From assembly GCA_003228405.1 (NCBI GenBank), contig QIDK01000096.1:1-37212 (forward strand): 37,212 bases of DNA. The letters run 5' to 3'. The notes beneath the pieces are model-generated. The model saw nothing but the letters and a program-made list of their open reading frames with translations. It was not told the origin of the DNA and did not search any database. Positions 1 to 37,212 of this stretch are shown piece by piece; position 1 is the stretch's first letter, and each line of letters opens with the position of its first letter. The translations under genes were made by a program, and so were the position numbers. Source of the DNA: Gammaproteobacteria bacterium (GTDB lineage: Bacteria; Pseudomonadota; Gammaproteobacteria; SZUA-229).

Positions 1-17
1 CCTGCAAACATATATTC

Positions 18-104
18 GTCATCTCCGAATGTTTGTGTCGGAGATCCAGAGGCTTAAAATGCTGTAAAGTCACTGGATTCCCGACACAGGCGTTCGGGAA
101 TGAC
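18..104. repeat. Palindromic MITE/REP-like element
   Basis: Two 32-base arms (18-49 and 73-104) form an imperfect inverted repeat around a 23-base spacer. The left arm begins GTCATCTCCGAATG and ends GGAGATCCAG; the right arm is the complement of GTCATTCCCGAACG...GGAATCCAG. A third copy of the arm lies at 1592-1623. Arms with a GTCAT...ATCCAG outline recur in many proteobacterial genomes as non-coding repeats, which is known background rather than something shown here. It lies just downstream of the FAD-oxidase stop codon, so as RNA it could form a long hairpin and act as a terminator or 3' stabiliser. Confidence 0.75.
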
Positions 105-140
105 GAGACCCCTAAGTAAATGGGGTAGCAATGATTTGAA

Positions 141-1520
141 TTATATCTCAGGTAAGGTCTTTCCCGGGTTTAGAATATTGTTTTTATCAAACACCTGTTT
201 AATCTGATGCATTAAATTAATTTCAGTTGCACCTAATTCTTTTTTTATAAAATCACGTTTTTCCAGCCCCACGCCATGCTCACCGGATAAGCTGCCATTT
301 AATTTTAAAACTAAATCAAATACATCATTCAGGCAATTTTCTGCGGCCTGCATTTCATTTTCATTATCCGGGTTTACCAGTAAGTTAACATGAATATTGC
401 CATTACCCGCATGACCAAAATTAACAATTTTTATTTTATGTATATTACTTAAGTCATTCAGCCCATTAATGAGGGGTGGAATATTTGAAACTGGAACTAC
501 CACATCTTCATTTATTTTTTTGGGTGCTATTTTTCTTAAAGAAGGTGACAGGGCCTTACGGGTTTGCCAAAGTGCAGCGGCATCTTCTTTAGTTTTTGCA
601 AGTTCGGTTGTTATGTGTCCGTCTACCTTGCATGCTGCAATGACTATTTCAGATTCTGTTTGAATGGTTTCCGCATGACCGTCGACTTCAATCATAAGCA
701 TGGCCGCCGCATTGTCTGGTAGTTCGGTAGAAGAATAATCCCGCACCATATCGAGCGCATTTTTATCCATAAATTCTAATGCGCAGGGGGTAACGGCCTG
801 CGCCATAATATTTGAGACGGCACGGGCCGCCGCATCTACACTTAAGTAACTGGATTTTAATGTATGTTTGGCAGTAGGCATGGGCAGCAGTTTTAATGTA
901 GCCTGGGTGATAAGTGCCAGATTGCCTTCTGAACCAATAATTAAACGAGTCAGATCATAGCCGACGACACCTTTTGAAGTGTGCGTGCCGCACTGAATGA
1001 TGTCCCCGTTACCGGTAACTGCGCGTAAACCTGAGGTGTTTTCACGGCAGGTGCCATATTTAACCGCACGGGGGCCGGCTGAGTTATAAGCTAAATTACC
1101 ACCCACGGTACAAAAGGCGGCGCTGGTAGGGTCAGGCGCCCAGAATAAGCCGTGCTCTGCTGCACACTGCTGAATTTCTAAATTGGTGACGCCAGGTTCT
1201 ACATCCATGCTGCGATTATCGGCTTCTATTTTGATGATTTTATTCATGCGTTCAAAAGAAATAATAAGTTCATTATTAACAGGAACGGTAGCACCTGTTG
1301 TGCCAGTACCCCTGCCTCTGCCAATAACTGGAATTTTATACTGATTGCATGCCACGATTATTTGCTGAACCTGCTGTTCGGTTTTTGGAAAGACAACCGC
1401 AACAGGTTGAGCCTGACGTCGACTATTATCATAACCGTAGGTCAGGCATTCGCTGGCATCAGTTAACATATTTTCAGCAGAAACTATTTTCTTTAGCTGT
1501 TTCAGGAAGGCTTTGTTCAT
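141..1520 (-). CDS. FAD-linked 2-hydroxyacid dehydrogenase (GlcD / D-lactate dehydrogenase-like)
   Basis: Flavoprotein of the vanillyl-alcohol oxidase fold, expected to oxidise a D-2-hydroxyacid such as D-lactate, glycolate or D-2-hydroxyglutarate and pass electrons to the respiratory chain or an electron carrier. An N-terminal FAD-binding (PCMH-type) domain shows the pyrophosphate-binding stretch GRGRGTGTTGATVP and later TVGGNLAYNSAGPRAVKYG. The C-terminal FAD-oxidase domain shows GHAGNGNIHVNLL and the family signature SGEHGVGLEKRDF. The ORF track begins at 1544, but the ATG at 1520 (MNKAFLKQ) gives the usual N-terminus and about 459 residues, a normal family length. No signal peptide is visible. 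It is a single-gene unit flanked by palindromic repeat copies and is not clearly co-transcribed with diaA. The family call is firm; the substrate cannot be read from sequence. Confidence 0.9.
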   Translation of the reverse strand: MNKAFLKQLKKIVSAENMLTDASECLTYGYDNSRRQAQPVAVVFPKTEQQVQQIIVACNQYKIPVIGRGRGTGTTGATVPVNNELIISFERMNKIIKIEADNRSMDVEPGVTNLEIQQCAAEHGLFWAPDPTSAAFCTVGGNLAYNSAGPRAVKYGTCRENTSGLRAVTGNGDIIQCGTHTSKGVVGYDLTRLIIGSEGNLALITQATLKLLPMPTAKHTLKSSYLSVDAAARAVSNIMAQAVTPCALEFMDKNALDMVRDYSSTELPDNAAAMLMIEVDGHAETIQTESEIVIAACKVDGHITTELAKTKEDAAALWQTRKALSPSLRKIAPKKINEDVVVPVSNIPPLINGLNDLSNIHKIKIVNFGHAGNGNIHVNLLVNPDNENEMQAAENCLNDVFDLVLKLNGSLSGEHGVGLEKRDFIKKELGATEINLMHQIKQVFDKNNILNPGKTLPEI

Positions 1521-1591
1521 ATATTTATTAAAAATAAAAACCACGTCCTTAGGGCGTGAAACAGGCTTTAGACTATTGCCTTAAAATGTCT

Positions 1592-1623
1592 GTCATCCCC
1601 GAATGCTTGTGTCGGGGATCCAG
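1592..1623. repeat. Solo arm of the palindromic repeat
   Basis: This 32-base stretch (GTCATCCCCGAATGC...GGGGATCCAG) matches the left arm of the element at 18-49 with only a few changes. The expected second arm is not found downstream, where the sequence runs on towards the diaA stop codon. It is therefore a half element, or one side of an element that has decayed. Confidence 0.7.
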
Positions 1624-1651
1624 CGTCTTTACGTTGTTCGAAGTCGTTGAG

Positions 1652-2239
1652 TTAGCTACCGATAAGTTGCGAATCTACCAGGTCACCTAAACAGTGAATA
1701 ATTAATAAATGTGCTTCCTGAATGCGTACAGGTGAGTCTGAACTGACTCGAATTTCAATGTCATCATGCTGTAATCGGGCACTAACTTCTCCGCCATTTT
1801 GCCCCGTAAGTGCAATTATTTTTATATTTCGTTCATGGGCTGTATCGACGGCACTGACTATATTGCCAGAATTACCCGAAGTGGTGATAATTAATAAAAG
1901 GTCTTCTTCCTGCCCCAGTGCGGCAATCTGTCTTGAAAATATCTGGTCATAATTATAGTCATTTGCTATAGAGGTAAGAATAGAGGTGTCAGTAGAAAGT
2001 GCAATAGCCGGTAAACCGGGGCGTTCCATCTGAAAACGGTTCAGCATTTTTGATGAAAATAACTGTGCTACACCAGCCGACCCACCATTGCCACAGGATA
2101 ATATTTTGCCGCCGGATAAAAGACTATGGGTCATTAGCTGCGCAGCCAGTGCAATGGTGTTCAGGCTGCTATCCAGGGTGCGTTGTATGGTTCTGGTATT
2201 TTCAGTAAAGTTTTTTTCTATAATTTCAGTCAGGTTCAT
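1652..2239 (-). CDS. diaA: DiaA-like SIS-domain protein (DnaA initiator-associating)
   Basis: A single SIS (sugar isomerase) domain protein of about 195 residues. In E. coli, DiaA binds DnaA and promotes ordered assembly at oriC. The sequence shows CGNGGSAGVAQLFSS, then LNRFQMERPGLPAIALSTD and the phosphosugar-binding STSGNSGNI-like loop (TTSGNSGNI). At the position of the catalytic glutamate in the sister enzyme GmhA (HFAEEL) this protein has LFSSKM, while the later histidine (QEAHLLIIH) is kept. That pattern fits DiaA rather than a working phosphoheptose isomerase. The upstream neighbours yraN and lpoA match the yraM-yraN-yraO order known in gammaproteobacteria. The ORF track starts at a TTG (2272); the ATG at 2239 is preferred because it matches family N-termini and lies 7 bases after the yraN stop. 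Confidence 0.88.
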   Translation of the reverse strand: MNLTEIIEKNFTENTRTIQRTLDSSLNTIALAAQLMTHSLLSGGKILSCGNGGSAGVAQLFSSKMLNRFQMERPGLPAIALSTDTSILTSIANDYNYDQIFSRQIAALGQEEDLLLIITTSGNSGNIVSAVDTAHERNIKIIALTGQNGGEVSARLQHDDIEIRVSSDSPVRIQEAHLLIIHCLGDLVDSQLIGS

Positions 2240-2246
2240 ATTTTTA

Positions 2247-2612
2247 TCAGAAAGCGTTTTGAATCCACTCAATAGTTAAATTTTTATTTTCACCCGTTAT
2301 GGCAATAACATCAAAGCGGGCATTAAATTCTCGACCTTTTTTCTGCATATAATAGAGTGCAGTTTTGCGTATTTTCTGCTGCTTGTTCGGTGTTATGCTT
2401 TCTTTTGCACCACCGTAGTCGAGGTTTTTCCGGTAGCGAACTTCTATAAAAACCAGAGTGTCATGGTGTTGCATAATAAGGTCTACTTCACCATGGCGAC
2501 TATGGAAGTTTTTATCAATTAAATTTAAACCATTTTTCCTTAAATGGTTGTAGGCCAGTTCTTCAGCAGCTCGGCCTTTACTGGATCGAGTGCTGAACGG
2601 GGTGAGTTTCAT
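2247..2612 (-). CDS. yraN: YraN/UPF0102 family nuclease-like protein
   Basis: Small cytoplasmic protein of the UPF0102 family with a restriction-endonuclease-like fold; its cellular role is not established. The predicted metal-binding motif is clear: GEVDLIM, then TLVFIEVRYRK, followed by the conserved RFDVIAIT and a C-terminal IEWIQNAF. About 121 residues is the usual length. The ATG at 2612 is chosen over the TTG counted by the ORF track at 2615. The 5' end overlaps the 3' end of lpoA by 35 bases and the 3' end is 7 bases from the diaA ATG, so lpoA-yraN-diaA should be one transcript with coupled translation. Confidence 0.92.
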   Translation of the reverse strand: MKLTPFSTRSSKGRAAEELAYNHLRKNGLNLIDKNFHSRHGEVDLIMQHHDTLVFIEVRYRKNLDYGGAKESITPNKQQKIRKTALYYMQKKGREFNARFDVIAITGENKNLTIEWIQNAF

Positions 2613-4473
2613 CAAGGCTTAAATTAACAGGTAAGGTATTAATGTCAATTAATCTGGGGATGCCACGATCAAACTGTGCCCATAATAGTTCACGGTGAAT
2701 ACGGTTGAATGGATCAAGGTATAAGTTGCCGGTTTGTCCTGAAAAACGTTCATAGCTTTTTCCCTGGAGTCGACCCAGAAAGGGAATTAAATTATAGGCA
2801 TCTACGCCGAGTGCAAAAAAGCGGGTATAACGCAGCTGCTCGGGCCAGTAGTTGATTAACGATTGTTTAGATTTGCCAGGCTTGTTCAGTATCCATGGCA
2901 TATCTAAAAAATTCAGGTCATCTATATCCCGGTCTGCCTGCTTGTTCAGTTGCCCGGTAAATGCATGGGATGTGGCATACACCGGGATTTCACCTGCATA
3001 GTGAAATTTAAACTGTGGTTTTAGCTGACGCGCATCTTTTGGTGTTGCTGCCATAAAAATCATATCCACATCCTGTCTTCGGTAGGGGATAAACTGCATT
3101 TTAGCGCGCATTACATTTTGAATACTTCGGTATCGACTATAGCTTTGGCGGATATTCAGCATGTTCTGTATGGGACGCTTAAAATCATTTTCATCAGGCG
3201 TGTAGGTTTGTACGCTAACGACCTTACCACCCAGCTCTTCAAATCGCTGCTGGAAAGCATTGCGTAGTCGTTCACCCCAGGCACCTTCAGGTACTAGCAC
3301 GGCCGCATGGGTATGCGCCTGGCGAAAGGCCATTTCAGCTGACTGGCGTGCTTCATCTTCTGGCAGTAAACCAAACTGAAACAGCCTGTTGCTGGTTTTG
3401 GCCGGCGTGCTGGCATAATTTAGGGTGAGGGTGGGAACCTCTAACTCTGATGTGCGGGTAAGAATATCCACAGCAGATTTAAGAAATGGCCCTATAATAA
3501 AATCTGCGCCCTGATCGGCAGCCTTTTTATAGTAATTCCAGATAGCGGCCTGGTTTTCACCTGTGTCAATGAAGCTGATTCTGGGTTGAAATTTTTTGTC
3601 AGGGTGCTGGTAGTAGGACGACATAATGCCATCACGAATTGCGCTGGCAACCTGTGCGTACCTGCCACTTAATGGCAGTAACACAACAATATGCTGCGGC
3701 TGTTCAATGAGCTCAATCTGTTTGTTGCCGAGTTCTTTAATAAATACCCTCGCTGCCGGGTGTTGCGGGTATTTCTGTCGCCATCGATAAATGCCATCCT
3801 GCAGAAACTGCCAGTCGACCTGACCCCGTTTGGCAATGGTCGCTAACTCAACCCAGCCAAGAAAATCAGAATTGAGCGGGGCACTACTGATTTGCAGCAG
3901 GCTGGTTTTTGGCAGCAGGGAGAGTGCCTCCCAGATGGCCTGATGGTTTAGTTCCTGATCAAATGGATCACTTAACAGCTTATCCATCTGTACGCGGGTT
4001 TTGGCAGATTCCAGCGGGTAGCCTGCATCCAGAAAGGCTGTTGCCCGGATACGCATTAATCTGAGCTGCTGTTCAGCGGGAAGAATGCGGGCGATATTTA
4101 ACTGTCTTAATGCATCCCGGGCATTGCCCCGTCTAAGTTCTATTGCAGCCGTGAGCAGCCTGATTTCTACCGAATCCTCGGGGCTAATTAACTCGGAATT
4201 TATTTCAGATAGCTGTTTTTCGGCCAGATCAAACTGTTTTTGCAAAATAAGAATCTGGGCTGCTTTTAGCAGATGCTGGTTTCGAGCAAAACCAGTGGAA
4301 AAGGCCGCTAACGCAATATATTTATCAGCTGACTCGACAATCTCGTCTGCGGCAGTTGCGTCTGTTATGGCTTGATCAGGCTCGGCATCGCCGATAATAC
4401 GATCTTTGGGTGCGCAACCGTAAAAACTCAGGCCGATGATTATAAGTAGGCTAAATCGAAAAAGTAATGTCAT
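2578..4473 (-). CDS. lpoA: LpoA, outer-membrane lipoprotein activator of PBP1A
   Basis: Outer-membrane lipoprotein that reaches through the periplasm and stimulates the class A penicillin-binding protein PBP1A. From the ATG at 4473 the protein starts MTLLFRFSLLIIIGLSFYGC, a lipoprotein signal peptide with the acylated cysteine at about residue 20. Residues from about 40 to 240 are helical and TPR-like (AQILILQKQFDLAEKQL, then leucine/alanine-rich repeats). A periplasmic-binding-protein-like domain begins at about 260 with IVVLLPLSGRYAQVASAIRDG. About 631 residues lies between the H. influenzae and E. coli lengths. The gene is divergent from rsmI across a 164-bp spacer and heads the lpoA-yraN-diaA operon. 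The ORF track's TTG at 4479 is two codons upstream of the ATG and is less likely to be the start. Confidence 0.92.
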   Translation of the reverse strand: MTLLFRFSLLIIIGLSFYGCAPKDRIIGDAEPDQAITDATAADEIVESADKYIALAAFSTGFARNQHLLKAAQILILQKQFDLAEKQLSEINSELISPEDSVEIRLLTAAIELRRGNARDALRQLNIARILPAEQQLRLMRIRATAFLDAGYPLESAKTRVQMDKLLSDPFDQELNHQAIWEALSLLPKTSLLQISSAPLNSDFLGWVELATIAKRGQVDWQFLQDGIYRWRQKYPQHPAARVFIKELGNKQIELIEQPQHIVVLLPLSGRYAQVASAIRDGIMSSYYQHPDKKFQPRISFIDTGENQAAIWNYYKKAADQGADFIIGPFLKSAVDILTRTSELEVPTLTLNYASTPAKTSNRLFQFGLLPEDEARQSAEMAFRQAHTHAAVLVPEGAWGERLRNAFQQRFEELGGKVVSVQTYTPDENDFKRPIQNMLNIRQSYSRYRSIQNVMRAKMQFIPYRRQDVDMIFMAATPKDARQLKPQFKFHYAGEIPVYATSHAFTGQLNKQADRDIDDLNFLDMPWILNKPGKSKQSLINYWPEQLRYTRFFALGVDAYNLIPFLGRLQGKSYERFSGQTGNLYLDPFNRIHRELLWAQFDRGIPRLIDINTLPVNLSLDETHPVQHSIQ

Positions 4474-4500
4474 TATCAAATGGTGTAGTTAACTGATGTT

Positions 4501-4506
4501 ATTATA
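4501..4506 (-). promoter_or_regulatory. Candidate -10 box of lpoA operon
   Basis: Read on the minus strand this is a perfect TATAAT, about 28 bases upstream of the lpoA ATG. The -35 region 17 bases further up reads TCAATT, a poor match to TTGACA, so this is only a candidate. No good partner promoter for rsmI stands out in the same spacer. Confidence 0.35.
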
Positions 4507-4637
4507 GTGGTGTGGTGTTATTCAATTGATTGAAGAGCCACTAACGCCACAAACCAGGGCGAAGCTAACAGCCTCTCTTCGGGCTCAATCGTCAAACAAT
4601 TTAATGTAGAGTATCAGTTTTGGAGAAGCAACTGTCA

Positions 4638-5477
4638 ATGAATCAGGGCACACTTTATGTCATTGCTACCCCAATTGGCAACAGGGCCGATATGGGGGGA
4701 CGGGCAATTTCAGTATTAAAGCAGGTTGACTTAATTGCAGCTGAAGATACAAGGCATAGTAAAATACTACTCCAGCACTATAATATTAACGTGCCAATGC
4801 AGGCCTATCATGACCATAATGAAGAGCAGGCAACCCCTAAATTAATTCAGAGACTGCAGGCAGGAGAGAATATTGCGCTCATCTCTGATGCGGGTACGCC
4901 GCTATTAAGTGACCCGGGTTACCGCCTGGTAAAGGCGGCTCATGAGGTATCTATTAAGGTTAGCCCCATTCCAGGTGCCTGTGCGGCAGTGGCTGCGCTA
5001 TCCGTATCCGGCCTGGCAACAGATCGGTTTATGTTTGCAGGTTTTCCGCCTCATAAACAGGCAGCAAGGCTGAATTTTTATCAGGAATTTGAGGGCCAGC
5101 TTGCAACACTGGTGTTTTATGAATCCAGTCACCGTGTGCTGGCCTCAGTAAAAGACCTGCAGCAGGTTTTTGGAGGGCATCGCCGGGTAGTGCTGGCCAG
5201 AGAAATTAGTAAGCTTTTTGAAACTGTTCACAGTAGTACCTTGTCTGAACTGGTAGTATATATACAGACAGATGCTAATCAGCAAAAAGGCGAGTTCGTT
5301 ATTGTGCTAGAAGGCGCTGAGCAGCAAGTGAATGCACAGTCTGCAGAGCTGGAGCAGGTATTGAAGATTTTATTAGCAGAATTACCGGTTAAGCAGGCCA
5401 GTCAACTGGCTGCAAAAATCACTGGAATGAAAAAAAATATGGCATATAAGCTGGCCCTGAAAATAGCTGCTAAGTAA
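4638..5477 (+). CDS. rsmI: RsmI, 16S rRNA C1402 2'-O-methyltransferase
   Basis: SAM-dependent methyltransferase of the tetrapyrrole methylase fold that adds the 2'-O-methyl group to C1402 in the ribosomal P site, the partner modification to the N4-methylation by RsmH encoded downstream. The N-terminal LYVIATPIGN, the AAEDTRHSKILL motif, ISDAGTPLLSDPGYRLV and PGACAAVAALSVSGL are diagnostic. The ORF track begins at a TTG (4620). The ATG at 4638 is chosen because GGAGAAG sits 9 bases before it and family members start at this point. About 279 residues is normal. It is divergent from lpoA, as in other gammaproteobacteria, and is followed by a long AT-rich gap. Confidence 0.95.
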   Translation: MNQGTLYVIATPIGNRADMGGRAISVLKQVDLIAAEDTRHSKILLQHYNINVPMQAYHDHNEEQATPKLIQRLQAGENIALISDAGTPLLSDPGYRLVKAAHEVSIKVSPIPGACAAVAALSVSGLATDRFMFAGFPPHKQAARLNFYQEFEGQLATLVFYESSHRVLASVKDLQQVFGGHRRVVLAREISKLFETVHSSTLSELVVYIQTDANQQKGEFVIVLEGAEQQVNAQSAELEQVLKILLAELPVKQASQLAAKITGMKKNMAYKLALKIAAK

Positions 5478-5909
5478 TTGAAAAATGTATATATATCGAA
5501 GGTAACACGCATAAGAATAGTCTTTTTGTCGAAATAATTTACACTTTTTATGTGGTCGTAAGTGTTTGATATTTAACTAAATAATAAAAACACTAAAAAA
5601 TAGCTTGAAATTATTAGAAAACCATGTCGATTAATTTTACATAATGGGTTAATATATAAAACGTTTGAATTTGTATTTTTTTGTAAGGTGTTGGTTTTTA
5701 AGTAAATATGAAAATGGGTATGGGCTGTGCTAGTAAGCAACTACAGGGCTTGCAGCCGATGGCGCAAAACGAATCATTAAAAACAGAAAAGCGGCCATAA
5801 AATACAGGTCTGCAATACATCTAAATGAAAAAAATATTAGTTTGCCAGGTGTTTTGATTGATGCTTGATCAATCAGATACATAATCCGTTTTTTAGGTGG
5901 GGTTTCAAT
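5478..5909. other. AT-rich gene-free leader between rsmI and the first TPR-like gene
   Basis: About 430 bases without a supported ORF. The first 220 bases are very AT-rich with many A and T runs. A small nested hairpin, GGCTG...CAGCC enclosing TAGT...ACTA, lies at 5723-5757 and is followed by GATGGCGC. Near the end, AGGTGGGG at 5895-5902 gives a Shine-Dalgarno sequence for the ATG at 5910. I tried to fit the hairpin to known riboswitch consensus sequences and failed. The promoter of the downstream gene should lie here, but there are too many AT-rich hexamers to choose one. Confidence 0.5.
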
Positions 5910-6383
5910 ATGGCACCATTACAAGCAGTATATGAAGATTTTAGCGCATGTTGCGATGAGTTTGTTGAAGGGGTTAACTACCTTAAAGACCGCGCAATGC
6001 CAAAGGCGGTTAATCGTTTCCAGCAGGCATATGAGTCAGTCGACCGAGCTGATGTTTATCATAATAAATATGCTTCATATTGTGGCCTTGCCCGAGTTCT
6101 TTCCGGGGATGCAACGGGTCTGGAAATGTGTCGTCATGCATCAAAAAGTGAATTACATGATGGTGATGTCTATTTAAATCTCGCACGTGCCGAGTGGTTT
6201 TATGAAAATCGTAAAGCAGTGGTTATTGCTCTTAAGAAAGGTCTGCAAATTGATAACCGTCATCCGGGTTTGCGTCAGATGCGTGAACAACTGGGTATCA
6301 GACAACGTAGCTCATTGCCATTTTTACCGCGGACACATCCGCTAAATCATGCCATTGGCAAATTAATGCGACATAATAATTAA
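5910..6383 (+). CDS. Small TPR-like protein, paralog A, function unknown
   Basis: Protein of 157 residues with no signal peptide or membrane segment, probably cytoplasmic and mostly helical. Its middle looks like two or three degenerate tetratricopeptide units (MPKAVNRFQQAYE; DVYLNLARAEWFYENRKAVVIALKKGLQIDNRHPG). A distinctive tail, LGIRQRS...FLPRTHPLN, follows. It aligns without gaps to the product of the next gene over about 137 residues at roughly 46% identity by hand count. The strictly kept core includes NKYAS, CG, RVL, HDGDV, NLA, LKKGL and FLPR. The start is the ATG at 5910, which has AGGTGGGG before it, rather than the track's upstream start at 5865. A strong terminator follows, so it is probably transcribed alone. 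I recognise the fold type but not a function. Confidence 0.8.
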   Translation: MAPLQAVYEDFSACCDEFVEGVNYLKDRAMPKAVNRFQQAYESVDRADVYHNKYASYCGLARVLSGDATGLEMCRHASKSELHDGDVYLNLARAEWFYENRKAVVIALKKGLQIDNRHPGLRQMREQLGIRQRSSLPFLPRTHPLNHAIGKLMRHNN

Positions 6384-6447
6384 GCGTGGTCAAACTAAAA
6401 TAAAGCAGGATATATATCTGTAACAATAATAAGTATTAGCGTGGTTG

Positions 6448-6477
6448 GCCACAGGTGTTTCATCTGTGGCTTTTTTT
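6448..6477 (+). terminator. Rho-independent terminator after TPR-like paralog A
   Basis: A perfect 7-bp stem GCCACAG / CTGTGGC with a 9-base loop is followed directly by seven T residues. This is a textbook intrinsic terminator and separates the transcripts of the two TPR-like paralogs. Confidence 0.88.
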
Positions 6478-6490
6478 CAGTCGATATTTA

Positions 6491-6559
6491 AACCCGGGTC
6501 TTAACATGGGTGCGTACTGATTATTCTGTAAATTCGAAAACCCATGAAGTATCCGGGTT
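6491..6559. repeat. Nested inverted repeat upstream of TPR-like paralog B
   Basis: AACCCGG (6491-6497) pairs with CCGGGTT (6553-6559), and inside it CATGGGT (6505-6511) pairs with ACCCATG (6540-6546). The arms are about 21 bases with a 28-base spacer. It ends 46 bases before the ATG of the next gene. It could be a structured leader RNA, an operator, or a remnant of a palindromic repeat element; the sequence alone does not decide. Confidence 0.6.
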
Positions 6560-6605
6560 AATTCAATACCTGTTTAAACTTTAGCGTTTTTGAAATGGAA
6601 AAAAT

Positions 6606-7091
6606 ATGGATATAGAAAACTTAACCTATTCGGATTACAGTCTTTGTACTCCAAACTTTATCAATGGCATCGAATTTCTCAAGCGTGGCATGATCTCCCA
6701 GGCCAGTCATAGTTTTGAAATGGCCTATGAACAAACGTCGTATAATGATGCCCATTATAATAAATATGCTTCATTTTGTGGCTATACCCGCGTACTGAAT
6801 GGTGACCGGGGTGGTTTAACTATCTGTCGTGAAGTGGCGCGTAATGAAATGCATGATGGCGATGTATTTTATAATCTGGCTAAATCTGAATGGCATTTCA
6901 AAGATCGAAAGCGCACAGTGTTATCATTAAAGAAGGGATTGAAAATAGATTCTATGCATCCAGGTATGCGTGAGTTTAGAAATGATCTGGGTGTCAGAAA
7001 AAGTACTCCCATAGGTTTTCTACCCAGAAATCATGGCATAAATAATAAAGTAGGCAGGTTCTTTAGAAAGGAGCGCCAGGAACAACAATAA
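6606..7091 (+). CDS. Small TPR-like protein, paralog B, function unknown
   Basis: Protein of 161 residues, a tandem paralog of the preceding gene. It has the same layout: helical hairpins (MISQASHSFEMAYEQ; DVFYNLAKSEWHFKDRKRTVLSLKKGLKID), the shared HDGDV motif, the HPGMREF...LGVRK segment and the FLPRNHGIN tail, ending in a basic stretch (GRFFRKERQEQQ). There is no signal peptide or membrane segment. The ATG at 6606 is supported by the ungapped match to paralog A starting close to the N-terminus; GGAAAAAA before it is a weak ribosome binding site. It has its own upstream region after a terminator, with a nested inverted repeat, and a strong hairpin follows at 7144-7190. Both paralogs lie between rsmI and rnpB, where Pseudomonas (from memory) has no such genes. 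Function unknown. Confidence 0.82.
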   Translation: MDIENLTYSDYSLCTPNFINGIEFLKRGMISQASHSFEMAYEQTSYNDAHYNKYASFCGYTRVLNGDRGGLTICREVARNEMHDGDVFYNLAKSEWHFKDRKRTVLSLKKGLKIDSMHPGMREFRNDLGVRKSTPIGFLPRNHGINNKVGRFFRKERQEQQ

Positions 7092-7143
7092 AGCCTGATG
7101 ATAATGCATATAAGCACGAGAGTATGCAAAAAGAAATGCCTGG

Positions 7144-7190
7144 CAGGTTGAAAATCATGCTGAGCTGACCCAGCTGTGATTTTCGTCCTG
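7144..7190. other. Strong hairpin between TPR-like paralog B and rnpB
   Basis: GAAAATCA (7150-7157) pairs perfectly with TGATTTTC (7177-7184). It is extended outside by CAGG/CCTG and inside by AGCTG/CAGCT. No T-run follows on the plus strand, so it is not a standard intrinsic terminator. It may stop or protect the 3' end of paralog B mRNA just before the rnpB promoter. Confidence 0.5.
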
Positions 7191-7224
7191 TATCATAATC
7201 TTTTGATTTTACAGTATATTTTTA

Positions 7225-7233
7225 TGTTATAGT
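7225..7233 (+). promoter_or_regulatory. rnpB promoter, extended -10
   Basis: TGTTATAGT is an extended -10 element (TGn plus TATAGT). It places the start point exactly 7 bases later at 7240, the first base of the RNase P RNA (GAAGCTGG). A weak -35 candidate TTGATT lies at 7203-7208. Confidence 0.65.
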
Positions 7234-7239
7234 GTCTTT

Positions 7240-7620
7240 GAAGCTGGCTGGGCAATCGCTGTGTGATTTTTCCCTGTGGAATTTTGCAGAGAGGAAAGTC
7301 CGGGCTCCAAAGGGCAGGGTGCCAGGTAACGCCTGGGGGGTGTAGTGCCCACGGCTAGTGCAGCAGAAAGATACCGCCTCGGTTTACTATTTTTAGTGGG
7401 CTGGGGTAAGGGTGAAATGGTGCGGTAAGAGCGCACCGCGTTAACGGGTAACCGTTGCGGCAAGGTAAACCCCACCTGGAGCAAGACCAAATAGAGAAGC
7501 TGAGGCGTGGCCCGCGCTGCTTCTGGGTAGGTCGCTTGAGGCGCATAGTGATGTGCGTCCTAGATGAATGATTGTCACAACTTCGGTTGTACAGAACCCG
7601 GCTTACAGGCCAGCTTCACT
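7240..7620 (+). ncRNA. rnpB: RNase P RNA, bacterial class A
   Basis: Catalytic RNA of ribonuclease P, which trims the 5' leader from tRNA precursors together with the protein RnpA. The 5' GAAGCTGGCTGGGCAATCGC and 3' GGCCAGCTTCAC ends pair as helix P1. The universal core is clear: GAGGAAAGTCCGGGCTCC, GGGCAGGGTGCCAGGTAACG, then GTAAACCCCACCTGGAGCAAGACCAAATAG, and CAGAACCCGGCTTA near the 3' end. About 380 nucleotides is the usual class A size. The position between rsmI and mraZ agrees with Pseudomonas. ORF-track entries on the minus strand here are shadows. Confidence 0.97.
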
Positions 7621-7634
7621 TTATTTCCGCTGAT

Positions 7635-7745
7635 AACTCAGCTTACCCCTGTGCGACGCCATATCTGCGTTGAAAAATGGACACTTACATGTGTAAGCTC
7701 ACATTTTCCGCCTTGATCTGACGCCGCACAGGGGCAACCTGAGTC
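7635..7745. repeat. Dispersed palindromic element, copy A
   Basis: Outer arms at 7635-7655 (AACTCAGCTTACCCCTGTGCG) and 7725-7745 are imperfect reverse complements. Inside lies a second hairpin, AAAATGG...CTTACA-TG-TGTAAG...CATTTT. A related copy lies at 27186-27304, sharing AAAATGG, ACATTTTC, GCCTTG, GGGGCAA and CTGAGTCAT in the same order. It begins about 15 bases after the 3' end of rnpB and could influence rnpB 3' processing. Confidence 0.72.
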
Positions 7746-7778
7746 ATCGCTCTCCTTGTTACGTGTTCAGTCCTTGTT

Positions 7779-7806
7779 CTCAGGCTTTGCCTGAGGGCCC
7801 CTTTTT
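7779..7806 (+). terminator. Candidate rnpB terminator
   Basis: A 7-bp GC-rich hairpin, CTCAGGC-ttt-GCCTGAG (7779-7795), is followed by GGCCCC and then five T residues. The six-base gap before the T-run makes it less than ideal, but it is the best terminator-like structure after rnpB. Confidence 0.45.
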
Positions 7807-8038
7807 ATTATCAAAAAGCGGGTGAATTCATAGTGTGATATTGCCTGCTTTTCAGTCCTGTTCTAAAAACTTCAAAAAATCTTAAATATTACTCAAAGTT
7901 AAAGTAATTTATCAAGTAGTTCTCTCAACTTGTTGACTTATCATTTCTTATTCCGTTTGTCTCAGTATAAATTCTGTGAAATAGCTCTAAGTTGTTGTCA
8001 TACAAAGGAATATTTCCATATTTATCCCGTATTTTTGC

Positions 8039-8068
8039 TTGACAGTGGTGGGGGGTGGTACCTATAGT
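8039..8068 (+). promoter_or_regulatory. mraZ / dcw cluster promoter
   Basis: A perfect -35 TTGACA (8039-8044) is followed after 18 bases by TATAGT (8063-8068), a 5/6 match to the -10 consensus. The expected start is near 8075, so the three MraZ boxes at 8076-8100 lie right at the start of the transcript. The promoter spacer itself contains two GTGGT units 10 bases apart (8045 and 8055). It probably drives most of the dcw cluster. Confidence 0.75.
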
Positions 8069-8075
8069 TGCATAT

Positions 8076-8100
8076 GTGGGGAAGTGTGGGTTGTTGTGGG
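8076..8100 (+). promoter_or_regulatory. MraZ operator: three GTGGG boxes
   Basis: GTGGG occurs at 8076-8080, 8086-8090 and 8096-8100, each separated by exactly five bases (period 10). This is the known MraZ binding pattern (direct TGGG-type repeats with 5-base spacers) and predicts that MraZ represses its own operon. A further GTGGG lies at 8144-8148, outside the regular spacing. Confidence 0.82.
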
Positions 8101-8183
8101 TAATAATGCATTTTCCTGGTGCCTGGGCCACCTGTGTGATTGGGTGGGGTAGAAATAGATAAATGGCGAATTAAACAATAACA

Positions 8184-8642
8184 ATGATTTTTCGTGGCAT
8201 TAACAATCTAACGCTGGATGCAAAAGGCCGTATGGCAATTCCTTCGCGTTACCGTGACCGGCTCATGGAATCGTGCGGTGGGCGCCTGATTGTTACTGTT
8301 GATCGGGATCGTTGTTTGCTGGTATACCCTCAGCATGAGTGGGAAGTTATAGAAGCTCAGCTGGCGGGCTTGCCCAGCTTGAATAAGCAGTCGCGTTTGT
8401 TGCAGCGTCTACTTATTGGTCATGCGACTGAGGCAGAGCTGGACAGTCAGGGCCGAATTTTACTGCCAACCATGCTACGCGATTATGCCGGGCTGGATAA
8501 AAAATGCGTGCTTATTGGTCAGGGTAAAAAGTTTGAAATATGGGATGAGCAGCTATGGACAGAAAACCAGCAGATATGGCTGGATGAGGCAGATAGCGAC
8601 GAAGGCGATTTGCCAGTTGCGCTGGAAAGCCTGTCTCTGTAA
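8184..8642 (+). CDS. mraZ: MraZ, transcriptional regulator of the dcw cluster
   Basis: DNA-binding repressor that forms a ring of subunits and binds repeated GTGGG boxes upstream of its own gene. Two SpoVT/AbrB-like swapped-hairpin domains are visible, each with the family hallmark: LDAKGRMAIPSRYRD near residue 11 and LDSQGRILLPTMLRD near residue 92. The length of 152 residues equals that of E. coli. It is the first gene of the cluster. Its TAA overlaps the rsmH ATG by one base (TAATG), so translation of the next gene is coupled. The matching operator is at 8076-8100. Confidence 0.97.
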   Translation: MIFRGINNLTLDAKGRMAIPSRYRDRLMESCGGRLIVTVDRDRCLLVYPQHEWEVIEAQLAGLPSLNKQSRLLQRLLIGHATEAELDSQGRILLPTMLRDYAGLDKKCVLIGQGKKFEIWDEQLWTENQQIWLDEADSDEGDLPVALESLSL

Positions 8643-9580
8643 TGGTAGAAGAAAAAAGCAGCCACCGGCCAGTTTTGCTAACTGAAGTGGTGGAGGCGCT
8701 GGCCATAAAGCCGGAGGGGGTTTATCTAGATGGCACATTTGGTCGTGGAGGGCATGCACAGGAAATTCTTAAGCGTCTGAGTGAAAAAGGGAAGTTGGTG
8801 GCGATGGATCAGGATCCGCAGGCGGTAGAAGTGGCGCAACAGAAATTTGCAAATGACCCAAGATTTGAAATAGTGCAGCAAAATTTTGAGCATCTGGAAG
8901 AAGTAATAGCGGCTAGAGGATTGACGCAGCAGGTTGATGGGATATTGCTGGATATAGGCGTTTCGTCGCCGCAATTAGATGATGCATCCAGAGGATTTAG
9001 TTTTATAAAACCGGGGCCGTTAGATATGCGAATGAATCCGCAGGCGGGGCAATCAGCAGCAGAGTGGCTGGCAACTGTAGAAGAATATGATCTTACTACA
9101 GTATTGATGCATTTCGGAGAAGAAAAATTTGCACGACGTATTGCAAATGCCATTGTTGAAACAAGAAAAGAAACGCTAATCGAAGATACGCTGCAGCTGG
9201 CAAATATTATAGCAGCGGCAATTCCTGTTAAGGATAAAAAAAAGCACCCGGCAACAAAAAGTTTTCAGGCCATTAGAATTTATATTAATCGTGAGCTGGA
9301 AGTATTAGAGCATGCACTGCGCGCAGGTTTAAATGTTTTATCGGTTGGTGGTCGTCTGGTGGTCATTAGTTTTCACTCGCTGGAAGATAGAATGGTAAAA
9401 CGATATTTCAGGGATATGTCACGAGGGCCGCAAATACCCAAAGATATTCCGTTGATGGAAAAAGATTTACAGCAGCCATATAAATTAGTTGGCAAAGCCG
9501 TTAAGCCAGGTAAGCAGGAGATACAGGAAAATCCACGATCACGCAGTTCGGTTTTACGTGTAATAGAGAGAGTGATGTGA
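8642..9580 (+). CDS. rsmH: RsmH, 16S rRNA m4C1402 methyltransferase
   Basis: SAM-dependent N4-methyltransferase for C1402 of 16S rRNA (formerly MraW). The N-terminal HRPVLLTEVVEAL and the SAM motif YLDGTFGRGGHAQEIL are clear, followed by DGILLDIGVSSPQLDD, GFSFIKPGPLDMRMN and VISFHSLEDRMVKRYF. The length of 312 residues is typical. With RsmI at 4638, both enzymes that modify C1402 are encoded in this window. It starts inside the mraZ stop codon and ends overlapping the ftsL start by four bases. Confidence 0.97.
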   Translation: MVEEKSSHRPVLLTEVVEALAIKPEGVYLDGTFGRGGHAQEILKRLSEKGKLVAMDQDPQAVEVAQQKFANDPRFEIVQQNFEHLEEVIAARGLTQQVDGILLDIGVSSPQLDDASRGFSFIKPGPLDMRMNPQAGQSAAEWLATVEEYDLTTVLMHFGEEKFARRIANAIVETRKETLIEDTLQLANIIAAAIPVKDKKKHPATKSFQAIRIYINRELEVLEHALRAGLNVLSVGGRLVVISFHSLEDRMVKRYFRDMSRGPQIPKDIPLMEKDLQQPYKLVGKAVKPGKQEIQENPRSRSSVLRVIERVM

Positions 9581-9846
9581 AGTTGATATGGATAATAATC
9601 GCGCTACTGATAGTAGCGGTTATGGCTTCGGCAATTGGCGTAATTTATAGTAAACATCAAACAAGAAAGTTATTTGTAAATATGCAAAAACTAAATAAAC
9701 AAATTGATGAACTAGACATCGAATGGGGTCAGTTGCAGCTTGAACAAAGCGCCTGGTCAGCACATGGGCGAATAGAAAAAATAGCACGAAAAAAATTAAA
9801 AATGACACTGCCAAAGGCAAATGAAATTATTTACCTGAAACAATGA
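9577..9846 (+). CDS. ftsL: FtsL, bitopic cell division protein
   Basis: Single-pass inner-membrane protein of the divisome that, with FtsB and FtsQ, controls activation of FtsW-FtsI. Residues 3-24 form the transmembrane helix (IWIIIALLIVAVMASAIGVIY), followed by a short leucine-zipper-like periplasmic coil (LFVNMQKLNKQIDELDIEWGQLQLEQ). At 89 residues it is shorter than E. coli FtsL and has almost no cytoplasmic tail, but it is near the size seen in other gammaproteobacteria. The start is GTG within the rsmH stop (GTGA overlap). The 3' end overlaps ftsI by four bases. Sequence conservation in this family is low, so position between rsmH and ftsI carries much of the call. Confidence 0.93.
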   Translation: MKLIWIIIALLIVAVMASAIGVIYSKHQTRKLFVNMQKLNKQIDELDIEWGQLQLEQSAWSAHGRIEKIARKKLKMTLPKANEIIYLKQ

Positions 9847-11561
9847 AAAATAAAAATACGAAACCACATTATCAATTTAGACGCGCAGTTGTGTTGTCTG
9901 TGTTTGCATTAATAATTCTGGCTTTGCTTGGGCGTGCGCTGGATATGCAGGTGATTAACCAGCCGTTTTTTCAGCAGCAGGGTGATGCCCGACATCTGCG
10001 GGTAGTGCCTATATCTGCTCATCGTGGTGATATTTATGACAGAAATGGTGAGCCATTGGCAATCAGCACACCGGTTGATTCTGTATGGGCGAATCCAAAA
10101 GAGCTAAAAGATAATTTGCAGCACATAACAGAAGTTGCCAGCATATTAAAAATAAATGCGCAGCATTTACAAAATAAATTAAGCAAAAATTCAAATCGGG
10201 AATTTGTGTATATTCTTCGTCAGGTGTCACCAGATACTGGAGAAAAGATAAAGTCTCTGGCAATACCGGGTATTTATCTGCAGCGTGAGTATAAGCGCTA
10301 TTATCCGGCGGGAGAAGTAACATCACATGTGCTTGGCTTTGCCAATGTGGATGACAAAGGCCAGGAAGGTCTTGAGCTGGCTTATGATGACTGGCTAAGT
10401 GGTGTGCCGGGGGCGAAAAAAGTTATACGTGATCGTCTTGGGCAGGTGGTCGATGATGTAGAGAGAATAAGATCAGCTGAACCAGGCAAACCGGTTTATC
10501 TAAGTATCGACCGGCGAATACAATACCTGGCTTATCAGTCATTAAAGTCAGCGGTAAAAGAGCATAAAGCCATTGCAGGATCTGCAGTGGTTTTAGACGT
10601 TCATACGGGTGAAGTTCTCGCGATGGTAAACCAGCCTTCATTTAATGCTAATGATAGAAGTCAGTTAAAACAGGGTGTGTACAGAAATCGTTCAGTGACG
10701 GATGTTTTTGAGCCGGGTTCAACCATGAAGCCATTTACTATTGCAGCGGCATTGGAAACAGGGCGCTGGCATCCAAAAGATAATGTGCATACATCACCGG
10801 GGTATTACAAGGTGCAGGGCAGCACAATTAAGGATATGCGTAATTATGGAAAAATAAATCTGGGAGAAATAATTCTCAAGTCCAGTAATGTAGGTATAAG
10901 TAAAGTTGCGCTTTCATTAGATCAGGAACAGCAGCTAGATATGTATATGAAGTTAGGCTTTGGCGTAGTCAGTGGCAGTGGGTTTCCCGGAGAGCGCAGT
11001 GGAAATTTGCGTACCGCTCACTTAAGTGATTTTGAGCGTGCCACTATGTCATTTGGTTATGGCCTGTCGGTCACGCCATTGCAGCTGGCAAGGGCGTATG
11101 CTGCACTTGCAGCCGATGGCATTATTTATCCTGTATCTTTTTTGCGGCGTGATAAAGCAGTGGAAGGTGAGCATGTAATGACTGCCGCCACAGCCAGAAA
11201 AATACGCCGCATGATGGAGAGAGTGGTGAGCCCGCAGGGCACAGCTAATAAAGCATCGATTGCAAATTATCATGTTGCAGGAAAAACAGGCACAGTACAC
11301 AAGTTTATTTCAGGTGGTTATGCAGACGATCGTTATCTTTCAGTATTTGCGGGTATGGCACCGGCATCAAATCCAAGGCTGGTTATGGTTGTCATGTTAA
11401 ATGAGCCGGGGAATGGAAAGTATTTTGGCGGGCAGGTTGCGGCACCTGTCTTTTCAAGAGTTATTTCAGGCGCCCTGCGTTTACTGGATATTCCACCGGA
11501 TGACTTAAAAGTATCACGAGCAAAGTTTTCCAGATTAAAAAATCGGGGCAAGAAAGCATGA
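9843..11561 (+). CDS. ftsI: FtsI / PBP3, septal peptidoglycan transpeptidase
   Basis: Class B penicillin-binding protein that cross-links septal peptidoglycan with FtsW. A short basic cytoplasmic tail is followed by a transmembrane helix at about residues 14-32. The pedestal region includes RGDIYDRNGEPLA. In the transpeptidase domain the active-site serine is Ser293 (GSTMKPF, SxxK), the second motif is SSN at 347-349, and the third is KTG at 481-483. The length of 572 residues is normal. Start and stop overlap ftsL and murE by four bases each. Confidence 0.97.
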   Translation: MKNKNTKPHYQFRRAVVLSVFALIILALLGRALDMQVINQPFFQQQGDARHLRVVPISAHRGDIYDRNGEPLAISTPVDSVWANPKELKDNLQHITEVASILKINAQHLQNKLSKNSNREFVYILRQVSPDTGEKIKSLAIPGIYLQREYKRYYPAGEVTSHVLGFANVDDKGQEGLELAYDDWLSGVPGAKKVIRDRLGQVVDDVERIRSAEPGKPVYLSIDRRIQYLAYQSLKSAVKEHKAIAGSAVVLDVHTGEVLAMVNQPSFNANDRSQLKQGVYRNRSVTDVFEPGSTMKPFTIAAALETGRWHPKDNVHTSPGYYKVQGSTIKDMRNYGKINLGEIILKSSNVGISKVALSLDQEQQLDMYMKLGFGVVSGSGFPGERSGNLRTAHLSDFERATMSFGYGLSVTPLQLARAYAALAADGIIYPVSFLRRDKAVEGEHVMTAATARKIRRMMERVVSPQGTANKASIANYHVAGKTGTVHKFISGGYADDRYLSVFAGMAPASNPRLVMVVMLNEPGNGKYFGGQVAAPVFSRVISGALRLLDIPPDDLKVSRAKFSRLKNRGKKA

Positions 11562-13087
11562 TGGCCGCGAAAAAAAATAATCAGCCGGTAATTATGTTAA
11601 AGCAGCTACTAACAGGGCTGTCAGTAAGCGACTATTTGCCAGAAATTGAAATAAAGGGGCTGGCGTTAGATAGTCGGAAAGTAGAAGCAGGGTATTTATT
11701 TATAGCGCTGGAAGGGCAGTTAGATCATGGGCTGGCTTATGCAGAAGCCGCCGTTAGTCGAGGTGCAGTAGCCGTTTTATGTGATGCAAAATTTGATCAG
11801 TATTGTCAGCAAATTCTATCCAGGCTTATGTCAAGAGCAATTTGCATACCGGTAAGAGATCTGCAGGAAAAACTGGGCGAAATATCGAGTAATTTTTATG
11901 GCAAAGCATCCGAAAAAATATTTATAAGTGGCGTCACAGGTACTGATGGAAAAACATCAGTGAGCCATTTTATTGCACAGGCAATGAACCAGCTGCATGC
12001 TTCGGCCGCAGTTATTGGTACCCTCGGTAATGGTGCGATAAATAAACTGGAACAATCAACTCATACAACCCCAGATGTGATCAGCTTGCATAAAATGCTG
12101 GCCGATTTTAATCAGCAGGGAATAGCGTATGTGTCAATGGAGGTCTCCTCACATGGGCTGGATCAAAATCGATCCGCAGCAATTGATTTTGATGTCACAG
12201 TATTAACCAACCTGTCAAGAGATCATCTTGACTATCATGGAGATATAGAATCCTACAAACAGGCAAAGAAAAAATTATTTGTAGAAAACGCCAGTAAACC
12301 TCTGGTATTAAATATTGATGATGATTTTGGTAATGAATTATTTAAAGAGTTAAAAAATAATAATGCTATCTGGTTATATGGATTAAATGCAGAAAGGGCA
12401 AAGCAGAGTAAGTTATATGTATACGCAGATAATATTATAAATCAGTCTGATGGAATAAAGTTCCTGTTAAATAGTTCTCATGGTGTGTCTGAGGTTAAGA
12501 TTCATCTAATAGGCGAGTTTAATGTCTATAATGTGCTGGCCTGTTTTTGTGTGTTGCTGCAAAGCGGTATAAATTTTAATCATGCGATTAAGTGTATAGA
12601 AAAACTACATACCGTACTCGGGCGCATGGAAATAATAGCCATAGATGGTAAGCCTTCGGTTGTTATTGATTATGCACATACCCCAGAAGCTCTGTCGCAG
12701 GCATTAAAAAATGTACGCAAGCACACTCATGGAAAAGTAATTTGTGTATTTGGTTGTGGTGGAGACAGAGATGCTGGCAAGCGCTCGTTGATGGCTAAAA
12801 CGGCGGAAGAATTGTCAGATCTGATTATTATAACCAATGATAACCCGCGTTCAGAAAACCCGGAAAAAATTATTGATGATATCAGACAGGGCATCAGTAA
12901 TGAATTGCAGTTGATTGTTGAAACAGATAGAAAAAAAGCGATTCAACAGGCCATACAAATGGCAGCCGCTGAAGACATCGTTCTGATTGCAGGTAAGGGG
13001 CATGAGCAATATCAGCTTATAGGCGACAAAAAAATAGCCTTTAGTGATAAGCGTATTGCATTGCAGTTGTTAGAGGTGAATCAATGA
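11558..13087 (+). CDS. murE: MurE, UDP-MurNAc-tripeptide synthetase (meso-DAP adding)
   Basis: ATP-dependent ligase that adds the third amino acid of the peptidoglycan stem. The P-loop GVTGTDGKTSVSHF and the Mur-family motifs VSMEVSSHGLDQNR and YAHTPEAL are present. The substrate-specificity motif DNPRSENP is the form that selects meso-diaminopimelate, as expected in a Gram-negative. The length of 509 residues is slightly above E. coli. The first ATG (11558) overlaps the ftsI stop (ATGA); an adjacent second ATG at 11561 is also possible. The 3' end overlaps murF by four bases. Confidence 0.96.
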   Translation: MMAAKKNNQPVIMLKQLLTGLSVSDYLPEIEIKGLALDSRKVEAGYLFIALEGQLDHGLAYAEAAVSRGAVAVLCDAKFDQYCQQILSRLMSRAICIPVRDLQEKLGEISSNFYGKASEKIFISGVTGTDGKTSVSHFIAQAMNQLHASAAVIGTLGNGAINKLEQSTHTTPDVISLHKMLADFNQQGIAYVSMEVSSHGLDQNRSAAIDFDVTVLTNLSRDHLDYHGDIESYKQAKKKLFVENASKPLVLNIDDDFGNELFKELKNNNAIWLYGLNAERAKQSKLYVYADNIINQSDGIKFLLNSSHGVSEVKIHLIGEFNVYNVLACFCVLLQSGINFNHAIKCIEKLHTVLGRMEIIAIDGKPSVVIDYAHTPEALSQALKNVRKHTHGKVICVFGCGGDRDAGKRSLMAKTAEELSDLIIITNDNPRSENPEKIIDDIRQGISNELQLIVETDRKKAIQQAIQMAAAEDIVLIAGKGHEQYQLIGDKKIAFSDKRIALQLLEVNQ

Positions 13088-14424
13088 TGGCTCTGCAGCA
13101 GGCAACAAAAGCATTAAATGGAACAATGCAGGGAAAAAATGTTGATTTTTCAGGCGTATCAACCGATACCCGTAGTTTGCAGGCAGGTGATTTATATATT
13201 GCAATACATGGTGAGTTTTTTGATGGGCATGACTATATAGAGCAGGCAAAGCAGGCAGGCGCTGTTGCAGCCATTGTGCATAAACAGGTAAATACAGACT
13301 TGCCAGTTATTAGGGTTGAAGATACACGCAAAGCGTTAGGGGAACTGGCGACAGCCTGGCGGCAATCATTTAGTGGCAAAGTAGTGGCTATTACCGGAAG
13401 CAATGGAAAAACAACGGTAAAAGAAATGGTGTCAGCAATAGCCGCGAAGCAGGGTGAAGTGCTGGCAACTCGAGGTAACTTTAATAATGATATAGGCCTG
13501 CCGCTTACTTTACTGCGCATGGGTCAGGAAGATTATGCCGTTATTGAAATGGGTGCTAATCACCCCGGTGAAATAGCAAATTTAACAACTATTACCCGGC
13601 CTGATATTGCACTGATAAATAATGCGGCCCCTTCTCATTTAGAAGGTTTTGGTTCCTTAAAAGGTGTAGCTGAAGCAAAGGCCGAAATTTATCTGGGCAT
13701 ATCAGAAAAGGGTATCGTCATAATCAATAAAGATGATGCATTTGCAGATTACTGGGGCGCTCTCTGTAAAGACAGGCAGGTTTTGCGATATTCAATGTAT
13801 GACCAGGCAGCTGATGTGCTGGGTGATTGGCAGCAGACAGATTCAGGCGGCGAATTGAAGGTTAAACTGGCCGATGATGAACTCAAAATTAATTTAAAAC
13901 TACATGGTTTACATAATGCGATGAATGCATTGGCTGCAATAAGCATTGCTGAGGCGCTGCAGGTACCACATAACAAAATTATCCAGGCATTAAATGAATT
14001 TTCAGCCGTAAAAGGACGCCTTAATTTTTACAGGGTAGATAAAAACCTGACCGTTATTGATGATACCTACAATGCTAATCCCGCTTCTTTATCGGCGGCT
14101 ATTAAGGTGCTTAATGAGCTGCCAGGTAAGCACTGGCTGGTATTAGGCGATATGGGAGAGTTGGGTGATGATGAAAGGCGTATGCATTTTGATGCAGGTA
14201 TAAAAGCACGCACTTCAGGTATTGCTCGATTGCTGGCTACAGGTAACGCAAGTCGTTATGCGGTTGATGCATTTGGAGAAAAAGCAAAATTTTTTGAAAG
14301 TAAAGATGAACTGGTTTCATTTATAAAGCAACACCAGTCGGACGAGCTGGGAATACTGGTAAAAGGTTCACGATTTATGCGGATGGAACAAGTGGTTGAA
14401 TCATTAATTAAGAGGTCGACCTGA
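13084..14424 (+). CDS. murF: MurF, UDP-MurNAc-tripeptide:D-Ala-D-Ala ligase
   Basis: Last cytoplasmic Mur ligase, joining the D-Ala-D-Ala made by Ddl (encoded downstream) to the tripeptide. It has an N-terminal uridine-binding domain ([19 protein letters not shown]), the P-loop [13 protein letters not shown], the [10 protein letters not shown] motif and the C-terminal [17 protein letters not shown] and LGDMGELG. The length of 446 residues is typical. It overlaps murE by four bases and mraY by one (TGATG). Confidence 0.96.
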
Positions 14425-15506
14425 TGTTACTTTGGCTAGCAGATTATTTAACTCAGTATCATAGTGGATTCAATGTTTTCCATTATCTTACGCTACGTGC
14501 AATTTTAGGAACATTAACCGCATTGAGTATTTCGCTGATTATCGGTCCGACGATGATACGCAAATTAACAATGTATAAAATTGGTCAGAATATTCGTGAT
14601 GATGGCCCGCAGGCGCATTTGTCGAAAGCAGGCACACCTACTATGGGCGGTTCGCTAATTATAGTGGCTGTAGCAATAAGCACGGTATTGTGGATGGACC
14701 TTAATAACAGGCAGGTCATTATTGCATTGGTTGTGACTCTGTTATTTGGTGGCATAGGTTTTGTAGATGATTATAAAAAGCTAAAAGGTGGAAGCAGTAG
14801 CGGGTTATCTGCAAAATCAAAATATTTATGGCAAACCATATTTGGGCTGGGTGCAGCAATATATATTTATCAAACCGCTCAACAACCGATTGAAACAACT
14901 TTAATTATCCCCTTTATGAAAGATGCCATGATCCCATTAGGCTATGGGTTTATTGCGCTTACCTATCTGGTAATTGTTGGTAGCAGTAATTCGGTTAACT
15001 TAACTGATGGTCTTGATGGTTTGGCTATTTTGCCAACGGTCATGGTTGCAGGTGCATTAGGTGTGTTTGCATATGTTACAGGGCATATGAATTTTGCTAA
15101 TTATCTGAGCATTCCCTATATCAGTGGTGTCGGTGAACTGGTTGTTTTTTGTGGCGCACTGGTTGGTTCGGGTCTTGGATTTTTATGGTTTAACACCTAC
15201 CCCGCGCAAGTATTTATGGGTGATGTTGGTGCCCTGGCTTTAGGTGCTGCACTGGGCATAGTTGCTGTATTAGTCAGGCAGGAATTAGTGCTGTTAATAA
15301 TGGGTGGTGTTTTCGTAATGGAAACAGTCTCAGTCATTTTACAGGTGTCTTCTTTTAAATTAACCGGTAGACGGATTTTTAGAATGGCACCTTTGCATCA
15401 TCACTTTGAATTAAAGGGTTGGCCAGAACCAAGAGTAATAGTCAGGTTCTGGATAATTACGGTGATACTGGTTTTAATTGGTCTAGCCAGTTTGAAAGTT
15501 AGATAA
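14424..15506 (+). CDS. mraY: MraY, phospho-MurNAc-pentapeptide transferase
   Basis: Integral membrane enzyme that transfers phospho-MurNAc-pentapeptide to undecaprenyl phosphate to make lipid I. About ten hydrophobic helices are visible. Conserved loops are intact: KAGTPTMGG, the aspartate pair in [31 protein letters not shown] and the histidine-rich [18 protein letters not shown]. The length of 360 residues equals E. coli MraY. It starts in the murF stop codon and is followed by a 23-base gap to murD, one of the few gaps in this part of the cluster. Confidence 0.97.
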
Positions 15507-15529
15507 ATAGTTAAGGGTATAAAGGGCAA

Positions 15530-16933
15530 ATGGGCGTAACTGTAGATACATTATCGAGTATTTCAGTAGCAGCATTGGTAACAGCTATGGTAATGAAGGA
15601 TAGGCAAAAATCAGAATATATTCTGGTCGTCGGCTTAGGCGTAACCGGGCTTTCTGTGGTGCGTTTTTTACATGCTCAGAATAAAAATATTGTTGTAATA
15701 GATAGTCGAAATAAACCGCCCGGAGTTGAAGAGCTGGAAGCTGAATTTCCAGATGTAACTTTGTGCCTTGGAGGGTTTGATGAAGCCGTATTCATGGCTG
15801 CAAAAAAAATCATTATAAGCCCGGGTGTGTCATTACATGAGCCGGTTATTCAGCATGCGATTAAGCAGGGTGTGCGAGTGGTCGGTGATATAGAGCTGTT
15901 TGCACAACAGGTTAACGTGCCTGTAATAGCCGTAACGGGATCAAATGGTAAGAGTACAGTGATTAGCCTGTTAGGGGCGATGGCACAGACTGCGGGTATC
16001 AATGCGATAGTGGGTGGAAACATAGGTGTGCCTGCTCTACAAATAATCAGCTCAAATGCAGATTTATATATACTAGAATTATCCAGTTTTCAGTTAGAAA
16101 GTTTACATAGTTTGAGGCCGGTTGCAGCGGCAGTATTAAATATCAGCCCTGATCATATGGATCGCTACGAATCTTATGAAGAATATATCAGGACTAAGAA
16201 GCATATATATAAAAAATGTAAAGTGGCGGTGATTAACAGAGATGATAGTCGGGTAAGTGACATGCAGGCAGGGCATTCACTCGTGTCAGGCTTTACTCTA
16301 AACGAGCCTGAGCATGGTGATTATGGAATTCGAAAATTTAATGGTGAAGCCTGGTTATGTAAAGGCGGCAAGCAGTTAATTACAGAAAAAAGCCTGAAGA
16401 TGTCTGGCAGGCACAATATAGCTAATGCACTGGCAGCGCTTGCGCTCGGCGAGGCTGCGAATTTGCCACTAAGCGATATGCTGATCGCGCTTACTAAATT
16501 TACAGGTTTGCCGCATCGCACTCAGTGGATAGCTGAGAAAAATCATGTCACCTGGGTGAATGATTCAAAAGGTACAAATGTAGGTGCCACACTTGCTGCT
16601 ATCAATGGTTTACAGGCAAATAATAAATTAATGTTAATAGCCGGTGGCATAGCTAAAAATGCGGACTTTATGCCGCTTAGGTCTGCGGTTTGTGAGAAAG
16701 TGCGCACGGTGATATTAATAGGTAAAGATGCACCTCAGATAGAGCAGGTGTTGCAGGGATGTGTGCCGGTATTTTATGCAAAAGATATGCAGGATGCGGT
16801 AAATATAGCTGCCGACCTGTCGCACCCCGGCGATTCGGTTTTGCTCTCCCCGGCCTGTGCGAGTTTTGATATGTTTAACAGTTATGAGCACCGCGGCGAA
16901 ATGTTTGTAGAAGCGGTTGAGGATCTGCAATGA
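15530..16933 (+). CDS. murD: MurD, UDP-MurNAc-L-Ala:D-Glu ligase
   Basis: Adds D-glutamate to UDP-MurNAc-L-alanine. The N-terminal Rossmann motif LVVGLGVTGLSVVRFL, the P-loop VTGSNGKSTVISLLG, the ELSSFQLE motif and NDSKGTNVGAT are all present, ending in LLSPACASFDMF. The length of 467 residues is about 30 more than E. coli, mostly from an N-terminal extension of some 28 residues before the Rossmann strand. The first ATG has AAAGGG before it and is kept. Internal ATGs at 15587 and 15593 would give a normal N-terminus but lack a ribosome binding site. It overlaps ftsW by four bases. Confidence 0.95.
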   Translation: MGVTVDTLSSISVAALVTAMVMKDRQKSEYILVVGLGVTGLSVVRFLHAQNKNIVVIDSRNKPPGVEELEAEFPDVTLCLGGFDEAVFMAAKKIIISPGVSLHEPVIQHAIKQGVRVVGDIELFAQQVNVPVIAVTGSNGKSTVISLLGAMAQTAGINAIVGGNIGVPALQIISSNADLYILELSSFQLESLHSLRPVAAAVLNISPDHMDRYESYEEYIRTKKHIYKKCKVAVINRDDSRVSDMQAGHSLVSGFTLNEPEHGDYGIRKFNGEAWLCKGGKQLITEKSLKMSGRHNIANALAALALGEAANLPLSDMLIALTKFTGLPHRTQWIAEKNHVTWVNDSKGTNVGATLAAINGLQANNKLMLIAGGIAKNADFMPLRSAVCEKVRTVILIGKDAPQIEQVLQGCVPVFYAKDMQDAVNIAADLSHPGDSVLLSPACASFDMFNSYEHRGEMFVEAVEDLQ

Positions 16934-18225
16934 ACGTAGATATGTTATTCAAGAAAAAGCAGAAAACTCTAAAGCACGGGGTTATGAAACCGGACTATGA
17001 AAAACCTGTCATTCTTGAAGGCATTGATGGGGTATTAATTCTGCTGGTTGTTAGTCTGTTGGCAATTGGTCTTGTTATGGTTGCCTCTGCATCTATTACG
17101 ATCGCAGATAGTAAAACATCAACGCCACTTTTCTATTTTTACCGGCAATTGATATCATCAGGCCTGGGCGTACTTTTAGCAATAATGATTTTTAAAATTC
17201 GTCTGGTTTACTGGGAAAAATCAGGCATGATTTTACTGGCTGTTTCATTTGCACTGGTGATTATGGTATTGATTCCGGGAGTAGGAAAAACAGTCAACGG
17301 CTCAACCCGCTGGATACCCATTGGTTTATTAAATTTACAGGTTTCAGAAATCGTTAAATTATTTTTAATGATTTATGTTGCAGGGTATCTGGTGCGTCAC
17401 GGTGAGCAGGTTCGATCCAGTTTATGGGGATTTCTAAAACCCATGTTAATGATAGGTCTGGTGTGCATGTTTTTATTGCTGGAGCCAGATTTTGGTGCAT
17501 CAGTTGTTATTATTATGACTGTTTTAGGGATGACATTTTTAGCAGGAGTACGGTTTATACAGTTTGCAACGGTATTAACACTATTTTCAGCAGCAGCGAC
17601 ATTACTTGTTATTACCTCACACTATCGTTTGCAACGATTAACTGCCTTTATAAATCCATGGGCTGATCCATTTGATAGCGGATTTCAGTTAACTCAGTCA
17701 CTGATAGCAATTGGATCAGGTGGCTGGAATGGCGTAGGTCTGGGTGGAAGTGTACAAAAATTATTTTATTTACCAGAAGCACATACAGACTTTTTATTTG
17801 CCGTAATGGCTGAAGAGCTAGGTCTTATTGGTGTAGTCGTTGTTATTGGCTTATATACCGCACTGGTATTTCGTGCCTTTATGATTGCCAGAAAAGCAGA
17901 GTCCTGTGGTAATCAGTTTGCATCCTATTTATCGTATGGCATAGGAATCTGGTTGGGTATACAGGCTTTTATTAATATCGGTGTAAATATGGGGCTTTTG
18001 CCGACTAAGGGATTAACCTTGCCACTAATGAGCTATGGCGGAAGCAGTTTAATTGTGGTGAGTGCTTCAGTTGGGCTGTTATTACGTATCGCCTATGAAT
18101 GTTCAAATGGGCAGGCAATGACGAAAAAGGTGTCTACTGCTAAAAGACGTAAGTCCAGGGCAAAGACAAAGACAAAGAAAAGAAAAAATAAAGATATGCG
18201 TGATTTAATACAGGAGGCAGCATGA
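16930..18225 (+). CDS. ftsW: FtsW, septal peptidoglycan glycosyltransferase
   Basis: SEDS-family polytopic membrane protein that polymerises lipid II at the septum as partner of FtsI. About ten transmembrane helices are visible. Family motifs include VGKTVNGSTRWIPIG, LQVSEIVKLF, LEPDFGASVVI and the C-terminal GLLPTKGLTLPLMSYGGSS. The length is 431 residues. The last 35 or so residues form a strongly basic tail (KRRKSRAKTKTKKRKNKD) on the cytoplasmic side that is longer than in the E. coli protein. It overlaps murD and murG by four bases each. Confidence 0.97.
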   Translation: MNVDMLFKKKQKTLKHGVMKPDYEKPVILEGIDGVLILLVVSLLAIGLVMVASASITIADSKTSTPLFYFYRQLISSGLGVLLAIMIFKIRLVYWEKSGMILLAVSFALVIMVLIPGVGKTVNGSTRWIPIGLLNLQVSEIVKLFLMIYVAGYLVRHGEQVRSSLWGFLKPMLMIGLVCMFLLLEPDFGASVVIIMTVLGMTFLAGVRFIQFATVLTLFSAAATLLVITSHYRLQRLTAFINPWADPFDSGFQLTQSLIAIGSGGWNGVGLGGSVQKLFYLPEAHTDFLFAVMAEELGLIGVVVVIGLYTALVFRAFMIARKAESCGNQFASYLSYGIGIWLGIQAFINIGVNMGLLPTKGLTLPLMSYGGSSLIVVSASVGLLLRIAYECSNGQAMTKKVSTAKRRKSRAKTKTKKRKNKDMRDLIQEAA

Positions 18226-19310
18226 GCAAAAATATAATGCGTCCTGTAATAATTATGGCAGGAGGAACAGGAGGACATGTATATCCTGCTCTGGCAGTTG
18301 CAGATGAATTAAAACAACAGGGTGTGCCGGTGGTATGGATGGGAACTAAAAAGGGCATAGAGGCTCGCCTGGTTCCTGAAGCCGGTATAGAAGTTGACTG
18401 GCTGGGCATGAGTGGGCTTCGTGGCAAGAATGTTTTTGTGTTACTACTCGCACCGTTAAAAATTTTGCTGGCCTGTTATCAGGCGTTGAGAATTTTAAAT
18501 AAACGTAAACCAGCAGTCGTATTAGGTATGGGAGGTTTTGCATCTGCACCTGGGGGGGTAATGGCCTGGGTAATGCATGTACCGTTATTAATTCATGAAC
18601 AAAATGCAATACCTGGCATGAGTAATCGCCTGCTATCAAAGCTGGCAAGTAAAGTGATGCAGGCGTTTCCTGAAAGTTTTAAAACAAAGGCAGAGTATGT
18701 AGGTAATCCTGTGCGACGAACGATAACCGAGTTACCCTCGCCACAACAAAGAAATAAACAACGCACGGGTGCATTGCGTATTTTTGTTTTTGGTGGAAGT
18801 TTAGGTGCTGCCCGGTTAAATGAAATAGTTCCTCAGGCTTGCGCAAACTTAATAAAGGATAAAGACCTGCTTATTAAACATCAGGCAGGTTCAGGTAATT
18901 TAAAGCAGACACAGTTAAATTATGCACAATTAAAAGTAAAGGCCGAGGTACTTGAGTATATTGATAACATGGAAGAAATGTATTCCTGGGCAGACCTGGT
19001 CATCTGTCGAGCAGGTGCTATGACAATTGCAGAACTAGCTGCTGCAGGGCTGGCTTCGATTTTAGTGCCTTACCCCTACGCAGTAGATGATCACCAGACA
19101 TTTAATGCAAAATATTTGAGTGAGAAAGGCGCAGCAATAATAATAAAGCAGGAAGAGTTAAATGTAGATTCACTGGTAGACGTTTTAAAAAATATGAATA
19201 GAGAAAAAACTCTGCAATTATCAACTAAAGCCAGACAATTAAGTATGCCTGAATCGACAAAACTGGTTAGCGAAGCCTGCATATTAGCGGGAGGATATGA
19301 TGTTAATTGA
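18222..19310 (+). CDS. murG: MurG, lipid II-forming GlcNAc transferase
   Basis: Peripheral inner-membrane glycosyltransferase (GT28) that adds GlcNAc to lipid I. Visible are the N-terminal glycine-rich loop MAGGTGGHVYPALAVA, the lipid I-binding GMGGFASAPGG, HEQNAIPGMSNR, and the UDP-GlcNAc site FGGSLGAARLNE and CRAGAMTIAELAAAG. The length of 362 residues is typical. A strong Shine-Dalgarno sequence, AGGAGG, precedes the ATG, which also overlaps the ftsW stop by four bases. The 3' end overlaps murC by 11-14 bases depending on the murC start. Confidence 0.97.
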   Translation: MSKNIMRPVIIMAGGTGGHVYPALAVADELKQQGVPVVWMGTKKGIEARLVPEAGIEVDWLGMSGLRGKNVFVLLLAPLKILLACYQALRILNKRKPAVVLGMGGFASAPGGVMAWVMHVPLLIHEQNAIPGMSNRLLSKLASKVMQAFPESFKTKAEYVGNPVRRTITELPSPQQRNKQRTGALRIFVFGGSLGAARLNEIVPQACANLIKDKDLLIKHQAGSGNLKQTQLNYAQLKVKAEVLEYIDNMEEMYSWADLVICRAGAMTIAELAAAGLASILVPYPYAVDDHQTFNAKYLSEKGAAIIIKQEELNVDSLVDVLKNMNREKTLQLSTKARQLSMPESTKLVSEACILAGGYDVN

Positions 19311-20709
19311 AACTCATCCCATGCGCAAAATTCAGCGAGTGCATTTTGTTGGTATAGGCGGTGCCGGCATGTGCGGTATTGCCGAAGTGTTATTAAATCT
19401 TGGTTACAAAATTTCCGGCTCTGATATTAAGCAGAATACGGCTATAGAAAGATTACTTAAACAGGGGGCTACAGTATTTATTGGGCAAAAAGCCAGTCAT
19501 GTCAAAGATGCAGAAGTTGTTGTCGTATCAACTGCGATAGCAGAAGACAATGTAGAAGTTGTTGCTGCAAAAGAGCATCGCATACCGGTTATTCGACGTG
19601 CAGAAATGTTAGCTGAAATTATGCGCTTTAGACATGGCATTGCTATAGCAGGTACCCATGGAAAAACAACGACCACCAGTCTGACTGCCAGTGTATTAAT
19701 TGAAGCTGGGCTTGACCCTACCTATGTTATTGGTGGCAAACTAACTAGTGCGGCAACCAACGCAAAACTTGGTGAAGGTAAATATTTTGTGGCCGAAGCA
19801 GATGAAAGTGATGCTTCATTTTTAATATTACAGCCGATGATGGCGGTAGTAACAAATATTGATGCTGATCACCTGGAAACATATGATGGTGATTTCGAGC
19901 GTTACAAACATTCATTTATAGAATTTTTACATCATCTGCCTTTTTATGGTAAGGCAATCATCTGTCTTGATGACCAGGAAAATAAAAATATTATGGGTGA
20001 GATATCACGACCTGTGATTACCTATGGTATAGATTCTGATGCAGATGTGAAAGCTACAAACATTCGTTGCAATGGTATGCAGTGTCATTTTGAACTTAGT
20101 TTGCCTGGTATTGAATCAAAAACGGAAATAACTCTGAATATGCCAGGTAAGCATAATGTTTTAAATTCTCTTGCAGCAATCACGGTTGCCCATTGCCTGG
20201 GTGTTGATACCAGTGCAATGCAAAAAGCACTACAAACTTTTGATGGTATTGGTCGTCGTATGCAGCAGTATGGTGAAATTGAAACAGCAAAAGGGCATGT
20301 GTTGTTAGTCGACGATTATGGTCATCATCCAACTGAAATCAAAGCCACACTGGAAGCAGCTAAAAATGCATGGAGTGAGCGCAGAATTGTAGTTGTATTT
20401 CAACCACATCGTTATACCAGAACCCGGGATTTATTTGAAGATTTTAGTAAAGTGCTGTCAAAAGCAGATGCGTTAATTGTAACAGAAGTTTATGCAGCAG
20501 GTGAAAGCCATATTGCAGGCGCAGATGGGCGTGCATTATGTGCAGCAATTCGAGCCAGGGGACGTGTCAATCCTGTATTTATTGAAGATTTAAATGAAAT
20601 ATATTCATCTATTAAGGATGTAATTGAAGAAGGCGATGTGATACTAACTTTAGGGGCTGGAAGCATAGGCTCTATTGCTAAAAAATTACCTGAGGCACTG
20701 GTGAAATGA
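19297..20709 (+). CDS. murC: MurC, UDP-MurNAc:L-Ala ligase
   Basis: First Mur ligase, adding L-alanine to UDP-MurNAc. The N-terminal HFVGIGGAGMCGIAEVL and SGSDIK, the P-loop AGTHGKTTTTSLTASV, the EADESDASF motif, and DDYGHHPTEIKAT are intact. The length of 470 residues is close to the family. Two tandem ATGs at 19297 and 19300 follow GGGAGGA; the second has the better spacing of about 5 bases. A third at 19321 (MRKIQRVHF) would also match the family core. The 3' end overlaps murB by four bases. Confidence 0.96.
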   Translation: MMLIETHPMRKIQRVHFVGIGGAGMCGIAEVLLNLGYKISGSDIKQNTAIERLLKQGATVFIGQKASHVKDAEVVVVSTAIAEDNVEVVAAKEHRIPVIRRAEMLAEIMRFRHGIAIAGTHGKTTTTSLTASVLIEAGLDPTYVIGGKLTSAATNAKLGEGKYFVAEADESDASFLILQPMMAVVTNIDADHLETYDGDFERYKHSFIEFLHHLPFYGKAIICLDDQENKNIMGEISRPVITYGIDSDADVKATNIRCNGMQCHFELSLPGIESKTEITLNMPGKHNVLNSLAAITVAHCLGVDTSAMQKALQTFDGIGRRMQQYGEIETAKGHVLLVDDYGHHPTEIKATLEAAKNAWSERRIVVVFQPHRYTRTRDLFEDFSKVLSKADALIVTEVYAAGESHIAGADGRALCAAIRARGRVNPVFIEDLNEIYSSIKDVIEEGDVILTLGAGSIGSIAKKLPEALVK

Positions 20710-21611
20710 TGGCAGTTTCCAGTTTACGCATTTGCAAAGGTAAGCAGTTATTTGATGAGCCATTGTCAAAGCATACAAGCTGGCGTGTGGGTGGGCCAGC
20801 AGACCGGTTTTATACGCCGACTGATATAGAAGATCTGGCATTGTTTCTTAGTGATCTGCCGCTTGATGAAAATATTATTTTTTTAGGCCTGGGAAGTAAT
20901 CTTCTGGTTAGAGATAAAGGTTTTCGCGGTACGGTTATTTCACTAAAAGGTAGTTTATCTCAGCTTGAGTTAATTGAAGATAACAGTTTAACAGTGGGTG
21001 CGGGTGCAAGTTGTGCAAAACTGGCAAGATTTTGTCAGCGTAATAATTTAACAGGAGGAGAATTTTTTGCAGGTATCCCTGGGTTACTGGGGGGTGCACT
21101 GGCGATGAATGCAGGAGCCTTTGGTGGTGAAACCTGGCCTCTGGTTAAATTTGTTTATACGATAAACAGGCAGGGAAAAACGTTTAAACGTACTGCTGAA
21201 GATTATGAAATTGCTTACCGTAGCGTTACAGGTCATTCTGATGAGTGGTTTGTTAGTGCGGATTTTCAGTTTGAGTCGGGTGATGGTGAGCAGGCTGCAT
21301 TGAGAGTAAAAGCCTTATTGGATAAACGATCGCAAACGCAGCCTACCGGCTTACTCAGTTGTGGCTCGGTTTTTAAAAACCCGCACAATGATTATGCGGC
21401 ACGCTTAATTGAAGCTAGTAACTTAAAGGGCTATTCAATCGGTAATGCGGAGGTATCTGCTAAGCACGCTAATTTTATTATCAATACAGGTAAAGCTAAA
21501 GCCAGTGACATAGAAAGTTTAATTAATTATATACAGAAAAAAGTAAAACAGGAACAGGGAATAGACCTGTGCACAGAAGTAAAAATTATCGGGGAAATAG
21601 ATAATGACTAA
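20706..21611 (+). CDS. murB: MurB, UDP-N-acetylenolpyruvoylglucosamine reductase
   Basis: FAD enzyme that reduces UDP-GlcNAc-enolpyruvate to UDP-MurNAc with NADPH. The FAD-binding domain shows HTSWRVGGPADRF, LGLGSNLLVRDKG and AGIPGLLGGALAMNAGAFGGE; the catalytic region shows YRSVTG and GSVFKNP. The length of 301 residues fits the shorter type II MurB rather than the 342-residue E. coli type I enzyme. Placing murB between murC and ddlB differs from the E. coli and Pseudomonas clusters but is known elsewhere. The start overlaps the murC stop (ATGA), with a second ATG at 20709. Confidence 0.96.
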   Translation: MMAVSSLRICKGKQLFDEPLSKHTSWRVGGPADRFYTPTDIEDLALFLSDLPLDENIIFLGLGSNLLVRDKGFRGTVISLKGSLSQLELIEDNSLTVGAGASCAKLARFCQRNNLTGGEFFAGIPGLLGGALAMNAGAFGGETWPLVKFVYTINRQGKTFKRTAEDYEIAYRSVTGHSDEWFVSADFQFESGDGEQAALRVKALLDKRSQTQPTGLLSCGSVFKNPHNDYAARLIEASNLKGYSIGNAEVSAKHANFIINTGKAKASDIESLINYIQKKVKQEQGIDLCTEVKIIGEIDND

Positions 21612-22518
21612 CTTCACAAATGTGGCTGTTTTTATGGGAGGCTGGTCAGCAGAACGAGAAGTGTCTATGAACAGCGGTAAGGCAGTATTCGATGCCCTGT
21701 GCAGACAGGGTATTAATGCAACAGCAATTGATGTGGATCGTAATATCTGCAGACTGTTACAACAGGAAAGTTATAGCCATGTATTCAATATGCTGCATGG
21801 ACGAGGTGGTGAAGACGGCGTAATTCAGGGCTTATTAGATGTGCTTGAAATTCCCTATACCGGCTCAGGTGTTTTAGGTTCTGCTCTGGCAATGGACAAA
21901 TTGCGATGCAAGCAGCTGTGGCAGGGTATCGATTTGCCGACACCGGATTTTTATGAGCTACAGAATGAAGATGACTGTTACAAAGCGCTTAAACAACTAG
22001 GTTTGCCATTAATGATTAAGCCGGTATTAGAAGGCTCCAGTATTGGTATTAGTAAAGTTAAAACAGATAGTGAAATGCTACCTGCCTGGAAAGCGGCTCG
22101 GCAATGTGGTGGCGCAATAATAGCTGAAAAGTTTGTACAGGGTGAGGAATACACTGCAAGCATAATAGATGACCAGGTGCTGCCAATGATTCGACTTGAA
22201 ACCCCTCATGATTTTTATGATTACCAGGCTAAATATATTTCAAATGACACCCAGTATATTTACCCCTGCGGTCTGGCTGAATCATTTGAGGTAGAGCTTG
22301 CAGAGATCATGTTGAAATCATTCCGAGCAATAATGGCTGAAGGCTGGGGGCGAGTTGATTTTATGCTGGATAAAGAGCAGCAACCCTGGTTAATTGAAGT
22401 GAATACTGTGCCAGGTATGACTGATCATAGTCTTGTACCCATGGCGGCTAAGCATGCAGGCATGTCATTTGAGGAGCTGGTATTAAGGATTTTACAGGGA
22501 GCATCTTTTAATGGTTAA
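21604..22518 (+). CDS. ddlB: D-alanine--D-alanine ligase
   Basis: ATP-grasp enzyme that makes the D-Ala-D-Ala dipeptide used by MurF. Motifs include MGGWSAEREVSMNSG, MLHGRGGEDGVIQGLL, IPYTGSGVLGSALAMDK, PVLEGSSIGISKV and the C-terminal EVNTVPGMTDHSLVP. The loop YDYQAKYISNDTQY keeps the tyrosine expected of normal D-Ala-D-Ala ligases rather than the depsipeptide (VanA-type) form. The length of 304 residues matches E. coli DdlB. It overlaps murB and ftsQ by eight bases each. Confidence 0.96.
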   Translation: MTNFTNVAVFMGGWSAEREVSMNSGKAVFDALCRQGINATAIDVDRNICRLLQQESYSHVFNMLHGRGGEDGVIQGLLDVLEIPYTGSGVLGSALAMDKLRCKQLWQGIDLPTPDFYELQNEDDCYKALKQLGLPLMIKPVLEGSSIGISKVKTDSEMLPAWKAARQCGGAIIAEKFVQGEEYTASIIDDQVLPMIRLETPHDFYDYQAKYISNDTQYIYPCGLAESFEVELAEIMLKSFRAIMAEGWGRVDFMLDKEQQPWLIEVNTVPGMTDHSLVPMAAKHAGMSFEELVLRILQGASFNG

Positions 22519-23299
22519 TAAATCTTATGTGAGAAAAGGGCAGGCTGTCAGAGGTAAGAAAATAAAAAAACGAAAAATAGAAAAATTTTTTAATCGAGCA
22601 ACTGATATTTTTACATATATCTGGAAACCAAAATTAATATCAGTTGTTTTTGTGTTGGCCATATTGCTGGTTACATATAACAAAATTAATTTAAATGAAG
22701 CACTGCCAATACAGTCTGTAAAAATTGAAGGTGAGTTTGAGTTTTTAGAAAAAGAACAACTACGTGAACAGGCAATCCCTGTAGTTAAAGGTGGTTTTTT
22801 TAATGTGAATTTACCCTCAGTAAGAAATGCACTGACCGGCTTACCATGGGTAGAAGATATTTCTATCAGAAGACAATGGCCAGACCAGTTGTTAATTCGT
22901 GTAATTGAAAAAACACCAGTAGTTTACTGGGGAGAAAAGGGTGTCTTAAGTTCCAGAGGAGAACTATTTATGCCTGGAAAAAAATTGACAATAAAGCTGC
23001 CCCATTTATCCGGGCCACAGGGTCAACATAAGATAATGTTAAAGGAATTGGCAAGAATGCAGGCCTGGCTACTCGAAACGGGATTGCGTATACAGAATAT
23101 GCAATTAAATGAAAGACGATCATGGACATTAACAATGCTTTCCGGGATGGAATTAAGGCTGGGGCGTGAACAGGTGCATGAAAGATTGAACCGTTTTGTT
23201 TCTGTTTATAAAGACGCATTGCAAATAGAAAAACGTGAAATTAAACATATTGATATGCGATACACCAATGGCTTTGCAGTAGCCTGGAAAGAGGCATAA
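22511..23299 (+). CDS. ftsQ: FtsQ, divisome scaffold protein
   Basis: Bitopic inner-membrane protein that recruits FtsL and FtsB and links early and late division proteins. A strongly basic cytoplasmic tail of about 45 residues (VRGKKIKKRKIEKFF) precedes one transmembrane helix (LISVVFVLAILLVTYNKI). The POTRA domain follows (IQSVKIEGEFEFLEKEQL...LPWVEDISIRRQWPDQLLIRVIEKTPVVYWG), then the FtsQ/DivIB beta domain. The length of 262 residues is typical. It overlaps ddlB by eight bases and is five bases from ftsA. Confidence 0.94.
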   Translation: MVNKSYVRKGQAVRGKKIKKRKIEKFFNRATDIFTYIWKPKLISVVFVLAILLVTYNKINLNEALPIQSVKIEGEFEFLEKEQLREQAIPVVKGGFFNVNLPSVRNALTGLPWVEDISIRRQWPDQLLIRVIEKTPVVYWGEKGVLSSRGELFMPGKKLTIKLPHLSGPQGQHKIMLKELARMQAWLLETGLRIQNMQLNERRSWTLTMLSGMELRLGREQVHERLNRFVSVYKDALQIEKREIKHIDMRYTNGFAVAWKEA

Positions 23300-23304
23300 A
23301 AGAA

Positions 23305-24540
23305 ATGAATAAAAAGACAGATAAAAATCTGATTGTAGGGCTCGATATAGGTACTTCAAAAGTAGTTGCTATTGTCGGTGAAATAACAGCTGAAGGTGTG
23401 ATAGAAATTATTGGTCTGGGTTCGCACCCGTCGCGAGGCTTAAAAAAAGGAGTGGTGATTAATATTGAATCTACAGTGCAATCTATTCAGCGAGCCATAG
23501 AAGAAGCTGAGCTTATGGCGGGTTGCCAGATCAATTCAGTATATGCGGGCATAGCGGGTAGCCATATTAAAAGTATTAATTCTCATGGCATTGTTGCAAT
23601 CAAAGATCGCGAAGTGAGTGAAATGGATTTAGATCGGGTGATTGATGCTGCACGTGCCGTGGCTATACCGGCAGACCAGCGCATACTGCATATTCTACCC
23701 CAGGAATTTATTATAGATAATCAGGAAGGTATTCGTGAACCGATTGGTATGTCCGGAGTCAGGCTGGAAGCTAAAGTACATATGGTTACAGGTGCGGTAG
23801 GGGCTGCACAAAATATTATTAAATGTGTTCGCCGTTGTGGTCTGGAAGTAGATGATATTATTTTAGAGCAGCTGGCTTCCAGTTATTCAGTATTAACAGA
23901 GGATGAAAAAGAACTTGGTGTGTGTCTAGTTGATATTGGTGGTGGCACTACAGATATTGCGGTGTTCTCTGAAGGTGCGATTAAACATACTGCAGTTATC
24001 CCGATTGCAGGTGATCAGGTAACAAATGATATTGCGGTTGCTCTACGCACGCCAACGCAACACGCAGATGAAATAAAAATTAAATATGCATGTGCATTAC
24101 GCCAGCTGGCAAATGCAGATGAAACTATAGAGGTGCCCAGTGTTGGTGACAGACCACCACGTAAATTATCGCGTCAGACATTAGCTGAAGTTGTAGAGCC
24201 ACGTTACGATGAATTACTGAGTCTGGTGCAGGCAGAATTAAGAAAAAGTGGTTTTGAAGATATTATTGCCGCCGGCGTAGTGTTAACCGGGGGCAGCTCT
24301 AAAATGGATGGTGTAGTGGATCTTGCAGAAGAAATTTTTCACATGCCGGTGCGACTTGGTTCACCACAATACGTGAGCGGTTTATCCGATGTGGTTTCAA
24401 ATCCAATACACGCGACTGGCGTAGGACTGCTGTTATTTGGTGAACAGCATCAAAATGGCGGTGCTCAATATTTCTCAACAGATGGGGGCATGAAAGGCGT
24501 ATGGGAACGAATGAAAAACTGGTTCCAGGGAAACTTCTAA
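23305..24540 (+). CDS. ftsA: FtsA, actin-like membrane tether for FtsZ
   Basis: Actin-fold ATPase that anchors FtsZ filaments to the membrane and recruits later divisome proteins. The phosphate-1 loop GLDIGTSKVVAIVGE, the SHDS-type 1C subdomain (GVVINIESTVQSIQRAI), phosphate-2 VDIGGGTTDIAVFSEG and the adenosine motif VLTGGSSKMDGV are clear. The C-terminus GVWERMKNWFQGNF is the amphipathic membrane-targeting helix. The length of 411 residues is typical. It is followed by a 108-base gap before ftsZ, the widest within the cluster. Confidence 0.97.
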   Translation: MNKKTDKNLIVGLDIGTSKVVAIVGEITAEGVIEIIGLGSHPSRGLKKGVVINIESTVQSIQRAIEEAELMAGCQINSVYAGIAGSHIKSINSHGIVAIKDREVSEMDLDRVIDAARAVAIPADQRILHILPQEFIIDNQEGIREPIGMSGVRLEAKVHMVTGAVGAAQNIIKCVRRCGLEVDDIILEQLASSYSVLTEDEKELGVCLVDIGGGTTDIAVFSEGAIKHTAVIPIAGDQVTNDIAVALRTPTQHADEIKIKYACALRQLANADETIEVPSVGDRPPRKLSRQTLAEVVEPRYDELLSLVQAELRKSGFEDIIAAGVVLTGGSSKMDGVVDLAEEIFHMPVRLGSPQYVSGLSDVVSNPIHATGVGLLLFGEQHQNGGAQYFSTDGGMKGVWERMKNWFQGNF

Positions 24541-24648
24541 TGACTCAAAAATATTCTCTGGAAAAATATACAGCAAAACAATTTTTTAAAATTAATATAC
24601 GGGCAAAAAATATTTGTCTGAATAAAAATATAAGTGAGGAGATTACAC

Positions 24649-25785
24649 ATGTTTGAATTGATGGATTCAGTAGCACAAGATGCTGTCATAAAAGTCGTGG
24701 GGGTAGGCGGCGGTGGCGGTAATGCAGTTAAACATATGGTATCAACGGGTATTGAAGGTGTGGATTTTATCTGCGCTAATACGGATGCCCAGGCACTGAC
24801 TAAAATTAGCGGTGCAACTTCATTGCAAATCGGCAGTAATATCACTAAAGGTCTGGGTGCTGGAGCTAACCCTGATATTGGTCGCCAGGCAGCGCTAGAA
24901 GATCGAGAACGTATCCAGGAAATTATTATGGGTGCGGATATGATTTTTGTTACTGCTGGCATGGGTGGAGGCACCGGCACAGGCGCTGCCCCTGTGGTGG
25001 CACAAATTGCACGTGATATGGGTATACTTTGTGTTGGTGTAGTGACCAAACCCTTTGTATTTGAAGGTGCTAACCGCATGAAAATAGCACAGCAGGGTAT
25101 TCTGGAATTAACCCAGCATGTGGACTCGTTAATCACGATACCCAATGACAAGCTACTCAGTGTTTATGGCCGTGAGTTTGACTTAATGAATGCCTTTAAC
25201 GGTGCCAATGATGTATTACATAATGCCGTACAGGGTATTACCGAACTGATTACCCATCCCGGTGTTATTAATGTGGATTTCGCAGATGTGCGCACCGTTA
25301 TGTCACAAAATGGCATGGGCATGATGGGCTCTGGTCTTGCATCGGGTGAAAACCGTGCCAGCCTTGCGGCAGAAGCGGCGGTTGCCAGTCCACTGCTAGA
25401 AGACGTTAATATTTCAGGGGCACGGGGTATTCTTGTAAATGTCACCGGAACCAACTTAACTCTGGGTGAGTTTGAAGATATAGGTGCGATAATTAGCTCA
25501 TTTGCATCCGAAGAAGCGGTGGTTGTCATGGGCACAGCAATTGACCCTGAACTTGAACAGGAATTAAGAGTCACAGTGGTAGCAACCGGGCTGGGACAGC
25601 CTATGCAAAATATAGGCAAGGACTCAATAAAAGTTGTAAAGCGCACAACCACCGGTGAAGTTGATTATGGCGACTATGATAAGCCTACAATACAGCGCAA
25701 TAAGGCAACGGGAAATAGCTTAAGCGGGTCACTGGATGAAGATATGCTGGATATTCCTGCTTTTTTACGCCGTCAGGCAGATTAA
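24649..25785 (+). CDS. ftsZ: FtsZ, tubulin-like division GTPase
   Basis: Polymerises into the Z-ring at midcell. The N-terminal IKVVGVGGGGGNAVKHM, the tubulin signature MGGGTGTGAAPVVA and the catalytic T7 loop NVDFADVRTVM are intact. The C-terminal peptide LDIPAFLRRQAD is the conserved tail that binds FtsA and other partners. The ATG at 24649 (MFELMDSVAQ), with GTGAGGAG upstream, is chosen over the track's GTG at 24634, giving 378 residues. The variable linker before the tail is short. The AT-rich 108-base spacer upstream may hold a dedicated ftsZ promoter, but no clear -35/-10 pair could be picked. Confidence 0.98.
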   Translation: MFELMDSVAQDAVIKVVGVGGGGGNAVKHMVSTGIEGVDFICANTDAQALTKISGATSLQIGSNITKGLGAGANPDIGRQAALEDRERIQEIIMGADMIFVTAGMGGGTGTGAAPVVAQIARDMGILCVGVVTKPFVFEGANRMKIAQQGILELTQHVDSLITIPNDKLLSVYGREFDLMNAFNGANDVLHNAVQGITELITHPGVINVDFADVRTVMSQNGMGMMGSGLASGENRASLAAEAAVASPLLEDVNISGARGILVNVTGTNLTLGEFEDIGAIISSFASEEAVVVMGTAIDPELEQELRVTVVATGLGQPMQNIGKDSIKVVKRTTTGEVDYGDYDKPTIQRNKATGNSLSGSLDEDMLDIPAFLRRQAD

Positions 25786-25814
25786 GCCCGGTTATTGCAG
25801 GCTGTGCAGGCGTG

Positions 25815-25837
25815 ATATTACGACGCTAACGTAATAT
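25815..25837. other. Small perfect palindrome after ftsZ
   Basis: ATATTACG (25815-25822) and CGTAATAT (25830-25837) form a perfect 8-bp inverted repeat with a 7-base loop, 30 bases after the ftsZ stop. No T-run follows. It could be a weak terminator for the dcw transcript or an operator upstream of lpxC. Confidence 0.4.
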
Positions 25838-25881
25838 ATAAATTATGTGCGCAAGATTCATGTTTTATTGAAAATATTGCC

Positions 25882-25937
25882 TATAATAATCCGCTAACAG
25901 CTTATTCTGTTCAAATTGGCGCAAAAGCATGTATAAT
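25882..25937 (+). promoter_or_regulatory. Candidate lpxC promoter region with two TATAAT boxes
   Basis: Two perfect TATAAT hexamers occur at 25882-25887 and 25932-25937, 115 and 65 bases before the lpxC start. Neither has a good TTGACA-like -35 at 16-18 bases. They suggest that lpxC has its own transcript in addition to read-through from ftsZ. Confidence 0.4.
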
Positions 25938-26002
25938 CGTACAAATTTGTCTCTGTAGAGGCAATTTCGCCAGAATAACGGCCATTATTTAGGAATTTTG
26001 AT

Positions 26003-26914
26003 TTGATTCGTCAACGCACCATCAAAAATGTAATCCGCGCAACCGGTGTTGGTTTGCATACGGGTAATAAAGTCTATCTAACATTACGTCCTGCTGCACC
26101 TAATACAGGTATAGTTTTCAGGCGTGTAGATCTTGATCAGCCTGTAGATATTCATGCAAAAGCAGAAAATGTCTGTGATACCAAGCTATCAACCACTATT
26201 GGTGAGAATGGCATAAAGGTATCCACCGTTGAACATTTACTTTCTGCAATGGCAGGTTTAGGTATAGATAATGCGTATGTAGATGTTAGTGCAGATGAAG
26301 TACCTATTATGGATGGTAGCTCAGGCCCGTTTGTATTTTTACTGCAATCCGCCGGTATAGTAGAGCAGGAAGCAGCGAAGCGCTTTATACGAATCAAGAA
26401 AACGATTTTAGTAGAAGAAGAAGACAAATGGGCGAAGTTCGAACCATTTGAAGGCTTTAAAGTGGGTTTTACCATTAACTTTAATCACCCTGTGTTTAAT
26501 GGGGCACCCCAGCAGGCCGAAATTAATTTCTCATCAACTTCATTTGTAAAAGAAGTTAGCCGTGCCCGCACATTCGGGTTTATGAGTGATTTTGAAAAAC
26601 TACGTGAAAATAACCTGGCATTAGGTGCGAGTCTCGACAATGCCATAGGTGTTGATGATTTCCGTGTGCTTAATGAAGATGGCCTGCGCTATCAGGATGA
26701 ATTTGTAAAACACAAAATCCTCGATGCAATTGGAGATCTTTACCTTCTGGGGCACAGCCTGATTGGTGCTTATTCAGGTTATCGTTCGGGTCATGCACTA
26801 AACAATACCCTGTTGAAGACACTTATAAATAACCCGGAAGCCTGGGAAGAAGTGACTTTTGAAGATGAAGCTGCAGTTTCACCTATATCCTATTCCCAGC
26901 CAGTACACGCCTGA
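26003..26914 (+). CDS. lpxC: LpxC, UDP-3-O-acyl-GlcNAc deacetylase (TTG start)
   Basis: Zinc enzyme for the committed step of lipid A synthesis. Zinc ligands are in place: the histidine of [10 protein letters not shown] and HKILDAIGD (HxxxD). The later [10 protein letters not shown] carries the catalytic histidine. The N-terminus [20 protein letters not shown] aligns with E. coli from its second residue, so the start must be the TTG at 26003, with AGGAA seven bases upstream; no ATG or GTG fits. The length of 303 residues is normal. It follows ftsZ after 217 bases, the standard position. LpxC level is tightly controlled by FtsH in E. coli; the weak start codon could add translational restraint here. 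Confidence 0.97.
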
Positions 26915-27010
26915 ATAACAGCCCGGCTTGTCCCGTTAATCCCGTCCTTCATGCCTCAATGGTAGTAAGTTAAGCTCTATACTATTGAAAACATTAAAGT
27001 TTTCATTGTA

Positions 27011-27147
27011 GTGGCTCCCCTCTTTTCCAAAGAGGGGTTGGGGGAGATTTGAAGATATTCAGGTTAATACGCTGTATTTATAGAGCCAAAAAAACTGAAC
27101 ACTTTTAAATCCCCCTCATTCCCCCTTTTTTAAAGGGGGATGCTCAC
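27011..27147. repeat. MITE-like inverted repeat with CCCCTCTTT/AAAGGGGGA arms
   Basis: Left arm 27011-27050 (GTGGCTCCCCTCTTTTCCAA...GGGGGAGATTT) and right arm 27107-27147 (AAATCCCCCTCATTCCCCC...AAAGGGGGATGCTCAC) are imperfect reverse complements of about 40 bases, with a spacer of 56 bases. Each arm also contains a smaller internal hairpin. No transposase is encoded. Repeats with GGGGGATTT-type arms are common in many bacterial genomes, which is background knowledge. Confidence 0.7.
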
Positions 27148-27185
27148 AAGTTCTAGCAGAAAATATTTAGTAATATCATGCAATT

Positions 27186-27304
27186 ACAGCTTAACTTACT
27201 GGCATTGCCTCTTGCCTGTGTTAGAAAATGGGCATTTACACCAGTAAATTTACATTTTCTGCCTTGCCCTGAGGGCGTAGCGGGGCAAGCTGAGTCATAG
27301 CCTG
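27186..27304. repeat. Dispersed palindromic element, copy B
   Basis: Related to copy A at 7635-7745. Shared blocks in the same order are ACAGCTTA-like, GAAAATGG, a central TTTAC/GTAAA hairpin, ACATTTTC, GCCTTG, CGGGGCAA and CTGAGTCAT. The left outer arm is more decayed than in copy A. The two copies lie 19.5 kb apart in the same orientation. Confidence 0.7.
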
Positions 27305-27347
27305 CATTTTGTTAAATCTGTTAGATCTGGCATGAATAAAACATAAG

Positions 27348-27466
27348 ATTGAACCGCACAGAAAAGCTACTTTTATGTGTTTGCGCGTAGCGCAGGCCAT
27401 AAAAACTCTGCGCATCTCCGCGTCCTCTGCGGTGGAAAGCTTTTGACTCTGGATTTCCACTACGCA
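27348..27466. repeat. ACCGCAGAGG-type repeat fragment
   Basis: On the minus strand this reads CCACCGCAGAGGACGCGGAG followed by ATGCGCAGAG, and the other side carries TTGAACCGCACAG on the plus strand. ACCGCAGAGGACGC-type sequences are a frequent class of dispersed bacterial repeat. A related but weaker stretch may lie at 29070-29115. The boundaries are approximate. Confidence 0.5.
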
Positions 27467-27480
27467 CTAAACCCTGACAA

Positions 27481-27939
27481 TCAGTCATTCTCTGCAGACG
27501 TTCTGGTTTTTTGTGATAAATGTAAAAGTGCGGCCTGTAGATCAGGATCAGATATACAGTTTGCGGTTTGAGCGATAAGCTCGGCGTTTTGCTGGCTAAG
27601 GTGGCGAAATACTGCAGGCTTCTCTTTAACGATTCTTTTCTCAGGCGTTAGTCGCAGCTTCACCCGATTTAATTTTATACCCGTGTGCTGGTGTAATGCT
27701 TCCAGAATGGTCTGGCTATACAGTCTTAGCCGGGTTTGCCAGACCGGGGAGTCGGTTAAAATAATAAGCTGATTATCCCTGATGCCGGCAATTTCAAAAT
27801 GCGCATGGCAATCCACGGGCAGCGATACCTTTACCGCATGAGTCAGGTGCTTTAATTCAAGTGCCTTTTTCATGAGCTTAAGGCTTAATTTATCAGAAAT
27901 TTTATCCATCAATAGATCTTTTATCGGTAAATTTGCCAA
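27481..27939 (-). CDS. dciA: DciA (DUF721), replicative helicase loader-type protein
   Basis: DUF721 protein. DciA is the ancestral loader of the replicative helicase DnaB in bacteria lacking DnaC. The hallmark tryptophan segment is LIILTDSPVWQTRLRLYSQTILEAL, preceded by a beta strand (HFEIAGIRDNQ) and followed by VKLRLTP; the rest is a disordered, charged C-terminal tail. The position between lpxC and an M23 peptidase/secA matches Pseudomonas. The track starts at TTG (27939), which keeps an N-terminal LPIKDLL stretch. The ATG at 27909 would give 142 residues. Neither has a convincing ribosome binding site, so the start is uncertain. It is divergent from the M23 gene across 126 AT-rich bases. 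Confidence 0.88.
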   Translation of the reverse strand: MANLPIKDLLMDKISDKLSLKLMKKALELKHLTHAVKVSLPVDCHAHFEIAGIRDNQLIILTDSPVWQTRLRLYSQTILEALHQHTGIKLNRVKLRLTPEKRIVKEKPAVFRHLSQQNAELIAQTANCISDPDLQAALLHLSQKTRTSAEND

Positions 27940-28065
27940 AAAACTTGTGATTAATGTATATTATGTCAAAATTATGCGTTAGATATGCAATATTTTATAT
28001 ATTTTTTCCTATATTCTAGTTTATGATCTATTCTTAGGTTATTAATTACACTAAAGTTTTCCTGT

Positions 28066-28968
28066 ATGGACATTATTTTATTAAGTAAATTTAGAGGCAG
28101 ACCCTGTCGTATTCAAATTGGCAGCCCGGTACAGCTTATGTTTTTGTCCGTATTTGCAGTACTTTTTGCAGGTGCATTAGGCATGATGGGGTACTGGGTG
28201 GGGCAGTCACAGGCTTCCTCGTCCAACATCAGTTCAATACAGCAGGAAATTAAATTACAGCGACAGCTAATAGACCAGACCCGCTTTAATGCGCGCGCTG
28301 ATATCGATGCGCTGGCTGCCAGGCTAGGTGAGATTCAGGCCCATACCATGCGTTTGAATGCACTCGGTCAGAAACTGGTCACCATCGCCAAGCTTGATCG
28401 AGGCGAGTTTAGATTTGAAGATACACCGGGTTTAGGCGGCCCGGATGAGCCAAACCTTCAGGAAATGGATTTTGGAAGTGAAATAGATGCCGTGATTGCT
28501 GAGCTAGAAGACCGTGAGCAACAACTCAGTGTGCTGGAAAATATTTTAATGAGCAGTCACATGCAGGAAGAAGTCTTTCCAGAAGGGCGGCCCATAAAAC
28601 GAGGCTGGATTTCATCATACTATGGCACGCGCACCAACCCGTTTTCGGGTAAATTACAGTTTCATAAGGGTATGGACTTCGCCGCCAAGTCGGGTACTAA
28701 TATACTGGCAGTGGCCGGTGGTGTGATTACCTGGTCAAGCAAACGTTATGGCTATGGTAATTTAGTAGAAATTAATCATGGCAATGGCTATGTCACGCGC
28801 TATGGCCATAATTCAAAAAACCTGGTTGAAGTGGGTGATACAGTTAAAAAAGGTCAGGTAGTCTCTCTGATGGGTTCTACAGGGCGGTCTACCGGGCCCC
28901 ATGTGCATTTTGAAGTTCTAAAAAATGGTCGCCAGATCAATCCGCATAAGTATGTTCAAAAACGCTGA
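28066..28968 (+). CDS. Membrane-anchored M23-family metalloendopeptidase
   Basis: Predicted periplasmic peptidoglycan endopeptidase or LytM-type regulator tethered to the inner membrane. One transmembrane helix at about residues 25-46 (LMFLSVFAVLFAGALGMMGYWVG) is followed by a coiled coil at about 55-175 (QQEIKLQRQLIDQTR; ELEDREQQLSVLENIL). The C-terminal LytM/M23 domain carries the zinc ligands HKGMDF (HxxxD) and HVHFE (HxH), with the further GHNSKN histidine. All zinc ligands are present, so it should be an active enzyme. The length is 300 residues. Homologues sit between dciA and secA in Pseudomonas. The ATG lacks a clear ribosome binding site. Confidence 0.92.
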   Translation: MDIILLSKFRGRPCRIQIGSPVQLMFLSVFAVLFAGALGMMGYWVGQSQASSSNISSIQQEIKLQRQLIDQTRFNARADIDALAARLGEIQAHTMRLNALGQKLVTIAKLDRGEFRFEDTPGLGGPDEPNLQEMDFGSEIDAVIAELEDREQQLSVLENILMSSHMQEEVFPEGRPIKRGWISSYYGTRTNPFSGKLQFHKGMDFAAKSGTNILAVAGGVITWSSKRYGYGNLVEINHGNGYVTRYGHNSKNLVEVGDTVKKGQVVSLMGSTGRSTGPHVHFEVLKNGRQINPHKYVQKR

Positions 28969-29521
28969 AAATATCCACGCAAGCGGTGAATAAGCAGTTC
29001 TGAAGCTGCTGACTACTGGCCAGCAGTGTTCAGACAGAGCCAGCCTGAGATATTGCTACGAAATACGCTTAAAAACCAAAAAACAAAGACATTTTTACCG
29101 CAAAACACGCAATTTTTTATTGTTGTGTGCCAGTTCCTTACAGGTTAAGCGAGCCCATAGATTTTTATGACCAACATGCTTTTCAGGGGGCACAATACCT
29201 GCTTAATGTTTTTGCGTTTATTTGCGGCAAAAATGCTTTTGAATTTACTGAATTTAATGGAGATAGCTCAGACACAGAGCACAAAAAGAAGCAAATTTCC
29301 CTGGTGAATATGCATAGTAACGGCTAATCCGCCTCTAAGTAGCCTAACTGAATGATATTCTACCGGGTATCATCTGGCACAAAATACCCAAAACAGTAAT
29401 TAACTCACTAATTATTGATATATATTCCTTTTTTTAGTCTCTTACCCTTAAGCCGCAAGCCTTTCTCAGGCATAATACAGCCTCATTTTATAAGCAAATA
29501 GTAAGTAATTAAGGATTCAAA
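28969..29521. other. Gene-free leader region of the secA operon
   Basis: About 550 bases. No SecM-like gene is visible. A 66-codon frame at 29127-29327 has no recognisable domain or ribosome binding site. It is flanked by repeat-like sequence: on the minus strand GCGTGTTTTGCGGTAAAAATG near 29080-29115, and CAGACACAGAGCACAAAAAG near 29269. A TAATAC/CATAAT candidate -10 lies near 29471 and AAGGAT precedes the secA ATG. A weak hairpin AGCAG...CTGCT lies just after the M23 gene. Confidence 0.5.
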
Positions 29522-32251
29522 ATGGCATCCAGTTTAGCGCGAAAAATTTTTGGCAGTCGCAATGACAGGCAGGTTAAAAAATATCGCAAAATTGTAAAAA
29601 GCATCAACAGTCTTGAGCCTGAGTTTGAAAGCTTAAGCGATGAACAGCTGGGGGCTAAAACAGCAGAATATAGAGAAAGGGTTAATCAGGGCGAATCTCT
29701 TGATGACCTACTGCCTGAAGCCTTTGCTACCGTAAGAGAGGCGAGTCGTCGGGCGCTGGGTATGCGCCACTTTGATGTGCAGTTGATCGGTGGCATCGTA
29801 CTCCATAATGGCAATATTGCAGAGATGCGAACCGGTGAGGGTAAAACCCTGGTCGCCACCCTGTCTGTTTACTTAAATACACTGTCTGCAAAAGGTGTAC
29901 ATGTCATAACGGTTAATGATTATCTGGCACAGCGTGATGCAGACTGGATGGGCAAAATCTATGCATTTCTGGGTTTAAGCACAGGTGTTGTTATTGGCAG
30001 CATGGATCACCTGTCAAAAAAACAGGCCTATGAGGCAGATATAACCTATGGCACCAATAACGAATTCGGCTTCGATTATCTGCGCGATAATATGGCCTTT
30101 AGTGTGGAAGAAAAAGTTCAACGAGAATTAAATTTCGCGGTAGTCGATGAAGTCGATTCCATTTTGATAGATGAAGCACGAACACCTTTAATTATCTCCG
30201 GCCCCACCAATGATAATTCAGAACTCTATGTAAAGTTTAATGAACTGGTAAAAGAACTGGAACAGGGTGAAGAGGCGAAATCAAAAGAAGAAGATCCCAG
30301 CGGTGATTACACCGTTGATGAAAAGAACAAACAGGTGCATATCACCGAACAGGGACATGAAAAACTAGAGATACTACTGGTTCGTGAAGGCATTCTGGAT
30401 GAAAACGACAGCCTTTACAGTGCCACCAATATTAATTTGCTGCATTATTTAAATGCATCAATACGCGCCAATGTTTTATTCCAGAGAGATGTGAGCTACA
30501 TTATTCAGGACGGTAAAATTGTTATTGTGGATGAATTTACCGGGCGCACCATGGAAGGCAGACGTTGGTCAGATGGCTTGCACCAGGCAATAGAAGCCAA
30601 AGAAGGTGTCAATATAGAAAATGAAAACCAGACCCTGGCATCAATTACCTTCCAGAATTATTTCCGGCTCTATGAAAAACTATCCGGCATGACGGGTACA
30701 GCGGATACGGAAGCCTTTGAATTTCAGTCTATTTACGGTCTTGAAGTTATGGTTATTCCAACGAATCTGGAAGTGGCAAGAAATGATTATGGCGATTTAA
30801 TTTTCCTGACTGTCGAAGAAAAATTCAATGCCATTGCAGAAGATGTAAAAGACTGTATTGATCGTAAACAGCCTGTGCTGGTCGGTACCGCATCAATTGA
30901 GGCATCAGAACATCTTTCCAGCCTGTTAAGCAAATCTGGTATTAAGCATAACGTATTAAATGCAAAGCAGCATGAGCGTGAGGCCAATATTATTGCCGAA
31001 GCAGGTGTGCCGGGCACGGTGACTATCGCAACCAATATGGCGGGTCGAGGTACTGATATTGTACTCGGTGGTAATCTCGATGTGGAGCTGGCGGAAAAAG
31101 GTGAAATATCTGCAGCAGAAAAAGAAGCCCTGGAACAGCAATGGCAGCAGCGGCATAAACAGGTACTGGAAGCCGGCGGCTTACATGTAATCGGCAGTGA
31201 ACGCCATGAATCACGGCGCATAGATAACCAGTTGCGTGGGCGCTCAGGGCGTCAGGGAGATGCGGGTTCAACCCGTTTTTATCTTTCCCTGCAGGATGAC
31301 TTAATGCGTATTTTTGCATCTGATAAAATGGCCGGTTTAATGAAAAAACTGGGTATGGAAGAAGGTGAAGCCATTGAACATCCCTGGGTATCCAGAGCCA
31401 TAGAAAATGCACAGCGCAAAGTTGAAGGGCATAACTTCGATATTCGAAAGCAACTGCTGGAGTATGATGATGTAGCCAATGATCAACGTAAGGTTGTTTA
31501 TCAACAGCGTAATGACATGATGGCAGAAACGGATTTAAGTGAAATCATAGAATCAATTCGTGCGGACGTGATTAATACAATGGTATCTGGCTTCGTGCCC
31601 CCCGGTACTCTGGAAGAACAATGGGATATTGAAGGTCTGCAAAAATCACTGGAGGAAGAAGTCGGGCAGAAATTTACTATTCAACAGTGGCTGGATGAAG
31701 ATGATCAGTTAAATGAATATTCGTTAGCAGATAAAGTTGTTGAAGAACTGGTTGCAATTTATAAGAAAAAAGAAAATATAATTGGAGCAGATGAGCTGCG
31801 CCGCTTTGAAAAATATGTTTTATTGCAGGTGTTAGATTCACACTGGAAAGAGCATCTGGCAGCGATGGATTATTTGAGACAGAGCGTTAATTTACGCGCC
31901 ATGGCTCAGAAAAATCCCAAGCAGGAATATAAGCGTGAATCATTTGAAATGTTTACTGAAATGCTGGAGCAAATAAAACAGGAACTAATGTCAACTTTAA
32001 GCAGAGTTGAAATCCGCTCTCAGGAAGAAATTGAAGCGCTGGAGAAGCAGCAGCAGATGCCAACTGACATGAATTTTGAACATGCAGAGTCATCAATGCA
32101 GGCAGAGCAAGGTGAAAAACAGTCTGCCGCTGAAGCGCAACCGGCCGCTCATCAGCCTTTTGTAAGACACGATAAAAAAATTGGGCGTAATGACCCCTGC
32201 TATTGCGGCTCAGGTAAAAAATTCAAACAGTGTCATGGAAAACTAACTTAG
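29522..32251 (+). CDS. secA: SecA, preprotein translocase ATPase
   Basis: Motor that drives secretory proteins through SecYEG. Walker A ([13 protein letters not shown], about residue 102), Walker B with [21 protein letters not shown], the preprotein cross-linking domain, and the second nucleotide-binding domain with [14 protein letters not shown] and [14 protein letters not shown] are intact. The helical scaffold region includes [19 protein letters not shown] and [20 protein letters not shown]. The C-terminal zinc-binding SEC-C motif [19 protein letters not shown], which contacts SecB, is complete. The length of 909 residues is typical. The stop is one base from the argJ start. Confidence 0.98.
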
Positions 32252-32252
32252 A

Positions 32253-33467
32253 ATGGCGGTTAATCTGCTGGAACCTGATTTACTTTTAGCGGTAAAAGGG
32301 ATTCGCCTGGCATCTATCGCGGCAGGCATTAAAAAAAGTCAGGAGAATGATTTAGTATTAATTCAAATGTCAGAAAATAGCCAGTGCGCTGCCGTATTTA
32401 CACAAAATTTATTTTGCGCTGCACCCGTCACCATTGCCAGGGAACATCTGCAACTACAGGCACCCAGATATCTACTGATTAATTCTGGAAATGCAAATGC
32501 AGGTACAGGTGAACAGGGTTTGCGTGATGCAAATAAATGCTGCGAACTGCTTGCAAAACAGGCTGGCTGTCAGGCAAAAGAAGTGCTGCCTTTTTCTACC
32601 GGAGTAATTGGAGAAAACCTGCCAGTAAATAATATTGAAAATTCCATGGCTTCCCTGTATCAGCAGTTAGCAGACGATAACTGGATTAATGCAGGCCGCG
32701 GCATTATGACCACAGATACAAAACTAAAAGGTATCTCACGGCAGATTAAATTGCAGGGTAAAGTGGTAACGGTCACCGGTGTGGCAAAAGGCGCGGGTAT
32801 GATTCAGCCAGATATGGCAACCATGCTCAGCTTTATAGCAACAGATGCTGCAATTAGTAAACAACTCCTGCAACAATGTTTAATAGCCGCTGTTAATAAT
32901 TCATTTAATGCCATTACCGTTGATAGTGATACATCAACTAATGATGCCTGTGTATTAATAGCCACCGGCCAGGCAGGAAATGAACCGATTACCCTGAACA
33001 GTGAAAATTACCAGCAACTGGCACAGCTTATTAATGAAGTTTGTCTGTATCTGGCCCAGGCGATTATTCGTGATGCAGAAGGTGCAACTAAATTTGTTGA
33101 ATTGCAGGTAAATACAGCCAGGTCGGTTGACGATGCGCGTCAGGTTGCCTACACAGTTGCCCATTCTCCATTAGTGAAAACAGCCCTGTTTGCCAGTGAT
33201 CCCAACTGGGGCAGAATTCTGGCCGCTGTAGGTAGAGCCGGCGTGGATTTTGATATTAATAAAATTCAGATTTACCTGAATGATATCTGCATTGTTTCAA
33301 AGGGCGGACGAGATTCTGCTTACACAGAAGAGCAGGGGCAAAAAATAATGCAGCAACAGGAAATCACCATTCGTATTGAGATGCAAACAGGTGAGCACTC
33401 CGCCTGTATCTGGACCAGTGATTTATCTTACGATTACGTTAAAATTAATTCTGAATATAGAAGTTAA
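32253..33467 (+). CDS. argJ: ArgJ, glutamate N-acetyltransferase / ornithine acetyltransferase
   Basis: Arginine biosynthesis enzyme that transfers the acetyl group from N-acetylornithine to glutamate. The precursor cleaves itself before the nucleophilic threonine in GAGMIQPDMATMLSF. Other conserved stretches are LINSGNANAGTG, FSTGVIGENLP, FNAITVDSDTSTNDAC and FASDPNWGRILAAVGRAG. The length of 404 residues matches the family. Whether it is bifunctional cannot be told from this window. Its ATG lies two bases after the secA stop, implying translational coupling, as in the secA-argJ order of Pseudomonas. Confidence 0.96.
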   Translation: MAVNLLEPDLLLAVKGIRLASIAAGIKKSQENDLVLIQMSENSQCAAVFTQNLFCAAPVTIAREHLQLQAPRYLLINSGNANAGTGEQGLRDANKCCELLAKQAGCQAKEVLPFSTGVIGENLPVNNIENSMASLYQQLADDNWINAGRGIMTTDTKLKGISRQIKLQGKVVTVTGVAKGAGMIQPDMATMLSFIATDAAISKQLLQQCLIAAVNNSFNAITVDSDTSTNDACVLIATGQAGNEPITLNSENYQQLAQLINEVCLYLAQAIIRDAEGATKFVELQVNTARSVDDARQVAYTVAHSPLVKTALFASDPNWGRILAAVGRAGVDFDINKIQIYLNDICIVSKGGRDSAYTEEQGQKIMQQQEITIRIEMQTGEHSACIWTSDLSYDYVKINSEYRS

Positions 33468-33512
33468 AGACCCGGCTGGATCCACTGTGCTGGACCCAGT
33501 CTGCGAGATATT

Positions 33513-34463
33513 ATGTCTGCTCTAGTTCATGTTGCAGTTGCCATTATTACCAACCCACAAGATCAGGTTTTAATATCGCTTCGCTCTAAAGATGTGCATC
33601 AGGGCGATTTATGGGAATTTCCCGGTGGCAAGCTAGAGCAGGGTGAATCAGTTTACGACGCATTAAAACGTGAAATTTATGAAGAACTCAATATCACGGT
33701 TCTTAAAGCCCGCCCTTTTAAAACCATTCAATATAAATACCCGCATAGTGACGTGCTTTTAGATATCTGGATGGTAGAGTCATTTAGTGGTAAACCCGAA
33801 TCTGCTGAAGGCCAGCCGATAAAATGGCAGAATATTAATCAGTTAAATGTTAATGAATTTCCTGCAGCCAATCGTGCAATTATTCAATCGCTGATATTGC
33901 CTGATAAATATATGATTACAGGTTCATTTGAAAATCAGGATGATTTTGAATCACGTCTTAAATGCAGTTTACAGGATGGGATATCACTGCTGCAGTTAAG
34001 ATGTAAAAATCTACCCGCTGAAGCATATAAGCCGCTAGCGATTAGAGCTAAATCTATCTGTAAAAAATACAGAGCTAAACTTCTATTGAACACAGAGCTG
34101 CAGATATTTCAGGAAATTGGTGCAGATGGCCTGCATTTAAGTAGCCAGTTTTTGCATTCGTTCAGTGCTCGACCCGTTGCAGATTCCATATTGCTTTCCG
34201 TGTCCTGTCATACTGAGGCAGATATTCAACAGGCCAGACAGCTAAAAGCCGATATCCTGTTATTATCGCCGGTTAAAGAAACCCGAAGTCATGCTGGAGT
34301 TAAAGGTATTGGCTGGGAAAAATTTTCTGCATTAACGTCAAATAGTGATGCACCTGTATATGCTTTAGGCGGAATGGCTGAGCAGGATCTGGCAGATGCA
34401 AAAGCTGCAGGTGCTCAGGGTGTTGCCGCCATTTCAAGTTTCTGGAGAAAGGCACAAAAGTGA
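33513..34463 (+). CDS. Nudix hydrolase (MutT-like) fused to a ThiE-like domain
   Basis: Two-domain protein of 316 residues. Residues 1-130 are a MutT-type Nudix hydrolase with a complete Nudix box (GGKLEQGESVYDALKREIYEEL), fit for cleaning 8-oxo-dGTP or a related nucleotide. Residues 135-316 resemble thiamine phosphate synthase (ISLLQLRCK, GADGLHLSS, ALGGMAEQDL, AQGVAAISSFW). In the ThiE part the usual NDR motif reads NTE and the HLGQxD motif reads HLSSQFL, so residues that hold magnesium and pyrophosphate are missing. ThiE activity is therefore doubtful. The same fusion is known downstream of secA-argJ in Pseudomonas. It overlaps the next gene by four bases. Confidence 0.92.
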   Translation: MSALVHVAVAIITNPQDQVLISLRSKDVHQGDLWEFPGGKLEQGESVYDALKREIYEELNITVLKARPFKTIQYKYPHSDVLLDIWMVESFSGKPESAEGQPIKWQNINQLNVNEFPAANRAIIQSLILPDKYMITGSFENQDDFESRLKCSLQDGISLLQLRCKNLPAEAYKPLAIRAKSICKKYRAKLLLNTELQIFQEIGADGLHLSSQFLHSFSARPVADSILLSVSCHTEADIQQARQLKADILLLSPVKETRSHAGVKGIGWEKFSALTSNSDAPVYALGGMAEQDLADAKAAGAQGVAAISSFWRKAQK

Positions 34464-34900
34464 AAGCAGGCATTATTCTTATCTTCATAATTATTGTATC
34501 TTATGGAGTGGGGCAATGGTTAAGTCAGAAAGATCAACCTGTAAATAATGCAAGGATATTTAAATCATCCTGTGATCCGGCAAAAACAGCATGCAATATA
34601 AAACATGCGGGGTTTGAATACTCAGTTGAGCTTATTAAGGCATCATCACTCACCCCGTTTGATGTGGTTGTAAAAATGAATAATTCACATGCAGATGCAA
34701 TAGACATTACATTTGATATGGATGGAATGGATATGGGATATAGCCGATACCCTTTAATAAAAGAAAAATCGAACTGGAAAGTCAGGGTTATTTTACCCGT
34801 GTGTTCATTCGGCAGGAGTGACTGGATATTAAGCGTAAAAATAAAAACCAAACATAAAATCAGTGTAGCTAAATTTAACTTTTCTCCAGCCAGTCAGTAA
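34460..34900 (+). CDS. Membrane-anchored YtkA/FixH-like periplasmic protein, function unknown
   Basis: Protein of 146 residues. An N-terminal hydrophobic segment (IILIFIIIVSYGVGQWL) anchors it in the inner membrane with the rest in the periplasm. The soluble part looks like an all-beta YtkA/FixH-type domain, with DAIDITFDMDGMDMGYSRY and a late LPVCSFGRSDWILSVKI. A CDPAKTAC pair and the later cysteine, plus the methionines of MDGMDMG, could bind copper or form a disulfide; this is inference. It starts with GTG overlapping the Nudix-ThiE stop (GTGA), so it is the last gene of the secA operon. I am sure it is a gene and less sure of the family. Confidence 0.75.
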   Translation: MKAGIILIFIIIVSYGVGQWLSQKDQPVNNARIFKSSCDPAKTACNIKHAGFEYSVELIKASSLTPFDVVVKMNNSHADAIDITFDMDGMDMGYSRYPLIKEKSNWKVRVILPVCSFGRSDWILSVKIKTKHKISVAKFNFSPASQ

Positions 34901-34924
34901 AAATTAGATGGAATTTACTGGCTG
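34887..34924. terminator. Possible bidirectional terminator hairpin
   Basis: CAGCCAGTCAGTAAA (34887-34901) pairs with TTTACTGGCTG (34914-34924) apart from a small bulge. It overlaps the stop codon of the YtkA/FixH-like gene and lies 66 bases past the zapD stop, between convergent genes. No clean T-run follows on either strand, so the role is tentative. Confidence 0.4.
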
Positions 34925-34990
34925 AAGTAGCTGATCTAATTTAGATATTATTAGGCAGTGGTATTTGCCTGATTTTGCAATAAAAATTTC

Positions 34991-35761
34991 CTATAAAATA
35001 CAGCAGGCCAGCTTAAATTCAACTTTTTTCTTATCCTGTTCCGGCCTGTCGGCAAGGTCACCGGCTATTAGAAAACGTATTGTAAAGCGGTGCTTACCTG
35101 CGCTAATTTCAGGAAACACAGGGGTATCATCAGGCAATAAAACACGTATCATTAAACAGCTTAAGTTAGTATCAAGACTTTTCTGATAAAATCCATCTTC
35201 AGCTATTTCATCTATTGTATCCGTGCTATCTCGAATAACCTGCAAGATTAAGTTTATTGTTTTATTCAGGGTTGCAAAGGGCGCAAACCATTCCAGCAAA
35301 GTTTCATGGCGTTTTTCGTAGGCCTGCTTTAGCCAGTGTGCGTAAACGGGTAAATCAAATTCGCATAGACCCCCGGGCATGCTCAGGCGCTGGCGTATAG
35401 AATTAAGTAATTCATTTTTCTGTAATTCTTGGCCAATGTTACCGTCAATATCATGAAGTTCGTCAAGGCAGACTTTTTGTTCGCTTATAATATGGGTTAA
35501 TTTACCGTGATTAATGCCGGGAATTTCTACGAATGACTGTAAGTTTGTATTCTGTCGCTCAAGTTCTTTTATGGTTTCACGTTTAATATCACCCCGCCCC
35601 AGCATACTCTGAATGTCGAGTATTACCTTTACCGCGCTCTGGGTATCGCATTCGGATTTATGCTTTAAATGTTGATGAAACTGATTAAATAAATGTTCAA
35701 GTCGTAGAAATGTACGGACATGTTCATTCATGGGTTGTTCAAAAATAATCTGTTTAGGCAT
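34991..35761 (-). CDS. zapD: ZapD, FtsZ-bundling division factor
   Basis: Cytoplasmic protein that cross-links FtsZ filaments and supports Z-ring assembly. The N-terminus IFEQPMNEHVRTFLRLEHLFNQF is the family signature, and later conserved segments are MPGGLCEFDLPVYAHWL and ETLLEWFAPFATLNKTINLIL, followed by a C-terminal beta domain (HRFTIRFL). The length of 256 residues is typical. The ATG at 35761 matches family starts. It lies downstream of coaE as in E. coli, but no yacG follows in the 90 bases before the next gene. Confidence 0.95.
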   Translation of the reverse strand: MPKQIIFEQPMNEHVRTFLRLEHLFNQFHQHLKHKSECDTQSAVKVILDIQSMLGRGDIKRETIKELERQNTNLQSFVEIPGINHGKLTHIISEQKVCLDELHDIDGNIGQELQKNELLNSIRQRLSMPGGLCEFDLPVYAHWLKQAYEKRHETLLEWFAPFATLNKTINLILQVIRDSTDTIDEIAEDGFYQKSLDTNLSCLMIRVLLPDDTPVFPEISAGKHRFTIRFLIAGDLADRPEQDKKKVEFKLACCIL

Positions 35762-35878
35762 GCTTGTCTGGGAACTGAGTAAAAACAGCGCTATTTTGGC
35801 ATAAAATCATGCTAAACATAAGCCCTGAATGCTATTGTGCTGTGTACGGGCGGGTAAAAAATAATTAAACAGAGATAT

Positions 35879-36472
35879 TTATGACGCCATATTTAAAAAT
35901 TTGCTATGTAACAGATTGACCTGGGCTTCTAACGAGTTTATATCATGTGTATTATCAATGACATCATCCGCGGCTGCAATTCTCTGTTCACGGCTTACCT
36001 GTGAGCTAATTATAGACTCGATCTCAGGCAGGCTGCGCTGATCACGACTTAGGGTGCGATCTATTTGCTGCTGTTTATCACAGTCAATCACTAACACTTT
36101 GTTATATTGGTTCTGTTGAGATGTTTCAATTAATAATGGAATAGCAATAATGACATAAGCTGATGATAGTCTGGATAGCTGTTCGCTTACGCATTGTCTT
36201 ATTCTGGGATGCAATATGGATTCTAAAGATAAGCGGTTTTGTTGATTAGTAAATGTTTTTCTGGCTAAAGCCTTTCTATCCAGCGAGCCATCGGCTAATA
36301 AAATAGCATCTCCAAAACAGGCGATGATTTCTTCAAGTGCGGGTTGCCCAGGTTCAACTAATTCACGGGCAATATTATCAGTATCAATAATGGGAATGCC
36401 AAGTGCAGAGAACAGTTTGCAGACGGTGGATTTTCCACAACCTATGCCTCCGGTTAAGGCAATGGTATACAT
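35879..36472 (-). CDS. coaE: CoaE, dephospho-CoA kinase
   Basis: Catalyses the last step of coenzyme A synthesis, phosphorylating the 3'-hydroxyl of dephospho-CoA. The P-loop ALTGGIGCGKSTVCKLF, the IIDTDNIARELVEPGQ substrate segment, the lid region LESILHPRIRQ and the VIDCDKQQQIDRTLSRDQ segment are intact. The length of 197 residues is normal. The ATG is two bases after the pilD stop, so pilD and coaE are co-transcribed; zapD follows after 117 bases. Confidence 0.96.
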   Translation of the reverse strand: MYTIALTGGIGCGKSTVCKLFSALGIPIIDTDNIARELVEPGQPALEEIIACFGDAILLADGSLDRKALARKTFTNQQNRLSLESILHPRIRQCVSEQLSRLSSAYVIIAIPLLIETSQQNQYNKVLVIDCDKQQQIDRTLSRDQRSLPEIESIISSQVSREQRIAAADDVIDNTHDINSLEAQVNLLHSKFLNMAS

Positions 36473-36474
36473 TG

Positions 36475-37212
36475 TTAAATATTTAACCAGAGACGATTAA
36501 TATCCGCACCCCAGATAAATGCAATCCAGCCGGCAATGGCCAGATAGGGGCCGAAGGGTATGGGCACGCTTTTATCATGTTTACTAATTATCATCATGCC
36601 AATGCCAATCAGCGCACCCACCAGTGAGGATAATAAAATAATCTGAGGCAACATCTGCCAGCCCAGCCAGGCACCCAGGGCTGCGAGTAATTTAAAATCA
36701 CCATAGCCCATGCCTTCCTTGCCGGTAAGCTTTTTAAAAATTTTATAAATTGACCACAGAATAAGATAACCCGCCACCGCACCAATTACCGATGATTTAA
36801 GGTCGGTATACAGGCTGGATGTGTTCACTAGAATACCAAGCCAGAGTAATGGTAATGTAATATTGTCGGGTAACAACTGTGTTTTTGCATCAATCACAGT
36901 GAGCGCAATCAGTGCCCAGGTGATTATCAGGCCAAACAGGGTTTCTAAACTGACGCCAAATTTAACAGCGATCAGCGCAGATAAAATGGCAGTGACGGTT
37001 TCAATAATCGGATATTGAGCAGAAATATGCGTGCCACAGGAAGAGCAGCTGCCACGTAAGAACAGATAACTGATAACCGGAATATTTTCCCAGACGCGAA
37101 TTTTATGGCCGCAATCAGGGCAGCTGGATCCCGGTTTTGAAAGGTTAACGATGTCAGTTGCTTTTTTATCAGGCTCCAGCTGCAGAAAGTTTTTGCAGTC
37201 AGTGCGCCATTC
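36475..37212 (-). CDS. pilD: PilD, type IV prepilin peptidase / methyltransferase (partial, 5' end beyond window)
   Basis: Aspartic membrane protease that cleaves and N-methylates type IV prepilins and type II secretion pseudopilins. The track gives only a 140-residue internal frame from a GTG, but the frame stays open to the window edge. Translating it adds EWRTDC...CPDCGHKIRVWENIPVISY and RGSCSSCG, the paired CxxC zinc motifs of the cytoplasmic methyltransferase domain. The two catalytic aspartates are in TVIDAKTQLLPD and GYGDFKLLAALGAW. About 246 residues are visible; the first 40 or so lie outside. pilB and pilC would be expected just upstream. Confidence 0.95.
   Translation of the reverse strand, partial: EWRTDCKNFLQLEPDKKATDIVNLSKPGSSCPDCGHKIRVWENIPVISYLFLRGSCSSCGTHISAQYPIIETVTAILSALIAVKFGVSLETLFGLIITWALIALTVIDAKTQLLPDNITLPLLWLGILVNTSSLYTDLKSSVIGAVAGYLILWSIYKIFKKLTGKEGMGYGDFKLLAALGAWLGWQMLPQIILLSSLVGALIGIGMMIISKHDKSVPIPFGPYLAIAGWIAFIWGADINRLWLNI

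Follow-up and report, generated by a model that had tools for sequence, protein, structure and literature searches.

Two neighbouring genes in the 37,212-nt stretch of gammaproteobacterial DNA analysed here (the window) encode the small cytoplasmic TPR proteins P1 and P2, whose family is gammaproteobacterial and uncharacterised and has a basic FLxR..LNxxLGxxxR tail in common. Comparison of sequences established the family and its fold class, its synteny with rnpB, the control box and terminator of the P1 gene, and the constraint on P1 and P2. Taking these together, we see about an even chance that P1 is a cytoplasmic TPR adaptor of an exosortase programme, encoded by a separately controlled duplicate that is insulated from rnpB. 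This lead is testable. It would place a cytoplasmic protein, P1, in a regulon whose known members are mainly exported exosortase substrates. The analysis also defines a small protein family, named by none of the libraries used here, with a conserved place beside an essential RNA gene.

P1, P2 and their protein family

P1 (group A; 157 aa; 5910..6383, + strand) and P2 (group B; 161 aa; 6606..7091, + strand) have exactly the coordinates and lengths given in the original prediction, which had also described them as paralogs that align without gaps and lie between rsmI and rnpB. Alignment confirmed the former, with 67 of 148 residues identical (45%), 70% similar, no gaps, and a pairwise E-value of 7e-58. 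The placement held as well: rsmI lies upstream (4620..5477, + strand; TIGR00096 above the cut-off), and rnpB, encoding the RNase P RNA (7240..7621, + strand; RF00010, 319 bits), and mraZ (8184-8642; TIGR00242) lie downstream; the identity of rsmH was also confirmed in the window. A and B are the only family copies in the window's genome. Both ORFs are under purifying selection, with dN/dS values within the genus of about 0.02–0.03 for P1 and about 0.05–0.09 for P2 (synonymous sites near saturation). Between the window and genome G050, P1 is 94.9% and P2 77% identical, while neighbouring genes range from 72 to 91% (RsmI 82%, MraZ 84%, FtsI 87%, MurE 76%, and MraY 91%; MurE and MraY are named from their position in the cluster). 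No other protein of the neighbourhood is as conserved as P1, and the faster evolving P2 is not its equivalent. The core words NKYAS, HDGDV, NLA, LKKGL, and FLPR, predicted to be fixed, are indeed shared by P1 and P2, but only parts of them are kept family-wide.

Profile searches gave P1 and P2 no convincing match in Pfam or NCBIfam and no confident match to a characterised family; a match of the latter kind, had there been one, would have counted against the original prediction. A signal sequence is not visible at either N-terminus. The predicted TPR-like nature was corroborated from several sides. TPR_2 (Pfam) is matched by five of 31 family members (best 1.3e-6), P1 and P2 themselves matching no TPR model, and a profile match to YrrB (2q7f) was obtained at 0.0011. 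AlphaFold, applied to 13 sequences from the window and its relatives, yielded TPR-type helix pairs at residues 16–128 (pLDDT 82.8); the basic tail, modelled at low confidence, includes a last helix at 144–154. The best Foldseek matches were TPR proteins (TM 0.5–0.6), including PcrH, with E-values of only 1e-3 to 1e-2. The family thus shares its helix-turn-helix pairs with TPR proteins (Pfam TPR_2 and TPR_16, YrrB, and designed CTPR), but differs from them by invariant residues of its own and by the conserved basic C-terminal tail outside the repeats. Across 38 members, A33, C74, R131, R141, and G150 are invariant, and F37, G59, G70, R75, L91, A92, E95, R101, G111, L121, L139, and N146 nearly so. 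The proteins are basic, with a median pI of 9.4 and a tail net charge of +7.

The family is present in 39 of 54 genomes of the window's order and in 33 of 370 genomes spread over the class. Among 398 genomes of the phylum, the matches outside the class were no more than long, generic TPR proteins at about 1e-7. The literature searched did not yield any account of a TPR family located at rnpB. A mobile or phage origin was rejected, as there was no plasmid match and no viral relative.

Control box and terminator of the P1 gene

The region upstream of P1 contains two motifs on the + strand. Motif 1 (TGTCGATTAATTTTACA; 5625..5641) is a candidate PrsR-type activator site (PEP-CTERM box), and motif 2 (GGGTATGGGCTGTGC; 5716..5730), 74 nt after it, is a sigma54-like −24(GG)/−12(GC) element; the predicted transcript start lies at about 5742, leaving a leader of about 165 nt. 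The same layout, comprising a 17-nt TGTCGR..TTACA motif, a spacer of 73–76 nt, and a sigma54-like site, recurs at fixed spacing in 11/11 group-A genomes from five genera, with motif 1 varying at its 3′ end in a few of them. In 11/11 genomes, GG[CT]A-N8-GC is placed 174 to 195 nt before the start codon, GG-N10-GC is likewise present in all 11, and the remaining leader is mostly diverged outside the genus. In the window's genus the sigma54 site is a weak match (6–7 of 10 consensus bases) and sites in other genera are more typical, so that the sigma54 case for this genus rests on the conserved position and on the typical sites elsewhere. A palindrome at about 5859–5880, which covers a sigma70-like site in the region before P1, was discounted, as relatives do not retain it.

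Compared by description rather than by the letters of the motif logo, the layout fits the published PEP-CTERM (PrsR) box, which consists of a 17-nt motif ending in TTTACA, a spacer of 62.8 ± 10.6 nt, and a sigma54 motif (Haft 2006, PMC1569441); the spacer upstream of P1 falls within the range of 32–92 nt used to define the box and is followed by a −24(GG)/−12(GC) motif. P1 thereby resembles PEP-CTERM/VPLPA-CTERM box genes (PMC1569441; pepA, PMC9850573), with which it also shares a long upstream region and a single-gene unit; pepA, moreover, has a putative hairpin terminator behind the gene (PMC9850573). However, the known members are mostly exported and carry a C-terminal sorting domain, whereas P1 has neither a signal peptide nor a sorting domain. 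The sigma54 box is absent from all family copies outside groups A and X, P2 included, and therefore says nothing on the family's older role.

A strict scan for the box in 1.52 Mb of G050 returned four matches, whereas shuffled sequence gave 0. One match belongs to gene A, one to a VPLPA-CTERM gene, and one to the gene of a secreted protein encoded near prsR; the fourth is a poor site. Three of the five strict matches outside the family precede VPLPA-CTERM genes (G050 contig C7, G052, and G031; fetched sequence), another precedes this secreted-protein gene, and those that remain are poor sites. Only one of about 16 VPLPA-CTERM genes in the 1.52 Mb carries a strict box. The window's genome (G000) encodes PrsR (707 bits), PrsK (731 bits), and XrtD (568 bits), all above the cut-off. 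Among the 11 group-A genomes, PrsR exceeds the cut-off only in G000, G050, G033, and G031, and no PrsR above the cut-off is present in the near-complete G051, G052, G028, and G032; since these four carry the box, the activator may be another protein. PrsT (TIGR02917) offers a parallel as a TPR protein linked to PrsK/PrsR and sigma54, which is what we propose for P1. Yet PrsT, a lipoprotein, has about 900 aa and its gene belongs to the exosortase locus, whereas P1 has 157 aa, lacks a signal sequence, and is encoded at rnpB; neither P1 nor P2 matches TIGR02917. In the window's genome, the exosortase locus lies on contig C95 (L276, 50–11404) and comprises prsR, prsK, the gene of XrtD (the VPLPA-CTERM exosortase), a PrsT-like TPR lipoprotein gene, and a sugar-transferase-like gene.

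Downstream of P1, the 3′ element of gene A (6436..6478, + strand) consists of an invariant TTAGCGTGGT(TG), a covarying terminator hairpin, and a T run in 11/11 genomes. The hairpin spans 6447–6471 directly before the T run (−16.4 kcal/mol). The terminator had been predicted to be perfect; it is real and strong, but not literally perfect, because two of its 11 pairs are G-U. Four pairs are changed on both sides, and 95% of cells are paired, compared to at most 48% in slid controls. A covariance model found one strong full-length match per genome, 3′ of gene A, all other matches being partial or weak, and a terminator of this kind is missing behind copies B and C. With its box and terminator, gene A forms its own unit in 11/11 genomes, which bears out the predicted separate control of P1 and P2, and judging from the hairpin, transcription of gene A should be kept from reaching P2 and rnpB.

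We further propose, as a hypothesis, that the 3′ element is a candidate 3′UTR-derived small RNA. It has the conserved single-stranded stretch, intrinsic terminator, and T run of 3′UTR-derived, Hfq-type small RNAs, but in contrast to these it is not in Rfam, where the search gave chance-level matches only, and is known here from its sequence. No conserved exact 11-nt complement of the element was apparent in the 11 genomes, apart from the locus itself. Genus-wide, the invariant GCGTGGTT word (6436–6447) is nearly repeated right behind the stop codon of gene A (6381–6392) as GCGTGGTCA, and its GTGG could pair with CCAC in the 5′ arm of the terminator.

Gene order at rnpB

The original prediction had placed P1 and P2, as a pair, inside a fixed rsmI-rnpB-mraZ block. 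Neither the pair nor the block is a general feature. Most genomes have a single copy, and three to four copies occur within the window's genus, with up to three in tandem before rnpB and a fourth transcribed divergently from miaB; A plus C, or one E copy, is the pattern in other genera. The upstream neighbours vary (rsmI, prmA, and pgi, with glgA in one family), mraZ or miaB lies downstream in most loci, and the link to rnpB is also present in families in which rnpB adjoins miaB instead of mraZ. A fixed pair tied to rsmI/mraZ was rejected by this copy-number survey and the variable neighbours; the fixed association is that of the family gene with rnpB.

In 39 of 39 fetched loci containing rnpB, the family gene precedes it in the same orientation, and the stop codon is often 9–100 nt away from rnpB, the gap in other linked loci being 140–300 nt or several kb. 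Linkage was found in about 21 of 31 resolvable family-positive genomes of the class and in 11 of 16 bacterial families sampled (unlinked: f34, f58, f91, f95, and f108), and in most of the family-negative genomes examined, rnpB is preceded by rsmI or by unrelated genes. Mapped onto the protein tree, the linked/unlinked label needs five changes compared to 8.9 in shuffles, so that shared descent of the linked state is possible; judged by the tree, it could stem from few events, and we do not claim many independent origins. Scattered homologues with no fixed partner, which the original prediction had named as speaking against it, were not what we found, as rnpB is the usual partner. The link had further been called only positional. 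A role in RNase P function would rest on synteny, but the link is conserved across families, and for P1 the exosortase-type sigma54 control box provides a functional lead elsewhere.

As read from its sequence, rnpB in the window has its own sigma70-like promoter at 7203..7233 (+ strand; TTGATT, 19 nt, extended −10 TGTTATAGT), and a −10-like box precedes rnpB in most linked loci.

Possible roles of the family and of P1

In the reading that we favour, the gene for a small cytoplasmic TPR adaptor, of which the P1 and P2 genes are tandem copies, usually sits immediately before rnpB in the same orientation. Within the lineage of the window, this gene would have been duplicated (A and B, with C in relatives), the copies would have diverged in control, and P1 would have become a separate, strongly constrained unit, presumably switched on via sigma54 by a PrsR-type activator whenever the exosortase/exopolysaccharide programme is active. 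The strong terminator would confine this inducible transcription to gene A, and together with the invariant 10-nt single-stranded stretch it may also act as a 3′UTR small RNA. P1 itself may serve some protein of the exosortase/exopolysaccharide programme as a TPR adaptor, with its basic C-terminal tail possibly reaching membrane, RNA, or protein. P2 lacks such control, sitting just before rnpB's own sigma70 promoter.

A tentative alternative, to which we give somewhat less than an even chance, is that the link to rnpB is passive: with the rnpB promoter in or right behind the TPR gene, the two would be hard to part, and the function of the protein would be unrelated to RNase P. Five loci of group E, which has a single copy, have about 10 nt between the stop codon and rnpB, and here CTG TTA TAT TAG (LLY-stop) coincides with the likely extended −10 box of rnpB; in two further loci (L105 and L107) the TPR ORF even extends 12–27 nt into the 5′ end of rnpB. 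The invariably shared orientation is what a promoter constraint requires, and terminator-like sites are as frequent in the gap between gene and rnpB (6/34) as behind other genes upstream of rnpB (5/32). Linkage nevertheless persists across the gaps of 140–300 nt or several kb, and the LLY tail is kept in relatives with the rnpB promoter elsewhere, so that overlap is not the whole explanation. An rnpB promoter can apparently sit within its neighbour's last codons, and rnpB can apparently be shielded from an inducible neighbour. That the family is instead an RNase P accessory factor, binding the holoenzyme or its RNA and coupled to it in production by gene order, appears unlikely to us. The same-strand place before rnpB in 11 of 16 families, irrespective of mraZ or miaB, and the basic proteins with their charged tails would suit such a role, but five families keep the protein away from rnpB, most rnpB-bearing genomes have no family member, the linked state could derive from few events, and gene A, under sigma54-type control of its own, is cut off from rnpB by its terminator. 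Nothing has been replaced, since the genomes have RnpA as usual. RnpA (PF00825), which is concerned with RNase P RNA, resembles P1 and P2 in being small and basic, but is unrelated to them in sequence and fold, and neither matches PF00825. A replacement of RnpA by the family protein was rejected, as rnpA is present elsewhere in the genomes.

It is improbable, in our estimation, that P1 is a dedicated cytoplasmic chaperone for exported proteins of the exosortase programme, with a TPR architecture of the PcrH/SycD type. The control box common to P1 and exported-protein genes and the appearance of PcrH among the structural matches point in this direction, but all TPR proteins give such matches, at the modest E-values reported above. 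Very improbable is a combined role, in which the family would be a genuine RNase P partner in many gammaproteobacteria and one duplicate, with its 3′UTR small RNA, would have been recruited to the exosortase/exopolysaccharide programme; if true, a surface programme would be coupled to RNA processing.

Some further observations concern individual genomes. In loci L056 and L117, sequence similar to the coding end of group E (GTGCATA..CTGTTATATT) occurs again just before rnpB, about 87 nt behind the TPR gene, where it is non-coding and promoter-like, as if duplicated. The window's genome has two rnpA matches (C232:919-1239 and C179:2152-2478), one of them perhaps on a contaminating contig (contamination estimate 5%). 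G034, a genome of the same order, has two rnpB copies (C25:123332-123691 and C14:863-1234), of which the one behind the TPR gene scores 257.8 bits, compared to 324 for the one behind rsmI.
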